A DNA stretch of 64,000 bases from Trujillonella endophytica (GTDB taxonomy: Bacteria > Actinomycetota > Actinomycetes > Mycobacteriales > Geodermatophilaceae): positions 32,785 through 96,784 of the forward strand of contig NZ_FOEE01000016.1 of NCBI RefSeq assembly GCF_900110555.1, read 5' to 3'. The translations under genes and the position numbers were made by a program. The notes under the pieces were generated by a model. The model was not told the origin of the DNA, did no database searches, and was given only the letters and a program-made list of their open reading frames with translations. Shown in pieces: positions 1 through 64,000 of this stretch; the first letter of the stretch is position 1; every line of letters begins with the position of its first letter.

Positions 1-2
1 CG

Positions 3-452
3 GCCCGTCGACTGGCCGCGGCCGGCCGCGACATCGGGTTCATCGGCCTGCTGGACGTCCGCCTGCCGTACGCCAGCCTCACGCGGTGGCAGGGGTTCCT
101 GCGGCGCCTCGCCGGGGGGCTGGCGCTGGTCGTTCCCGGCATCACGGAGGAGAGCCTGGCCACGGCGTTCCGCGACCGGTTGCGCAGCGGGGACCTCCCG
201 GCAGACCGGGCCGTCCTCCGCGACTCCGCGCGGGTGTACGAGGCCTTCCGCGTGCCCCCCTATGCCGGGCCGGTCACGTACTTCCGGGTGCGCCGGCGCA
301 TCCCGCTGATCGCCCACCTCCTACCCGTGTGGCGGCGGCTCCTGCCCGCGCTGGACGTGGTCGACGTCCGGGGCACGCACAACGGGATGCTCGCCGAGAA
401 GCATGCGGAAGATCTCGCCGCGAGGGTGTCGGCCGCACTGGCACGCACCTAG
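3..452 (+). CDS. thioesterase-domain protein, C-terminal fragment (5' end outside window)
   Basis: The frame is open from the left edge and ends at TAG 450-452. It encodes about 149 residues resembling the C-terminal half of an alpha/beta-hydrolase thioesterase of the NRPS/PKS type. An early FIGLLDVRLP segment would be the core beta-strand that precedes the lid. Near the end VTYFRV and then DVRGTHNGML match the strand and the catalytic-His loop of such domains, and LAARVSAAL is the final helix. The nucleophilic Ser and any adenylation or carrier domains would lie upstream and cannot be seen. Its stop overlaps the stop of the convergent gpgS gene on a shared CTAG. Family assignment is by motif only; the substrate is unknown. 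Confidence 0.6.
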   Translation, partial: ARRLAAAGRDIGFIGLLDVRLPYASLTRWQGFLRRLAGGLALVVPGITEESLATAFRDRLRSGDLPADRAVLRDSARVYEAFRVPPYAGPVTYFRVRRRIPLIAHLLPVWRRLLPALDVVDVRGTHNGMLAEKHAEDLAARVSAALART

Positions 453-1420
453 GCGAAGGCGGCGCGGAGGGCTCGGTACTCCGGGAGCGAGGTCATGGGC
501 GGGCGCTCGTCGACGGCCACCGGGCTGCTGTAGGGCTCGAAGCCGTCCTCGCCGTGCCGGAACTGGGTGAGCAGCCCGTGGACGGCGCGGTCGTGCCCGG
601 CGCGCGCGAGCACGGCCGAGACCACCTGGCCGGCCATCCGGCTCAGCGCGTCCTGCGTCTGCGAGGTGTGCCGCCGCACGCCCAGGTCCACCTGGGCCAG
701 CCCGGACAGACCGATCAGCTCCACGAGGTCCAGCAGCAGGCCGACCTCGACGCCGTACCCGGAGGAGAAGGGCACCTGCTCGAGGAACTCCCGGCGGCCC
801 GCGTACTCCCCGGCCAGCGGCTGGACGACGCCGGCGAGCTCGGGCCACAGCGCGTTGAGCAGCGGTCGCGCGGTCAGCTCGGTCACCCGGCCGCCGCCGG
901 CGGGGCTGGTGACGCCGTCGACGCTCAGCGGGCGGGTGTAGCAGCCCTTCACGTAGCCGACGGTCGGGTCGGTCAGCAGCGGGCCGACCAGCGCGGGCAC
1001 GTAGTGGGCGACGTCGCCGAGCAGGTCGGCGTCGTGGAAGACGATCAGGTCACCGGTGGTGGCGGCCAGCGACTTCCACAGCGCCTCGCCCTTGCCGGGG
1101 CGGGTGCCGTGCGCGGGCAGGACGTCGGCGGTGGCGACGACGTCGGCTCCGGCGGCCCGGGCCGCCGCGGCCGTCGCGTCGGTCGAGTCGGAGTCGACGA
1201 CGACGAGCTCGTCGACCAGGGGCACGCGGCGCATCCAGCGGTCGACGATGTCGGCGGCCAGGCGCCCGACGGTCGCCTCCTCGTCGCGGGCGGGCAGGAC
1301 GACGCTGATCCGGTGGCCGCCGCGCCGCTTGGCCCGCAGCAGCGCCGCCGCGTCGACCTCGGTCAGGGACGCGGCGGACGTCGTCCGCGTCTCGAACCAG
1401 GCTCGCGCGTCGGGTCTCAC
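449..1420 (-). CDS. gpgS: glucosyl-3-phosphoglycerate synthase
   Basis: The 323-residue GT-A glycosyltransferase transfers glucose from a nucleotide sugar to 3-phosphoglycerate, the first step to glucosylglycerate and, in mycobacteria, methylglucose lipopolysaccharide. Visible features are ISVVLPARDEEATVG near residue 40 (nucleotide-binding strand), VDSDSTD, GKGEALWKS, and the metal-site region FHDADLL. Further on are VQPLAGEYAGRRE, FSSGYGVEVGLLLD and the family-typical QVDLGVRRH. The length matches GpgS of Mycobacterium. The GTG start overlaps the upstream stop by four bases (GTGA), so it is the last gene of a translationally coupled operon. No GpgP phosphatase is evident nearby, although the upstream gene encodes an unrelated phosphatase-superfamily protein. 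Confidence 0.9.
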   Translation of the reverse strand: MRPDARAWFETRTTSAASLTEVDAAALLRAKRRGGHRISVVLPARDEEATVGRLAADIVDRWMRRVPLVDELVVVDSDSTDATAAAARAAGADVVATADVLPAHGTRPGKGEALWKSLAATTGDLIVFHDADLLGDVAHYVPALVGPLLTDPTVGYVKGCYTRPLSVDGVTSPAGGGRVTELTARPLLNALWPELAGVVQPLAGEYAGRREFLEQVPFSSGYGVEVGLLLDLVELIGLSGLAQVDLGVRRHTSQTQDALSRMAGQVVSAVLARAGHDRAVHGLLTQFRHGEDGFEPYSSPVAVDERPPMTSLPEYRALRAAFA

Positions 1421-3639
1421 CGCTCCACTGTCGGTGCTGTCGCGGCGGCCCGCCAGGGCCGGGTGCCGGGATTCACCTCCCCGTCACCGTGTGCCCGGTC
1501 ACCCGCGGCGCGGGCGAGCTCGCGCGCGGTGACGCTGTTCGGGCCGGCCATCGCGCCGTCCGCGACGGGTTCCGGGTGGCCGAGATCGGTCAGCCAGCCG
1601 CGGAGGACCCGGTGCAACTGCTCGGCGCCGACCACCTCGCCGGGGTCGGCGAACGTGCTCGGATGGACGAGGAAGCCGCGCTGCTGCGGGCCGCCGAGGC
1701 CGCCGTGCGAGCCGACGTGCGGCTCGAACGGCGGGGCCTCGCCCGTGGCCGGGTCCCACGCGCTGTTGATCACGACGTCGGCGCAGTGCGGAAAGGCCGA
1801 CACCCGGGCGACCAGGTCGGCCGCGTGCTCGCCGTAGGCGGCCAGGGGGTCGCTGCCGATGACCTCGCCGGTCTCCAGTCGGTGGATGCCCTCCCGGCCG
1901 AGGACGACGGGGCCCCGCTCCTGCGAGTGCACCAGCAGGAACCCGACCCCGGCGTGGTCGACCAGGCCGGGCAGCAGGTCGGGCCAGTGCCGCTCGATCT
2001 CCTCCAGCGGCACCCGCCCGGGCAGGTCGGCGAGCGAGACCGACGCGGTGTGCCCGGAGACGGTGACCACGACGCCGGGAGCGACCCGCGGCACGGCGCC
2101 CGCGCTGTCCGCGGGCGGCTCGTGGTCGTGCCGGTCGACGCCGGCCTGCACCCGCGCGCGCAGCCGGCGGGCCACCGGGCCGCCCTCGGCCAGCGCGGCG
2201 CCGATCTGCCAGCCGCCGTCGGCCGGGTCGCGGCTGGACGCCGGGCCGCTGCACACGGTCCCCGGGTCGGGGTCGGCGCCGCAGAGGCGGCCGACCAGGG
2301 CCTCGACGGTCTCGCCGAAGCGGGCCTCGAAGTTCTCCCCCTGGGTCAGGCCGTGGTCGGAGAGGCAGACCAGGTGGTACTGCCGCGGCGCGAGGGCGGC
2401 GGCGCGGTGCAGCCGGCCGATCTGCTGGTCGATGGTGCGCAGCACGGCGAGGGTGTCGGCGCGGTCGAGGCCGGCGTGGTGGCCGGCCTCGTCGTAGCCG
2501 AGGAAGTCGGCGTAGGCGACGGGGCGGCCGGCCATCATGTCCTCCAGCAGGGCGAAGACGACGACGTCCCGGCTGATCACGGTGGTCCCCGGCCGCATGA
2601 GCGGCCACAGCCCGCCGCGGGAGACCCGGGGGCGGACGTCGTCGCGGCGCTCGCGGGCGGCGGCGACCAGCTCGCGGCCGATGTCGACGGCCGACACCGC
2701 GACGGTGCGCAGCGCGTTCACCGGGTCGGCGAAGTAGGCGTAGTAGCCCGAGCCCACCCGGTCGCGGCGGCGGTGCTCGCGGCGGGCGCCGGGGAGGAAC
2801 GCCAGCGAGCTCATCGTGAGGCTGACGTGCGGGGCGTCGCCGGTGAACAGGTTGCCCCGGCTGGCCCCGCCGCCGGCGAGCAGGCCGCGGCCGTCGGACA
2901 GCCGGCGCTCGACCAGGGCGGCGTCGTCGGGGTGGGACACCCGGACCAGCCGGTCGCGCTCCTTCTCGTACCAGCGGAACCCGAACACGTCGTGGTTGCT
3001 GCCGAGCAGGATGCCGCTGACCTCGGCGCCGGTCTGCGAGCTCCAGTCGGTGTGCCAGGAGGTCATGGTGTGGCTGCCCGAGCGCAGCAGCGCCGCGACG
3101 TTGGGCATCGACCCGTCGCGGACGGCGCGGGCGGCGGTCTCGGCGGCGAGCGCGTCGATCTGCAGGAACAGCACGCCCGGCGGCTGCTCCCCGGCCACCC
3201 CCGCCCGGCGCGCCCGCCGCCGGGCCCGCCGGAAGAACAGCTCGTCCTCGTCGAGCGCCAGCGCGCTGCTGACCAGGCCGGAGACCGCCGCCATGCCGAC
3301 GACGACGACCACCCCGGTGCGCACGTTCTCGATCACGACGCCGGGCACGAGGAACGACATGCCGACCGCGGCCGCGCCCAGCAGCAGGAAGCTCCCCAGG
3401 CCGAGGGTGAACACGGCGATCGGCAGCGCCACCCGCATGACCAGCGGCCACACCACCCCGGTCAGCAGGCCGAGCAGCAGCGCGACCAGCGGGGGCTGCC
3501 ACCAGGAGCCGAGGCTGAACCGGTCCAGCCAGGCGTCCAGCACTCCCAGCGCGACGGTGGCAACCAGCCAGGTGAGCAGCACGCGCGCCGGGGTGCGGCC
3601 GCGCCGCACCACCCGGCCGCGCTCGGGGGGCCGGGTCAT
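1417..3639 (-). CDS. membrane-anchored holin-like / alkaline-phosphatase-superfamily phosphodiesterase
   Basis: 740 residues. The N-terminus (about residues 15-125) has four hydrophobic segments like the phage-holin-IV family. A long extracytoplasmic alkaline-phosphatase-fold domain follows. Metal and nucleophile signatures are LFLQIDAL, SSQTGAEVSGILLGSNHD (a Thr or Ser nucleophile), DFLGYDEAGHHAG, LVCLSDHGLTQG and HVGSHGGLGG, which together supply the Asp/His ligands of a two-metal site. It is probably a surface phosphodiesterase or phosphoglycerol-transferase-type enzyme; the substrate is unknown. The ATG at 3639 overlaps the dedA stop (ATGA) and the gene ends in a GTGA overlap with gpgS. 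The frame stays open upstream, but that part lies inside dedA and is not coding here. Confidence 0.8.
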   Translation of the reverse strand: MTRPPERGRVVRRGRTPARVLLTWLVATVALGVLDAWLDRFSLGSWWQPPLVALLLGLLTGVVWPLVMRVALPIAVFTLGLGSFLLLGAAAVGMSFLVPGVVIENVRTGVVVVVGMAAVSGLVSSALALDEDELFFRRARRRARRAGVAGEQPPGVLFLQIDALAAETAARAVRDGSMPNVAALLRSGSHTMTSWHTDWSSQTGAEVSGILLGSNHDVFGFRWYEKERDRLVRVSHPDDAALVERRLSDGRGLLAGGGASRGNLFTGDAPHVSLTMSSLAFLPGARREHRRRDRVGSGYYAYFADPVNALRTVAVSAVDIGRELVAAARERRDDVRPRVSRGGLWPLMRPGTTVISRDVVVFALLEDMMAGRPVAYADFLGYDEAGHHAGLDRADTLAVLRTIDQQIGRLHRAAALAPRQYHLVCLSDHGLTQGENFEARFGETVEALVGRLCGADPDPGTVCSGPASSRDPADGGWQIGAALAEGGPVARRLRARVQAGVDRHDHEPPADSAGAVPRVAPGVVVTVSGHTASVSLADLPGRVPLEEIERHWPDLLPGLVDHAGVGFLLVHSQERGPVVLGREGIHRLETGEVIGSDPLAAYGEHAADLVARVSAFPHCADVVINSAWDPATGEAPPFEPHVGSHGGLGGPQQRGFLVHPSTFADPGEVVGAEQLHRVLRGWLTDLGHPEPVADGAMAGPNSVTARELARAAGDRAHGDGEVNPGTRPWRAAATAPTVER

Positions 3640-4334
3640 GCCGGCCCCGAGCGGTCGGGGACCGGCCCGCACGGCGCGGGCTCGACTCCGCCGACCCTGT
3701 CGTTCCGCCCGGCGTCGGCGGGCGGCCCGGCCGCGGCCTCCCGCCGGTGGGCGGCGCGGCGGCGGGCCGCGCTGCCCAGGTTGAGCGCGGTGCTGACGAC
3801 CAGCACGAGGCACGTGGCGATGAGGGTGGCCAGCAGCGGGCTGTCGAAGATGCCGCCGCTGACCACGCCGATCAGGGCGTAGGCCGACGCCCACAGCAGG
3901 GCCGCGAGCATGCTGGCCGGCAGCAGCCGCCGCCACGGATAGGCCAGCGCGCCGGCGGCGAGCAGCACCGGGATGCGCCCGGCGGGCAGCAGCCGGCCGG
4001 CCACGATGATCTGCCAGCCGTGCGCGCGGAACTGCTCGCGGACCTCGGCGATCCGGTCGGCGTGCTGACCGCGGGCGACCCAGCGGACGGCGGCGGGTCC
4101 GCCGGACCGGCAGACGGCGAAGGTGAGGGCGTCACCGGTCCAGGCCGCGAGCGTGGCCAGGACCAGCACCAGCCCCAGGTCCAGCCCGTGCGTGGTCGTC
4201 GCGACGGCGGCCGCGGCGCCGACCACCGCGCCCGTGGGCACGACCGGCACGACCGAGCCGAGCAACACCCCACCGAACACGACCGGATAGCCGATCGACG
4301 AGCTGTCGGTCCAGCTCGTGGCCAGCGCGCTCAC
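3636..4334 (-). CDS. DedA/VTT-family membrane protein
   Basis: 232 residues with several membrane segments. The N-terminal part (PVVFGGVLLGSVVPVVPTGAVVG) and the central GRLLPAGRIPVLLAAGA segment match the re-entrant loop region of DedA/VTT proteins, which include undecaprenyl-phosphate and phospholipid translocases. The C-terminus is a basic, Ala/Arg-rich cytoplasmic tail. The GTG start overlaps the preceding hydrolase stop (GTGA at 4331-4334), and the stop overlaps the next gene's ATG. A lipid-carrier recycling role would suit the neighbouring surface phosphatase, but this is inference. The family's usual length is 200-220, so the tail is slightly long. Confidence 0.82.
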   Translation of the reverse strand: MSALATSWTDSSSIGYPVVFGGVLLGSVVPVVPTGAVVGAAAAVATTTHGLDLGLVLVLATLAAWTGDALTFAVCRSGGPAAVRWVARGQHADRIAEVREQFRAHGWQIIVAGRLLPAGRIPVLLAAGALAYPWRRLLPASMLAALLWASAYALIGVVSGGIFDSPLLATLIATCLVLVVSTALNLGSAARRRAAHRREAAAGPPADAGRNDRVGGVEPAPCGPVPDRSGPA

Positions 4335-5137
4335 GCGGCGTCCCCCGCGGGCATCCGGACGGGCGTGCCGGGCTCGGCGAGCACCACCCGGGTGTCCAGG
4401 GAGCGGTCGGCGACGGCCCGGGTGAACGCGAGCGGCGGCTCGGTGAGCAGCCGCCGCATCCGGGCGCGCAGCGGCGGGACGACGGTGCTGCCGCGCATGG
4501 CCAGCGTGCCCCAGTGCACGGGGACGGCGATCCGCGGCCGGACGCGGGCGACCGCCTCGGCGGCCTGCAGCGGGTCGAGGTGGCCCGGCCCCAGGGAGGG
4601 ACCCCAGCCCCACACCGGCACCAGCGCCACGTCGACCGCGAGGTCGCCGAGGGCGTGCATGCCGTCGAACAGGTCGGTGTCGCCGGTGGCGTAGACGCTG
4701 CGGCCGCCGCCCTCGAGCAGGTGCCCGACGGCGGGGGCGTGCGGGCCGTGCGTCAGCCGGGGGCCCCAGCGGTGCGGGCTGTGCTCGGCCGGGACGGCGG
4801 TGATCCGCAGCTCGCCGTCGGTCAGGGACTCCCCGGGCGCCAGCTCGTCGACGCGGGAGAAGCCGCGGGCCCGCAGCCAGGCCCCGGCGCCGCGCGGCGC
4901 GACGATCCGCACGCCGCCGCCGAGCAGCCGCAGGGACGGCAGGTGCAGGTGGTCGCCGTGCAGGTGGCTGAGCAGCACGAGGTCGACCCCCGCCCAGGAC
5001 GCCGGGTCGGGCAGGGCGACCACCCGCCGCAGCGGGCCGACCCGCGCGGTGAGCACCGGGTCGGTGAGCACGGTCCTGCCGGCCAGCTCGACGCGCACCG
5101 TCGAGTGACCCAGGAAGTGCAGCACCGGATCGACCAC
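4331..5137 (-). CDS. metallo-beta-lactamase-fold hydrolase (UlaG/YtnP-like)
   Basis: 268 residues. The sequence opens with VLHFLGHSTVRVEL, typical of the UlaG/N-acyl-phosphatidylethanolamine-lipase-like branch. The zinc motif HLHGDH occurs near residue 60, with later ligands in AEHSPHRWG, ATGDTDLFDG and the final PVHWGT. No signal peptide is seen, so a cytoplasmic enzyme is likely. The GTG at 5137 is chosen because homology begins at that residue; the frame stays open further upstream but is low-complexity and basic. It is first of four coupled genes ending in gpgS. The substrate cannot be told from sequence. Confidence 0.8.
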   Translation of the reverse strand: MVDPVLHFLGHSTVRVELAGRTVLTDPVLTARVGPLRRVVALPDPASWAGVDLVLLSHLHGDHLHLPSLRLLGGGVRIVAPRGAGAWLRARGFSRVDELAPGESLTDGELRITAVPAEHSPHRWGPRLTHGPHAPAVGHLLEGGGRSVYATGDTDLFDGMHALGDLAVDVALVPVWGWGPSLGPGHLDPLQAAEAVARVRPRIAVPVHWGTLAMRGSTVVPPLRARMRRLLTEPPLAFTRAVADRSLDTRVVLAEPGTPVRMPAGDAA

Positions 5138-5211
5138 GGACCCAGTGTCCTCCGCACCACCGACCAGATCATCGGGGTTTCCCCTGGTTCGGGGACGGGG
5201 CCGCCCCCGAT

Positions 5212-6279
5212 TCAGTCGGCCTGGGGACCCAGCAGGTCGACGCAGCCGCCCGGGACCTCGTGGTCGACCCGGCCGGCGCAGCTGGCGCCGAACCACTCGT
5301 AGAAGTCGTCGACCGGGGTGTTCCAGTAGAGCTCGTCGCAGGAGTTCATGTCGCCCTCGGCGCAGTCGCGCGCCTGGGCGTCGAACTCGGCGTCGTAGAG
5401 GTGGCTGGACGCCGGCGGCGCGGGCAGGGCCCGCCCGTCCCGGTAGTAGCGCTCACCCCACGGGCTGTCCCCGGCGTAGGTGCCGCTGCCCCCTGCCCCC
5501 GCGGCGTAGGGGTCGAGCAGGAAGGGGACGCCGTCGCCCGTTCCGCGCAAGGGGACGACGACGAGGGCGACGACCGCCAGCGCCGCGGCCGGGACGGCGA
5601 CCGCGGCCAGCACGCCCGGAGGAGCTCCCGCGCGGCGCGGTGGCACCCACCGGCCCCGCACCGGCGACCACACCGGCGCGGTGGCCGGCGGCGCGGCAGC
5701 GTCCAGCCACGCCCGCACCGGGAGGCGGGCGAGCAGCACGAGGCGGACCGCGGGAGCGGCGGCGAGGGCGAGCCCCGCCAGCAGGACGCCGACCGCGCCT
5801 CCGCCCGACCGGTCGGCGGCGAGCGCGGCGACCGCCGCGAGCGTCAGCACGGCGAGCAGCCCGAGCTCGGCCCAGGTGGCGGCGGTCAGCCACCGCGGGG
5901 CCGCGCCCCGGAGCAGGCCCAGGCCGCCGATCACCAGCAGCGCGGCCACCGCGGTGAGCGCCAGCACGGCGAGGACGGTGCCGGTGCCCGCGTCGACGTC
6001 GTCCGCCGTGCCGAGCACGACGACCCAGCCGAGCGCGCCGGACGCGAGCAGGCCGCCCTCGGTCAGCGCGAGGGCGGCGGCCGCGGTACCCGGTGCGGGG
6101 CGCCCGTCCGCCGGGGCGGGGGCGGCCGGTGCCGGGGCGGGGGCGAAGCCGGGGTAGCCGTATCCGTAGCCGCCGTCCTCACCCCGGACGAGGGTCGGCA
6201 GGGGCGGCGACACGACCTCGTACTCGACGTCGTCCGGGCCGAACGGAGCGGGCCGGTACGGGCCGTACGGGTCGGTCAT
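5212..6279 (-). CDS. polytopic membrane protein with C-terminal four-Cys extracytoplasmic domain
   Basis: 355 residues. A Pro/Gly/Tyr-rich cytoplasmic N-terminus is followed by about six hydrophobic segments between residues 75 and 255. The C-terminal roughly 90 residues are polar and contain RDCAEGDMNSCDELYW and FGASCAGR, then GGCVDLLG. This Cys-rich, Asp-rich tail is a recurring C-terminal pattern in actinobacterial membrane proteins and probably forms disulfides outside the cell. I do not recognise a catalytic motif. The ATG at 6279 is chosen because MTDPYGPYRP begins the typical Pro-rich head. It lies 74 bp from the coupled operon to its left and may be transcribed separately. Confidence 0.7.
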   Translation of the reverse strand: MTDPYGPYRPAPFGPDDVEYEVVSPPLPTLVRGEDGGYGYGYPGFAPAPAPAAPAPADGRPAPGTAAAALALTEGGLLASGALGWVVVLGTADDVDAGTGTVLAVLALTAVAALLVIGGLGLLRGAAPRWLTAATWAELGLLAVLTLAAVAALAADRSGGGAVGVLLAGLALAAAPAVRLVLLARLPVRAWLDAAAPPATAPVWSPVRGRWVPPRRAGAPPGVLAAVAVPAAALAVVALVVVPLRGTGDGVPFLLDPYAAGAGGSGTYAGDSPWGERYYRDGRALPAPPASSHLYDAEFDAQARDCAEGDMNSCDELYWNTPVDDFYEWFGASCAGRVDHEVPGGCVDLLGPQAD

Positions 6280-6359
6280 CGGTGGTACACCCCGCTCTCG
6301 CGCGACGGCCGGGGTGCCGTCCCGCCCGCCAGCGTGCGTCGCCGCCGGGGAACGGTCAA

Positions 6360-6740
6360 TCAGCTCCGGCGCGGTAGTACCCGGTCGAGGGTCCAGCTGA
6401 GCCCGACGCCCAGCGCGGCGCCGAGTCCGTTGGTCACGAGGTCGCGGAACGTGGCGTCGCGGCCGGGCAGCACGTACTGGTACAGCTCGACCGCGGCGGA
6501 GGCGGCGACGCACAGCCCCCACATCAGCCACCGCGGGACGGCCGGGAACGACAGGCAGAGCAGGAACCCGATCGGTACGAAGAGGGCGACGTTGGCCAGG
6601 GCCTCGATGGCCTGCGGCGAGAGCGCGCCGTCGAACGCGCGGATACCGGAGGCGAACAGCCGCCCCGGCTTCGGACCCAGGGTGATCGAGGCGCCGGCCA
6701 GCAGGTAGACCGCGAGCGCGATCCGGGCCGCCCTCGTCAC
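6360..6740 (-). CDS. VanZ-like membrane protein
   Basis: About 126 residues with four predicted membrane segments. The pattern EALANVALFVPIGFLLCL followed by a helix with AAVELYQYVLPGRDATFRDLVTNGLGA is the signature of the VanZ/teicoplanin-resistance-protein fold. The family function is unclear and spans resistance-associated and house-keeping surface proteins. The GTG at 6740 is preferred over an ATG at 6779 because the extra residues are basic and non-homologous. It is divergent from the formate dehydrogenase operon with 116 bp between starts. Confidence 0.78.
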   Translation of the reverse strand: MTRAARIALAVYLLAGASITLGPKPGRLFASGIRAFDGALSPQAIEALANVALFVPIGFLLCLSFPAVPRWLMWGLCVAASAAVELYQYVLPGRDATFRDLVTNGLGAALGVGLSWTLDRVLPRRS

Positions 6741-6856
6741 GCCGCGACGGTATCCGCCCGGCGCCACGGTCCGGGGCACCCGCGCGGGTGATCTGTCGCT
6801 CGGAAGGCCGTGCGTTCGGGCAGCCGGATCCCGCGGGCGGTGGCAGCATCGACGGG

Positions 6857-9800
6857 GTGAAGACCTGGCTCGACGCCTGGCCGGTGTTCCGGCAGCTCAC
6901 CGGTCCCGATCCGCTCGGCCGGGGCCGGGCCGCGCGCAGCAGGGGGACCGAGGCGGTGGTCAGCCGCACCGCGACCGCCGACCGGGTGGCGGCCAGCGTG
7001 TGCCCCTACTGCGCCGTCGGCTGCGCGCAGAAGGTGTACGTCGAGAACGAGCGGATCACCCAGATCGAGGGCGATCCGGACTCGCCGATCAGCCGCGGCC
7101 GGCTGTGCCCCAAGGGCAGCGCGAGCAAGCAGCTGGTGACCAGCCCGACCCGGGTCACGAAGGTCCGCTACCGCCGTCCGTACGGCACGGAGTGGGAGGA
7201 CCTGGACCTCGACACGGCGATGGAGATGATCGCCGACCGCGTGCTGGAGGCGCGGCGCAAGGGGTGGCAGGAGGTCGACGGGCCGCCGGAGAACCGGCAC
7301 CGCGTCAACCGCACCATGGGCGTAGCGAGCCTCGGAGGGGCGACCCTCGACAACGAGGAGAACTACCTCATGAAGAAGCTCTACAGCGCCCTGGGCGCGA
7401 TCCAGATCGAGAACCAGGCGCGCATATAGCACTCCTCCACGGTGCCCGGTCTGGGTGCCTCGTTCGGTCGTGGCGGTGCCACGAACTTCCTGGAGGACCT
7501 GGCGAACTCCGACTGCATCGTCATCGAGGGTTCGAACATGGCCGAGTGCCACCCGGTGGGCTTCCAGTGGGTGATGGAGGCCAAGGCGCGCGGCGCGAAG
7601 GTCGTGCACATCGACCCCCGGTTCACCCGGACCAGCGCGGTCGCCGACCTGCACGTGCCGCTGCGCGTCGGCACCGACATCGCCTTCCTCGGCGGGCTGA
7701 TCCGCTACGTGCTGGACAACGACCTGTACTTCCGCGAGTACGTCGTCGCCTACACCAACGCCGCGGCGATCGTGGGTGAGGAGTTCGTCGACACCGAGGA
7801 TCTCGGCGGGCTGTTCTCCGGCTTCGACCCGGAGACCCGCACCTACGACGAGGCGAGCTGGTCCTACGAGCCGAGCGGGCAGGACTCCCGCACCGACGAC
7901 CCCGGCGAGGCCGCGGAGCAGGAGCGATCCGAGCAGCACCCCGACGTCAAGCACTCCGACCGGGCACAGGCGGCCGGCAGCGGCGGCCCGCCGATCCCCA
8001 GCAAGCCGCACCGCGACGAGACCCTCGAGCACCCGCGCACGGTGTTCCAGATCCTCAAGCGGCACTTCGCCCGCTACACCCCGGAGATGGTCGCCGAGGT
8101 GTGCGGCATCGAACCCGAGGTGTTCGAGCAGGTCGCCCGCTGGGTCACCGAGAACAGCAACCGCGACCGGACGACGGCGTGGGTCTACTCGGTCGGCTGG
8201 ACCCAGCACAGCGTCGGCGCGCAGTACATCCGCACCGCGTCGATCCTGCAGACCCTGCTGGGCAACATCGGCCGGCCCGGCGGCGGGATCATGGCGCTGC
8301 GCGGGCACGCGAGCATCCAGGGCTCCACCGACGTCCCGACGCTGTTCAACCTGCTGCCGGGCTACCTGCCGATGCCGCACGCCATGCAGCACCAGACGCT
8401 CGACGAGTACTGCGCCGACGCGGCCGGCAAGGGCGGGTTCTGGGGCAACAAGCGCGCCTACACGGTCAGCCTCCTCAAGGCCTGGTTCGGCGACGCCGCG
8501 CAGCCGGAGAACGACTTCCGGTTCGACTGGATCCCCAAGATCAACGGTGACCACAGCTCCTACCGGACGATCGCCGACATGATCGAGGGGAAGGTGCACG
8601 GCTACTTCCTCGTCGGCGAGAACCCGACCGTCGGGCACCCCAACGGGCGGATGAACCGCTTCGGCCTGGCCAACCTGGACTGGCTCGTCGTCCGCGACCT
8701 GCAGATGATCGAGTCGGCGACCTTCTGGAACGAGTCGCCGGAGATCGAGACCGGGGAGCTCGCGCCGGAGACGATCGGCACCGAGGTGTTCTTCCTACCC
8801 GCCGCCTCGCACGTGGAGAAGGAGGGCACGTTCACCCAGACGCAGCGGCTGCTGCAGTGGCGGCAGAAGGCCGTCGAGCCGCCGGGGGACGCCCGCAGCG
8901 ACCTGTGGTTCTACTTCCACCTCGGGCGGATCCTGCGCTCCCGGCTGGCGGACTCGACCGACCCCCGCGACCAGGCGCTGCTGCACATGACCTGGGACTA
9001 CCCGGTGCACGGGGAGACCCGGGACCCCGACGCCGAGGCGGTGCTGCGCGAGATCAACGGCACCGGCCCCGACGGGCGGGCGCTGTCGACCTACGTGGAC
9101 ATGGCCGACGACGGCTCCACCTCCGGCGGCTGCTGGATCTACACCGGGGTCTTCGCCGACGAGGTCAACCAGGCGGCCCGCCGCACGCCGGCCCGCGAGC
9201 CGGGGGCCGTCGCCTCCGAGTGGGGCTGGGCGTGGCCGCTCAACCGCCGGATGCTCTACAACCGCGCGTCGGCCGATCCCGAGGGCAGGCCGTGGAGCGA
9301 GCGGAAGAAGTACGTGTACTGGGACTCCGCCGCCGGGGAGTGGACCGGCGCGGACGTGCCGGACGTCGAGAGGACCAAGCGGCCGGACTACGTGCCGCCG
9401 GAGGGCGCCAGCGCGCAGGACGCGCTGGCCGGCACCGATCCGTTCGTCATGCAGGGCGACGGCAAGGCGTGGTTGTACGCGCCGGCCGGGCTGGTCGACG
9501 GGCCGCTGCCGACGCACTACGAGCCGGTGGAGTCCGTCGTCGAGAACGCCCTCTACGCCCAGCAGGCGAGCCCGACGGTGGAGCGCATCGAGGGGCCGTG
9601 GAACCGGGAGAACCCGTCGATGAGCGAGGTCTTCCCGTTCCAGGTGACCACCTACCGGCTGACCGAGCACCACACCGCCGGCGGGATGAGCCGCACGCTG
9701 CCCTACCTGGCGGAGCTGCAGCCGGAGTTCTTCGTCGAGGTCAGCCCGGAGCTGGCCGCGCTGCGCGGGCTGACCCACGGCGACTACGCGACGCTGGTCA

Positions 9801-10156
9801 GCACCCGGACGGCGATCGAGGCGAAGGTGCTGGTCACCGAGCGGGTCCGGCCGATCCGGCTGCGCGGCGGGCAGGTCGTGCACCAGATCGGCATGCCCTA
9901 CCACTGGGCCTACAGCGGGCTGTCCACCGGCGACTCGGCCAACGACCTGCTGGGGATCGCGCTCGACGCGAACACCCACATCCAGGAGGACAAGGTCAGC
10001 ACCGCCGACATCGTCCCCGGCCGGCGCCCGCGCGGGCCGGAACTGCTGGAGTTCGTGGAGTCCTACCGGCGGCGGGCCGGCGTGGGCTCGGGGCGGGTCG
10101 GGGTGAACGGCCGCGCGCCGGTCGCGGAGGGGGACGGCGATGATCAGGTCACCTGA
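6857..10156 (+). CDS. fdnG: formate dehydrogenase alpha subunit, selenocysteine encoded by in-frame TAG
   Basis: The 1099-residue molybdopterin enzyme oxidises formate to CO2. Cys49, Cys52, Cys56 and Cys84 bind a 4Fe-4S cluster. At codon 191 the FDH-N context NQARI-U-H appears as NQARI, TAG, HSSTVPGLG. The frame is unchanged across the TAG and homology is continuous, including WTQHSVGAQ, LRGHASIQG and the C-terminal dinucleotide-binding-like domain (MPYHWAYSG). So TAG is read as selenocysteine, not stop (see the SECIS at 7441). An Asp/Glu/Gln-rich insert of about 45 residues lies near residues 345-390. No Tat signal is visible, unlike E. coli FdnG. The GTG start at 6857 begins the conserved head (TWLDAWPVFRQLTG). 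Automated calling would give two fragments, 6857-7429 and 7442-10156. Confidence 0.93.
7427..7429 (+). other. UAG selenocysteine codon (Sec191 of formate dehydrogenase)
   Basis: This amber codon stands exactly where E. coli FdnG and FdhF carry UGA-encoded selenocysteine: the preceding residues are QIENQARI and the next is His. Other genes here end in TAG (for example 450-452 and 16811-16813), so UAG is still a normal stop outside this context. The decoding tRNA and SelB are not in the window. Confidence 0.9.
7441..7459 (+). promoter_or_regulatory. bacterial SECIS hairpin
   Basis: Exactly 11 nt after the TAG, GGTGCCC (7441-7447) pairs with GGGTGCC (7453-7459), including two G-U pairs, around the apical loop GGTCT. 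In E. coli fdhF the SECIS stem also begins 11 nt after the Sec codon and its loop carries the SelB-binding GGUCU. The identical loop and spacing strongly support selenocysteine insertion at the UAG. Confidence 0.92.
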
Positions 10157-10288
10157 TCCCGGCGCTACCTCCCTCACGGTGCGCGGCGAGGGAGGACGCG
10201 CTGCGGTGAGGGAGGACGGCGCCCGGTGCGACGGCGCCCCGTGGCGCGGCGCCACGAGCGGGACCACGACCCCGGGAGGGAGGCCGGC

Positions 10289-11299
10289 ATGACCTCGATC
10301 AGCTCGGCGAGCCCGGCCTTCACCGGCAAGGACCCGCACAACCGCCTCTTCGGCCCGCTGCCCGACGTCACGGCCGAGGCCGGCTACGACGAGGACCACC
10401 CGGCGCGCGTCGGGTTCTTCACCGACACCTCGGTGTGCATCGGCTGCAAGGCCTGCGAGGTCGCCTGCAAGGAGTGGAACACGCTCCCGATGGACGACTC
10501 GCACGGCACCCGCGACGTCATCGGCCTGTCGGGGATGTCCTACGACAACACCGGCCAGCTGGGCGCGAACAGCTGGCGGCACGTGGCCTTCATCGAGCAG
10601 GTGCGCACGGTCGACCTGCCGATGCCTACCGTCGGGCGGCCCGGCGACGACCCCCGGGGCAGCGTGCTCAACGCCGAGGCGCTCACCGAGTTCGACCCGC
10701 AGACCGGGCAGAGCGGCACCGACAAGCAGGTCCGCTGGCTGATGTCGTCGGACGTCTGCAAGCACTGCACGCACGCCGGCTGCCTCGACGTCTGCCCGAC
10801 CGGAGCGCTCTTCCGCTCCGAGTTCGGCACGGTCGTCGTCCAGGGCGACATCTGCAACGGTTGCGGCTACTGCGTCTCCGCCTGCCCGTACGGCGTGATC
10901 AACCGCCGGGAGGACGACGGCCGGGTCTTCAAGTGCACGATGTGCTACGACCGGCTCACCGACGGGCTGATGCCGGCCTGCGCCACCGCCTGCCCCACCC
11001 AGTCGATCCAGTTCGGCGACCTCGACGAGCTCCAGGCCCGCGCCGACGCCCGCCTGGCCACGCTCAAGGAGCAGGGCGTGGAGACCGCGCGGCTCTACGG
11101 CCGGGACGAGGACGACGGGGTCGGCGGCAACGGCGCCTTCTTCCTGCTGCTCGACGAGCCCGAGGTGTACGGCCTGCCCCCGGATCCGGTCGTGACCACC
11201 CGCGACCTGCCGGCGATGTGGAAGGCCGCGGGCAAGGCGGCGCTGATGATCGTGGGTGTCGCCGCGACCGCGGTGTTCGGCTCGAGGCGCCCCCGATGA
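10289..11299 (+). CDS. fdnH: formate dehydrogenase beta subunit, four-cluster iron-sulfur protein
   Basis: 336 residues that would carry electrons from the alpha subunit to the membrane subunit. Four Cys clusters are visible: CIGCKACEVACKEW starting at Cys50, CKHCTHAGCLDVCP, CNGCGYCVSACPYG, and CTMCYDRLTDGLMPACATACP. This is the pattern of FdnH/FdoH-type proteins with four 4Fe-4S clusters. The C-terminus has one hydrophobic helix (AALMIVGVAATAVFG) before a basic end, like the FdnH membrane anchor. The ATG at 10289 follows a strong GGGAGGGAGG site. It is in an operon between alpha and the NrfD-like gamma. A DEDDGVGGNGAFFLLLDEPEVYGL segment is family-typical. Confidence 0.93.
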   Translation: MTSISSASPAFTGKDPHNRLFGPLPDVTAEAGYDEDHPARVGFFTDTSVCIGCKACEVACKEWNTLPMDDSHGTRDVIGLSGMSYDNTGQLGANSWRHVAFIEQVRTVDLPMPTVGRPGDDPRGSVLNAEALTEFDPQTGQSGTDKQVRWLMSSDVCKHCTHAGCLDVCPTGALFRSEFGTVVVQGDICNGCGYCVSACPYGVINRREDDGRVFKCTMCYDRLTDGLMPACATACPTQSIQFGDLDELQARADARLATLKEQGVETARLYGRDEDDGVGGNGAFFLLLDEPEVYGLPPDPVVTTRDLPAMWKAAGKAALMIVGVAATAVFGSRRPR

Positions 11300-11348
11300 C
11301 GGAGCGGGTGTGCACTTCCGCGGACGTGCACGAAGGGGAGGGGGCGCG

Positions 11349-12389
11349 GTGACCGAGGGGATCGCGACCCCGGGAGGCGGCTGGCGGCGGGCCGACGGCG
11401 GTCAGGCCGCGCAGCCCCGGACGAAGCGCCGCAAGGGTGGACGGCGGGGCGGCCGCGGCGAGATCGCCATGGTGGACGACGTCGAGTTCACCTCCTACTA
11501 CGGGCGGCCGATCCTCAAGGCCCCGGTGTGGAAGTCCCCCGACGTCCCGCTGTACCTGTTCCTCGGCGGCGCGGCGGGGTCGTCGTCCATCCTGGCGGCC
11601 CTGGCCGACGTCACCGGGCGCCCGGCGCTCACCCGGGTGGGCCGCTACGTCTCCGGCGGCGGCGCGCTGGCCTCGGTCGTCTTCCTCATCCACGACCTCG
11701 GCCGCCCGGCGCGGTTCCTGCACATGCTGCGGGTGTTCAAGCCGACCTCGCCGCTGTCGGTGGGCACCTACATCCTCGCGCCGTTCAGCGCCGCGGCCTC
11801 GACGACCGCGGCCGTGGAGCTGCTGGGGTGGTTCCCGGGGCTGAAGCGCTTCGGCGGGGTGGTGGCCGCGCTGTTCGGCGGGCCGCTGGCGACCTACACC
11901 GGCGTCCTGCTGGCCAACACCGCCGTCCCGACCTGGCACGCGGCGCACACCCAGCTACCGTTCGTGTTCGGGGCCTCGGGCATGGCGGCCGGCGGCGGCC
12001 TCTGCATGGTGTTCACCCCGCTCGCCGAGTCCGAGCCGGCTCGGCGGATGGCGATCGCGGGAGCGGCGATCGAACTGGCCGTCGTCCGCCGGGTGGAGGG
12101 CAGCGACTCGATCGTCGCCGAGCCCTACCACCTGGGCCGGCCGGGCGTGCTGATGCGGGCGGCCAGGGCGTGCACCGCCTCGGGGCTGGGGCTGGCCCTG
12201 CTGGGCGGCCGCACCCGTGCCGGCGCCGTCGGCTCGGGGCTGCTGCTGGCGGCGGGCTCGCTGCTGACCCGGTTCGGCGTCTTCGAGGCGGGTGTGGCCA
12301 GCGCGAAGGACCCGAAGTACGTCGTCGTCCCGCAGCGGGAGCGGTTGGCGGCGCGGGCGCACGAGCACGCCTCGACGATCACCCGCTGA
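11349..12389 (+). CDS. nrfD: NrfD/PsrC-type membrane subunit of formate dehydrogenase
   Basis: 346 residues, with a basic N-terminus of about 45 residues and then roughly eight hydrophobic segments. The family motif FLGGAAGSSSILAA and the LIHDLGRPARFLHMLRVFKPTSPLSVG block are typical of NrfD/PsrC quinone-site subunits, not of the cytochrome b556 FdnI. It is therefore the quinone-reactive anchor and no haem ligand set is expected. The GTG at 11349 follows AAGGGGAGGGGG. It lies 49 bp after the beta gene and closes the operon. Inferred role: passing formate electrons to menaquinone. Confidence 0.88.
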   Translation: MTEGIATPGGGWRRADGGQAAQPRTKRRKGGRRGGRGEIAMVDDVEFTSYYGRPILKAPVWKSPDVPLYLFLGGAAGSSSILAALADVTGRPALTRVGRYVSGGGALASVVFLIHDLGRPARFLHMLRVFKPTSPLSVGTYILAPFSAAASTTAAVELLGWFPGLKRFGGVVAALFGGPLATYTGVLLANTAVPTWHAAHTQLPFVFGASGMAAGGGLCMVFTPLAESEPARRMAIAGAAIELAVVRRVEGSDSIVAEPYHLGRPGVLMRAARACTASGLGLALLGGRTRAGAVGSGLLLAAGSLLTRFGVFEAGVASAKDPKYVVVPQRERLAARAHEHASTITR

Positions 12390-12392
12390 CGG

Positions 12393-12433
12393 GCAATTCC
12401 GCGCTTCCGCACCGTGCAGAAGCGCGGAATCGC
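12393..12433. terminator. 41-bp near-perfect palindrome between convergent operons
   Basis: Two 20-base arms flank a single central C, with ATTCCGCGCTTC/GAAGCGCGGAAT as perfect inner arms. The two imperfect positions are A-C/C-A on the plus strand but become G-U pairs in a minus-strand transcript, so the hairpin is best suited to ending the leftward sugar-nucleotide genes. No U-tract is present. It probably acts as a bidirectional terminator and could also be a dispersed palindromic repeat. Confidence 0.65.
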
Positions 12434-12449
12434 ACGGGGGGCAGCCGGG

Positions 12450-13430
12450 TCAGGCGACCCCGCCGAGCTCCGCGACGTCGGTGTCCACCATCGCCTCGAC
12501 CATCTCCCGGAAGCCGACCGTCGGCGCCCAGCCGAGCAACTCCCGCAGCCGGGTGGCGTCGCCGGTGAGCACGGCCGAGTCGGTGGGGCGCAGCAGCGCT
12601 GCGTCGGAGCTGACGTAGCGCTCCCAGTCGTCGATGCCGACCCGCGCGAACGCGGCCGCGACGAGGTCGGTGAGGCTGTGCGCCTCGCCGGTGGCGACGA
12701 CGTAGTCGCGGGGCTCGTCGGCCTCCGCGGCCAGCAGCATCGCCCGGGTGTAGTCCGGCGCCCAGCCCCAGTCGCGGCAGACGTCGAGGTTGCCCAGCGT
12801 CAGGTCCCCCGCGCGGCCGGCGGCGATGGCCGCGACGCCGGCGGTGATGCGTCGGGTGACGAATCGGTGCGGACGCCGGGGTGACTCGTGGTTCAGCAGG
12901 ATCAGCGAGCTGCAGTGCACTCCCTGCGTCCGGTACATGCCCACCATCTGGTGGCCCAGGGCCTTCGCGGCGCCGTACGGGTTGACCGGGCTCACCGGCG
13001 TGGTCTCGTCGATCGTGCCCCCGCCACCGGCGAAGCTCTCGCCGCTGGAGGCCTGGATGAACCGGATGGGGCGCTCGCCGCGGTTCTGCCGTCCGCGCAG
13101 GTACTCCAGGACGCCGATCACCGGCCGCGCGTTGGTGTCGAACGTCGTCATCGGGTCGGTCCAGGAGGCCGCGACGCTCGACAGCCCGCCCAGGTTGAAC
13201 AGCCAGTCCGGGGCGACGTCGTCGATCACGCGGACGAGCGCGGTGACGTCGCGCAGGTCGGCGCGGTGCAGCCGCAGCCGCGAGCCGACGGCGGCCAGGT
13301 GCGGCAGCTCCCCGGCACGCGAGAGCTCGCCGCGGCAGACGCCGTGCACCTCGTGACCGGCAGCGACGAGCTGCTCGACCAGATAGCCGCCGTCCTGACC
13401 GGTCACGCCGGTCACCAGGGCGGTGCCCAC
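12450..13430 (-). CDS. GDP-mannose 4,6-dehydratase-family NAD(P)-dependent SDR (second copy)
   Basis: 326 residues of the extended SDR fold. The N-terminal [12 protein letters not shown] is the Rossmann motif typical of GDP-mannose 4,6-dehydratases. QASSGESF supplies the Ser/Glu pair, and NPYGAAKALGHQM has the Tyr-x3-Lys. NHESPRRPHRFVTRRIT and GNLDVCRDWGWAPDYTRAM match the substrate-binding blocks of GMD. It is identical in length to its neighbour but clearly divergent, so it may act on a different or downstream GDP-sugar. The GTG at 13430 lies 17 bp after the upstream gene, so the two form an operon. Which GDP-6-deoxyhexose results is not clear, because no reductase/epimerase is adjacent. 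Confidence 0.78.
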   Translation of the reverse strand: MGTALVTGVTGQDGGYLVEQLVAAGHEVHGVCRGELSRAGELPHLAAVGSRLRLHRADLRDVTALVRVIDDVAPDWLFNLGGLSSVAASWTDPMTTFDTNARPVIGVLEYLRGRQNRGERPIRFIQASSGESFAGGGGTIDETTPVSPVNPYGAAKALGHQMVGMYRTQGVHCSSLILLNHESPRRPHRFVTRRITAGVAAIAAGRAGDLTLGNLDVCRDWGWAPDYTRAMLLAAEADEPRDYVVATGEAHSLTDLVAAAFARVGIDDWERYVSSDAALLRPTDSAVLTGDATRLRELLGWAPTVGFREMVEAMVDTDVAELGGVA

Positions 13431-13447
13431 GTCAGTCCGCCCCCACG

Positions 13448-14428
<981 letters not shown>

Positions 14429-14620
14429 GCGGCACCTTCCGTCGATCGGCGCACGTCCGGCCGTGCGTCCCGAGGAGACTAGTGGGACAGGACGTGCACT
14501 CCCGCCCTCGGGCGGGGCCCGACACCCATCAGAGCGACGTGGCGCACGTCTCGCGTGGGTATCGTGCGAGGTCGCGCGACCGCAGCCGGCGTCCACTGGT
14601 ACTCGGGGGTTCCCTCGCCG

Positions 14621-16813
14621 ATGGCGACAGACACACGCGCGGCCCTTCCGGCCGCGGTGCCGTCGGGTCCCCCCGCGTCCGCGTTACCGCGCGACGGGGC
14701 CTCCCACGTCCGCGGGGACATCGAGGGGCTGCGGGCGGTCGCCGTCCTCCTGGTGATCGGCGACCACCTGCTGGGCTGGCCGCACGGCGGCTTCGTCGGC
14801 GTCGACGTCTTCTTCGTGATCTCCGGCTTCCTGATCACCGGGCTGCTGCTGCGGGAGCACCGCACCTCGGGGCGGATCTCGTTCGTCGACTTCTACAAGC
14901 GCCGCATCCGGCGGATCCTCCCGGCGTCGCTGCTGGTGCTCGTCGCCACCGTGGTCGCCGCGCACGCCGTCTTCTTCGGCAGCCGGGCGCGCACCACCTC
15001 CGACGACGCGCTGTGGTCGCTGCTGTTCGCCGGCAACTGGCGGTTCGCCCTCAACGGGACCGACTACCTGCAGGCCGGTGGCCCGCTCTCGCCGCTGCAG
15101 CACTACTGGTCGCTCGCGGTCGAGGAGCAGTTCTACGTCGTCTGGCCCGTCGTCCTGGCGGTGGTCCTGGGCATCGCGGGGTGGCGCCGCAAGCACGGCC
15201 CCAAGGGCCTGGTGGGGATCGCCGTCGTCGCGGTCGGAGTCGTCGTCGGCGGGTACGCGTGGGCGCTGCACGAGACGACCACCGACCCGACGTGGGCCTA
15301 CTTCTCCACGTTCTCCCGCGCGTGGGAGCTCGGGTTGGGCGCGCTGCTGGCCGTGGCGGTGCCCGCGGTCGCCCGCATCCCCGCACGGCTGCGCCCGCTG
15401 CTCGGCTGGGTGGGGCTGGCCGGGATCGTCGCCAGCGCGTTCGTCATCGGCCCGGACACGCCGTTCCCCGCGCCCGGCGCCCTGCTGCCCGTGCTCAGCA
15501 CCGGCCTCGTGATCGCCGCCGGCACGGGCGGTCCGTCGCACGTCCTCGCGCTCGACAACCCGCTCGCCCGCTACCTCGGCGCGCTGTCCTACTCGCTGTA
15601 CCTCTGGCACTTCCCGGCGATCGTCGTGCTGGCGGTGCTGCTGCCGGTCGACGGCACCTACTACGCGCTGGTGGCCGCCCTCACCGTGGTGGTCTCGATG
15701 GCCAGCTACCACCTGGTCGAGCAGCCGATCCGCCGGTCGGACTGGCTGCGGCCCGGGGTGGTGCGCAAGCGGGAGCGCCGCGTCGCGCTGATCGGCGGCT
15801 GGGTGGCCACCGCGGCGGCCGCGGCGCTGACCGTCGTCCTCGTCGTCCTCCCGGCGACCGGGTCGGGCTGGCCGTGGGCGTCGGCGAGCGAGCCGGCGGC
15901 GGCACCCCCGCCCGTCTCGGTCGACGATCCGCTGCCGGCCGCGCCGTCGGTGGACCACGCCGCCGTCCTGGCGGGCGAGATCTCGGCCGCCGTCACGACG
16001 CCGGAGTGGCCCGAGCTCGTGCCGGGGCTGGACTCCACGTCGGAGGAGGTCTACGTCCCGGAGTGGGTGGTGGACGACTGCCTCAACATCCGGTCCGCGG
16101 CCGACGCCGCCGGCTGCGTGTACGGCGATCCGGCCGCCGAGCGGACCGCCGTCCTGCTCGGTGACTCCGTCAGCATCAGTTGGATGCCGGGCATCCGGCG
16201 CGCGCTGGAGTCCGATGGCTGGCAGATCCGGGTGCTCACGCTCGGCCAGTGCCCGCAGGCGATGGTGCCGACGGAGATGGACCGCGGCGACCCGGCGTTC
16301 CCCGAGTACTGCTCGGCGCACCAGGAGTGGGCGCTGGCGCAGGTGCAGGAGCTCCGGCCGGACCTCGTGATCATGTCCTCGGCGGCCAACTCGATCGGGC
16401 GGATGGTCTCCGAGGCCGAGGGGGACGCGGCGCTGGCCGAGTGGCGCGACGGGCTCATCGCGACGATGACCGCGCTCGACGGTTTGCAGGCGCGGTTCGT
16501 GCTGCTCGGTTCCCCGCCGCCGGGGTTGAACATCCAGACGTGCGCGACGCGCTTCAACACCCCGCAGGACTGCCTGAGCACGATCGCCGACGACGTGACC
16601 GACTTCCTCGAGAACGAGGCCGACACCGTCCGGGCGTTCCGGGGCACGACGCTGCAGGCCAGCTACGTGGACACCCGGTCGTGGTTCTGCGACGCGCAGG
16701 AGCAGTGCCCGCTGTTCGTCGGGACGACGCCGGTGTTCGCCGACGGCACCCACATGACGGCCGCGTACTCCGCGCGGCTGGCCCCGGTGCTCGCGCCCGT
16801 GCTGGCGGGGTAG
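14621..16813 (+). CDS. OafA-type membrane acyltransferase fused to SGNH domain
   Basis: 730 residues. The N-terminal acyltransferase-3 domain (about residues 25-385, ten or so membrane segments) has [15 protein letters not shown], the catalytic-type [43 protein letters not shown] and [17 protein letters not shown] Pro/Ala-rich linker leads to a C-terminal SGNH domain: [12 protein letters not shown] (block I), SSAANSIGR, and a terminal DGTHMT that gives the Asp/His. Such proteins O-acetylate surface glycans. The chosen ATG at 14621 begins just before the conserved head, though upstream codons are open to 14555. A paralogue lies at 56014. Confidence 0.9.
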
Positions 16814-16832
16814 GCGCGAGTCCTCGCCCCTT

Positions 16833-16895
16833 GTTGATCATCGGCAGGTGGTCGCCCGCCACGCCGGTGGGGGCAGCCACCTGCCGATGATCGAC
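16833..16895. terminator. 19-bp-stem inverted repeat between convergent genes
   Basis: GTTGATCATCGGCAGGTGG (16833-16851) is complementary to 16877-16895 except for one position, which is a U-G pair in the plus transcript. The loop is 25 nt. It sits 20 bp after the acyltransferase stop and 23 bp before the end of the convergent GH3 gene, so it is a likely bidirectional terminator. The long arms suggest it could also belong to a dispersed repeat family. Confidence 0.6.
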
Positions 16896-16917
16896 GCATC
16901 CGCCGGGACCGCAGGCC

Positions 16918-18186
16918 TCAGGCCAGCAGGCCGCCGGTGACCTTCGCGCGGAGAGCGGTGCGGACTGCGGCGTCGACCTGCGCGGCGAAGGCCGGATCGG
17001 CGTCGGCGCGGGCCAGCACGGCGTCCATCATCGCGGGCAGCACGGCGGGCGTGACGGTGAGGACCAGCGTGCCGCCGGCGGCGAGGAAGCGGACGGCGCG
17101 CTCGCCGGGCGGGATGTCCTGCACGGCCCGCGCGGCGCCGAGGTCGTCGGAGATGACGACGCCGGCGAACCCGAGCTCCCCGCGCAGCAGGTCGGTGACG
17201 ACGACGGGGGAGAAGGCGGCCGGCGCGTCGGGGTCGATCAGCGCGTAGGTCGCCGAGCTCGTCATGACGAACGGCGCCGCGGGCGAGGCGGCCAGGGTGC
17301 CGAACACGGCCACCTGCTCGTCGTCGCGGGTGGTCACGGTGTCGACGACCCCGGCGCTGTCGTCGGTGTTGCCGACCACCCGGCCCAGGCCGGGGAAGTG
17401 CTTCACGGTCGCGGTGACCCCGTGCGCGGCGAGCCCGTCGAGGACGGCGCCGGCGGCGGGGACGACGGCGGCCGCGGTCGCGCCGTACTGCCGGCCGAAG
17501 GCGCCGATCGGTTCGTTGCGGCGCTCGCTGCCGGCGGGGACGACGTCGGCCACGGGGGCGAGGTCGAGGGTGATGCCGGCCGCGGCGAGGGAGGCGCCGA
17601 GACCGTCACCGAGCTGGGCGAGCTGGTCGGGCGGCAGCGCCCCCTGCTCGACGGCCGGCGGGAGGTCCGCGAAGCCGGGCCCCGACAGCGTCTGCACCGC
17701 GCCGCCCTCCTGGTCGACGGCGACCCACGCGCGCAGGCCGGGGGTCAGGGCCGCCCACGCGGCGGTGACGGCGGCGAGGTCGGTCGCGGCGGCGGCGCTG
17801 CGGCCGCGTAGGAACACCCCGCCGACGCCGGTGTCGCGGATGAACGCCGTCCCGGCGTCCGAGGGGTCGGCCGCGGGCACGCCGACGACGAACAGTTGGG
17901 CGACCTGGCGGCGCCGGTCCATGCCGGCCAGGACCGCGTCCAGCTGCGCCTCGAGCAGGGCCGCGGGGTCGGGGGCGGCGCTCGTCGTCGGGGAGGAGCT
18001 CGTCGGGCCCGACGACGGCGACGCGGAGCGCGGCTCCGACCCGCCGCAAGCGGCGAGGACCAGCAGCAGGAGGACGGTCAGCGCGGCCGCGAGCCGGCGG
18101 GGGAGCAGGACCCGGCGGCCGGGAGCGGTTCCTCCGCGGAAGGGCACGGCGTCCACTCTGCGCGCCGAGGGGGCGGTCGCGGTCAC
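16918..18186 (-). CDS. GH3 beta-N-acetylhexosaminidase-like lipoprotein (NagZ/LpqI type)
   Basis: About 422 residues. An Arg-rich start precedes a hydrophobic stretch ending in the lipobox LAACGG, then a Ser/Thr/Pro linker, then a GH3 barrel. Barrel motifs are VAVDQEGGAVQTL, ITLDLAPVADVV, TVKHFPGLGRVVGNT and GVVISDDLGAA, whose Asp is the expected nucleophile. In canonical NagZ the loop after KHFPG carries Asp-Ser-His as acid/base dyad; here the corresponding stretch reads NTDDSAG, so the His is not evident. It is probably an outer-surface muropeptide N-acetylglucosaminidase like mycobacterial LpqI. The start is uncertain: GTG 18186 or GTG 18156. Confidence 0.8.
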   Translation of the reverse strand: MTATAPSARRVDAVPFRGGTAPGRRVLLPRRLAAALTVLLLLVLAACGGSEPRSASPSSGPTSSSPTTSAAPDPAALLEAQLDAVLAGMDRRRQVAQLFVVGVPAADPSDAGTAFIRDTGVGGVFLRGRSAAAATDLAAVTAAWAALTPGLRAWVAVDQEGGAVQTLSGPGFADLPPAVEQGALPPDQLAQLGDGLGASLAAAGITLDLAPVADVVPAGSERRNEPIGAFGRQYGATAAAVVPAAGAVLDGLAAHGVTATVKHFPGLGRVVGNTDDSAGVVDTVTTRDDEQVAVFGTLAASPAAPFVMTSSATYALIDPDAPAAFSPVVVTDLLRGELGFAGVVISDDLGAARAVQDIPPGERAVRFLAAGGTLVLTVTPAVLPAMMDAVLARADADPAFAAQVDAAVRTALRAKVTGGLLA

Positions 18187-18372
18187 CCCGCCCGGCGTGT
18201 CGTGCTCTGCCCACCCGGGGAGGCAGAGCACGAGGGGCGCCGGTCGTCAGCAGGGCCGCGTTGGTGGAGGGTCCATGACGATGGGGCCCACGCGTCACAC
18301 CGTGCACAACCCGCTGGTCGAGGCGGTGCCGTCTCGCTACCGTCCATCCCCTGCCGTGGAGGGGGGCTGGCG

Positions 18373-18501
18373 ATGGGTGAGCAGCAGGTGCAGCAGCGCG
18401 CGACACGGATGCGCACGATCGTCTCGCTGGGGTTGTGGCTGCTCGCGGCCGGCGCGGCCGCCGTCGTCGGCCTGGATCCGGACGGCATCGCCCACTCCTG
18501 A
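18373..18501 (+). CDS. small single-pass membrane protein (42 aa)
   Basis: The ATG follows a strong GGAGGGGGG site at a good distance. The product has a polar, Gln-rich head, one hydrophobic helix (TIVSLGLWLLAAGAAAVVGL) and a short DPDGIAHS tail. Codon choice is GC3-rich like neighbouring genes. No family is recognised. It lies alone between the divergent GH3 gene and an SGNH-like gene. Confidence 0.5.
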   Translation: MGEQQVQQRATRMRTIVSLGLWLLAAGAAAVVGLDPDGIAHS

Positions 18502-18674
18502 CGCGGACGGCGAGGCCGCGTCCGGATCACTCCTCGACGTCGGTTACGCGCGTCGGAGGAGGGATCCCGGAAGCGGAACAGCAGCGCGGGCGCCTCGCGG
18601 CGGACGCGGACAGACCCGGCCCGCTGGTGGGAGCCGACGGGTGGGGGCGCGGCCGCACGAGGTAACTTCCGCCC

Positions 18675-19448
18675 ATGGCGCGGGGCGACCACTGGTGGAA
18701 CGAGCCGCCCTGGTGGGCCTGGGCCACGATGGCCGTCGGCCTGGCGGCGATCCTGGTGATGCTGCCGTTCGCGCTGGACCGGGAGTCGCCGGAGGCCGAC
18801 CCGTCCACCCGGGCCGCGCTCCCGACCACGGCGCCCGCAACGCAATCCGGCAGCGCGGCCACGAGCGCTGAGCCCCGCGACGGCGACGCGCCCCGGGTCC
18901 TGGTCGTCGGGGACGTCGACACGGCCGGCTTCGCGGCCGGCAGCGTCGGCTGGCCCGCCGTGCTCGAGCGGCGCCTGCCGGACGCGGAGTTCACCGTCGC
19001 GACCACCGGTGACGCCGGCTACGTGACCATCGGGACCGAGGACGACGCCACCATCCCCGACCTCGTGGCGGCGGCGGACCTGAGCGAGGTCGACGTCGTG
19101 CTGATCTTCGACAGCCGGTTCGACGCCGCGGGCATCGCCGACCGGGTGGAGTTCGCGATCGGCGTGACCATCGGTGCGATCGCCGAGCAGGCGCCGGGAG
19201 CCGAGCTCGTCGTCGTCGGCCCGCCGTGGCCCGACGACGCCCCGCCCGCGGGCGTCCGCAACAACCGCAACGTGCTCCGCCTGGCCGCGGAGACGGCGGG
19301 GGTGACGTTCGTCGACCCGATCGCCGAGGGCTGGCTGGCCGACGCGCCGCAGCTGGTCGGCCCCGACGGCGAGCACCTCACCGCCGAGGCGGACGCCTAC
19401 CTCGCCGACCGCTTCGAGCCGCTGCTCCGCCAGGCCCTCGCCGCCTGA
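18675..19448 (+). CDS. SGNH-hydrolase-like membrane-anchored protein, nucleophile Ser not evident
   Basis: 257 residues: a Trp-rich head, one membrane helix at about residues 15-35, a Ser/Thr/Ala linker and an SGNH-fold domain. Block I reads LVVGDVDTAGFA, where active enzymes have Gly-Asp-Ser, so the nucleophilic Ser seems replaced. GYVTIGT, IFDSRFDAAG and the C-terminal GPDGEHLTAEA (Asp-x2-His) otherwise follow the fold. It may be an inactive glycan-binding relative. The next gene, 27 bp on, encodes a canonical SGNH protein, so the two may be co-transcribed and descend from a duplication. Confidence 0.65.
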   Translation: MARGDHWWNEPPWWAWATMAVGLAAILVMLPFALDRESPEADPSTRAALPTTAPATQSGSAATSAEPRDGDAPRVLVVGDVDTAGFAAGSVGWPAVLERRLPDAEFTVATTGDAGYVTIGTEDDATIPDLVAAADLSEVDVVLIFDSRFDAAGIADRVEFAIGVTIGAIAEQAPGAELVVVGPPWPDDAPPAGVRNNRNVLRLAAETAGVTFVDPIAEGWLADAPQLVGPDGEHLTAEADAYLADRFEPLLRQALAA

Positions 19449-19475
19449 CCGTCCGCGAACCTCGAGTCACGTACC

Positions 19476-20195
19476 GTGACTACCGTGCGCGCCCGGCCGA
19501 ACCTGTCCCGACCGCTGGTGATCGGTCTCGTGCTGGCGCTCGTGGTCATCGCCGGCGTCGCCGTCTGGTGGACGCAGCGCGGCGAGGACCCGGACGAGGC
19601 CCTGTGCCGGACGATCAGCGCCGAGGTGGAGGCCCGGGACGACGAGCGTCCGGTCGCCACGGGCGGCGAGGTCGCGGTGATCCTCGGCGACTCCTACAGC
19701 CAGGGCATGCTCCTTCCCGACCAGCGCGAGCAGGCGTGGTCGACGGCGCTGGGCCGCCTGCAGGGGTGGACGACGTACGTCGACGCGATCGGCGGCACCG
19801 GCTTCGTCAACGGGGGCTCGTGCGGCGGGCAGACGTTCGGATCCCGCGTCGAGCACGTCCTGGAGTGGTCCCCGGGGACCGTCGTCGTCCAGGGCGGACT
19901 GAACGACGCGGACGCCGACCCGGCGGAGGTGCAGGAGGCCGCCGGCGAGGTACTGGCGGACCTGTCGGACGTTCCTCGCGTCGTCGTCGTGGGGCCCCCG
20001 ACCACGCCCGGACGCGGGGACGTGACGGCGATCGACGCGGCCCTGGCGGTTGCAGCCGCCGAGGCCGACCGCCAGTACGTCTCCACCGCCGGCTGGACCC
20101 TGCCGTACGGGGACGACGGCCTGCACCCGACCGCCGAGGGGCACCAGCAGTTCGCGGCGATGGTGGCCCAGGCACTGGCGGCCGCCCGGCCATAG
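19476..20195 (+). CDS. membrane-anchored SGNH/GDSL hydrolase
   Basis: 239 residues with an N-terminal signal-anchor (about residues 13-32). Canonical SGNH blocks are VILGDSYSQGM (Ser nucleophile), AIGGTGFVNGG, VVVQGGLNDAD (oxyanion Asn) and DGLHPTAEGH (catalytic Asp/His). It is probably an extracytoplasmic esterase or deacetylase acting on surface glycans. The GTG at 19476 is the only start that includes the full hydrophobic helix. It is followed by a strong hairpin at 20226. Confidence 0.8.
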   Translation: MTTVRARPNLSRPLVIGLVLALVVIAGVAVWWTQRGEDPDEALCRTISAEVEARDDERPVATGGEVAVILGDSYSQGMLLPDQREQAWSTALGRLQGWTTYVDAIGGTGFVNGGSCGGQTFGSRVEHVLEWSPGTVVVQGGLNDADADPAEVQEAAGEVLADLSDVPRVVVVGPPTTPGRGDVTAIDAALAVAAAEADRQYVSTAGWTLPYGDDGLHPTAEGHQQFAAMVAQALAAARP

Positions 20196-20225
20196 CGTTC
20201 CAGGAAGAGACCGATGAGCGGCAGC

Positions 20226-20258
20226 GCCCTCCGTCGGTACGCCGTACCGGCGGAGGGC
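20226..20258. terminator. 15-bp-stem terminator between convergent genes
   Basis: GCCCTCCGTCGGTAC pairs with GTACCGGCGGAGGGC across a three-base GCC loop, with one U-G pair in the plus transcript. It lies between the SGNH stop (20195) and the end of the convergent secreted-protein gene (20275). A second hairpin, 20272-20296 (10-bp arms, 5-nt loop), covers that gene's stop codon. Confidence 0.75.
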
Positions 20259-20274
20259 ACTGGCTCGGGTGCAG

Positions 20275-21141
20275 CTACTTCCGGGAGAAGTAGCTGACGC
20301 AGGCACCCTGGTTGCGGAACACCGGCTCGTCGCTGGTGGCCCAGCCGCCGTTCTTGCAGTCGTTCTTCCCGGTCAGCCGGACCGGGGCCTCGCCCGCCTC
20401 GAAGTCGTAGGTGACGTCGACGCCGCTCCTCGTGGCGATGTGGAGCGCGTCGGCCGCGCCCACGACGCCGGCGTTGTACGAACCCTGGTTGAAGCCGATG
20501 CTGCCGTGGAAATCTGCCCCGGCCGGTGTCGAGGGCGACCGGAGGCTGGTGGAGTCCTCCTGGATCGTCGCGTCAGGGTAGAGATCGAGGAGCTCGTTGA
20601 TCGAGCACGGCGCATCCTGCGGGCACGCGCCGATCTGCCCGCTCCACCACTCGGACTCGCCGCCGTGCCACGCGTCCCACGTCTGCCAGACGCCTGGGTG
20701 CACAGCGCCGTTGCCGTAGAAGTCGTCCTGATAGGGCTCGTAGACGAGGTAGGCGTCGACGACGCCGTCGGAATCGCGGTCCAACCGGATGTTGAGCGCG
20801 GGGGTGCCGGGGTTCCCCGCCGGTGCCTCGACCACGTACGTGGCGTAGCCGAGCGCGGTGATGTCGGCGAGCCGTGTGTCGTCATGGGCGTCGGTCAGCA
20901 GCTGCACCTTTGCAGGGTTGCTGGGCGTGTCCAACAGCACGGCTCCGTTGCCGAGCGCCCCTCCGTACTCCTCGGTCCACGTGAGCGACCCGTCCGGGCG
21001 CGTGTCAGCGGTGTGCCACTCCCCGGTGCCGTCAGGCGCGTACACCTGTTCGGTCGTCGGGGCAGCCGATGCTGCCCCCGAAGTGGTCAGCACGGCGGCA
21101 GCCGCCGCTGCGGTGATGAACGTGATCCGTCGCGAGTTCAT
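20275..21141 (-). CDS. secreted protein of unknown function
   Basis: 288 residues. A clear Sec signal peptide is present: basic MNSRR, a hydrophobic Ala-rich core and an ASAAP cleavage region near residue 27. The mature protein is acidic and rich in Asp, Gly, Trp and Tyr, with a NIRLDRDSDGVVDAYLVYEP stretch that looks calcium-binding-like. It has paired Cys (GACPQDAPCS) and ends in DCKNGGWATSDEPVFRNQGACVSYF. That Lys-Asn-Gly-Gly-Trp / Phe-Asn-Gln-Gly-Cys-Val-Ser pattern is a common C-terminal element of actinobacterial secreted proteins. No enzymatic motif is seen. ATG 21141 has GGAG upstream. It is slightly lower in GC than its neighbours. Confidence 0.7.
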   Translation of the reverse strand: MNSRRITFITAAAAAAVLTTSGAASAAPTTEQVYAPDGTGEWHTADTRPDGSLTWTEEYGGALGNGAVLLDTPSNPAKVQLLTDAHDDTRLADITALGYATYVVEAPAGNPGTPALNIRLDRDSDGVVDAYLVYEPYQDDFYGNGAVHPGVWQTWDAWHGGESEWWSGQIGACPQDAPCSINELLDLYPDATIQEDSTSLRSPSTPAGADFHGSIGFNQGSYNAGVVGAADALHIATRSGVDVTYDFEAGEAPVRLTGKNDCKNGGWATSDEPVFRNQGACVSYFSRK

Positions 21142-21408
21142 GATCTCTGGTTCTCCGGTCCATCGGGCCCTACTTGGCCGGCGTATGAGAGCAGCGCTGT
21201 CGAGCCGGGTCCAGCAGCCACCGAGCAGGGTGGGGCTCGCGAGGTCGAGGACACGGGAGGGGGCAAACAGGGCCCTTGGGACATCACGGTTCCGGTACGC
21301 CCGCCGACACGGCCGCCGGATCGCCGGGCGCTCGGGTCGCCTGCCTACCGTCGGGGTCGATGTCGCGACGGCGCGACGGCACTCGAGCACGACGGGGGAC
21401 GCACGACG

Positions 21409-22989
21409 ATGACGCAGAGTCTCTGCGGGAACTGCGGCACGGGGTTGCAGTACGGCTCCGGCTGGTGCCCGGGCTGCGGGATGGCCGTGACGCCGGCGGT
21501 TCCGGCACCGGCGGCACCGTCGTTCGCCGGCCAGGCCCCGCCCGTGCAGCCCCCCTACGTGCCGCAGCCCCCGTACGAGCCCCGGACCTCGCCGATGCCG
21601 TACCCGCAGGGCGCGCCGGTGCCACCGCCCGGCTACGGCGCGGCCCCGTACGGCGCGGCCCCGTACGGCTCCTCGCCCTACGGCGGCGGTCCGGGCGTTC
21701 CCCCGCCGGGTTGGAGCGCGGTCGAGGCGCTGCTCACCGGCGACTGGCTGGGCCCGGCGAAGTCCGCGGTGCTCGCCGTGGTGGCGATGCTCGGCGTCTC
21801 GCTGTTCGGCATGCTGCTCATCGCCAACGGGGACCTGGGCTTCGCGGAGACGCTGGTGCTGATCCTCGCCGGGGTGTGCCTCGCGGTCGGCGGCGACGCG
21901 TTCGCCGAGGCCGAGGCCGACTCGTTCGACTCCGCCACGGCGTCGGTCAGCATCGGGGTGCTGCCGCTGACGGTCACGCTCGTCGGGATGCTCGTCCTCG
22001 GCGCCACGTTCGCCCGCCGGCTGCGCCGGGGCGAGGTCGCCCGCGGCCGCGACGTGCTCGCCGACCTGGTGCGGACCGCGCTGGTCTTCGCGCTGCTGTT
22101 CATCCCGCTGCCGCTGCTGGCCCGCTACACGCCGGACCGGTTCGACGACGGCGGCCTCGGCGAGCTGGTGGACCTGAACGGCCGGCTGGGCGTCGGCGTG
22201 TGGTCGACGCTGTTCGGCGCGCTGCTGTTCGCCGTCGCGACGACGGGCCTGGTGGCACTGCTGCGGCGCTCGGCACCGTTGCTCGGCCGGTTCCGGCCGC
22301 GGGTGATGCCCGCACTGCGGGGCGCGCTGGTGGTGTTCGCGGCCGGCACCGTGGGGGCCGTCGTCTTCATGATCTGGGCGCTGGCCGAGAACGGCGGGGA
22401 GGAGGGCGTGCCGCAGTTCCTCGGCGTCTCGCTGCTGGCCTTCGTCAACGCGACGCTGGCCGTCGTCCTGTGGGCGGCCGGAGGGCAGCTGACCGGGGAG
22501 GGCGGGCTCACCGACGAGATCACCGGCACCAGCTCGATCGACCTGCTGACCTTCACCGACGTCCACGGGGCCTTCTGGCTGGCGCCGGTGGTGCTGTTCG
22601 CCGTGATGCAGACCGTGGCGGTCGTGGTGGTTCTGCGGCAGCACACGATGCTGACGGCCCGGCTGGAGGGCCTGCGGTTCGCCGCCGCGCTCGCGTTCGT
22701 GGCGCTGGTCGCCGCCCTGCTGCTGCGGTTCGCCGTGGACTCGTCGACGGGCGGTGGCGGCTTCCGCGCCGGCGTCAGCGTCGAGGAGACCTTCAACCCG
22801 TTCCTGGTCGCCTTCATCCTCGCGCTGTGGGGTGCGGTCACGGGCCTGCTGGCGCCGGCGATCGCGGCGGGGCTCCCGCCGAACGTCGTGCAGGCGGTCC
22901 GCCGCCGCTACGGCATGGCGGACGCGCCGGTGGCGCCCCCTGCTCCCGCTCCCGTCCAGCCGCCCGCGCCGCCGCAGCACTGGCAGTAG
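21409..22989 (+). CDS. zinc-ribbon polytopic membrane protein
   Basis: 526 residues. The N-terminus holds a zinc ribbon (CGNCG...CPGCG, residues 6-25), then a Pro/Tyr-rich linker with GYGAAPYGAAPYG repeats. About ten hydrophobic segments follow between residues 115 and 500, and a Pro/Ala-rich tail ends in QPPAPPQHWQ. I recognise no transporter or enzyme motif. It is divergent from the secreted protein at 20275 with 267 bp between starts, which should contain both promoters. Function unknown. Confidence 0.7.
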   Translation: MTQSLCGNCGTGLQYGSGWCPGCGMAVTPAVPAPAAPSFAGQAPPVQPPYVPQPPYEPRTSPMPYPQGAPVPPPGYGAAPYGAAPYGSSPYGGGPGVPPPGWSAVEALLTGDWLGPAKSAVLAVVAMLGVSLFGMLLIANGDLGFAETLVLILAGVCLAVGGDAFAEAEADSFDSATASVSIGVLPLTVTLVGMLVLGATFARRLRRGEVARGRDVLADLVRTALVFALLFIPLPLLARYTPDRFDDGGLGELVDLNGRLGVGVWSTLFGALLFAVATTGLVALLRRSAPLLGRFRPRVMPALRGALVVFAAGTVGAVVFMIWALAENGGEEGVPQFLGVSLLAFVNATLAVVLWAAGGQLTGEGGLTDEITGTSSIDLLTFTDVHGAFWLAPVVLFAVMQTVAVVVVLRQHTMLTARLEGLRFAAALAFVALVAALLLRFAVDSSTGGGGFRAGVSVEETFNPFLVAFILALWGAVTGLLAPAIAAGLPPNVVQAVRRRYGMADAPVAPPAPAPVQPPAPPQHWQ

Positions 22990-23164
22990 TTCCGCCGCCG
23001 CGCGGGGCTGTGCGCAGGGTTACCGCTGAGTGCGGGTAGTCGGGGCGACCAGCGGATATCCCTGGAGGACGACGGCCGGGTCGGCTGATGGCCATCTCGG
23101 CCAATAGGCTCACCGGCTCACGGGGAAGACGTGCGCAGCGGGGCCGCGTCGAGACGGGAGACCG

Positions 23165-23905
23165 ATGCCGCAGGTACAGCTGTCGTGGGGGAGTGCCACC
23201 CACATCGGGCAGCGCGAGGAGAACCAGGACCGGTTCCTCGCCGTGCCTCCGGTGTTCGCCGTCGCCGACGGGATGGGTGGCCATGCAGCCGGTGCCGAGG
23301 CGGCGCAGAAGGCGGTCGACTCCCTGTCGAAGACGATCGGGCAGCCCACCCTCACGGTGCAGGCGCTGCAGGACGCCATCCGCATGGCCGACGAGGGCAT
23401 CCGCTCCCTGGGCGAGGCCGACATCTCCATGGTGGGCGCCGGCACGACCGTGGCCGGCGTGGCCCTGGTGGAGGACGCGGGGGAGCTGTGCTGGGCCGTG
23501 TTCCACATCGGCGACTCGCGCGTCTACGCCTGGACGCCGACCTCGTGGGGTCAGGTGACCGTCGACCACTCGCTGGTGCAGGTGCTCATCGAGAGCGGGC
23601 ACGTGGCGCCGGAGAACGCCGCCACGCATCCGCAGCGGAACATCGTGACCCGCGCGCTCGGCGTGGGCGCCGGTGGAGATGCCGATGTGACGATGCTGCC
23701 GGTGGGGGAAGGGCAGCGCTTCCTCGTCTGCTCGGACGGGCTGTCCAACGAGGTGCCCGAGGACCGGCTCGCTGAGCTCATCGGCAGCGACACCACGCCG
23801 GATGTCACGGCGCAGCGGATGGTCGCCGAGGCGGTCGAGAACGGTGGCCGCGACAACATAGCCGCCGTGGTCCTGCACGTCGTCGACGTGCTGCCCAGCG
23901 GCTAG
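23165..23905 (+). CDS. PP2C-family protein serine/threonine phosphatase
   Basis: 246 residues, the compact bacterial PPM/Stp/PstP catalytic domain without a membrane anchor. Metal-site motifs are GQREENQDRF, FAVADGMGGHAAGAEA, FHIGDSRVYAW, DHSLVQ, NIVTRALG, VCSDGLSNEV and GGRDNIAAVV; the final Asp is in the family-invariant position. It would dephosphorylate Ser/Thr-kinase substrates in the cytoplasm. No kinase gene is adjacent. The ATG at 23165 follows GACGGGAGACC. It converges on the LCP gene with a 76-bp gap. Confidence 0.92.
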   Translation: MPQVQLSWGSATHIGQREENQDRFLAVPPVFAVADGMGGHAAGAEAAQKAVDSLSKTIGQPTLTVQALQDAIRMADEGIRSLGEADISMVGAGTTVAGVALVEDAGELCWAVFHIGDSRVYAWTPTSWGQVTVDHSLVQVLIESGHVAPENAATHPQRNIVTRALGVGAGGDADVTMLPVGEGQRFLVCSDGLSNEVPEDRLAELIGSDTTPDVTAQRMVAEAVENGGRDNIAAVVLHVVDVLPSG

Positions 23906-23981
23906 GCCGGCCGGACGTACAGCCGCACCCGGGAGATCCCGTAGAGGTGCTTCAGTCGGCCCGCTGAGCGGCGAGCCTCCC

Positions 23982-25079
23982 TCATCGAGGTACGTCGGGC
24001 AGGGATTCGTCACCGAACTCGGCGGCGTTGGCGGCCAGGGAGTCGCTGCGCAGGTAGGTCCACATGCGCTCGCCCGTCACGGTGTCGAGGTAGACGACGC
24101 TCGCGGAGCCCTCGCGACCGGTCCCGAGGATGGGCGCGGTGAAGGACTCGACGTTCTCCGGGCGCAGGTTGCGCAGCGAGTAGGCCAGCGAGAACAGGTC
24201 GGTGTTGCTCAACGTGTCGTCGACCGCCACCGCGCCGGTCACCGCTCGCAGGGCCGCATCCAGGCGCCCGGGGTCGGTGAACGTGTCGCTGCTGAACAGC
24301 TTGGTGAACATCGCCTCGAGGAACTGCTGCTGGCGCCGGACGCGGTCGAAGTCGCCGCCCTCCAGCCCGTACCGCTGGCCCAGGTACCAGCGGGCCGCGG
24401 CGCCGTCGAGGTGGTTCACGCCGGCCGGGAAGGTGTACGGCCCGTTGGTCGTCTCCTCCGCGACGACGACGTTCACGCCGCCGAGGTCGTCGGTCACCTG
24501 GATGATGCCCTGGAAGTCGATCGTCACGTAGTGGTCGATGCGCACGCCGGTGAGCTGCTCGACGGTCTGGATGAGCAGGGTCGGCCCGCCGAACGCGTAG
24601 GCGGCGTTGATCTTGTTCCGGCCGTGACCGGGGATGTCGACCCACGAGTCGCGGGGGATCGAGACGAGCTGTGCGTGCCGGCGGTCACCAGCGAACCGCG
24701 CGATCATGATGGCGTCGGATCGGCCGCCCTCGGCTACGCCGTCGTCGGTCGTCTCACGGGTGTCGGATCCGACGAGCAGGAACGTCACCGGATCCTCGGC
24801 GGTCGGCTGCTCCGGCGTCGGCGCGGCCGGCCGCGAGTCCTCGTCGAGGTCGTCGAACACGCCGGCGACCCGGTCGATGTTCCCGGCGTACCGGTCGGCC
24901 AGGAACCAGATGCCCCCGCCGACGAGAACGGTGAGGACCAGCGTCAGCGCGCCGGCAGCGGTCAGCGCGCGACGGAGCCGGCGCCGGGGCGGCGGCTCCG
25001 CGTCCCGAGTGGATGCGGCTCCGACGGAGTCAGGTTCAGCGGTTCGTTCGGAACCGTCGTACGGCACGTCCGTGCTCAT
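23982..25079 (-). CDS. LytR-CpsA-Psr (LCP) family glycopolymer ligase
   Basis: 365 residues: a cytoplasmic polar N-terminus, one membrane helix (about 38-60) and an extracytoplasmic LCP domain. Family residues are FLLVGSDTRE, GRSDAIMIARF, LVSIPRDSWVDIPG, NKINAAYAFGG, a DHYVTIDFQGI block, and RVRRQQQFLEAMF with the conserved Arg pair. LCP enzymes transfer undecaprenyl-linked polymers (teichoic acid, arabinogalactan, capsule) to peptidoglycan. This fits the neighbouring exopolysaccharide genes. A GGGGG inverted repeat lies about 70-85 bp upstream. Confidence 0.9.
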   Translation of the reverse strand: MSTDVPYDGSERTAEPDSVGAASTRDAEPPPRRRLRRALTAAGALTLVLTVLVGGGIWFLADRYAGNIDRVAGVFDDLDEDSRPAAPTPEQPTAEDPVTFLLVGSDTRETTDDGVAEGGRSDAIMIARFAGDRRHAQLVSIPRDSWVDIPGHGRNKINAAYAFGGPTLLIQTVEQLTGVRIDHYVTIDFQGIIQVTDDLGGVNVVVAEETTNGPYTFPAGVNHLDGAAARWYLGQRYGLEGGDFDRVRRQQQFLEAMFTKLFSSDTFTDPGRLDAALRAVTGAVAVDDTLSNTDLFSLAYSLRNLRPENVESFTAPILGTGREGSASVVYLDTVTGERMWTYLRSDSLAANAAEFGDESLPDVPR

Positions 25080-25148
25080 GTCGTCCCCCGTCCGGCAGGC
25101 ATTCCGCCCGAGGGTAGGAGCACGGACGACGGCCGGTCACCCGCCGTT

Positions 25149-25162
25149 CCCCCGGTAGGGGG
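25149..25162. promoter_or_regulatory. inverted repeat CCCCC-GGTA-GGGGG upstream of LCP gene
   Basis: A perfect 5-bp-arm repeat within TTCCCCCGGTAGGGGGAGG, about 70-85 bp upstream of the LCP start and after the stop of the preceding small gene. It shares GTAGGGGGAG with a site at 51527 and resembles one at 39669. It is a candidate regulator-binding site; a terminator for the small gene is the alternative. Confidence 0.35.
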
Positions 25163-25177
25163 AGGTGGGCCCGGGTG

Positions 25178-25372
25178 TCAGCCCGCCCGATTCCCACCGA
25201 GGGTCGGGGAGAGCAGGTCCTCGGCGGAGGGCCTGGCGAGGGGAGATCGAACCCGGCTGCCACGAGTGCTGCCATCGCGCCGGTCGGCCACATGAACGAC
25301 CCCACCGATCAGCAACCCGGCGAGGACGGCGATGACCAGCCAGCCGAGAAGGACGAGCCACAGCCAGGTCAC
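25178..25372 (-). CDS. small single-pass membrane protein (64 aa), ADRR-module family
   Basis: The GTG start follows GAGGAG. An N-terminal membrane helix (WLWLVLLGWLVIAVLAGLLIG) runs into VVHVADRRD and then a basic, Ser/Pro-rich tail. The same layout (aromatic helix, Gly-x-x-Ile-Gly, Ala-Asp-Arg-Arg) occurs at 44646 and in the first 35 residues of the protein at 45280, so this is a genuine small-protein family in the window. No known function. It may be co-transcribed with the LCP gene, 98 bp downstream. Confidence 0.6.
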   Translation of the reverse strand: MTWLWLVLLGWLVIAVLAGLLIGGVVHVADRRDGSTRGSRVRSPLARPSAEDLLSPTLGGNRAG

Positions 25373-25603
25373 GGAGCGCTCCTCGTCGAGCGGTCGGGTG
25401 ATAGTGGTGTCGCCCGCACCTGAGCCGGGCACTGCACATCTTCCCGGCCCCTCGGAGGTCAAACCTTGCAGGGGGTGCAGATCGCGGAATCGTGGCCTCA
25501 CGAGCCGCTGATTGCCGGGCGGTCGCGCTCGGCGCGCAGATCGCGTGGCCGCATGCTCAACTGTGAGTCGAACTGTTCTGAGCCGCGTGCGAAGGCAGGA
25601 GCG

Positions 25604-26920
25604 ATGCGCATCTCGGTCGTCGGCTGCGGATATCTCGGAGCAGTTCACGCGGCGTCACTCGTCGAGTGGGGTCACGAGGTCATCGGCATCGACGTCGACC
25701 CGCGCAAGGTCGGCGATCTCAGCGCCGGTCGGGCGCCTTTCTTCGAGCCCGGTTTCGCCGAGCTCCTGCGCCATGGCCTTGCATCCGGGCAGCTGAGCTT
25801 CACGACCGACATCGTCGAGGCGGCCGGAAGCGCCGTTCACTTCATCTGTGTCGGGACGCCGCAGCAGCACGGCGAGTACGCCGCCGACCTCCACTTCGTC
25901 CAGGAGGCTGCCGAGTCGCTGCTGCGCGTGCTGGAGCCGGGTGATCTCGTCGTCGGCAAGTCCACCGTGCCTGTAGGCACTGCCGCCCGGCTGGCCGACA
26001 TGGTGGCAGAGAAGGTGCCAGGTGCGTTGCTGGCCTGGAACCCGGAGTTCCTCCGCGAAGGATTCGCGGTCCAGGACACCCTGCATCCCGACCGGCTGGT
26101 GTACGGCGTCCCCGACCATGCCAGGGCCGACAGCGAACGTGTGCTCGACGAGGTCTATGCACCCGTCGTGGCCCGGGGAGTCCCGAAGGTCGTGACCGAC
26201 TACGCCACCGCGGAGATGGTGAAGACGGCGGCCAACTCCTTTCTCGCCACGAAGATCAGTTTCATCAACGCGATGGCCGAGTTGTGCGAGGCCACGGGTG
26301 CGGACGTGAAGTTGTTGGCGGATGCGATCGGCTACGACGACCGGATCGGTCGCAAGTTCCTCAATGCCGGGCTGGGCTTCGGCGGGGGCTGTCTGCCCAA
26401 GGACATCCGCGCGTTCATGGCTCGGGCCGGGGAGCTGGGTGCCGATCAGGCGCTGACGTTCCTGCGGGAGGTGGACAACATCAACATGCGCCGGCGGATC
26501 CGGATGGTGGAGCTGGCTCGTGAGGTGTGTGACGGGTCGTTGCTGGGCAAGCGGGTGGCGGTGCTGGGGGCGGCGTTCAAGCCTGACTCCGATGACATTC
26601 GCGATTCCCCGGCGCTCAATGTCGCCGCGCAGTTGCAGTTGCAGGGCGCGGTGGTGCGGGTGACCGATCCGGCTGCGGTGGACAACAGCCGGAAGTTGTG
26701 GCCGCAGCTCGACTATGCCGACACCGCGGAGGAGGCGGCCGAGCGGGCCGACGCCGTGCTGGTGCTGACCGAGTGGAAGCAGTACCGCGAGCTCGACCCG
26801 GTCGCCTTCGGCGGGGTGGTGGCGCAGAGGCGTGTGCTCGACGGGCGTAACGCCCTGGATCGCGATTCGTGGACCGCGGCCGGCTGGACCTACCGCGCAC
26901 TGGGGCGCCGGGCGGGCTGA
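25604..26920 (+). CDS. ugd: UDP-glucose 6-dehydrogenase
   Basis: 438 residues. It oxidises UDP-glucose to UDP-glucuronate for acidic exopolysaccharide. Signatures are SVVGCGYLGAVHAA (NAD-binding), FICVGTPQ, GKSTVPVGTA, WNPEFLREG, EMVKTAANSFLATKISFINA, and the catalytic-Cys motif GFGGGCLPKD. The C-terminal domain has LGAAFKPDSDDIRDSPAL. The ATG at 25604 follows AAGGCAGGAG. Base use shifts inside the gene: its second half uses TTG and other T-ending codons more than its neighbours, hinting at recombination or transfer. It opens the first exopolysaccharide block. Confidence 0.93.
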   Translation: MRISVVGCGYLGAVHAASLVEWGHEVIGIDVDPRKVGDLSAGRAPFFEPGFAELLRHGLASGQLSFTTDIVEAAGSAVHFICVGTPQQHGEYAADLHFVQEAAESLLRVLEPGDLVVGKSTVPVGTAARLADMVAEKVPGALLAWNPEFLREGFAVQDTLHPDRLVYGVPDHARADSERVLDEVYAPVVARGVPKVVTDYATAEMVKTAANSFLATKISFINAMAELCEATGADVKLLADAIGYDDRIGRKFLNAGLGFGGGCLPKDIRAFMARAGELGADQALTFLREVDNINMRRRIRMVELAREVCDGSLLGKRVAVLGAAFKPDSDDIRDSPALNVAAQLQLQGAVVRVTDPAAVDNSRKLWPQLDYADTAEEAAERADAVLVLTEWKQYRELDPVAFGGVVAQRRVLDGRNALDRDSWTAAGWTYRALGRRAG

Positions 26921-27069
26921 ACGCGCGTGTCTTCGCGTTATGCCCGTAACAGATGTGACTGGACTGACTACAGCGGGCCCCTTCCGTAATACGTCATGGG
27001 TCCTTAGCCTTTGCGACGCCGGTTGAACGCTGAAGTTCACCGACCTATCCGCAGGATCTGTCCCCACCT

Positions 27070-27085
27070 TCCGCATTGGTGCGGA
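27070..27085. promoter_or_regulatory. short hairpin/operator upstream of sugar transferase
   Basis: TCCGCA-TTGG-TGCGGA is a perfect 6-bp-arm inverted repeat 32 bp before the ATG at 27117, and a further half-copy (GTTCCGCAC) follows at 27091-27099. The 196-bp gap after ugd is relatively AT-rich, so a promoter for the sugar-transferase genes is likely here. The repeat could be an operator or a 5'-UTR hairpin. Confidence 0.3.
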
Positions 27086-27116
27086 CTGATGTTCCGCACG
27101 GGGGTGCGCTGGCTCC

Positions 27117-28625
27117 ATGGCTGTGACGCGTGACGAAGCCGTTCGTCAACCCGAGATCGTCCGCAGCCGCGGCTGGAGCTTCCTGGCTCCTCGCCTCCGC
27201 GGCGAGGGCACGACCGCGCGGCGGGCCTGGCGTGGAACCTACGTCCGCCGTCTCATGGCCGTCGACGCGGTCATCGCCGGGATCGCCGCCACCGTCGGCT
27301 ACGTGGTCCGCTTCGGGCCGGCGGACGCGCCGACCGCCCACGCCCCCTTCGCCCTCGCCGTGCTGCTGCCGGGCGTCTGGGTGCTGGCGATGCTCGTCGG
27401 TCGCGCGTACGAGCAGCGCTTCCTGTGGGTCGGGCCGGAGGAGTTCCGCCGGGTCTTCGTCGCAGCGATGATGATGCTGGCCGCCGTCGGCACCGTGTCC
27501 TGGGCGTTCAAGCTCGACGTCGCCCGCGGGTTCGTCGTCCTCGCGTTGCCGCTGGCCGCCGTGCTCACCCTCGGCGCTCGGTACGCCCAGCGGCAGGCGC
27601 TGCACCGCACCCGCCGGCACGGCCACAACATGCAGACGACGATCCTCGTCGGCCACCGTGGTGGCGTCGCCGCCATGGACGAGCAACTCGACCGCGAAGC
27701 ATTCCACGGCTACCGGGTCATCGGCTGCTGCCTGCCTGCCGGCCAGCAGAGCGAGGGCAAGGACGCGTTCCACGGCCTCCCCGTGCTCGGCGACCTGTCC
27801 GAGGTCACCGCGGTCGTCAAGGCGTACGAGGTCGACACCGTCGCCGTCCTGCCGTGCCCCGAGCTGGACGGGCCGGCGCTGCGCCGCCTCGGGTGGGAGC
27901 TCGAGGACACCGACGCCGAGCTCCTGCTCGCTCCGGCCGTCACCGAGATCGTCGGCCCGCGGGTCCGCATCCGCCCCGTCTGCGGCCTGCCGCTGCTGCA
28001 CATGGAGCGCCCCGAGCTGAAGGGCATCCGGCGGCTCACCAAGGCGGCCTTCGACCGCGCCAGCGCGGCCCTCGGTTTGCTGTTCCTCGCCCCCGTGCTG
28101 ATCGCCGTGGCCCTGACCGTCGCCGTCACCAGCCGCGGGCCGGTGTTCTTCCGCCAGGAGCGCGTCGGCCGCGACGGGCGCACCTTCTCGATGCTGAAGT
28201 TCCGCACCATGGTCGTCGGCGCCGACCGGATGGTCGAGCAGCTCACCGCCGCCAGTGACGGCAACGGCGTGCTGTTCAAGAAGAAGGTCGATCCGCGGGT
28301 CACCCGCGTCGGCCGGACCCTGCGCCGGTACTCGCTCGACGAGCTGCCGCAGCTCATCAACGTGGTCAAGGGCGACATGAGCCTCGTCGGCCCGCGCCCG
28401 CCGCTGCAGAGCGAGGTCGAGAAGTACGGCTACGACATGCACCGCCGCTTCCTGGTCAAGCCCGGCCTGACCGGCCTGTGGCAGGTCAGCGGCCGGTCGG
28501 ACCTGTCGTGGGACGACTCGGTGCGCATCGACGTCCGCTACGTCGAGAACTGGTCGCTCGCCTTCGACTTCATGATCCTCTGGAAGACCGCCGGTGCCGT
28601 GCTCCGCGGCAGCGGGGCCTACTGA
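27117..28625 (+). CDS. polyprenyl glycosylphosphotransferase (initiating sugar transferase), copy 1
   Basis: 502 residues of the WbaP/CpsE/ExoY type. The enzyme puts the first sugar-1-phosphate onto undecaprenyl phosphate. Four or five N-terminal membrane segments (to about residue 160) are followed by a Rossmann-like domain and then the catalytic domain after a last hydrophobic helix near 320-340. Catalytic motifs are RQERVGRDGRTFSMLKFRTM, RRYSLDELPQLINVVKGDMS, LVGPRPPL, and KPGLTGLWQVSGRSDLSWDD. It is about 55-60% similar by eye to the protein at 61490. It is followed after 15 bp by a tyrosine phosphatase gene. Confidence 0.92.
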   Translation: MAVTRDEAVRQPEIVRSRGWSFLAPRLRGEGTTARRAWRGTYVRRLMAVDAVIAGIAATVGYVVRFGPADAPTAHAPFALAVLLPGVWVLAMLVGRAYEQRFLWVGPEEFRRVFVAAMMMLAAVGTVSWAFKLDVARGFVVLALPLAAVLTLGARYAQRQALHRTRRHGHNMQTTILVGHRGGVAAMDEQLDREAFHGYRVIGCCLPAGQQSEGKDAFHGLPVLGDLSEVTAVVKAYEVDTVAVLPCPELDGPALRRLGWELEDTDAELLLAPAVTEIVGPRVRIRPVCGLPLLHMERPELKGIRRLTKAAFDRASAALGLLFLAPVLIAVALTVAVTSRGPVFFRQERVGRDGRTFSMLKFRTMVVGADRMVEQLTAASDGNGVLFKKKVDPRVTRVGRTLRRYSLDELPQLINVVKGDMSLVGPRPPLQSEVEKYGYDMHRRFLVKPGLTGLWQVSGRSDLSWDDSVRIDVRYVENWSLAFDFMILWKTAGAVLRGSGAY

Positions 28626-28640
28626 CCGCACAATGTCCGC

Positions 28641-29279
28641 GTGTCCCGTCACTGGTCGCCCGAGCCGGCCTTCGCCGTGCTCGTGGTCTGTACGGGCAAC
28701 ATCTGTCGCTCCCCGCTCGCGGAGCGGCTCGGCCGCGCCTACCTCGACGACCGGCTGGGCGAGGACGCGGATCTCGTCCGGCTGACCAGCGCCGGCGTCG
28801 GCGCCGTGGTCGGTTCGGCGATGCACCCCGACAGCGCCCTCGTGCTGCAGGGCTACGGCGGCGACCCCACCGGCTTCGTGGCCCGCCAGATCATCGAGGG
28901 CATGGCCATCGACGCCGACCTCACCCTCACCCTGACCCGGGCCCACCGCCGTCGGGTGCTCGAGCTGGCGCCCCGCGCGCTCTCCCGCACCTTCACCCTC
29001 CGCGAGGCCGCCGCACTCGTCGACCTGCTCCGGGACGTCGACGTGCCGGGCGAGGACCTCGCCGACCGGGCGCGCGCCCTGGTGCGGGAGATGAACGGCG
29101 CCCGCTCACGTCGGCAGGCCGGCGAGGGCGACGACGTCCGCGACCCCATCGGGCAGCCGGTGGAGGTGCACGAGGAGATCGGCGCCGCCATCGCAGAGGC
29201 GCTCATTCCCCTCCTCGATCGCATCGCCGGCCTGCACCGGTCAGCGCACGACGAAGCCCACGACCCCGACGCGGCCTAG
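28641..29279 (+). CDS. low-molecular-weight protein-tyrosine phosphatase, copy 1
   Basis: 212 residues. The active-site loop CTGNICRS starts at Cys17 (Cys-x5-Arg with the following Ser), and the general-acid Asp is in DDVRDPIGQ near residue 170. The LMW-PTP core is about 150 residues; this form has extra helical segments, as in actinobacterial Wzb-like proteins. It probably dephosphorylates the tyrosine kinase at 34770 and thereby controls polymer length. The GTG at 28641 lies 15 bp after the sugar-transferase stop, so the two are co-transcribed. Confidence 0.88.
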   Translation: MSRHWSPEPAFAVLVVCTGNICRSPLAERLGRAYLDDRLGEDADLVRLTSAGVGAVVGSAMHPDSALVLQGYGGDPTGFVARQIIEGMAIDADLTLTLTRAHRRRVLELAPRALSRTFTLREAAALVDLLRDVDVPGEDLADRARALVREMNGARSRRQAGEGDDVRDPIGQPVEVHEEIGAAIAEALIPLLDRIAGLHRSAHDEAHDPDAA

Positions 29280-29285
29280 CGAACG

Positions 29286-30116
29286 TCAAATCAGCGCCTC
29301 GACGGTCCTCGCGATCAGGCGCTGGCCGACGGCGGTCGGGTGGGTGTCGTCGGGATGGACCAGCCCCGCCCGGCGGACGTCTCCGCCGTCCTCCTCGGCC
29401 GCGGTGCGGAACGCCTCGAACGCGTCGGCCACCACCGCGTCGTGGGCCCCGGCGGCGTCGGCGATCGCCGCGTTCAGCGCCTCGATGACGGCGAGTTCCG
29501 GGTTGTCGGCCTCGTACTTGTAGGCGGAGTAGTTGACGACGACGATCGTGCCCTCGTAGCCGCCGTCCTCCCGCAGCGCGGTGAGCGCGGTGTCGAGGTT
29601 CTCGCGGGCCTGCTCGGCCATCGCGGCCACGCCCTCGCGGGTGCTGCACTCCAGGTTCGCGCCGCAGACGACGATGTCGTTCGCGCCCAGCTGCAGCGTC
29701 ACCAGCTCCACCTCGGACGAGTTCTCCAGCGCCCGCACCGCCGCCTCCACCTGGGCGCCGTCGTAGTTGGTGTGCAGCGGGGCCCGCTCGCGGTACCCCC
29801 GGCCCTCCCGGCCCGACCCGTCGTAGTTGGTGCACAGGTTCGGCGCGTCCACGTCGAGGAAGCTCGCCGTGGTCTCGCCCGGGCAGGAGAGATCCAGCAG
29901 CTCGAGGTCGCGGTCGTCGGCGAGCAGCGCGGGGTAGCCCACGAAGTCGTCGTCGTCCTCGTAGCCGCCCGGAGCGTTCAACCGGTACCCGAACGGCGCG
30001 GAGTCGCCCAGCGCCAGGTACTCGATCGGCGGGCGGTCCTCGCTGCAGCCGACCAGGCACGACAGCAGGAGACCGACCAGGGCCGCGAGGGCCGACGCAC
30101 CCGTGACCATGCGCAT
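29286..30116 (-). CDS. SGNH/GDSL hydrolase lipoprotein, tandem copy 2
   Basis: 276 residues. A signal peptide with lipobox LVGCSE (Cys near residue 24) is followed by an SGNH domain: LALGDSAPFGYR (block I Ser), LSCPGETTASFL, LQLGANDIVVC (Gly-x-Asn-Asp) and HPDDTHPTAVGQ (Asp-x2-His). The architecture is that of secreted lipase/esterase-type SGNH proteins with several Cys pairs. The ATG overlaps the preceding paralogue's TGA (TGATG), so it is translationally coupled and a tandem duplicate. It converges with the phosphatase gene at a 6-bp gap. Confidence 0.87.
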   Translation of the reverse strand: MRMVTGASALAALVGLLLSCLVGCSEDRPPIEYLALGDSAPFGYRLNAPGGYEDDDDFVGYPALLADDRDLELLDLSCPGETTASFLDVDAPNLCTNYDGSGREGRGYRERAPLHTNYDGAQVEAAVRALENSSEVELVTLQLGANDIVVCGANLECSTREGVAAMAEQARENLDTALTALREDGGYEGTIVVVNYSAYKYEADNPELAVIEALNAAIADAAGAHDAVVADAFEAFRTAAEEDGGDVRRAGLVHPDDTHPTAVGQRLIARTVEALI

Positions 30117-30952
30117 CAGTCGGCTCTGGGGAGGGTCGCCTCGATGGTCCGGGCGACCAGCCGCTGCCCCACGGCCGTGGGGTGGACGTCGGCGGGCAGC
30201 ATCAGCCCGGCGTCGACGGCGTTCCCGTCGGACTCCTCGGAGGCCGCGCGGAACGCCTCGAAGGCGTCGGCCAGCTCGGCGTCGTGGGCTGCGGCCGCCT
30301 CCGCGATCGCGGTGTTCACGGCCCCGAAGACCGCCGTCTGCGCCGCGTCGGAGTAGTCCACCACGTAGTAGTTGACCACCACGATCGTGCCGTCGTACCC
30401 GGCCTCGTCGCGCAGCCCGGAGAGCACGGTGTCCAGGTTCTCCCGCGCCTGCGCGGCCATGGCGGCGATCCCGTCCGCCGTCGCGCACTCCGCCGTCCCG
30501 AGGCAGAGCAGGGCGTCGTTCCCCCCGAGCTGCAGCGTGACCAGCTCGATCCCCGGCTCGTCCTCCAGCGCCTCGACCGCCGCGTCGAGCTGGGTGCCGT
30601 CGTAGTCGGTGTGCAGCGGGGCCCGCTGGCGGTACCCCTCGCCCTCGCCGGCGATGTTCGTGCAGCCGAAGTTGACCGCGTCCTCGTCGAGGAAGCTCGC
30701 CGTCGTCTCGCCGGGGCAGGAGAGGTTGCGCACCACGATTCCGCGCGAGTCGGCGAGCATCTGGGGATAGCCGACGAAGTCGTCGGCGTCGCCGTAGCCG
30801 CCCGGGGCGTTGGCCCGGAACCCGAAGGGGGCCGAGTCGCCGAGGGCCAGGTAGTCGACGGGCTTCGGATCGCTGCCGCAGCCGGCCAGGGACGACGCGA
30901 CCAGCAGGCCGGCCAGGGCGCCCAGGATCGACGTCCTCGGGAACGTGCGCAT
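30116..30952 (-). CDS. SGNH/GDSL hydrolase lipoprotein, tandem copy 1
   Basis: 278 residues. Signal peptide and lipobox LAGCGS (Cys near 25), then LALGDSAPFGFR, LSCPGETTASFL, LQLGGNDALLC and LPADVHPTAVGQ, the full SGNH set. It is closely related to the next gene along its whole length, which shows a recent tandem duplication. The predicted product is surface-anchored and may deacylate glycans or lipids. The start has clear hydrophobic-core placement (MRTFPRTSILGALAGLL). Confidence 0.87.
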   Translation of the reverse strand: MRTFPRTSILGALAGLLVASSLAGCGSDPKPVDYLALGDSAPFGFRANAPGGYGDADDFVGYPQMLADSRGIVVRNLSCPGETTASFLDEDAVNFGCTNIAGEGEGYRQRAPLHTDYDGTQLDAAVEALEDEPGIELVTLQLGGNDALLCLGTAECATADGIAAMAAQARENLDTVLSGLRDEAGYDGTIVVVNYYVVDYSDAAQTAVFGAVNTAIAEAAAAHDAELADAFEAFRAASEESDGNAVDAGLMLPADVHPTAVGQRLVARTIEATLPRAD

Positions 30953-31085
30953 GTGTCTCCTCGTGGAGCACCGCCTCGAGGAGCAGTCGCACCGCGGCGG
31001 GTCGGGTCGGCTCCGCCCAGGCTAGGGGCGCGAGAGCGCCGGGAGCAGCGCGCTCACCCGCCTGGGTGTGATCGTGACCTCACGG

Positions 31086-32027
31086 TCACATGGCGCGATT
31101 CGGCGTCACCGGCCCGAAGGCGGCCAGCTCCTCCTCGCCGGTCCAGCCGAACCGGAACAGCGGGCGGTCCCAGGCCTCCGGCCACGCGACGACGGCCGCC
31201 TCGTGCTGCCGCAGGATCTCCAGCTGGAGAGCCTGCGCGTCCGGGAAGTCCCGCGGCTCCAGCACCGTCCCCAACCGGATCCGGGCCGGCGCCTTCGGGT
31301 CCGGGTGGTAGGTGCTGACGACGACCTGCGAGTTGGTCTCGTAGGCCAGCCGGGCCGCGCCGAAGGAGCCGACGAGGTCGCGCCCGAAGATGTGCACCGG
31401 CGTCCGGCTGATCACGTCGGGGGCGATCGAGATGACCTCGGCGCGCTCCAGGGCGGCGCGGATGCCCGCCGACCCCTCCTTGGCGTTGATCAGCGGCGAG
31501 CCCATCTCGACCAGCCGCGCGTGCTGCTTCAGGTGCGGGGCCACGTCGTCGCCGAAGAGCATGTCCGCGCCGACGGCCCGCATCGAGAGGCCGGCCCTGC
31601 CGATCGAGGCGAAGGCGCCGTCGTAGGCGGCGTGGTGGAAGAAGGTGACGACCATCCCGCGGGAGGGGTCGCGTGCCGCGAGCACCTCGTCGACCCCTTC
31701 GACCGGCTGGGAGGTGAGGAGCTCGGGCCGCCAGCGGCGCTCCGCCCGCCAGTACATCTGCCGGATGTACTCCACGGCGACCTTGTCCAGGTCGGCGTCC
31801 GGCCGGGTCTTCTCCAGCACGAACCGCATCTCCAGCAGCGCGCACTGCCAGAGCACCGGGTTGCGGCGGGCGAGGACGGTGCGGAGCTCCACCAGCGCCG
31901 GCAGCAGGGCGGTCGGGATCCGACGGCGCCACGGCGCGTCGGCGCGCAGGAATCGGCGCTTCTTGTACAGCTGCGCGTGGTTGGCCTGCTCGTCGAACGC
32001 CTGTGGTGCTTCCGTCGCCTCGGACAC
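31086..32027 (-). CDS. LpxL/HtrB-like lysophospholipid-type acyltransferase, copy A
   Basis: 313 residues. The acyltransferase core has the His-x4-Asp motif in TFFHHAAYDG (about residue 130), then ISIAPDVISRTP and FGRDLVGSFGAARLAYET, resembling the substrate-binding segments of lauroyl/PatA-type acyltransferases. In actinobacteria this superfamily acylates phosphatidylinositol mannosides rather than lipid A. Here the location in a polysaccharide cluster suggests acylation of a glycolipid or a lipid-linked precursor; that is inference. No N-terminal membrane helix is obvious. A divergent paralogue starts at 32199, and two CCCGATCGGGGG sites lie between them. Confidence 0.72.
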   Translation of the reverse strand: MSEATEAPQAFDEQANHAQLYKKRRFLRADAPWRRRIPTALLPALVELRTVLARRNPVLWQCALLEMRFVLEKTRPDADLDKVAVEYIRQMYWRAERRWRPELLTSQPVEGVDEVLAARDPSRGMVVTFFHHAAYDGAFASIGRAGLSMRAVGADMLFGDDVAPHLKQHARLVEMGSPLINAKEGSAGIRAALERAEVISIAPDVISRTPVHIFGRDLVGSFGAARLAYETNSQVVVSTYHPDPKAPARIRLGTVLEPRDFPDAQALQLEILRQHEAAVVAWPEAWDRPLFRFGWTGEEELAAFGPVTPNRAM

Positions 32028-32081
32028 CCCGCGGACCCTAGTGGCGGGAAATTACCGACGGCGCACGCTGCGGGAGCTACG

Positions 32082-32093
32082 CCCGATCGGGGG
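32082..32093. promoter_or_regulatory. CCCGATCGGGGG site 1
   Basis: A 12-base motif containing the palindrome CCCGATCGGG, 55 bp upstream of the 32027 start. Two further exact copies are at 32146 and 39714. All three have the same orientation (CCCCCGATCGGG on the minus strand). Candidate operator. Confidence 0.4.
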
Positions 32094-32145
32094 AACGGGC
32101 CGGCGTGCCGAGCGCGGGTCCCGCTCATCGGCGGTGGACCCGTCA

Positions 32146-32157
32146 CCCGATCGGGGG
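32146..32157. promoter_or_regulatory. CCCGATCGGGGG site 2
   Basis: Exact copy of the 12-base motif, 42 bp upstream of the plus-strand start at 32199 and 64 bp from site 1. Its place between two divergent paralogues suggests joint control of both. Confidence 0.4.
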
Positions 32158-32198
32158 GGTGTTGATCACGAGGCTCCGAGCGGCCCTGACCTCTCCCT

Positions 32199-33113
32199 AT
32201 GCTCCCCGCCGTGACCCTAGCCACAGCGCCGAAGAAGCGCCTCCTCGCCGCCGAGACGCCGTGGCGTCAGCGGATCCCGGCGCGGCTGCTGCCGCTGCTG
32301 ATCGATCTGCGCGTGCGGCTGGCGCAGCGCAACGCGGTGGTCCGGGAGACCGCCCGGCTGAACATGCGGTTCCAGCTCGAGAAGACCCGCCCGGGTGCCG
32401 ACGTCGGTGCGGCCGCGACCGAGTACCTCCGGCAGATGTTCTGGCGGGCCGAGCGCCGCTGGCGCCCCGAGCTCATCACCAACCTGCCGGTCGAGGGAGC
32501 CGACCGCGTGCTGGCGGCCCGCGACCGGGACCCGTCCCGCGGCATGGTGCTCACGTTCATGCACCACGGCGTCTACGACGGGCAGTGGGCCTCGATCGAC
32601 AAGGCCGGCATCCACGCGCACGTCCTCGGGGCCGCGTTCGTCCTGTCCGACGACGCCCCCGAGTACATGAAGCAGCACGTGCGCGTCTGCGAGATGGGCG
32701 CGACCGCCATCCACGGGGACAAGGGCTACCGCGGCATCACCGAGGCGCTGGGCGAGGGCAAGATCGTGGGCATCGCGCTCGACGTCCCCGGGTCGACGCC
32801 GGTGGAGTTCGTCGGGCGGAACGTCCTCGGCTCGTTCGGTGCCGCCCGCGCCGCGTTCGAGACCAACTCGCCGGTGATCGTGCTGACCGCGCACAAGGAC
32901 CCGCGCGCCGCGGCCCGCATCCGCCTCGGCGAGCCGATCGAGCCGCACGACTTCCCCGACGCCAAGGCCCTGCTCGCCGAGCTCCTGCGGCGGCACGAGG
33001 AGGCGATCCTCGAGTGGCCCGAGTCGCAGGACCGGCCCATGCAGCGGTGGGGGCGCAACGACGACGAGGACCGCGCGAACTTCGGCGAGTTCAGCGACTT
33101 CCGGCCGCTCTGA
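32199..33113 (+). CDS. LpxL/HtrB-like lysophospholipid-type acyltransferase, copy B
   Basis: 304 residues, paralogous to the divergent gene at 31086 over the full length. The shared framework includes RFQLEKTRPGAD, MFWRAERRWRPELI, the catalytic-type TFMHHGVYDG (His-x4-Asp), VGIALDVPGSTPVEF and VLGSFGAARAAFETNSPVIV. It differs in the middle section (SDDAPEYMKQH versus GDDVAPHLKQH), so acyl or acceptor specificity may differ. It probably acts at the inner face of the membrane. The ATG at 32199 is the first in a frame preceded by CTCCCTATGCTCC, without a strong ribosome site. Confidence 0.72.
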   Translation: MLPAVTLATAPKKRLLAAETPWRQRIPARLLPLLIDLRVRLAQRNAVVRETARLNMRFQLEKTRPGADVGAAATEYLRQMFWRAERRWRPELITNLPVEGADRVLAARDRDPSRGMVLTFMHHGVYDGQWASIDKAGIHAHVLGAAFVLSDDAPEYMKQHVRVCEMGATAIHGDKGYRGITEALGEGKIVGIALDVPGSTPVEFVGRNVLGSFGAARAAFETNSPVIVLTAHKDPRAAARIRLGEPIEPHDFPDAKALLAELLRRHEEAILEWPESQDRPMQRWGRNDDEDRANFGEFSDFRPL

Positions 33114-33281
33114 CCTGCCACGGGGACGTGACCGACGTCTCCACCGATAGGACGAATCGGCTCCCGGCGAGCCTCGGGGGCGCCCTAGTCTGCCGGCTTC
33201 GGCAGTCCGCCCCCCGCTCCCGTTCGCGCCGCCCCGGCGCCCGCGGCTGCCGGGCGCGCGGATGAGGACGAGGAGGTGCGC

Positions 33282-34574
33282 ATGGAGTCCCCGACCGTGA
33301 GCACCGTCCCCGAGGAGCCGGCCCCGGTCGCGACCGTCGAACCGCGCCGCGCCGGCGGTGTGCGGACCGCCTGGCTGCTCGCCCGCCGCATCCTCGGATT
33401 CGCCGCGATGCCGGCGATGGGCCTCGTCTCCGCGGTCGCGGTGCTGCCCGCCATCAGCCACAACTTCGGCGCGGACGGCTGGATCGGGATCGCGTTCGGC
33501 CAGTCTGTCGGCGCCGCCCTCGCCGCCGTCGCCTCGCTGCACTGGCCGCTCGCGGGCGCCAACGAGATCGCCGCCCACCCCGCGCACCGGGCCGCGCTGG
33601 TCCGGCAGAGCGTGCGGCAGCGACTGGTCGCGCTCGCCTGCCTGCTGCCGCTGGCGGTCGGCATCCCGCTCTGGCTCTCTCCGGGCGACACCTTGTCGAG
33701 CACGCTCGCCGCCGTCGCCCTGAGCGGCTCGTGCATGGCGCAGACGTGGCTGTACACCGGCCTCGGCGATCCCGGGCGCCTCGCGCTCTTCGAGGGAGCC
33801 CCCCGCCTGGCGGCCAACATCGCGGCCATCGGGCTGCTGGTGCTCACGCCGTACCTGTGGATCTACCCGCTCCTCCAGGGCCTGGCCACCCTCACCTCGC
33901 TGCTGCTGAGCCTCCGCTTCGTGCGACGGCTGCCCGACCAGGTGCCGACGCTGCCCCGCGACCCCTCCGCCGGCGAGCTCGCCCTGGCCACCACGGCCCA
34001 GGTGTCCAACGCCGCCTACGCCTACCTCGTCGGGCCCCTGATCTCGGTCGTGACCCCGGCCTTCTACCCGATCTTCGCGGCGGGGGACCGGATCTCGAAG
34101 ATCCTGCTCCAGGGGATGGCCGCGGTGCCCGCCGCCTTCCTCTCCTGGGTCGGCGGCGCCGCCCCCGACCAGCGGCGCGCCCGCGCCCGGCAGGCCAGCA
34201 TCGTGATGGGCGTCCTCTCCCTGTTCGCGACCGTCCTCCTGGGCGCGACCATGCCGCTGATCAGCCGCTACCTCTTCGCCGGCACCGTCGATCTCGAGGA
34301 GGTGGCCTGGCTGATCGGGGCCACCATGGGCGCGGCCTTCCTCAACGCCAGCCTCTTCCTCGTCGGCCTCGTGCCCCAGGGGCACCTGCAGACCACCTAC
34401 CGGCTGCTGCTCGTCGCCTCCGTCTTCTGCCCGACGCTGACGATCGTCGGCGGGCTGCTCGGCGGCGTCCACGGGCTGTACGTCGGGGCGCTCGTCGCGT
34501 TCCTCGTCCTCATCGCGGTCCAGCTGCGGATCATCTTCCGCAGCCGCGAGCTCGGCGCGGCCTCCGATGACTGA
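33282..34574 (+). CDS. Wzx-like polysaccharide flippase, copy 1
   Basis: 430 residues with about twelve membrane segments after a 25-residue polar head. Motifs such as AAGDRISKILLQGM and the Leu/Ala-rich helices fit the MATE/MOP oligosaccharide-flippase superfamily. It would move undecaprenyl-linked repeat units across the membrane. ATG 33282 is chosen over an upstream GTG at 33276 because AGGAGG (33271-33276) gives an ideal 5-nt spacer to the ATG. It is the first of a rightward run with the kinase and polyol-phosphate transferase. Confidence 0.8.
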   Translation: MESPTVSTVPEEPAPVATVEPRRAGGVRTAWLLARRILGFAAMPAMGLVSAVAVLPAISHNFGADGWIGIAFGQSVGAALAAVASLHWPLAGANEIAAHPAHRAALVRQSVRQRLVALACLLPLAVGIPLWLSPGDTLSSTLAAVALSGSCMAQTWLYTGLGDPGRLALFEGAPRLAANIAAIGLLVLTPYLWIYPLLQGLATLTSLLLSLRFVRRLPDQVPTLPRDPSAGELALATTAQVSNAAYAYLVGPLISVVTPAFYPIFAAGDRISKILLQGMAAVPAAFLSWVGGAAPDQRRARARQASIVMGVLSLFATVLLGATMPLISRYLFAGTVDLEEVAWLIGATMGAAFLNASLFLVGLVPQGHLQTTYRLLLVASVFCPTLTIVGGLLGGVHGLYVGALVAFLVLIAVQLRIIFRSRELGAASDD

Positions 34575-34769
34575 CCGGACGGCGCTGCGCCCGCCCGGCG
34601 CAGAACGCGTCACTGGACGGGGTGAACCCGCTGCTGGGACCGCTGCCCGCCCCGATCCGGCACGTACGCTCCCCGGAACTCGGGGTGCGACGGCGCACGC
34701 CCGCGACGAGCCCCGCTGCAGCCGTACGCCTGGAGCGAGGGCTCCCGCTTCGACAAGACGGGGACCATC

Positions 34770-36263
34770 GTGGAACTGAGGGAACTCGGGCTCGTACTGC
34801 GCCGCGGCTGGTGGCTGATCCTGGCCGGCATCGTGCTCGGCGTGGGCGGTGGTGGCGCCATCTGCTTCCTCATGACGCCGACCTACGAGTCGACCACCCA
34901 GTTCTTCGTGGCGACGCCGAACTCGACGGACAGCAACAACAACTCCGCGCTCCAGGGCGGCGTGTTCTCCCAGCAGCGGGCGCAGTCCTACACCCGGCTG
35001 CTCTCCGGCCCGGACATGACCAGCCGCGTCATCGACCGCCTCGGCCTGCCGATGAGCAACGAGGACCTCGCGGAGAACATCGAGGCCACCGCCGACCTGC
35101 AGTCGGTGCTCATCGACGTCACGGTCACCGACGAGTCCGCCACCCGCGCGCAGGCGATCGCCGAGACGATCGGTCTGGAGTTCCCCGACCTCGTGGAGGA
35201 GCTGGAGACCGCCGGGCGTCCCGAGCTGAGCGCCCCGGTCGCCGTGCTGGTCACCGGCCAGCCGGAGGTCTCCGACGAGTGGGCCTCGCCCCAGGTGCTG
35301 CTCATCCTGCTGATCGGCGCGGGCGTCGGCCTCGTGCTCGGCTTCGGTGCGGCCATCGCCCGGGGCCAGCTGGACCGGTCGGTGAAGGACCCGGCCGAGG
35401 CCGGCGAGCTGGGCGGCGCCGCCGTCATCGGCACGATCGTCCGCGACGCGTCGCTGTCGAAGCGGCACGTGCTCGCCGAGGACCTCCGCAGCGCCACCGG
35501 CGAGAGCTTCCGGCAGCTGCGCAACAACCTGCAGTTCCTGAGCGTCGACGAGCCGCCGAAGGTCATCATGATCTCCAGCTCGCTGCCGTCGGAGGGCAAG
35601 ACCACCACGGCGATCAACCTCGGTCTCGCGCTCGCCCGGGCCGGCCGGAAGGTCGTCATCGTGGACGCCGACCTGCGCGCCCCGCGGGTGTCGTCCTACC
35701 TGGACCTCGTCGAGGGCGCCGGCGTGACCAGCGTCCTCTCCGGCGCGGCCGAGCTCGAGGACGTCCTGCAGCGGTACGGCGACGCGGACGGCGAGTGCGC
35801 CGTGCTCGCCGCCGGCCCCACCCCGCCCAACCCGAGCGAGCTCCTGGCCTCGGGCAACATGGGCGCGATGCTGGGCACGCTCCGCGACGCCTACGACTAC
35901 GTGATCGTCGACTCGGCGCCGCTGCTCGCCGCCGCGGACTCCACCGGCCTCGCCACCCACGCCGACGGCGTCCTGCTCACCGTGCAGTTCGGCCGGACCC
36001 GCAAGGACGAACTGCGCCGGGCGGTCGACGCTCTGCAGCGGGTCGGCGGGCGCGTGCTCGGCATCGTGTTCAACAGCGTGCCGCCGCGATCGGACCTGGT
36101 GAAGTCGTTCGGCTACGCCTACGGCTACGGCGCCACCGCCGGCGACAAGAAGTCGAAGAAGGCGAAGAAGCACGCGAAGGCGGACACGGACCGGAAGGCG
36201 GACACGGCCGCGCCGGCCTCCGAGCCGAGCGACCGGGCGCCCGAGACCGCCGACGTCGGCTAG
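34770..36263 (+). CDS. Wzz/CapA-BY-kinase fusion (polysaccharide copolymerase tyrosine autokinase), copy 1
   Basis: 497 residues. An N-terminal Wzz domain is bounded by membrane helices near residues 14-35 and 178-200. A cytoplasmic tyrosine kinase follows: Walker A SSLPSEGKTTT (about 272-282), Walker A' VDADLRAPR (about 298) and Walker B DYVIVDSAPLL (about 378). The C-terminus has the Tyr cluster FGYAYGYGA followed by a Lys/Ala-rich tail (SKKAKKHAKADTD), so phosphorylatable Tyr lie before the tail. It controls chain length and export. The GTG start has a GGGGACC upstream element and shares the VELxxLxxxxRxxWW start pattern with the copy at 54439. Confidence 0.92.
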   Translation: MELRELGLVLRRGWWLILAGIVLGVGGGGAICFLMTPTYESTTQFFVATPNSTDSNNNSALQGGVFSQQRAQSYTRLLSGPDMTSRVIDRLGLPMSNEDLAENIEATADLQSVLIDVTVTDESATRAQAIAETIGLEFPDLVEELETAGRPELSAPVAVLVTGQPEVSDEWASPQVLLILLIGAGVGLVLGFGAAIARGQLDRSVKDPAEAGELGGAAVIGTIVRDASLSKRHVLAEDLRSATGESFRQLRNNLQFLSVDEPPKVIMISSSLPSEGKTTTAINLGLALARAGRKVVIVDADLRAPRVSSYLDLVEGAGVTSVLSGAAELEDVLQRYGDADGECAVLAAGPTPPNPSELLASGNMGAMLGTLRDAYDYVIVDSAPLLAAADSTGLATHADGVLLTVQFGRTRKDELRRAVDALQRVGGRVLGIVFNSVPPRSDLVKSFGYAYGYGATAGDKKSKKAKKHAKADTDRKADTAAPASEPSDRAPETADVG

Positions 36264-36273
36264 GACGCCGGGG

Positions 36274-37449
36274 ATGGCCGCGCTGCTGCGGCGGCTCCGC
36301 TCGTCGGCTATGGCCGTCCTCGGGTGGCTAGGCATGCGGCTGCTGCCGGCCCGGCGGCTCGCGGTCGTGCACGGCTACCCCGACTCTGAGGGCAACGCGC
36401 TGCACACGCTCGCCGAGCTGACCCGGCGGTACCCCGGCCCGATCCACTGGCTGGTCGCCGACCCGGCCTCGGTGCGGCTGCTCGGGCCGCTGCGCGTCGA
36501 CCCCGCCCGCGTGACCGTCGTCCCCCGGCGGTCGGTCCGCGCGATCCGGTCGACGCTCACCGCCGAGGCCGTCTTCTTCACCCACGGCCTGGTGACGGCG
36601 GCGCGGCCGCCGCGCTCGCGCCTGGTCGTCAACCTCTGGCACGGCGACGGCCCCAAGGACACGAAGAGCGAGCACCGCGCCGGGTCGACGGTCGTCGTCT
36701 CCGGCACCGAGCTCTGGGGGCGGATGAAGGGCGCCGCCTTCGACGTCCCGTTCGAGCGGGTCGCCGTCGTCGGCAACCCGCGCGTCGCCGACCTCACCGC
36801 ACCGCTGGACCGCGCGCAGCTGCTCGCGGCGCTCGGGCTGCCCGCCGACCGGCTCCTGGTCCTGTGGATGCCGACGTACCGGGTGGGGGGCGATGAGTTC
36901 GGTCGGAGCTGGGGCGACGGCTCCGGCCTCTCCAGCAGGCTCTCCGAGGCGTTCTCGCTGCCCGACGGCGTCCAGCTGGTGGTCAAGCCCCACCCGCTCG
37001 ACCGCGACGACTACACCGGTCTGGGCGCCCGCGTGATCACCAACGCCGACCTGGCCGCCGTCGGCAGCAGTACCTACCGGCTGATGGCCGCCGCCGACGC
37101 CCTGATCAGCGACGCCTCGAGCACGTGGACCGACTACCTGGTGCTCGACCGGCCCATCGGCTTCTTCATGCCCGACCTCGGCGAGTACGGGGCCTCGCGC
37201 GGCTACAACGTGCCCGACGTCCGCGAGGTGCTGCCGGGCCCGCTGTTCGAGGACCTGGCCGGCGTCCGGGCCTTCCTGGGGGCCGTGGAGGCGGGGGAGG
37301 TGCCGCCGCCGTCCGGCCACCCCGCCGTCGCCCGGCTGGGGCTGAGCCGCAACGAGCGGCCCGCCGAGGCCCTGCTCACCTGGCTCGACGACCACCGCAC
37401 CCGCGCCGGTCGGCGGGCCCTGTTCGGGAGCGGCTCAGCGGCCCAGTAG
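36274..37449 (+). CDS. CDP-glycerol/ribitol glycerophosphotransferase-family protein (TagB/TagF-like)
   Basis: 391 residues. A short N-terminal amphipathic region is followed by a GT-B-like fold. Family signatures are VVNLWHGDGPKDTKSE, VVSGTELWG, MPTYR, QLVVKPHPLDRDD, and the C-terminal ADALISDASSTWTDYLVLDRPIGFF. Enzymes of this family transfer glycerol-phosphate or ribitol-phosphate from the CDP-polyol to a glycan or lipid. The probable CDP-ribitol synthase at 42466 makes ribitol-phosphate the more likely donor, but the sequence does not tell ribitol from glycerol. It begins 10 bp after the kinase stop. Its stop overlaps the convergent GT4 gene by 15 bp. Confidence 0.85.
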   Translation: MAALLRRLRSSAMAVLGWLGMRLLPARRLAVVHGYPDSEGNALHTLAELTRRYPGPIHWLVADPASVRLLGPLRVDPARVTVVPRRSVRAIRSTLTAEAVFFTHGLVTAARPPRSRLVVNLWHGDGPKDTKSEHRAGSTVVVSGTELWGRMKGAAFDVPFERVAVVGNPRVADLTAPLDRAQLLAALGLPADRLLVLWMPTYRVGGDEFGRSWGDGSGLSSRLSEAFSLPDGVQLVVKPHPLDRDDYTGLGARVITNADLAAVGSSTYRLMAAADALISDASSTWTDYLVLDRPIGFFMPDLGEYGASRGYNVPDVREVLPGPLFEDLAGVRAFLGAVEAGEVPPPSGHPAVARLGLSRNERPAEALLTWLDDHRTRAGRRALFGSGSAAQ

Positions 37450-38544
37450 CCGCCGGTACAGCTCCGCGTAGGCGCGGACGGCGTGCGCGATGTCGTAGTC
37501 CTCCGCGGCCCGCTTGTGGCTCAGCTCCACGAGCCGGTCGTATTCCGTCACCGGCAGATCGAGGAGGTGGCGCAGCGCGTCGGACAGTGCCCCGGGGTGG
37601 CGCGGCCGCACGACCTGGAAGTCGTCGACGGCGAACCGCGGTGACCCGCCCACCCGCGTGGTGATCACGGGGGTGCCGCACGCGATGGCCTCCAGCCCGG
37701 CCATCGGCAGCGCCTCGCCGTACGCGCTGGCGATGACCAGGGCCGCCGAGCCCTCCAGCTGCTCCGTCACGTTCGCCACGGGGCCGAGGAGGTCCACCGA
37801 GTCGGTCAGCCCGTACTCGGCGAGCAGCCCGGTCAGCTCGGCGTTCGTACCGTCCACGTTCACGCCCGCGCAGGCCAGCCGCACGTCGGGGTGGGCGCGG
37901 TGCACCTCGCGGAAGGCCCGCAGCAGGGTCGGGTAGTCCTTCATCGGGTTGTACCGCGCCAGCACCAGCAGGCGCCGCGGCCGGGGGCCCTTCTTCGGCA
38001 TCGCCACGACGGGCACCCCGTTGGAGATCGTGCTGCTGCGCCGGCGGGGGTAGCCGCGGCTGCGCATGTACGCCCGGGACTCGTCCGTGCAGGCCACCAC
38101 GGCGTCGAACCGGCGCGACAGCACACCCATCGCCCGGGCGACGACCCGCGTGCGCAGCGGATCACCGTGCGAGTAGCCCGTCGTGTGCACCGTGGAGACC
38201 AGCTTCGGGCCGCCGCGCCGGCGCCGGCCGAGCGCGACCGCCAGGTCGGACTGCAGCAGGTGGGACTGGACGACGTCCGGCCCGATCGCCTCGATCGCCG
38301 CCGAGACGTCGCGCACCAGCCGGTCCAGGCGCCACGACGACCGGGAGACGTCCAGGTACGTGGTGCTGCGGAAGTGCGGCTCCAGCCGGGGCGACAGCAC
38401 GTCGGGGCCCTCGAGGACCAGCAGGTGCACCTCGAGCTCCGGCGGGGCGTGCTCACCGAGGTGCCGGATCAGGGTCTGCCCGCCGCCCTCGCGGGCGTCG
38501 TTGATGACGTGCAGCACCCGCACGGGCGCCCCGCTGGACGTCAC
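37435..38544 (-). CDS. GT4-family glycosyltransferase
   Basis: 369 residues of GT-B fold. N-terminal VLHVINDAREGGGQTLIRHL is the acceptor-domain start. The C-terminal domain has LLVLARYNPMKDYPTLL, then the family motif EALPMAGLEAIACGTPVITT (Glu-x7-Glu). It is cytoplasmic and adds a sugar to the lipid-linked repeat unit; the donor is unknown. The GTG start overlaps the previous GT4 stop (GTGA), so the two are coupled. Tail-to-tail overlap with the polyol-phosphate transferase is 15 bp. Confidence 0.87.
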   Translation of the reverse strand: MTSSGAPVRVLHVINDAREGGGQTLIRHLGEHAPPELEVHLLVLEGPDVLSPRLEPHFRSTTYLDVSRSSWRLDRLVRDVSAAIEAIGPDVVQSHLLQSDLAVALGRRRRGGPKLVSTVHTTGYSHGDPLRTRVVARAMGVLSRRFDAVVACTDESRAYMRSRGYPRRRSSTISNGVPVVAMPKKGPRPRRLLVLARYNPMKDYPTLLRAFREVHRAHPDVRLACAGVNVDGTNAELTGLLAEYGLTDSVDLLGPVANVTEQLEGSAALVIASAYGEALPMAGLEAIACGTPVITTRVGGSPRFAVDDFQVVRPRHPGALSDALRHLLDLPVTEYDRLVELSHKRAAEDYDIAHAVRAYAELYRRLLGR

Positions 38545-39620
38545 AGCTCGGCGGCGACGGCTCGCGCGAAGCGCTCGGGGCCGAACCGGTCGGTGGTCAG
38601 CCGGCTGACCTCCTCCGCCTTCCACTCGGCGGCGCGGGCGACGCCCAGCGCGCGGAGCAGGGAGCCGACGGTCTGCTCCTCGAACAGCACCCCGGTCTCC
38701 TCGTGGACGACGGTGTCCCGCGCGCCGCCGCGGCCGAAGGCGACCACCGGGGTGCCGCAGGCCATCGCCTCCACCGGCACGATGCCGAAGTCGTCCTCGC
38801 TGGGGAACACCAGCGCCGCCGACCGCGCGTACAGGTCGCGGAGCTCCGCGCCGGACTTCCAGCCCAGGAAGCGGACGTTCGGCGGCGCCACGGCCTCCAG
38901 GCGCTCGCGGTCCCGCCCGTCCCCGACGACGGTCAGCGTCGCCTCGGGCAGCTCCCGGAACGCGTCCAGGACCAGCGACAGCTGCTTGTACGGCTCGACG
39001 ATCCGGCCGACGAAGAGGAAGGAGTCGGGGTCCCGCTCGGGAGGCATCTCGGGGAGGCAGAACGTGGCGGCGTCGTACGGCGGCGCGATCACCGTGACGC
39101 TCAGCCGCTCGTAGTACCGCTGGACCCGGGCCTTCACGGCCGTGCTGGGGGCGATGAAGCAGTCGGCGGTGCGGCTGGCACGGGAGTCGACGCGGCGGAA
39201 GTAGCCGTGGGTCAGGGTGACGCCGAGCCGCTCGAGGCGCGGGCCGAAGTTGCGGTACTGCTGCGTGCCCGACCAGGCCTGGCGCAGCGGCGAGTGGCAG
39301 TAGACGACCTTCCGGCCGGTGCAGGGGATGTGGTGGGCGAACGCGTAGCTGGAGGCCAGCAGATCGCCCTCGACGACGGTGCCCTGGGTGAGCCACGGGA
39401 GGACCGGCGCCATACCGCGGGCGACCTTCTCGTTGCACTGCGCGGGTAGCACGGTCCGGTGCCGGCCCCGGCTCATCTCGGCGAGGACCTCCGGCCGGCC
39501 GGCCATCGCGATGAGGTCAGGGGAGTCGAGAACGTCCATGCACAGGGCACGGGTGACCAGCTCCGCGCCACCGAAGTGGAACGCGTAGTCGTGCGAGACG
39601 GACCATGTCGTCTGCGCCAA
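38541..39620 (-). CDS. GT4-family glycosyltransferase (WbaZ-like)
   Basis: 359 residues. It begins SVSHDYAFHFGGAELVTRAL, a mannosyltransferase-like head. VYCHSPLRQAW, CFIAPSTAVKARVQRYY, SFLFVGRIVEPYKQLSLVLD and FPSEDDFGIVPVEAMACGTPVVA complete the GT4 signature (Glu-x7-Glu). The head resembles WbaZ/PimB-like mannosyltransferases, so mannose is a plausible donor. The TTG start at 39620 is inferred from homology and a CTGGGGTGAG site; no better ATG or GTG is nearby. A CCCGATCGGGGG site lies 94 bp upstream. Confidence 0.87.
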   Translation of the reverse strand: MAQTTWSVSHDYAFHFGGAELVTRALCMDVLDSPDLIAMAGRPEVLAEMSRGRHRTVLPAQCNEKVARGMAPVLPWLTQGTVVEGDLLASSYAFAHHIPCTGRKVVYCHSPLRQAWSGTQQYRNFGPRLERLGVTLTHGYFRRVDSRASRTADCFIAPSTAVKARVQRYYERLSVTVIAPPYDAATFCLPEMPPERDPDSFLFVGRIVEPYKQLSLVLDAFRELPEATLTVVGDGRDRERLEAVAPPNVRFLGWKSGAELRDLYARSAALVFPSEDDFGIVPVEAMACGTPVVAFGRGGARDTVVHEETGVLFEEQTVGSLLRALGVARAAEWKAEEVSRLTTDRFGPERFARAVAAEL

Positions 39621-39668
39621 GACTCACCCCAGAGTTCCTCCTCGAGCGGCACGTACTGACGCGTGAAC

Positions 39669-39725
39669 GTAGGGGGGAAGTCGAATGACGCTGCGCTGAA
39701 CAGCGGATTTACACCCGATCGGGGG
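39669..39725. promoter_or_regulatory. CCCGATCGGGGG site 3 plus GTAGGGGGG element upstream of GT4 operon
   Basis: The exact 12-base motif is at 39714-39725, overlapping the end of the polymerase gene. About 35 bp closer to the GT4 start is ACGTAGGGGGGAAG (39668-39680), which resembles sites at 25156 and 51536. This is a candidate promoter region for the two GT4 genes. Confidence 0.35.
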
Positions 39726-41181
39726 ATGCGCTCCGCCGCCTCGCCGTCGCCGGCATCGGGGCGGTCAGGCAGGCCGCGATGCCCAGGAGGGTGAGGCTGC
39801 CCGGGAGGGACAGCGTGACGTTGCCCAGCAGCATGGTCACCGGCAGCGCCGCGGCCAGCGCGCCCCACGCGTGGAAGGGGGGCCCGAGGAACAGCGAGCG
39901 GACGAAGGCCAGGCCGGCCACCGTGAACAGCGCGGCGATCAGCAGGATGCCGAACACCGCCCCGTGCGCCTGGAGGATGTCCAGGTAGTTGGAGTCGGCG
40001 ATCCGCGGCCCGCTGAGCAGCTGCCCCTGGGCCCGCGCGCCCGACCCGGTGCTGCCCAGGCCCTTGCCCAGCGGATCGCTCAGCACGTAGGGCAGGGCGT
40101 CGCCGTAGATGTCGAGCCGGGCCAGGAAGCTGGTGTCGGTGTCGGTGTCGGTCAGCGACGTCAGCCGGTTCCAGATCTTCTCGCCGATGTCGGGCAGGAA
40201 GAGGGCGATGGCGCCGATCCCGGCCCCCGCGAACACCACGAGGGGGGCCAGCTTGATCCGCCGGGTCAGCACGAAGATCACCAGCACGACGGCGGCCGTG
40301 AGCCACTGCGCCCGCACGCTGGTGATGGCGAGCGCGAACACCCCGAGCAGGACGCCGAGGCGGCCCCACAGCGTCTTGTCCGCGTTGAGCTGCGTGAAGA
40401 TGAGGAACACCAGCAGCGCGGCGAGGACGTAGGGCGCGTTCACCGTGCCCCAGGGGCGGATGCCGAAGGCATAGGGAACGCCGAACGAGCTGCCCAGCCA
40501 CTCGGCCAGCGGGAACGCCGACCGGAGCCAGAAGACGTCCCAGGCCGGGGCGAACACCCACTGGACGATCGCGTAGGCGCTCACCACGGGCAGCGCCCAG
40601 CGGGCGAACCGCAGCACCACGGCGACCACGCGGTCCACCGACGAGCTCAGGCACACCGCCAGCGCGGCCCCGAGCGGCGCGATCGTCTGGACGGCGGACA
40701 CGAGCGCGGGCGCCAGGCCGTTGAGGACCAGGCCCACGAGGGCGGCGACCGGGATCGCCACGAGCGCCGGCAGCACGAAGACCAGCAGGGGGGTGGGCAG
40801 CCTGGTCCGACCCCGCAGGCAGGCCAGCCCCAGGACGATCGAGCAGGCCGCCGCCGTGGCGAGCGTCAGGCTGGCCGGGTTGAAGATGCTGCTGCGCCAG
40901 TCGGCCACCCGGTGGATCAGCGGGGCCATGGTCCACAGCCACAGCACGATCTCCAGCGCGACCTCGAAGCGCCGGACCGAGATCTGCCAGACGACGAGGC
41001 CGAGGCTCAGCACCAGGAACGCGGGGTCGGTGAGCGTGGCCCCGGTCAGGTAGGCGAGGGCCAGCGACACGACGGCCAGGCCGGCGGCCAGCAGCGTCCC
41101 GTTGCTCTGCCAGGAACGGACGGCGGTGCGGTCGGCGTCGAGGTCCGGAGTCCCGGGCGCGTCGACGGCCGCCGCCGGCAC
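39709..41181 (-). CDS. O-antigen ligase/Wzy-like polymerase, copy 1
   Basis: 490 residues with about twelve hydrophobic segments. The large extracytoplasmic loop carries a Wzy_C-type region (around LGSTGSGARAQGQLLSGPRIADSN) followed by YLDILQAHGAVFGILLIAAL, typical of O-antigen ligase/polymerase proteins. It would polymerise repeat units on the outer side of the membrane. GTG 41181 is an assumed start and upstream ribosome binding is weak. It is leftward and convergent in sense with no overlap to the GT4 gene (88-bp gap), and divergent from the acyltransferase at 41410. Confidence 0.82.
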   Translation of the reverse strand: MPAAAVDAPGTPDLDADRTAVRSWQSNGTLLAAGLAVVSLALAYLTGATLTDPAFLVLSLGLVVWQISVRRFEVALEIVLWLWTMAPLIHRVADWRSSIFNPASLTLATAAACSIVLGLACLRGRTRLPTPLLVFVLPALVAIPVAALVGLVLNGLAPALVSAVQTIAPLGAALAVCLSSSVDRVVAVVLRFARWALPVVSAYAIVQWVFAPAWDVFWLRSAFPLAEWLGSSFGVPYAFGIRPWGTVNAPYVLAALLVFLIFTQLNADKTLWGRLGVLLGVFALAITSVRAQWLTAAVVLVIFVLTRRIKLAPLVVFAGAGIGAIALFLPDIGEKIWNRLTSLTDTDTDTSFLARLDIYGDALPYVLSDPLGKGLGSTGSGARAQGQLLSGPRIADSNYLDILQAHGAVFGILLIAALFTVAGLAFVRSLFLGPPFHAWGALAAALPVTMLLGNVTLSLPGSLTLLGIAACLTAPMPATARRRSASPDRV

Positions 41182-41409
41182 CTCGGGGGACAGCGTGGAC
41201 AGGACCGCTCCTGGGTGGGTCGGGGACGAGAGACGCGCGCGGTCTGTCGGCCGTGCTGGACGGCGAGGGGACGCCGGCGGATCAGTGTCCTACGCGGTCG
41301 GTCCCCCGGGACCTCCCGCGGCCCACGTTCACCCTCGGGAGGGACCGGCGCGTACCGATTTCCCGCGCTGTACAGGGGACTTCGGCCCTGGTGCCATACG
41401 GTGCCGCGC

Positions 41410-42585
41410 ATGCGAGCCCCGACCGCTGCGCCGCGCTCGATCGCGGTCGACGTGGCCCGCGGCCTCGCCGTCGTCGGGGTGGTCTTCAACCACACGCTGG
41501 TCGGCCTCTACCTGTCCGACGTCCTGACCGTCGACTCGCCGCTCACCACGGTGAACGGGGCGCTGTACCTGTTCCGGATGGCCTCGCTGGCCCTGCTGCT
41601 CGGGTTGTTCGTCCCGGGCGGGATCGCCAAGCGGGGCACGGCCGGCTACCTGCGGGCCCGGCTGCCCCTGCTGCTGTGGCTCTACCTCGTCTGGCACCTC
41701 GTGCAGGGCGTCGTCCAGATCGGCGCGAGCGGGGTGCGCAACGGCTCCACCGGCTGGGCCGATCTGCTGCGGTTCTGGGTGCCGCTCGCGCAGCTGTGGT
41801 TCCTGCCCTTCCTCGCCGCGGTCACCGTGCTCCTTCCGCTGCTGCGCCCCTGGGAGCGCAGCAGCCGCGGCCGGATCGCCCTCGCGGCGACCGTCGTGCT
41901 GACCGTGCTCCTCTGGGGCTGGCTGCCGAGCATCGCCGGCCTGCACGGCCTGGCCCTGATCGGTTTCGTGGCCGTCGGGTCGGCCGTCGGGCTGCCCCGG
42001 ATGCGCGCCCTGCTCGACGGCAGCCCGGCGGTCTGGGCGGCCGCCGGCGCCGCCGGCCTGGCGCTGCTGATCGCCGTCCTCCAGTTGCCGGTCGAGGCCG
42101 GGACCCTCGACAACGGCGGGGTCGGCCTGCCCGTGCAGCTCACCAGCGCGGTGGGCGCCGCGGCCGGCGTCGTCCTGCTGCTCGCGGCCTCGGCGCTGCT
42201 GGCGCGGGTGCCGCACGTCTCCCGGCTGCTGGCCTACCTCGGCCGGCACACCCTGGAGATCTACCTGGCGCACATCCTCGTCGTCGCCACGCTGCGGATC
42301 GTGCTGCAGCAGGGCCTGGGGATCGACGGCCTCGCCGTCCACCTGGTGCTCGCCGTCGTCCTCGGCGTGGGCCTGCCGCTGATCGCCGCGGCGATCGCCC
42401 CCCGGCTGCGCCTGGGCTGGCTGTTCGACACGCCCCGCTGGCTGCGCGGGCTCGTGGCGGCGCGGTCAGCCCGGGGGAGCGAGCTCCCCGCCCTCGCGGC
42501 GGCGGACGTCGACCACGTGCCCGGTCCAGTTGCCGACGAGGACGTCGAGCGAGGTCTGCGCGACCACGTTCGACGCGAGCAGTGA
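41410..42585 (+). CDS. acyltransferase-3 family membrane protein
   Basis: 391 residues, about ten membrane segments. The head SIAVDVARGLAVVGVVFNHT contains the family His, followed by YLFRMASLALLLGLFVPGG and LAYLGRHTLEIYLAHILVV. It resembles OafA-type or opgC-like acyltransferases without an SGNH domain. It probably O-acylates the exopolysaccharide. The last roughly 40 residues (from about SARGSELPAL) are the antisense read-through of the convergent cytidylyltransferase gene, so the tail is low-complexity and acidic. The convergent overlap is 120 bp, unusually long. The ATG at 41410 is preferred; a GTG nine bases upstream is possible. Confidence 0.82.
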   Translation: MRAPTAAPRSIAVDVARGLAVVGVVFNHTLVGLYLSDVLTVDSPLTTVNGALYLFRMASLALLLGLFVPGGIAKRGTAGYLRARLPLLLWLYLVWHLVQGVVQIGASGVRNGSTGWADLLRFWVPLAQLWFLPFLAAVTVLLPLLRPWERSSRGRIALAATVVLTVLLWGWLPSIAGLHGLALIGFVAVGSAVGLPRMRALLDGSPAVWAAAGAAGLALLIAVLQLPVEAGTLDNGGVGLPVQLTSAVGAAAGVVLLLAASALLARVPHVSRLLAYLGRHTLEIYLAHILVVATLRIVLQQGLGIDGLAVHLVLAVVLGVGLPLIAAAIAPRLRLGWLFDTPRWLRGLVAARSARGSELPALAAADVDHVPGPVADEDVERGLRDHVRREQ

Positions 42586-43875
42586 GCCCTCCGGCTCCTC
42601 GCCGAACGCCTTGGTGCGCATCGGGGTCGCCGTCCGCTCGGGGTTGACGCAGTTGACCCGGATGCCGTCGTCGGCCCACTCGTCGGCCAGGGCCTGGGTG
42701 AGGTTCACGACCGCGGCCTTCGCCGAGGAGTAGAGGCTGTAGCCGGCCCGGCCGCGGGTGTAGGAGCTCGAGGTGAACAGCAGCAGCGAGCCGCGGCTCT
42801 TCCGCAGGTGCGGGTGGAACACCTGCGCGATGTGGATCGGCGCGAGGTAGTTGACCTCGGTGGCGAGGTGCACGTCCTCCTCGCTGGTCGCCGCCAGCTC
42901 GCCACGAGGCAGGACGCCGGCGCAGTTGACGACGTAGTCGACGCCGCCGGTGGCCGCCAGCACCTCGCGGCAGGCGGCGACGACGTCGGCGCGGCGCTCC
43001 ACGTGCGTGCCGGTCAGGCCGCGGCTGAAGGACATCACCCGGGCGCCGTGGGACTCGGCCAGCGAGGCGATGTCGGCGCCGATGCCGTACGAGCCGCCGA
43101 AGACGACGACGGTCCGGCCGGTGAGCGAGGCCCGGTACTCGGCGTCGCGCAGCGGCTCGGGCGGTGCCGAGGTCTCCAGCTGGAACAACCGGTCGGCGAG
43201 GTAGACGTCGATGGGCTCGGTGACCTTGATGTTGCGGCCCTCGCCGGCCACCACCCCGATCGGCACCTCGGGCAGGTAGCGGAGCACGACCGTGCAGTCG
43301 TCGGTGGCCTCGAAGCCGGGGTCCGCCGCGGCGAGTGCGTACGCCTCGCGCAGCACCGACAGCCGGAAGCACTGCGGCGTCTGGCCGCGGCGGAGCAGGT
43401 CGCGCCGCGGCACCGCCTCGATCGTCCGGCCGCTCGGGTCGACCTGGATGATCGTGTCGGCGGAGGGGATCGCGACGTCGACGGCGTCGTAGTGCTCGAG
43501 CGCCGCGACGCAGTCGGTGAGGATCCGCTGGCTCACCAGCGGGCGGACGGCGTCGTGGAGGATGACGTTGCACTCCTCGGCGCCCAGCGCGTCCAGGGCC
43601 CGACGGGTCGTGGCGCTGCGGGTCTCGGCGCCCTCCAGCACCCGGGTCACCTTCGGGTAGGCGCCGCCGCGCAGCACCGCGTGGACGGCGTCCAGGTGCC
43701 CCGGCGCCATGAGGATGACGATCTCGTCGATGACCGGCGACGTCTGCAGCGCGGCGATCGTGTGCTCGATGATCGGGCGCCCGGCGATCTTGATCAGCTG
43801 CTTGGGGATCGAGAGGCCCACCCGGACCCCGGAGCCGCCCGCCAGGACCACGGCCACGTTGCGACGTCGGGGCAT
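42466..43875 (-). CDS. fused cytidylyltransferase / SDR reductase, probable CDP-ribitol synthase (Bcs1-like)
   Basis: 469 residues. The N-terminal half (about 1-235) is an IspD/TarI-type cytidylyltransferase: VVLAGGSGVRVGLSIPKQL, EIVILMAP, NVILHDAVRPLV, RRGQTPQCFRL, DDCTVVLR. The C-terminal half is a short-chain reductase: VFGGSYGIGADIAS, NCAGVL and YSLYSSAKAAVVN (Tyr-x3-Lys). This order and length match Haemophilus Bcs1/Acs1, which reduces ribulose-5-phosphate and makes CDP-ribitol. A role with the polyol-phosphate transferase at 36274 is inferred. Substrate is by family only; the N-terminal half alone could be mistaken for IspD. The start ATG follows an MPRRRNVAVVLAGG head. Confidence 0.85.
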   Translation of the reverse strand: MPRRRNVAVVLAGGSGVRVGLSIPKQLIKIAGRPIIEHTIAALQTSPVIDEIVILMAPGHLDAVHAVLRGGAYPKVTRVLEGAETRSATTRRALDALGAEECNVILHDAVRPLVSQRILTDCVAALEHYDAVDVAIPSADTIIQVDPSGRTIEAVPRRDLLRRGQTPQCFRLSVLREAYALAAADPGFEATDDCTVVLRYLPEVPIGVVAGEGRNIKVTEPIDVYLADRLFQLETSAPPEPLRDAEYRASLTGRTVVVFGGSYGIGADIASLAESHGARVMSFSRGLTGTHVERRADVVAACREVLAATGGVDYVVNCAGVLPRGELAATSEEDVHLATEVNYLAPIHIAQVFHPHLRKSRGSLLLFTSSSYTRGRAGYSLYSSAKAAVVNLTQALADEWADDGIRVNCVNPERTATPMRTKAFGEEPEGSLLASNVVAQTSLDVLVGNWTGHVVDVRRREGGELAPPG

Positions 43876-43953
43876 CCGCGCAGGATAGGGCCGGGAATCG
43901 AGCCGCCGACCCGCTCGACCGCGGCTGTCGCCCGGTCGGGTGAGGGGGAGGTC

Positions 43954-44559
43954 TCAGGCGGGGACCGGAGCCGCCAGCCGGCTGCGGACGCTGGTGAAGA
44001 GGACGGCGGCCAGCGGCCGGAGGGCACGGTCGATCCGAGCCGCGACGTCGGCGTGGACGGCGGCCCGCTGTCCCATCGGGTCGGCGATGTCGTCGGCGGG
44101 TCCGGCCTGCCGTCGGGCGCGTGCGGCGTCCAGGCGGCGGCCGAGCTCGCGGGCCCGCTCGTCGACGGGCGTGAGGCCCAGCCCGGACAGGTCGGCGAGG
44201 CCGGCCAGGTCGGCGGCCTCGGCCAGCGTGAAGGTCCGGCGCAGCCCGCGCGGGTTCAGTCCCAGGACCGCCTCGCGGTGGCCGCGCGTCATGGTCAGCA
44301 CCAGGTCGGCGGAGGCGGCGAGCTCGGCGGTCAGTCGCCGGGCACGGAACTCCGCGGCGTCGCCACCGAGGGTGTGCAGCGCCCGGGAGCTGTGCGGCTC
44401 GATGCGCGAGCCGGGAGTCGCCTGGACGCCGGCGCTGCGCACCTCGATCCGCTCGAGCTCCGGGCTGTCGCCCAGCGCCCGCGACGCCTGGGCGAGCGTC
44501 AGGCGCTCGGCGACGGGGGATCGGCAGATGTTGCCCGTGCAGACGAAGAGGAGGCGCAC
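43954..44559 (-). CDS. low-molecular-weight protein-tyrosine phosphatase, copy 2
   Basis: 201 residues. The active-site loop CTGNICRS begins at Cys7 and the acid Asp is in DIADPMGQRA near residue 165. It has the same extended form as the copy at 28641, with an RRTFTLAEAADLAGL segment between. It may dephosphorylate either tyrosine kinase. The GTG at 44559 is chosen because it places the loop at the usual distance from the N-terminus; further open codons upstream are not homologous. Confidence 0.87.
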   Translation of the reverse strand: MRLLFVCTGNICRSPVAERLTLAQASRALGDSPELERIEVRSAGVQATPGSRIEPHSSRALHTLGGDAAEFRARRLTAELAASADLVLTMTRGHREAVLGLNPRGLRRTFTLAEAADLAGLADLSGLGLTPVDERARELGRRLDAARARRQAGPADDIADPMGQRAAVHADVAARIDRALRPLAAVLFTSVRSRLAAPVPA

Positions 44560-44645
44560 CAGCGGACCGTAGGACGCGCCGGGGCTCCGGCCGCCCGTGT
44601 CCGCCACATCCCTCACCCCAGCGGGGGAGGTGGCACGCCCGGTCG

Positions 44646-44822
44646 TCAGTGGGAGCCGGCCACGGGCCGCAGGGCGCTGCGGTCGAGTTCGGCTTCCAGG
44701 CCGGCGAACCGCGACTCCGGCGAGGAGCGACGGTCCGCGGTCGAGATCATCTTCCCGATCAGCACTCCCATGGCGGGTGCGGTGAGCAACCAGGCCAGGC
44801 CGACGAACACGAAGAGGTACAC
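44646..44822 (-). CDS. small single-pass membrane protein (58 aa), ADRR-module family
   Basis: GTG start preceded by AAAGGAC. One N-terminal helix (VYLFVFVGLAWLLTAPAMGV) is followed by LIGKMISTADRRS and an acidic tail rich in Glu and Leu. It matches the layout of the protein at 25178 and the N-terminus of the protein at 45280. Function unknown; it is missed by a length cutoff. Confidence 0.58.
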   Translation of the reverse strand: MYLFVFVGLAWLLTAPAMGVLIGKMISTADRRSSPESRFAGLEAELDRSALRPVAGSH

Positions 44823-45279
44823 ACGTCCTTTCTAGGGGCGGAACCTGCGCTCTCCAGCCGAATCCCTGGGCATTTCCTGCCGAACGGCTTGTCGACATCC
44901 GGGTGATCGACTGCCCACCGCCTCGCTCGTCACACCGGGATCACCAGCCTCACCAGCGGGACCGTTCCGTCACGGGACGCCGTCATCCGGCGTCGTCGCG
45001 CCGAGGTCCTGAGGGGTGAGCGAGAAGTGTCCGGATCACTCAGCCGACCGTTTCCCCGTCGGCCGGCCCACGGGTACGGAACGCATGGACGTGTCCTACG
45101 TGGCGAACGGGTGGCTGACCTTCGACCTGTTGCTCCTGGTGACGACCATCGGCGCCGTCGTCCGGGGCTCCGACGCGCACTGACGTCCGTCATCCATTCG
45201 GTGGACGTCCGCGCCCCGGGTCACCCGTTCGTGTGACCGCGTGGTCACGACCGGCCCCTGACCTGCCGATGACGCTGGC
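44823..45279. other. 457-bp region without a confident gene
   Basis: This gap lies between the small leftward gene and the rightward membrane-protein gene, so it should contain promoters for both. It is more varied in base composition than its neighbours. I see one possible 32-residue frame (45085-45183) and no strong hairpin. Confidence 0.5.
45085..45183 (+). CDS. possible 32-residue membrane peptide
   Basis: ATG to TGA gives a hydrophobic stretch (LTFDLLLLVTTIGAVV) with short polar ends. The ribosome site (GGTACGGA) is weak and there is no homology support. It is listed because nothing else occupies this region. Confidence 0.22.
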   Translation: MDVSYVANGWLTFDLLLLVTTIGAVVRGSDAH

Positions 45280-46140
45280 GTGTGGTTCTGGATCGCCGTC
45301 GGTCTCGTCGCCTGGATGCTGCTCGCCGTGCTGGTGGCCGTCGTACTCGGTCGAGGCATCCGCCTGGCAGACCAGCGCACCGCCGGCACCGGCGCGGACC
45401 GGACGCCGGTGCCGGCGCTGCGCCCGGCCCGTCGGCGCATCCCCCTCCCGCCGATCGGCATGGCGCTCGCCGGCACCGCGGTCGCCCTGGAGTCGATCGG
45501 CTTCGTCCTTCGCCTGAACGGCGCGACCGGTCCCACCGCCCACGCCCTCTCGATGGACGCCCCCTATTCCGTGCCGCGCCTGTTCGTGGCCGCGGTGTTC
45601 ACCGTGGCCGCCGTCGCCGCCCTCTCCGCGGCCTCCCGGATCCCCGGCCGCCGCGCGTGGTGGCTGTCCGTCGGACTCGTCGCCGGCGTCATCGCCGCCG
45701 TCAAGACCGGCAGCACCGTCCACGCCGGCGCCATGAGCTCCCTCGGCGACGCGCTGGGTTCGGCCCAGGCCGGCGTGCTCAGCATCTCCATCGCCGGGGC
45801 GGTCATCGCCACCCTCGCCTTCATCAGCCGCGCCGAGCGTCGCGACCGGCGCCGGGTGCTCTCCTGCCTGGCCGCCTACGCCTTCGCGTCGGTCGTGCTC
45901 TCCGGCGTCTCGAACGTCGCGCCCGGGCAGCTGGCGATCACCGCCACCTTCCTCGAGGAGTCCGGCGAGGCGCTGGCCGGCGTCGCGTTCCTCGTCGCCG
46001 TCCTCGTGGGTGTCGCGCCGCGCCTGGTGCTTCCCGCGTCCTGGCCGGTGCGCCGGCAGGCCGACGCGCACACCATCGAGGTCGCGACCGACCCGCTACG
46101 GGGTCAGCGCGGCGCTGGGCGGTCGTCGGCGTCCGATTGA
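45280..46140 (+). CDS. polytopic membrane protein with N-terminal ADRR-like module
   Basis: 286 residues. The first 34 (VWFWIAVGLVAWMLLAVLVA, then VVLGRGIRLADQR) match the small membrane proteins at 25178 and 44646. A basic Pro-rich linker follows, then six or so further hydrophobic segments to about residue 265 and a charged tail. No enzyme motif is seen. The GTG at 45280 is supported by the module alignment. The position between the two polysaccharide blocks may be incidental. Function unknown. Confidence 0.62.
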   Translation: MWFWIAVGLVAWMLLAVLVAVVLGRGIRLADQRTAGTGADRTPVPALRPARRRIPLPPIGMALAGTAVALESIGFVLRLNGATGPTAHALSMDAPYSVPRLFVAAVFTVAAVAALSAASRIPGRRAWWLSVGLVAGVIAAVKTGSTVHAGAMSSLGDALGSAQAGVLSISIAGAVIATLAFISRAERRDRRRVLSCLAAYAFASVVLSGVSNVAPGQLAITATFLEESGEALAGVAFLVAVLVGVAPRLVLPASWPVRRQADAHTIEVATDPLRGQRGAGRSSASD

Positions 46141-46169
46141 TGACGGCGGCCCGTCGTCACCGCCTCGGC

Positions 46170-47408
46170 TCAGGGTCGGGCGCCGATGAGTCCGGCAACG
46201 GCTGCGCTGAAGGCCGGAGCCGTGAACCGCTGCTCCATGACGCTCCGGGCTCGGTGGGCTGCCGCGGTGAGCTCAGCGGCGTCGAGGGACGCCAGTGCGG
46301 TGCCGAACTCAGCCGGGGTCTCGACCACACGGGCGGCGACCTCGTGCGGGATCCCCTCGAGCGCGACCGGCGTGGCGAGGATGGGCACGCCGAGCGACAT
46401 GAGCGTCAGCGTCTTCAGTTTGACCCCGGCCCCCGCCCATACCGGCACGACTCCCGCGGCCACTCCCTCGCAGGCATCGGCCAGATCGGGCACGAAACCA
46501 CGGAAGTCGACTCCGGGAACGCCGTGCAGTTGCTCGATCTGCCGCTCGTCGGCGTCGGCCCCTACGACGCGCACCGTCCACCCGCCGTCCCGGAGCTGCC
46601 GCTCGGCAGCACGGAGGAACAGCATCAGTCCGTCCCAGTTGGGTGTGTAGCTCAACGTGCCCAGCCACAGAAGGGTTCGGCTGGTGGGGTCCAGCGTCAT
46701 GGCCGGCTGCACAGCTCCGGCCACGGAGGGGATCGTCGTCGTCGGGCGGTCCCCGAACAGCCGGATCAGTCGCTGCGCCTCCTCGTCGGATGTCACCACG
46801 ACCTCGGAGACCCGATGCAGGACCCGCCGCTCGAACACCCAGTGGAACGGGAGGTTGCCGGCCGCGCGGAGCTTGCCCACAGGGCTGGACACCGACCGGA
46901 CGGCGTCCAGGTCACTGGCGGTCAGCACGTTGGACTTGTCCCACACCACCCTGCGCGCCGAGACGTCGCCGGCGCTCACTCCTGCCGGTTCCCCGAGGAG
47001 CACAGCCACGTCGAAGGGGGTGCGACCGGCCGCTCGCACGGCGCGTGACAGCTCAGGGCCCCACTGCCGGTACACCCACGGTGGCGTCAGCGTGGCGATT
47101 CCCCGCAAGGTCCGTCCCCACCTCGCCCGGTTGCTCCTGAGGTCGCGCTGCCAGGCCGGGACGACGACGACGGCAGCACTGCCGAGCCGCCGCGTGAGCT
47201 CGGCGATGTGCTCGTCGCTGGTGTCGGGGCGCGCGACGCAGACGGCGGTGAGGTCCGAGCACGCCGCGAGGGACTCGAGGAAGAGGAGGCGCCGGAGGGC
47301 GTCCCCATGGTTCTGCGGTACGGGGAAGAAGGTCACCACGGCCAGGACCCGCGGGCGCGGTCCCGGCGATGCGTTGTCAGGCGGAGGGCCCGACGGCGCG
47401 TACGGCAC
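46170..47408 (-). CDS. GT4-family glycosyltransferase
   Basis: 412 residues. The N-terminus FFPVPQNHGDALRRLLFLESL is typical of GT4 proteins with a Gly-Asp acceptor loop, and the C-terminal domain has LLWLGTLSYTPNWDGLMLFL, VRVVGADAD and PVWAGAGVKLKTLTLMSLGVPILATPVALEGI. The last matches the nucleotide-sugar site, though the usual Glu-x7-Glu is weaker. The GTG at 47408 overlaps the preceding gene by 32 bp; a later internal start is possible. Likely cytoplasmic and one of three transferases in the second block. Confidence 0.82.
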   Translation of the reverse strand: MPYAPSGPPPDNASPGPRPRVLAVVTFFPVPQNHGDALRRLLFLESLAACSDLTAVCVARPDTSDEHIAELTRRLGSAAVVVVPAWQRDLRSNRARWGRTLRGIATLTPPWVYRQWGPELSRAVRAAGRTPFDVAVLLGEPAGVSAGDVSARRVVWDKSNVLTASDLDAVRSVSSPVGKLRAAGNLPFHWVFERRVLHRVSEVVVTSDEEAQRLIRLFGDRPTTTIPSVAGAVQPAMTLDPTSRTLLWLGTLSYTPNWDGLMLFLRAAERQLRDGGWTVRVVGADADERQIEQLHGVPGVDFRGFVPDLADACEGVAAGVVPVWAGAGVKLKTLTLMSLGVPILATPVALEGIPHEVAARVVETPAEFGTALASLDAAELTAAAHRARSVMEQRFTAPAFSAAVAGLIGARP

Positions 47409-48474
47409 GGTAGACCTCCTCCACCTCGTGGACCTGCCGGTCGATGGTGAACTCCGCCAGGTAACGACGCCGGCTGGCCGCGCCCATGGATCGCAGCATC
47501 GACGACTCCAGCAGCGGTGCGACCAGCCGGGCGAGGGCGGCGCCGGGGAGGTCGACGTCGAAGAGCAGACCGTTGACCCCGTCGGTGACGGCCTCGTCGC
47601 AGCTCCCCACGCGCGGCGCCACCAGGCCCCTGCCCAGGGACGCAGCCTCCAGGAGTGTCAGCGGCAGGCCCTCCCACCGTGACGTGAGCATCACGAGATC
47701 CGACTCGAGGAGCTGGGACGCCACGTCGGATCGCGCACCGAGGAAGCGGAGGCCCGGCACGGCGCGACGGTCGACCTCGGCACGGCACGCCTGGAGCAGG
47801 TCCCCGTCCCCGATCCATACCGCCGACACCGGCCGTCCGACGGCTGCGAGCTCCTCCACGACGTCGATGAAGCGGAAGGGGTCCTTCTGCTCGTCCACCC
47901 TCGCGACCACGGCGATCTTCGGCTGCTGCCCGCCACGAGACACCGGGAGTGTCAGATCCCGGCCCGCCCCGACGTCGGGCACTGCGTTGCGAACGGTCGT
48001 CACGCGGTCGGCAGGGCGGCGGAAGTCCTGGACGAGCATCTCGGCGACCGCCCGCCCGCAGGCGACGAGATGATCACCGCGAAACGAGAGCCATGCTCCG
48101 GCGCCGGGACGGAACACGTTGTGCACGTGCTCGACCACCCTGGTCCGGGTCGCCACGCGCGCCGCCCTCGCCAGCAGCGCGACGCCGCGTTGGTGGGCGT
48201 GGACGACGTCGAAACCGCCGCCCCGCACCAGTCGGGTGAGCCACAGCGCGTACCGCACGCGCTGGATCGGGGTACCCCGGCGGGGGGCGTGCCGCTGGAC
48301 GACCTCGGGAGGCAGGTCCCCCCACAGGGCGCCGCCGGGTTCGGCCGCGACGCTCACCGCGTGACCGCGCCCGGCCAGAGCGCAGCTCATGCTGACCACC
48401 ACCCGCTCGAGGCCGCCGACCCCGAGGGAGTCGGTCAGCATCAGGACCCGGACGTGCTCGGACCCCGCGGTCAT
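47377..48474 (-). CDS. GT4-family glycosyltransferase
   Basis: 365 residues. VLMLTDSLGVGGLERVVVSMS is the standard GT4 head. Later come VVHAHQRGVALLARA, VARVDEQKDPFRFIDVV, FLGARSDVASQL and TSRWEGLPLTLLEAASLGRGLVA (Glu-x7-Glu). The ATG overlaps the upstream gene's TGA (ATGA), showing coupling with the PssD/PssE-type gene. Donor unknown. Confidence 0.87.
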   Translation of the reverse strand: MTAGSEHVRVLMLTDSLGVGGLERVVVSMSCALAGRGHAVSVAAEPGGALWGDLPPEVVQRHAPRRGTPIQRVRYALWLTRLVRGGGFDVVHAHQRGVALLARAARVATRTRVVEHVHNVFRPGAGAWLSFRGDHLVACGRAVAEMLVQDFRRPADRVTTVRNAVPDVGAGRDLTLPVSRGGQQPKIAVVARVDEQKDPFRFIDVVEELAAVGRPVSAVWIGDGDLLQACRAEVDRRAVPGLRFLGARSDVASQLLESDLVMLTSRWEGLPLTLLEAASLGRGLVAPRVGSCDEAVTDGVNGLLFDVDLPGAALARLVAPLLESSMLRSMGAASRRRYLAEFTIDRQVHEVEEVYRAVRAVGPSA

Positions 48475-49523
48475 GCCGCCGTCGAGTCGAGGGCGCGGAT
48501 GCGCCACCCGACCGCCGTCCCCATGAAGGATCGGTGCAGGTCGTCCACCTCCGCGACCGTCACGAGCCCGGTCGTGGCCAGCATCGCGGCAATCTGCGTC
48601 TGGTGATCGTCGACGTGTTCTCCACGGTGCGCTCGCCGCGGGACGAAGATCGGCCGGATGCCCGCCTCGAAGAGTGTGAGCGCGGTGCCGACGCCGGCAT
48701 GCGAGATCACCAGGTCCGCCTCGGTCGCGCACGCCAGGAAGCTGTTCGCATCCATCGCGTCGATCGTGCGTCCGGGCAGGTCATGCCGTGTCGTCGCGCC
48801 CAACTGCCAGACGGTCCGCTCGTCTGCGAGGCCACTCCGGAGCACGCGGTCGACCAGGGCGTCGAACCGGTACGGCCGGATCGTCCCCACCGTCACGAAC
48901 AGGCGAGGTCGCCGGACGAGGGCACGCGCCCGCGGCGGCGGTACGGCGGCGAAGCCGGCGAAGACGCTGCGGTGGGGGCGCCAGCGGCGGTCCGCCGACG
49001 ACGGATGCTGCGTGTACAGGTGCGCGAGCCGTAGGCCGGCCACCATCCGCCCGGTCAGGGAGGGACGCTCGATGCGGGCGACGCTCTCGATGTAGTGGCA
49101 CGGGATGCCCCTGGCCCTGGCCGCCACGAAGGCGCTCAGGGCAACGGCCGCCCCCGTGCTGACCACAGCCGCGGGGCGGACCGCCGCGAGGATGCGAGCG
49201 ATGCGAGTGGCAGCTCCCGCTGCGGCCCCGAGCTGGCGAGGGCCGGTGTACGGAACGTAATAGGTGGGGACGCCGCTGAGCAGCGACCTGCTCTGCCCGG
49301 TGTCGAACGTGACCCACGTGGAGTCCTGGGCCGCGCCCATGGTCGGTGCGAGGCGCCGCAGTTCGGTGAGGTGCCCCCCGGTCGACGCCACGAACAGCAC
49401 CCGCTGCCCGGCCAGGTCCAAGCTCGGTGCAGCGGCCTCGCCGGCGCCGAGTTCACGACTCGTGTCCATCGCCTCGGATCGCCTCCCCTCGAGAACGGGG
49501 GACTGCGGGGCCTGACCGTTCAC
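48471..49523 (-). CDS. fused PssD/PssE-type (Alg14/Alg13-like) glycosyltransferase
   Basis: 350 residues. The first half resembles PssD/Alg14 (VLFVASTGGHLTELRRLAP, VVSTGAAVALSAFVAARARG). The second resembles PssE/Alg13, the GT28 C-terminal domain (LFVTVGTIRPYRFDALVDRV, ADLVISHAGVGTALTLFEAG, IFVPRRAHRGEHVDDHQ). In many bacteria these are separate proteins that together add the second sugar (often glucuronate) to the lipid carrier. The UDP-glucuronate made by Ugd is a possible donor. GTG 49523 is the first start; ATG 49469 with GGGGAGG upstream is the alternative. Confidence 0.83.
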   Translation of the reverse strand: MNGQAPQSPVLEGRRSEAMDTSRELGAGEAAAPSLDLAGQRVLFVASTGGHLTELRRLAPTMGAAQDSTWVTFDTGQSRSLLSGVPTYYVPYTGPRQLGAAAGAATRIARILAAVRPAAVVSTGAAVALSAFVAARARGIPCHYIESVARIERPSLTGRMVAGLRLAHLYTQHPSSADRRWRPHRSVFAGFAAVPPPRARALVRRPRLFVTVGTIRPYRFDALVDRVLRSGLADERTVWQLGATTRHDLPGRTIDAMDANSFLACATEADLVISHAGVGTALTLFEAGIRPIFVPRRAHRGEHVDDHQTQIAAMLATTGLVTVAEVDDLHRSFMGTAVGWRIRALDSTAA

Positions 49524-49618
49524 GGGCGACCCTGCCGGGCGATCGCGTCACCCGCAACGCCGTGTCGGGTCGCCCGACCCGGATGGGGGATGCCTCGAGC
49601 CGGGGCCCCGCGGCCGGC

Positions 49619-51370
49619 TCAGCTGAGGGAGATCGGACCGATGGGGTACCAGTTGTCGGGTCGGCCTCCGGCAACCGGCAGCTCGATCCGGGACTCGGTC
49701 GTGCGCTCGACCATGCCGATCAGGACGGTGTACTCCCCGGCGGGCAGCGCTGGGAGCGGAACGTCGACGGCCACTACCCGGGATTCCCCCGGTAGCCATG
49801 TCGCCACCTGAGCCTCCTGCACCCAGGAGGCGACGACACGGCCGCGCCTGTCGGCCAGGGCGATCCCTACCGCCAGGTCCTGCCCCATGCGGGGATACGA
49901 CGGCGCGGACCCGGTGTTCGTCCACTCCGTCGAGACGCTGAGCGACCCCGTGGGCCCGGGACCGGTCGTGACCCGGTCGAGCGCGTACCGGTACCCGAGC
50001 GGCGGCACCAGCTCGGCCAAGGTCGCCTCGTCGAGCACCGTGTTGTCGTGCAGCAGGCTGGCACCCATGCCGCGGAGGGTCTCCGCCGCGGCCGCCTGCC
50101 GGGACGGGTCCGCGCCGTCCACGGTCTCGAACACGACCGGTGCCCGGCGCCAGATGTCGGTCACGCCGTAGCCGATCTGCTGGAGTGTTGCCAGATCGGC
50201 GTGCGGGCTGAACAAGGCGTCGTTGCGGAAGCCGACATCCGGGTGGTGTGCGGCGACGTACCGGGTGGACGCCCAGATCCCGCCGTAGGGCATCAACAAC
50301 TGGGTCCGCTGGAAACCGGCGTGGTCGTAGTCCAGTGCCGACTCGGTCCGCCCGTCATCGGACAGCGTGCGCGCGGTTCCGCTGCCCCCGACGAACATGT
50401 GCACGAGGTGTCGACGGGTTGCGGAATCGATGCTGTCGGCCTCGCCGGCCACGTCGCCGTGATCGGTGGTGGCGGTCGCCTGCCACTCGTTGAACCTGCC
50501 GTAACCGGAGATGTCGATGAAGGCGATCCGCGGGTCGCCGTCGTAGCGGCGCGCCAGGGCATCGACGAAGGCGCCCCAGTGCTCCTGGTAGGTCCTCGAC
50601 CGGTAGTCCGGCTCCCGATCGGGGCTGTCGGTGATGACTGCGCCGTCGTCCACGACCCAGGCGGGCACCCGATGGGTGCCGTACGGGGCGCCGGTCATGG
50701 TCATGATCCGGAAGGATCCTTGCTCTCCGCGAGCCTCGCACTGCTGGAGGAAGTCGTCGATCGGCGACCAGTCGAAGACATCAACGGCGGGATTGAGCGT
50801 CGCCCAGTCGAAGCCGCCCTGCTCCGGATGCTCTCCGCGGCGGTACTCCGTGGACTGCGCCAGGTCGCCGTGCGCGTGCGTCCATCCCTGGTACCCGATC
50901 CCGGGATTGGGCAGGTAACCGTCGATCCCCGGCGGAGACACCGAACCACTGGTGAGAGGTGTCGCCGGTAAGGCGGGCGCTTCCGGTGCCGGCGGTACCG
51001 TGCCGGCGCCGGAAGCAGGCGCGGACGTGGAGGTCGTGCTCGTCGGCGCGGCTGGAGTCGGGTGGTGCACGGTCGTGCGTGCAGCGGTGGTTGCCGTCGG
51101 CACCTCGACGGCGGCGACGACGAACCCGGTGAGCAGGACCGTGGCCAGCAGCAGCGCCCCCAGGGCCGCCGCGTACGGCGGCCGGCGGCGCATGACGTAC
51201 AGCACGCCGCCCGCGAGGCCGGTTGCCGCGAGTGCGAAACCCAGCGCGAGGAGGGATCCCCAGACGTCCCCGCCGAACGAGGCAAGCACCGTGGCGGCCG
51301 ACCCCAGGGTGGCGGCGACAGCCAGCAGAACCCGACCCGCAGGAGGCGAGGACCGCGGTCGAGCGACCAT
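49619..51370 (-). CDS. membrane-anchored DUF4832-type glycoside-hydrolase-like protein
   Basis: 583 residues. Three N-terminal membrane helices (to about 85) lead to a Thr/Ser/Pro linker (about 95-140) and an extracytoplasmic domain. That domain begins LPNPGIGYQGWTHAHG and contains PIDDFLQQCEARGEQGSFRIM and FIDISGYGRFNEWQ, a TIM-barrel-like strand pattern seen in DUF4832 proteins. The C-terminus is a beta-sandwich-like stretch (LSVSTEWTNTGSAPSYP, VDVPLPALPAGEYTVLIGM). The Glu in GRFNEWQ could be catalytic, by analogy with clan A hydrolases. It may trim or bind the polymer. It is leftward and divergent from the flippase at 51636. Confidence 0.72.
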   Translation of the reverse strand: MVARPRSSPPAGRVLLAVAATLGSAATVLASFGGDVWGSLLALGFALAATGLAGGVLYVMRRRPPYAAALGALLLATVLLTGFVVAAVEVPTATTAARTTVHHPTPAAPTSTTSTSAPASGAGTVPPAPEAPALPATPLTSGSVSPPGIDGYLPNPGIGYQGWTHAHGDLAQSTEYRRGEHPEQGGFDWATLNPAVDVFDWSPIDDFLQQCEARGEQGSFRIMTMTGAPYGTHRVPAWVVDDGAVITDSPDREPDYRSRTYQEHWGAFVDALARRYDGDPRIAFIDISGYGRFNEWQATATTDHGDVAGEADSIDSATRRHLVHMFVGGSGTARTLSDDGRTESALDYDHAGFQRTQLLMPYGGIWASTRYVAAHHPDVGFRNDALFSPHADLATLQQIGYGVTDIWRRAPVVFETVDGADPSRQAAAAETLRGMGASLLHDNTVLDEATLAELVPPLGYRYALDRVTTGPGPTGSLSVSTEWTNTGSAPSYPRMGQDLAVGIALADRRGRVVASWVQEAQVATWLPGESRVVAVDVPLPALPAGEYTVLIGMVERTTESRIELPVAGGRPDNWYPIGPISLS

Positions 51371-51526
51371 GACGCTCCCTGCGGCCGGGTGGTCGGACGC
51401 CCCAGGCTAGGGCCGTGGAAGCGGACCCGGGAAGTCCAGCGGTCGAGCCCACCGGTGTCGGGACAACAGCGTCACCACTGGCCACTTCCGCACCACCCCG
51501 GGGGGGGTGCCCGCTGGGCTCGGGCA

Positions 51527-51580
51527 CTCCCCACGTAGGGGGAGCGGCGCTCCGCGGGTACGTCCTGCCGCTGATATACA
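51527..51580 (+). promoter_or_regulatory. candidate promoter with CTCCCC-ACGTA-GGGGGAG site
   Basis: The inverted repeat (51527-51544) shares GTAGGGGGAG with 25156 and lies about 31 bp before a TATACA hexamer (51575-51580), a plausible -10 element 55 bp upstream of the flippase start. A second GC-rich repeat (ACCCCGGGGGGGGT, 51495-51508) is adjacent. The arrangement suggests an activator-type site driving the second polysaccharide block. Confidence 0.35.
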
Positions 51581-51635
51581 GGCCGCCCGGCTCGGCGGGA
51601 CCGACGGGCGAGGGGACTGCCGAGGAGGCCGACCG

Positions 51636-52934
51636 GTGCGACCGCTGCTCCGCCGTGGCGTCGCCGGTCGCCTCGTGCTCGGCCTCGGGGACGCCGCGGT
51701 CGCCAGTATCGGGAACCTCGGCGTCAGCATCCTCGCCGCGCGGTCGACCTCGCTGCACGAGTTCGGCGTCTTCGCCACGACCATGCTCATCCTGATCCTG
51801 GCCACCCTCCTGTCCCGTGCCGCCCACGGGGACGTGCTCGTCCTTCGTTCGGCCGGCGACAGGGAAGACGTCGTCACGGACCTCCGGTACTCCCTCGCCT
51901 CGGTCGTGTCGATCACGTCCGTGGTGGGCGGCGTCATAGCGACCGCCGGTCTCGTCCTGCTCCCGCTCGGGGTCGACCCGGGGCTCGCGCTCACCGTCGT
52001 GGTCGCCGGCGCCGCGTTGCCGCTGCTGTGCGTGCAGGACCACCTGCGGTGGATCGAGTACGCACGGGGCGCCCCCTCGCGGGCTCTGGTCAACAATCTG
52101 ATCTGGACCGTCGCTTCGATCGTCCTGTTCTTGATCGCGCAGGGGGTGGGCGACGGTCCCCTGCCCGCCGCGGTATGCGTGCTCCTGTGGGTGGGGGGCG
52201 CGGTCCCTGCAGTGGTCTTCGCCGGCGTGCGTGGACGGATCTCCTTGCGGTTCTCGCGGTCGGAGTGGCTGCGTAGTCATCGTGGGCTCGCCGGGAACCT
52301 GGTCCTCGACTTCTCGCTCACCCAGGCGACGGCGCAGGCGGCGACCCTGGTCGTCGCCGCGCTCGCGGGGCCGCTCGAGATGGCGTTCATCCGCAAGGGA
52401 CAGATCTGGCTCGGTCCGGCGACCGTCGCCATCACGGGCCTGCTGGCCGCCCTGCAGCCGCTGCTGGCGCGCCGGACCGCGACGCACGGGAACCGGTCGA
52501 CGGTGCGCCTCGCCGCGGGAGTGGGCCTTGCTGCCGGTGCCGGTCTGCTCGCCTACGGGGGGCTCGTCGTCTGGCTGCCCGAAACACTTGCCGAGGCAGT
52601 CGTCGGACCCGGCTGGGCCGACGTGCGCCCCTACCTGTGGCCCCTCGCGGTCCAGGCGGCGGCGGGCATGCTGGGGGGGTGTCTCGGGCTGGCGCTGCGC
52701 ACCACCGGGCAGATCGGCGCCCAGGTGCGCTGGCGGCTGTTCCTGGCCCCCGTGTCTCTGGGCATCGTCACCCTGGTGACCGCGGTCGCGGGGGGGCGGG
52801 CGGGGATGTGGGCCCTGGCCGGTGGTGGCCTGCTCACCACGGCGGCGTGGGCGCTGCTGCTCCGGCGCGGAGGTTCCGTGCCCGTGCCCCTCGCGGCGGA
52901 CGCCTCCGGTGGTGGTGGTGGTGGACATGAGTGA
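51636..52934 (+). CDS. Wzx-like polysaccharide flippase, copy 2
   Basis: 432 residues with about twelve membrane segments. The head LVLGLGDAAVASIGNLGVSI and later GPLEMAFIRKGQIWLGPATVA fit the MOP-superfamily flippases. The start GTG 51636 is preceded by CGAGGAGG with a 7-nt spacer, which is decisive. The C-terminus is a Gly-run encoded by five GGT repeats (52908-52922) plus GGA, and the stop overlaps the next gene's start by 8 bp. It probably exports the second polymer's repeat units. Confidence 0.8.
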   Translation: MRPLLRRGVAGRLVLGLGDAAVASIGNLGVSILAARSTSLHEFGVFATTMLILILATLLSRAAHGDVLVLRSAGDREDVVTDLRYSLASVVSITSVVGGVIATAGLVLLPLGVDPGLALTVVVAGAALPLLCVQDHLRWIEYARGAPSRALVNNLIWTVASIVLFLIAQGVGDGPLPAAVCVLLWVGGAVPAVVFAGVRGRISLRFSRSEWLRSHRGLAGNLVLDFSLTQATAQAATLVVAALAGPLEMAFIRKGQIWLGPATVAITGLLAALQPLLARRTATHGNRSTVRLAAGVGLAAGAGLLAYGGLVVWLPETLAEAVVGPGWADVRPYLWPLAVQAAAGMLGGCLGLALRTTGQIGAQVRWRLFLAPVSLGIVTLVTAVAGGRAGMWALAGGGLLTTAAWALLLRRGGSVPVPLAADASGGGGGGHE

Positions 52935-54300
52935 GCCGCAGGGAGATTCGCGCCGGCTGCCCCGCGTCGTCCTGGTGCTCCTGCTGCTGGTGACGGCGGC
53001 GGCTCCCTTCGCCGGCAGCGGTCCCGTCGTCTTCGCCCTGACAGCCCTCTCGCTCGGATACGCAGCGCTGTCCGGACCGATCGTCCGTCCGCACTGGACG
53101 CTGGTTGCTTTCCTGCTCTGGACCGCGCTGACCGTGGCCTGGTCCGTGCTGCCCTCGGAGACCCTGCGCGGCGTCCTCGTCACCGCCGGGTCCGCGCTCG
53201 CCGTCGGTTCCCTGGTCCGTCAGCTCGGCCGCAGCGGGGTCTACCGCGCACTCACCACTACGTCCAAGATCCTCGTGGTCGCGAGCTGGGCGCTGTACCT
53301 CGCCTGGCCGGTCGCGGGCCGAGAGCAGGGCGCCTATCACAACGGCGCCTTCACCGGCGTGTTCGTCCAGCGCAACGTCGCCGCCTTCGTCCTCGCCATC
53401 GCCGTGCTGACCTTCACCTATCTGGCGGTGGCACGGGAACCGGGCCACCGGCGCGCCTCGTCGTGTGCCTGGGCCGGCATCGCAGGTTTCACGCTCCTGG
53501 TCACCGAGAGCGGGACGGGGATCGCGGTGACCGCGGTCTGCCTCGCCGTCCTCCTGGTGCTGTCCGGCGCGCGCATCCTGACCCGCTCCGTGAAGGGCGC
53601 GCTCCTCTGGTTGGTGGCCGCCGGCGTCGCGGGACTGGCCGTCGTCGCCCAGAGCGGGGTCGACCTCGTCAGCTCGATCCTCGGCCGCGATTCCACCCTC
53701 ACCGGCCGGACGGTCATCTGGGCAGCGATCGACCCCTACGTCGCCGCGCGGCCGTGGCGCGGGTACGGGTGGGCCGCCCTCTGGACGGAGGATGCGATCA
53801 CGACCCGGGCGATGTGGGCGGTCGCGAGGTTCCGGTTCGAGCATGCGCACAATGCCTACCTCGACGTCCGCGCGCAGGCCGGCGTGGTCGGCCTGGCGCT
53901 GATCTGTCTGTTCTGTGCTCGGGTGGTGGCCGTCGCGCTCCGGCGACTGGTGTCCAGCCGGGACAGCCTCCCGGTGATCTGGCCGCTGTGCGTCGTCCTC
54001 CTGTTGCTCCTCTACGGCATCAGCGAGCAGTCGTTCACGTCGTACTTCGGGTGGCTGGTGCTGGTGCTCGCGGGGGCGCTCGTCGGGACAACCGGTGAGG
54101 CGGCCCCGGTGGGTGCCGCCCCGTCATCCGACGCCGCGGCGGCAGCCGACGACCCGGCAGGTGCCCCGCGGTCCGGTGCGGCCACGGACGAGGCGTGCCA
54201 GCCTCGGCGGAGGCCGGTGGGTGCGTCCGCGAGGTCGAGGCGAGCCCGCGGTGACGGACGATGCGACCCGCCGCACGGCGCGCCCGGCGCGGTGAACTGA
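52927..54300 (+). CDS. O-antigen ligase/Wzy-like polymerase, copy 2
   Basis: 457 residues with about eleven hydrophobic segments. The Wzy_C-like region includes GRDSTLTGRTVIWAAIDPYV, then the HNAYLDVRAQAGVVGLAL motif, characteristic of O-antigen ligase/polymerase proteins. The C-terminal 80 residues are an Ala/Pro/Arg-rich cytoplasmic tail of low complexity. The ATG at 52927 lies inside the flippase end (ATGAGTGA), so it is coupled to it. It would polymerise the units delivered by that flippase. Confidence 0.84.
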   Translation: MSEPQGDSRRLPRVVLVLLLLVTAAAPFAGSGPVVFALTALSLGYAALSGPIVRPHWTLVAFLLWTALTVAWSVLPSETLRGVLVTAGSALAVGSLVRQLGRSGVYRALTTTSKILVVASWALYLAWPVAGREQGAYHNGAFTGVFVQRNVAAFVLAIAVLTFTYLAVAREPGHRRASSCAWAGIAGFTLLVTESGTGIAVTAVCLAVLLVLSGARILTRSVKGALLWLVAAGVAGLAVVAQSGVDLVSSILGRDSTLTGRTVIWAAIDPYVAARPWRGYGWAALWTEDAITTRAMWAVARFRFEHAHNAYLDVRAQAGVVGLALICLFCARVVAVALRRLVSSRDSLPVIWPLCVVLLLLLYGISEQSFTSYFGWLVLVLAGALVGTTGEAAPVGAAPSSDAAAAADDPAGAPRSGAATDEACQPRRRPVGASARSRRARGDGRCDPPHGAPGAVN

Positions 54301-54438
54301 GCGACCGCAGCTGCCTCGGTACGCCCCCCTCACCCATGGGAGTCAGCCGCTCCGCCGGTGACGGGCTGCGACCACGGACGGCGCTTATGGTCCTTGAGGG
54401 CTCGAACGCAGACCCTTCTCTTCACGAACGGGACGACA

Positions 54439-55803
54439 GTGGAACTCAGCGATGTCACCACAGCGCTCCGTGCCCGCTGGTGGTGGGCCGTGCTCGGTCT
54501 GGTGGTCGGTGGCGCCGCTGCCCTGGGATGGGTGCTCGTCGTCCCACCGCAGTACACGTCGACCGTCCAGTTCTTCGTCTCGACCACCGGCTCGACGTCC
54601 GCCGCCGAGGTCTTCCAGGGCGGCCAGTTCTCGCAGGAGCGCGTCGAGTCCTACGCCCAACTCCTCCGTGGCGACCAGCTCGCCGCCGTCGTCGTCGACC
54701 GGTTGGACCTCGAAGAGACCCCGGAAGAGCTGCTCGGGCGCATCGAGGTCACGGCTCTCCCGGAGACCGTGCTCATCGAGGTGGCGGTCACCGACGGTTC
54801 GGCCACGCGCGCTCAGCGCATCGCCGAGGTGCTCGGGGACGCATTCACCGATCAGGTGAGCCGGCTCGAGCGGCGCAGCACGAGCGGTGAGGATCTCGTC
54901 GCAGTCATCGTCACGGACACCGCGGACCTGCCCTCGGCCCCGAGCTCGCCGAAGACGGTGCGCGACATCGGCATCGGACTGCTTGCCGGTCTGGTCCTCG
55001 GCTGCGTGCTCGCAGTCATCCGGGCTCGCACCGATCGCAGCGTTCGTGATCCCGACGATGCCAGGGAGCTGGCGGAGGCCCCCGTCGTCGGGTTGGTCCT
55101 GAAGGACGACACGCTCGAGAAGCGACACGTCGTCGACCGTGAGTCGGACGGCCAGGCTGCCGAGGGATTTCGTCAGCTGCGCACCAACCTCCAGTTCCTC
55201 GATGTGGACGAACCGCCGAGGGTCATCATGATCACGAGCCCGTCGCCGGCGGAGGGCAAGACCACGTTGGTCGTGAACCTCGCTCTCGCGCTGGCCGACG
55301 CCGGGCGCCGCGTGGCCGTGGTCGAGGCCGACCTCCGGCGCCCCAAGGTGAGCCGTTACCTCGGGCTGGTCAGCGGTGCCGGCTTGACGAACGTGCTGGC
55401 GGGCAGCGCTGGACTCGAGGACGTTCTGCAGCAGTACGGCGACGGCAAGCTCACCGTCCTCGCCGCGGGGCCGACTCCGCCCAACCCCGGCGAGGTGCTC
55501 GGATCGAGCCAGATGGCCGGCCTGCTGGATCAGCTGCGGGACACCAATGACATCGTCCTCGTCGATGCGGCGCCGGTGCTGCCGGTTGCGGACACGAGCG
55601 GTCTGGCCGTGATGATGGACGCGGTCCTGCTGTCCGTGCGGTACGGCGTCACGCGGAAGCGACAGCTCCGGGCCGCGGCGATCGTCCTGGACAACGTGGG
55701 AGCGAAGACGCTCGGGGTCGTCCTCAATGTCGTGCCGCGCAACGCGCCGGTGGCCGCGGACTACGGGCAGGGTTACAACTACGCGTACGGAAGCGATCGC
55801 TGA
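54439..55803 (+). CDS. Wzz/CapA-BY-kinase fusion (polysaccharide copolymerase tyrosine autokinase), copy 2
   Basis: 454 residues. The N-terminal Wzz domain has membrane helices near 16-38 and 175-197. The kinase has Walker A SPSPAEGKTTL (about 267-277), Walker A' in VEADLRRPK (about 295) and Walker B IVLVDAAPVL (about 373). The first Asp of the usual Walker A' VDxDxR is Glu here, unlike the copy at 34770. The C-terminal Tyr cluster is DYGQGYNYAYGSDR, without the Lys-rich tail. The GTG at 54439 is chosen by alignment with copy 1 (VELSDVTTALRARWWW). It belongs with the flippase and polymerase just upstream. Confidence 0.9.
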   Translation: MELSDVTTALRARWWWAVLGLVVGGAAALGWVLVVPPQYTSTVQFFVSTTGSTSAAEVFQGGQFSQERVESYAQLLRGDQLAAVVVDRLDLEETPEELLGRIEVTALPETVLIEVAVTDGSATRAQRIAEVLGDAFTDQVSRLERRSTSGEDLVAVIVTDTADLPSAPSSPKTVRDIGIGLLAGLVLGCVLAVIRARTDRSVRDPDDARELAEAPVVGLVLKDDTLEKRHVVDRESDGQAAEGFRQLRTNLQFLDVDEPPRVIMITSPSPAEGKTTLVVNLALALADAGRRVAVVEADLRRPKVSRYLGLVSGAGLTNVLAGSAGLEDVLQQYGDGKLTVLAAGPTPPNPGEVLGSSQMAGLLDQLRDTNDIVLVDAAPVLPVADTSGLAVMMDAVLLSVRYGVTRKRQLRAAAIVLDNVGAKTLGVVLNVVPRNAPVAADYGQGYNYAYGSDR

Positions 55804-55997
55804 CCTGACTCGAGTGGGTCGCCGCCCTCGACGGTGTTGCCGACGGCCCGGCACCGCCATGCCATCCGGAGCGAGGCGGAATCACGAGCCGCGGCGGACG
55901 CGGAGACCGTGCCCGCGTGCCCCATCGGGGTGACCTGCGTCTCGAATCGCCCGGAAGCATCTACGCTGCTCGGCGGGCCGCAGGGCGCGGCAGCTGA

Positions 55998-60205
<4,208 letters not shown>

Positions 60206-60330
60206 GCGGGGCACACGAGTCGCGCAGGCGCCGTGGAGCGCATCCGGACCCCGGATGACGGCTTCCCACGACGGAGGCACTTGCGGTTCCTCCGGCAGCG
60301 GGGCACCGTGGGGCGACTTTCGGAGGGGTG

Positions 60331-60498
60331 ATGGAGCGTCTTGCGCGATGGGCGGCGGTCGCCGCCGACAGCCGTCGCCGCTGCGAGTGGTGCGGTCGGC
60401 GCCTGGCGTCACCCCGTGCCCGGGTGGCGGGCCGGCGCGCCTGCTCGACGCAGTGCGCCGTGAGCCTGGACGACTGGTGGGCGCCGGGCCCCGGCTGA
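60331..60498 (+). CDS. small Cys-rich (zinc-finger-like) protein, 55 aa
   Basis: The ATG follows CGGAGGGGTG. The product is basic, with CEWCGRRL and then CSTQC, four Cys in a Cys-x2-Cys...Cys-x3-Cys arrangement likely to bind zinc, and ends DDWWAPGPG. Frame and codon use look genuine (GC-rich third positions). It is missed by a 60-residue cutoff. It sits between rfbD and galE; no function assigned. Confidence 0.55.
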   Translation: MERLARWAAVAADSRRRCEWCGRRLASPRARVAGRRACSTQCAVSLDDWWAPGPG

Positions 60499-60526
60499 GC
60501 AGCTGGCTCCGCAGTACTCTCCCGCC

Positions 60527-61561
60527 ATGAAGTGCCTGGTCACGGGGGGGTGCGGGTACATCGGCGCGCACGTCGTCCGGGCGATGACGGCCGCGGGCGA
60601 CCGGGTCGTCGTCCTGGACGACCTCTCCAGCGGAGACCAGGCGCGGATCCCGGACGTCCCGCTCGTGGTCGGCAGCGTGCTCGACAGGAGGCTCGTCGAG
60701 AGCGTGCTGAGCGGGCACGACGTGCAGAGCGTCGTCCACCTGGCCGCGAAGAAGCGGGTCGAGGAGTCGGTGTGCCGGCCGACGCTCTACTACCGGGAGA
60801 ACGTCGAGGGTCTGCGCGTGCTGCTGGAGGCGGCGACGCATGCCGGCGTCGAGTCGTTCGTCTTCTCGTCCAGCGCCGCTGTCTACGGGGCGCCCGACGT
60901 GGACCGGGTCGACGAGGACGTCGAGTGCCGGCCGGTGAACCCCTACGGCAGAACGAAGCTGGTCGGGGAGTGGATGGTGGCCGACACGGCTCGTGCCACC
61001 GGCCTGCGGTACGCGAACCTGCGCTACTTCAACGTCGCGGGCACCGCCGCGCCGGAGCTGACCGATCGCGGAGAGTCCAGCCTGGTACCGCTGGTGTTCC
61101 GGCAGCTCGCCCGGCAGCGGGCGCCGCGGATCTTCGGCGACGACTACGACACCGCGGACGGCACCTGCATCCGTGACTTCGTCCATGTCGCCGACATCGC
61201 CTCGGCGCACGTCGCCGCCGCACGGGCGCTGACCTCCGGGGCGGTCGAGGAGCTGACGGCGAACATCGGCCGCGGTGCCGGGATCTCGGTGCTCGAGATG
61301 GTCGAGATCATCCGATCGGTCACGGGGGTCTCGGGGGAGCCGTGGTCCGCACCGGTGGTCGAGCCGCGCCGCGCGGGTGACCCGGCGCGGGTCGTGGCAT
61401 CCGCCGAGCGGATCGCAGCGGTCCTCGGCTGGGAGGCGCGGCACGGGCCACGGGAGATGGTGGCGTCGGCATGGGCAGGCTGGAGCCGCTCAGTAGGCGC
61501 CCTCCCCGCGGAGCACCGCCCGCAGGGTCTGGCCCAGGATCATGAGGTCGAATGTGAGTGA
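60527..61561 (+). CDS. galE: UDP-glucose 4-epimerase
   Basis: 344 residues. Interconverts UDP-glucose and UDP-galactose. Signatures are LVTGGCGYIGAHVVRAM, VVHLAAKKRVEESV, FVFSSSAAVYGAP (Ser), NPYGRTKLVGEWM (Tyr-x3-Lys), LRYFNVAGTAAP and GTCIRDFVHVADIA. The family normally ends around the SAWAGW stretch; the last roughly 24 residues (SRSVGALPAEHR...) are read across the convergent sugar-transferase gene, giving a 72-bp overlap. It supplies galactose or uronate precursors to the second block. Confidence 0.9.
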   Translation: MKCLVTGGCGYIGAHVVRAMTAAGDRVVVLDDLSSGDQARIPDVPLVVGSVLDRRLVESVLSGHDVQSVVHLAAKKRVEESVCRPTLYYRENVEGLRVLLEAATHAGVESFVFSSSAAVYGAPDVDRVDEDVECRPVNPYGRTKLVGEWMVADTARATGLRYANLRYFNVAGTAAPELTDRGESSLVPLVFRQLARQRAPRIFGDDYDTADGTCIRDFVHVADIASAHVAAARALTSGAVEELTANIGRGAGISVLEMVEIIRSVTGVSGEPWSAPVVEPRRAGDPARVVASAERIAAVLGWEARHGPREMVASAWAGWSRSVGALPAEHRPQGLAQDHEVECE

Positions 61562-62944
61562 CCAGTTCTCCACGTACCGGAGATCCATCCGCACGGAGTC
61601 GTCCCACGAGAGGTTCGACCGGCCGCTGACCTGCCACAGGCCCGTCAGCCCTGGCTTGACCAGGAACCGGCGCTGCATGTCCGCCCCATAGCGGGCGACC
61701 TCGTGGGGCAGCGGCGGCCGAGGCCCGACCAGGGACATCTCCCCGCGCAGGACGTTCACCAGTTGCGGCAACTCGTCGAGCGAGTGCCTTCGCAGGAAGC
61801 GGCCGATCGAGGTGACCCGGGGGTCCAGGCGCAACTTGAAGAGCACCCCGTTGCCGTCGTCGCCGCCCACCGGGTGCACGAGATCCGCGTCCGCCACCAT
61901 GGTGCGGAACTTGATCATCCCGAACTCCTGTCCATCGCGGCCCACGCGCTGCTGGCGGAACAGCACGGGGCCGGGGCTGGTGGACTTGACGGCGACCGCG
62001 ATGGCCAGCAGCGCGGGAAGGAGCAGCAGCAGCCCGAGGAGAGCCGCACTGCGGTCGAAGCTCGCCTTCACCAGGCGTCGGACCCCGCGGAGCTCGGGCC
62101 GCTCGACGTGCAGCAACGGCAGGCCGCAGGACGGGCGGATGCGTACCCGCGGTCCGGCGAGTTCCGTCACCGCCGGCGCGAGGAGCAGCTCCGCCCTCGT
62201 GCCTTCCAGGTCCCACCCGAGCCGGCGGAGCGCGCCGCCGTCCAATTCAGGTGTCGGCAGGACGGCGACCGTGTCGACCTCGTAGAGCTCGACGATCCGC
62301 ACGACTTCGTCCAGATGGCCCAGCACTGGCAGCCCGTCGAACGAGCGGTCCTCGCTGGCGGGCAGACAGCAGCCGACGACCCGGTAGCCGTGATGGGTCT
62401 CCCGGCGCAGCTGTTCGTGGAGGGCGAGGATCCCCTTGCGGTGGCCCACGAGCAGGGTGGTCTGGAGTGCGCGGCCCAGCCTGCGTTGCCGGTGCAACAG
62501 CTTCCGCTGCCCGTAGCGGTGGATCAGAGTCAGTGCGCACGTGAGCGGTAACGTCACGACGACGAAACCTCGAGCCACCTCGAGCCTCAGTCCCCAGGAC
62601 ACGGTCCCGATGGTCGCCAGGAGCATGACCGTCGCGAAGAACACGCGGCGGAACTCCTCGGGCCCGTCCCAGAGGAAGCGCTGTTCATAGCTGCGCGCAA
62701 CGGACATCGCCGTGAGCCACACGAGCGGCACGAGGAGGGCGAGACCCGGCAGCACGGCCGAGTCGGCCGCCGGATCCGGGCCCAGCCACAGGGTGAGGAC
62801 CGCGACGACGAGCGCGCACAGGAGGTCCCCGGCGATGAGCCGCCGCACGTAGGCCGTACGCCAGGCGCGGCGGGCGACGGTCCCGGCCCCGCGGACCTGA
62901 GCGGGGGAGACCGAAGGGATCGAAGGGGCCTTGACCGGTCGCAT
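61490..62944 (-). CDS. polyprenyl glycosylphosphotransferase (initiating sugar transferase), copy 2
   Basis: 484 residues. Same layout as the protein at 27117: N-terminal membrane segments, a Rossmann-like domain (LQTTLLVGHRKGILALHEQL), then a catalytic domain with RQQRVGRDGQEFGMIKFRTM, RRHSLDELPQLVNVLRGEMS, LVGPRPPLP and KPGLTGLWQVSGRSNLSWDD. It initiates synthesis of the second polymer. It is convergent with galE and overlaps it by 72 bp. Confidence 0.92.
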   Translation of the reverse strand: MRPVKAPSIPSVSPAQVRGAGTVARRAWRTAYVRRLIAGDLLCALVVAVLTLWLGPDPAADSAVLPGLALLVPLVWLTAMSVARSYEQRFLWDGPEEFRRVFFATVMLLATIGTVSWGLRLEVARGFVVVTLPLTCALTLIHRYGQRKLLHRQRRLGRALQTTLLVGHRKGILALHEQLRRETHHGYRVVGCCLPASEDRSFDGLPVLGHLDEVVRIVELYEVDTVAVLPTPELDGGALRRLGWDLEGTRAELLLAPAVTELAGPRVRIRPSCGLPLLHVERPELRGVRRLVKASFDRSAALLGLLLLLPALLAIAVAVKSTSPGPVLFRQQRVGRDGQEFGMIKFRTMVADADLVHPVGGDDGNGVLFKLRLDPRVTSIGRFLRRHSLDELPQLVNVLRGEMSLVGPRPPLPHEVARYGADMQRRFLVKPGLTGLWQVSGRSNLSWDDSVRMDLRYVENWSLTFDLMILGQTLRAVLRGEGAY

Positions 62945-63067
62945 GCGACAGTCCCTCGGGAGGCTTCGGCGGTGCGGGGAGCGGCCCGGCGCAGGAGTGC
63001 GGCGCGGGCGCGGGGTGGCGCCCGATAGGTGCGGGCGTCCGACAGCAGCGGCCGTGGTCTCCGAGGG

Positions 63068-64000
63068 TCAGTCGGGTGGGGAGTCCGGGTCTCCGGCGTG
63101 GTCGATGACGCGCTCGGCTGCCTGCTCGATGCGGCGCAGCTCCGCGGCCGCGGCGGCCGTGGCGTCCATGTCCCTCATCACGGCCAGGAAGGACGCGCAT
63201 GCAGCTGCACCGCTGCCGGCGCCGGCGCTGGTGCCGCCGGGGTTCGGGCAGTGCCCGGATGGTGCGGGAGCAGGGGCTGGAGCCGGGGCCGGAGTCGGAG
63301 CCGGCGCGGGGGCCGGGATGGGAAGCGGTGGCGAGGCCGGCTCCAGTGAGACGCTCGGGATCGGGCTGCCCGGCTGCCCGCCGGTCCTCGCCGGGACGAC
63401 CCGAGCGGTGTCCGTTCCCCGGTTGAGCACCGCACGGACCGGGGCAGAGCAGAGCAAGCTGCTCATGGACGGCTCGAGGTGGGCGGCGGTCGCGTCGGAG
63501 GCGACGACCGTGGGCGTCGGACCGGCCGCCGATGCATCGACACGGGCGGCAGGAGCCGTCGCCGGCCCGGGCTGCCCGGATGCGGCCGGCGTGCGAGGTG
63601 TCGGATCGGCCGCCGCCACCGCATCCGGCACGGACGCGGGCTCCGACGGCAGTTCGGCGATCGCTTCGGGGGTGCTCGACACCGCCGGTTGCACCTGTCG
63701 GTGCACCTCCGCTGCAGGCGTCACGGGCGCAACGGCGGGGCCGGCGCTGGGCTCGGTCGCCGGGTGCGGCGGTACGGGCGGGGTCTCTTCCGGCGCGTGC
63801 GCCCGTACTTCGGCGGGTGCGGGTGGGCTGAGTGGGCTCGACTCGGGCGCGGATGAGCTCGGCGGCCCGCCGGTGGCGGGTTGGGGGGTGGTGGCCGGTG
63901 GTGGAGGGGTGGGTTCGGTGGCGGGCTGGGGTGTGTCCGGCTGAGGCGGCCGGTGCGCTTCCGCGGCGGGGGGCGGGTCGGGTGTGGCGGCGGGGTGGGC
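63068..64000 (-). CDS. Pro/Ala/Thr-rich protein, C-terminal part (5' end outside window)
   Basis: The frame is open from the right edge to a TGA at 63068-63070, with no stop in at least 310 codons. It is dominated by Pro, Ala, Thr and Ser with PAPAP runs. The C-terminal 60 residues are less biased and end in an Ala/Glu/Arg-rich helix (ATAAAAAELRRIEQAAERV) and DPDSPPD, with isolated Cys (GHCPNPG, AAACASF). This could be a cell-wall or linker region of a surface protein; no family can be named. Confidence 0.55.
   Translation of the reverse strand, partial: AHPAATPDPPPAAEAHRPPQPDTPQPATEPTPPPPATTPQPATGGPPSSSAPESSPLSPPAPAEVRAHAPEETPPVPPHPATEPSAGPAVAPVTPAAEVHRQVQPAVSSTPEAIAELPSEPASVPDAVAAADPTPRTPAASGQPGPATAPAARVDASAAGPTPTVVASDATAAHLEPSMSSLLCSAPVRAVLNRGTDTARVVPARTGGQPGSPIPSVSLEPASPPLPIPAPAPAPTPAPAPAPAPAPSGHCPNPGGTSAGAGSGAAACASFLAVMRDMDATAAAAAELRRIEQAAERVIDHAGDPDSPPD

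Follow-up and report, generated by a model that had tools for sequence, protein, structure and literature searches.

The use of UAG as a selenocysteine codon in Geodermatophilaceae was reportedly described by Mukai et al. in 2016. In the portion of Santesmasses et al. (2017, PMC5330540) that deals with this family, three Geodermatophilaceae genomes are said to possess a CUA tRNA-Sec, the 2016 paper is cited for formate dehydrogenase (FDH) and UGSC selenoproteins, and AhpC of Blastococcus saxobsidens is added to them; this agrees with the original prediction for the locus studied here, which had referred to an earlier report of UAG-programmed selenocysteine in Geodermatophilus and Blastococcus. 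More generally, some species use UAG, UAA or one of ten sense codons for selenocysteine according to an excerpt of another publication (PMC10778597). Since the UAG-selenocysteine FDH of Geodermatophilaceae has been in print since 2016-2017, the case presented here is one of a known kind.

The FDH gene concerned lies in a stretch of 64,000 nucleotides from Trujillonella endophytica, which is called the window in the following. If its in-frame TAG is taken as a residue, the gene is otherwise open and comprises 1,099 codons (Table 1). The read-through product scores 1891.2 bits with the formate dehydrogenase model NF041513 (cut-off 1400; residues 4-1073 covered) and 928.2 bits with TIGR01553, and it contains Mo-bis-MGD and Fe4S4 domains of Pfam. 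Homology is thus present on both sides of the TAG, as had been noted originally, and the frame is open up to the terminal TGA. Relatives in the PDB are 1h0h and 1kqf. In the alignments to these structures residue 191 stands opposite the letter X of the motifs QARIXHS (1h0h_A) and QARVXHG (1kqf_A), which is selenocysteine, and the TAG is thereby located at the selenocysteine site, just as had been proposed. The gene is followed by two further ORFs. The beta-like one matches the FDH-beta model TIGR01582 with 180.2 bits, under the cut-off of 334.7, and its true start may be an ATG further inside, at 10289. The putative NrfD-like ORF reaches just 21.6 bits with TIGR03148, far under the cut-off, and probably starts further inside than the mechanical start. 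Elsewhere, the window contains surface polysaccharide-like genes at 14555-16813 and 34770-37449 (acyltransferase-SGNH, Wzz/AAA and CDP-glycerol glycerophosphotransferase-like).

Table 1. Features of the formate dehydrogenase locus, in positions of the window
Feature	Position	Strand	Basis or remark
Formate dehydrogenase alpha subunit gene	6857..10156	+	GTG start, in-frame TAG codon 191, TGA stop 10154-10156
TAG codon 191, predicted selenocysteine codon	7427..7429	+	sequence, 1h0h_A/1kqf_A alignment, family genes
11-nt spacer, codon to hairpin	7430..7440	+	sequence
SECIS-like hairpin	7441..7459	+	7-bp stem 7441-7447/7453-7459, loop GGTCT 7448-7452
FDH beta-like Fe-S subunit	10226..11299	+	ORF from GTG 10226; TIGR01582
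Putative NrfD-like membrane subunit	11256..12389	+	mechanical ORF; assigned by place after beta gene

The GGUCU hairpin that had been described as starting 11 nt past the TAG is present (GGTGCCC-GGTCT-GGGTGCC in the DNA). This is the arrangement expected for a UAG variant of SECIS recoding, for which a hairpin that has G-U within its loop should lie about 11-20 nt past the codon. A stem of 6 or more bp that encloses an [AG]GT[CT]T loop was found at SECIS distance behind just one of the 1,403 TAG, TGA and TAA triplets on both strands of the window, namely the TAG of codon 191. The folding energy calculated from the TAG onwards, that is including the spacer, is not below that of shuffled sequences (z -0.62 over 36 nt, +0.63 over 49 nt), and that of the 19-nt hairpin alone has a z of -2.46; the energy taken by itself is weak evidence for a hairpin. 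Strong support for a real hairpin comes from covariation. We aligned the 48 nt from the TAG of 47 FDH genes of the family, including the gene from the window, which gave 35 distinct rows and 245 cells. The stem positions pair in 98.8% of these cells, with double-sided changes in three of the seven pairs (24 cells). This count of covarying cells was matched by 0 of 500 shuffles, and a shift of the partner by 1 to 3 positions lets the pairing fall to 31-61%. Pairing is kept although one site of the encoded protein is Ala in some genes and Thr or Ser in others.

The machinery that would be needed is encoded outside the window, in a genome assembly of 4.87 Mb on 34 contigs that is 99.64% complete and not closed. 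A CUA tRNA-Sec had been predicted for this genome and was indeed found there: a single tRNA-Sec fits the full length of model RF01852 with 64.2 bits (C20:270064-270155, minus strand), and its anticodon is CTA (CUA) according to ARAGORN, which labels the molecule as tRNA-Pyl because of this anticodon. Neither RF01852 nor ARAGORN detected a UCA tRNA-Sec in this genome. The six other rows found with RF01852 are three tRNA-Ser, a tRNA-Tyr, a tRNA-Leu and a tRNA-Met; one of the three tRNA-Ser, with anticodon TGA, exceeds the cut-off of the model. Downstream of the tRNA-Sec follow selA and then selB on the same strand, and selD is encoded on the opposite strand about 1 kb off. All three genes, whose presence the original prediction had proposed to check, score above the curated cut-offs of the corresponding NCBIfam models (selA 420.9 bits with TIGR00474, selB 268.4 bits with TIGR00475, selD 381.6 bits with TIGR00476), and the genome is accordingly neither one with only a UCA tRNA-Sec nor one without SelB, either of which had been named as speaking against UAG decoding. 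Among the families tried, FDH is the only one with a selenocysteine codon in this genome: the one UGSC-like row and the six AhpC-TSA rows do not contain a stop, and the AhpD-like query had no match.

Since the codon occupies the selenocysteine site and the genome possesses a matching CUA tRNA-Sec together with the helper genes, the UAG is likely read as selenocysteine. From the sequence data, we estimate a probability of roughly 95% that codon 191 is decoded in this way by the organism's own CUA tRNA-Sec. By analogy to known bacterial selenocysteine biology, SelA would convert Ser-tRNA-Sec to Sec-tRNA-Sec with selenophosphate provided by SelD, and SelB would bind both the Sec-tRNA-Sec and the GGUCU hairpin and deliver the former at the UAG. 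This delivery would compete with release factor 1, and UAG codons lacking the hairpin would still cause termination.

The family Geodermatophilaceae as a whole shows the same combination of codon and anticodon. We found 110 tRNA-Sec genes in 108 of 112 genomes, and every anticodon was read, giving 102 CTA and eight TCA. The anticodon arm is identical in all 102 CTA genes. The pair closing the anticodon loop is C-G in each of the 102 CUA genes and U-A in each of the eight UCA genes; it has changed along with the anticodon. Seven of the eight TCA genes belong to the genera g6, g7 and g8, and the eighth is a second tRNA-Sec of a Geodermatophilus genome that is discussed below. FDH rows were obtained from 101 genomes (n = 133), and all 118 that cover codon 191 contain one TAG each. 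Two of them (G009 and G029) additionally have a TGA, which was rejected as a second internal stop because it is simply where the gene ends. The TAG was read directly at the selenocysteine site in 47 of the family's FDH genes, including that of the window. Of the 95 UGSC rows of the family, 72 contain one TAG and the other 23 no stop, so that none has a TGA. When 22 of the TAG loci were inspected, the TAG was located at the U of the UGSC motif in 21, the motif search having missed the remaining one (L132).

In g7 and g8 the FDH-like genes are less closely related, and a single TGA is present in each of six rows from these genera. The four g8 FDH genes that could be read (L156-L159) have TGA at the place of the selenocysteine codon, followed by a GGTCT hairpin. 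Three of the four genomes (G073, G074 and G075) possess a UCA tRNA-Sec; no tRNA-Sec was found in the fourth (G072). A weak row from G071, a member of a UCA genus, contains a TAG off the selenocysteine site (residues 19-112, 56 bits). Three further FDH loci, all from the Klenkia-like genome G080, had been tried for the hairpin alignment and lack the stretch of TAG and hairpin. Both FDH copies of this genome (G080:C12:812340-815448 and G080:C4:95-2882; L106 and L107) are without this stretch; their frame is broken there and their left ends differ. The selenocysteine site may have been lost in G080, or the assembly may be faulty.

A search of the named species collection with the exact FDH-site pattern containing TAG resulted in 104 matching stretches, 101 of which are FDH genes. 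The hairpin is present in 100 of these, 99 with the loop GGTCT and one (L262) with AGTCT, and the stretch of the last one (L215) ends before the hairpin is covered. According to their titles, 98 of the 101 originate from Geodermatophilus, Blastococcus, Modestobacter, Klenkia, Goekera or unnamed Geodermatophilaceae. The remaining three, with 70 to 72% GC, are titled as a Marmoricola MAG, a Frankiales MAG and an unverified 'Bacillus', and these records are likely mislabelled or mixed. The three stretches outside FDH genes, from Clostridia (L178), Anammoxibacter (L256) and Holophagaceae (L260), have neither FDH context nor a GGTCT hairpin and were rejected as chance matches.

There are other ways to explain a TAG at this position. 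It might be a true stop; the gene would then be broken or give a truncated product, and its downstream part would be a relic or be translated from an internal start. TAG does serve as a normal stop at other places in the window, as had been stated in the original prediction. A crude, GC-frame-based gene pick gave 40 ORFs, which end in TGA (29), TAG (10) or TAA (1); the front part of the FDH gene is one of the ten, and seven of the nine others possess Pfam domains, which in the ORF at 14555-16813 run to four residues from its end. A mechanical ORF that begins with a GTG at 7442 also exists behind the TAG of the FDH gene. However, frame and homology go on for approximately 900 codons past the TAG, all family rows that span the site share it, the hairpin covaries and the genome has the matching tRNA-Sec, and we therefore regard termination at codon 191 as very unlikely.

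The common use of TAG as a stop codon argues at the same time against a reading in which an ordinary amber suppressor acts or pyrrolysine is inserted at the UAG, since many other genes end in TAG. The tRNA-Pyl label given by ARAGORN would fit pyrrolysine, but the tRNA is matched by the tRNA-Sec model from end to end and directly precedes selA and selB, the codon sits at the selenocysteine site of FDH, and the relatives outside the family contain TGA only in the 70 rows listed. Such a reading appears even less probable than a true stop. These TGA-containing orthologues could also point to a sequencing or assembly error for TGA, which had been raised as a possible objection to the prediction. 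Of all explanations we give least credence to this one, because the TAG recurs at the same place in the 47 family FDH genes that were read; it is also present in the 101 FDH stretches retrieved by the exact pattern, and the anticodon of the organism's own tRNA-Sec pairs with TAG and not with TGA. Selenocysteine therefore remains the preferred reading of codon 191.

A search of 397 genomes from the order, those of the family among them, gave FDH rows in 269 at an E-value of 1e-150. Among the out-of-family rows, the 70 that were listed contain TGA only, 67 with one and three with two, counted as stops within the rows. We searched 26 genomes of the order for tRNA-Sec and found 25 genes in 24 of them, 24 with a TCA anticodon (19 determined by script and five by eye). 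The remaining gene is a CUA tRNA-Sec in a genome assigned to another family (G230:C194:772-863; L302), which has a UCA tRNA-Sec as well. As the SelA piece of this CUA locus is placed inside the Geodermatophilaceae clade of the tree, the contig is likely misplaced, and we rejected it as a genuine case of a CUA tRNA-Sec in another family.

The SelA tree comprises 44 proteins; 17 of the 61 loci were left out, as they gave no match of 225 residues. The 25 proteins from CUA loci form a single clade (100/100), and the three UCA members of the family are placed outside of it. It is therefore likely that the switch from UGA to UAG took place once, which is the simplest reading of these sequences. The survey suggests an ancestor that read UGA and in whose descendants, within the family, the tRNA anticodon and the codons of the selenoproteins shifted to UAG on a single occasion. 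Because the change from UCA to CUA requires two base changes, we infer that a UUA or CCA intermediate is likely.

The second tRNA-Sec mentioned above occurs in Geodermatophilus sp. LHW52908 (G059). In this genome selA and selB are preceded by a CUA tRNA-Sec, and in addition there is a UCA tRNA-Sec (81.8 bits) on a contig of 69 kb (G059:C17; L078:1169-1263, minus strand). Beside the latter lies an AhpD-like ORF (L078:1579-2157, plus strand) with a TGA at 1870 in the context CFY-U-MESH. If read through, it matches TIGR01926 (peroxidase-related enzyme) with 112.6 bits, over the cut-off of 81.8; its match to NF041238 (AhpD-related (seleno)protein) is under the cut-off. In a scan of the whole contig for stops followed by a hairpin, this TGA was the sole match, with the loop AGTTT, and the energy of the hairpin is not lower than that of shuffled sequences (z -0.26). 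Among 396 genomes of the phylum, we found 12 rows of AhpD-like relatives in 10 genomes, each with one TGA. The motif C-x-x-TGA could be read in four of the 12 and a hairpin of this form was present in three, and one of the genomes (G540) also has a UCA tRNA-Sec within the 3.4 kb fetched. Within the family, the G059 copy is the only AhpD-like one with a stop among the rows listed.

The island carrying these two genes has 59-65% GC, compared with 74% for the contig, and genes for transposases of the IS110, IS3-like, IS30-like and IS21 types, detected by Pfam hits, are located 4 to 13 kb further in. The island lies at the end of the contig and may be a contamination. A search of plasmid records with the AhpD-like protein gave distant relatives only (best listed 33.7% identity), and no match to the UCA tRNA-Sec was obtained among phage records. 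One SelB over the cut-off was found in G059. We see about even odds, judging by the sequences, that G059 reads both UAG, by the CUA tRNA-Sec in FDH and UGSC proteins, and UGA, by the UCA tRNA-Sec of the island in the AhpD-like gene, with one SelA and one SelB. The UCA tRNA-Sec and the UGA-containing gene might have come in together on the lower-GC island, which lies next to the transposase genes. If this is true, G059 would have a natural two-codon selenocysteine code, in which gene transfer has partly undone the codon switch. With its two tRNA-Sec genes, the genome lends itself as a natural experiment on the question of whether two codons can be served by a single SelB. Our literature search did not find a genome with both CUA and UCA tRNA-Sec in print; genomes with several tRNA-Sec genes exist according to PMC5330540, and mixed anticodons are not mentioned in the part of that source concerned with them.

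With the present locus, the small number of bacteria in which UAG is known as a codon for selenocysteine grows by one genome. Moreover, the change of the codon is caught within one family, with UCA/UGA genera next to a single CUA clade and with the codons of FDH and UGSC proteins having moved along. There is also a practical side to this, as gene finders that treat TAG as a stop split such genes and ARAGORN assigns the tRNA to pyrrolysine. In comparison with the published UAG-selenocysteine system of Geodermatophilaceae, the family, the CUA tRNA-Sec and an FDH with a selenocysteine TAG are alike. The genome, however, is a different one; its two nearest relatives in our set are deposited as Blastococcus sp. 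Of the selenoproteins published for the family, FDH is the only one that carries a TAG here, the UGSC-like and AhpC-TSA rows being free of stops. With the FDH-N/FdhF enzymes of E. coli and most bacteria, which contain UGA-encoded selenocysteine and are accompanied by selABCD, the system shares the enzyme type, the selenocysteine position, the GGUCU hairpin, selA, selB and selD and a tRNA-Sec, but codon and anticodon are UAG and CUA instead of UGA and UCA. The UAG codon and the CUA anticodon are common to pyrrolysine coding as well; in contrast to the latter, the tRNA described here fits tRNA-Sec, has selA and selB as neighbours, and its predicted reading of UAG is tied to a hairpin.
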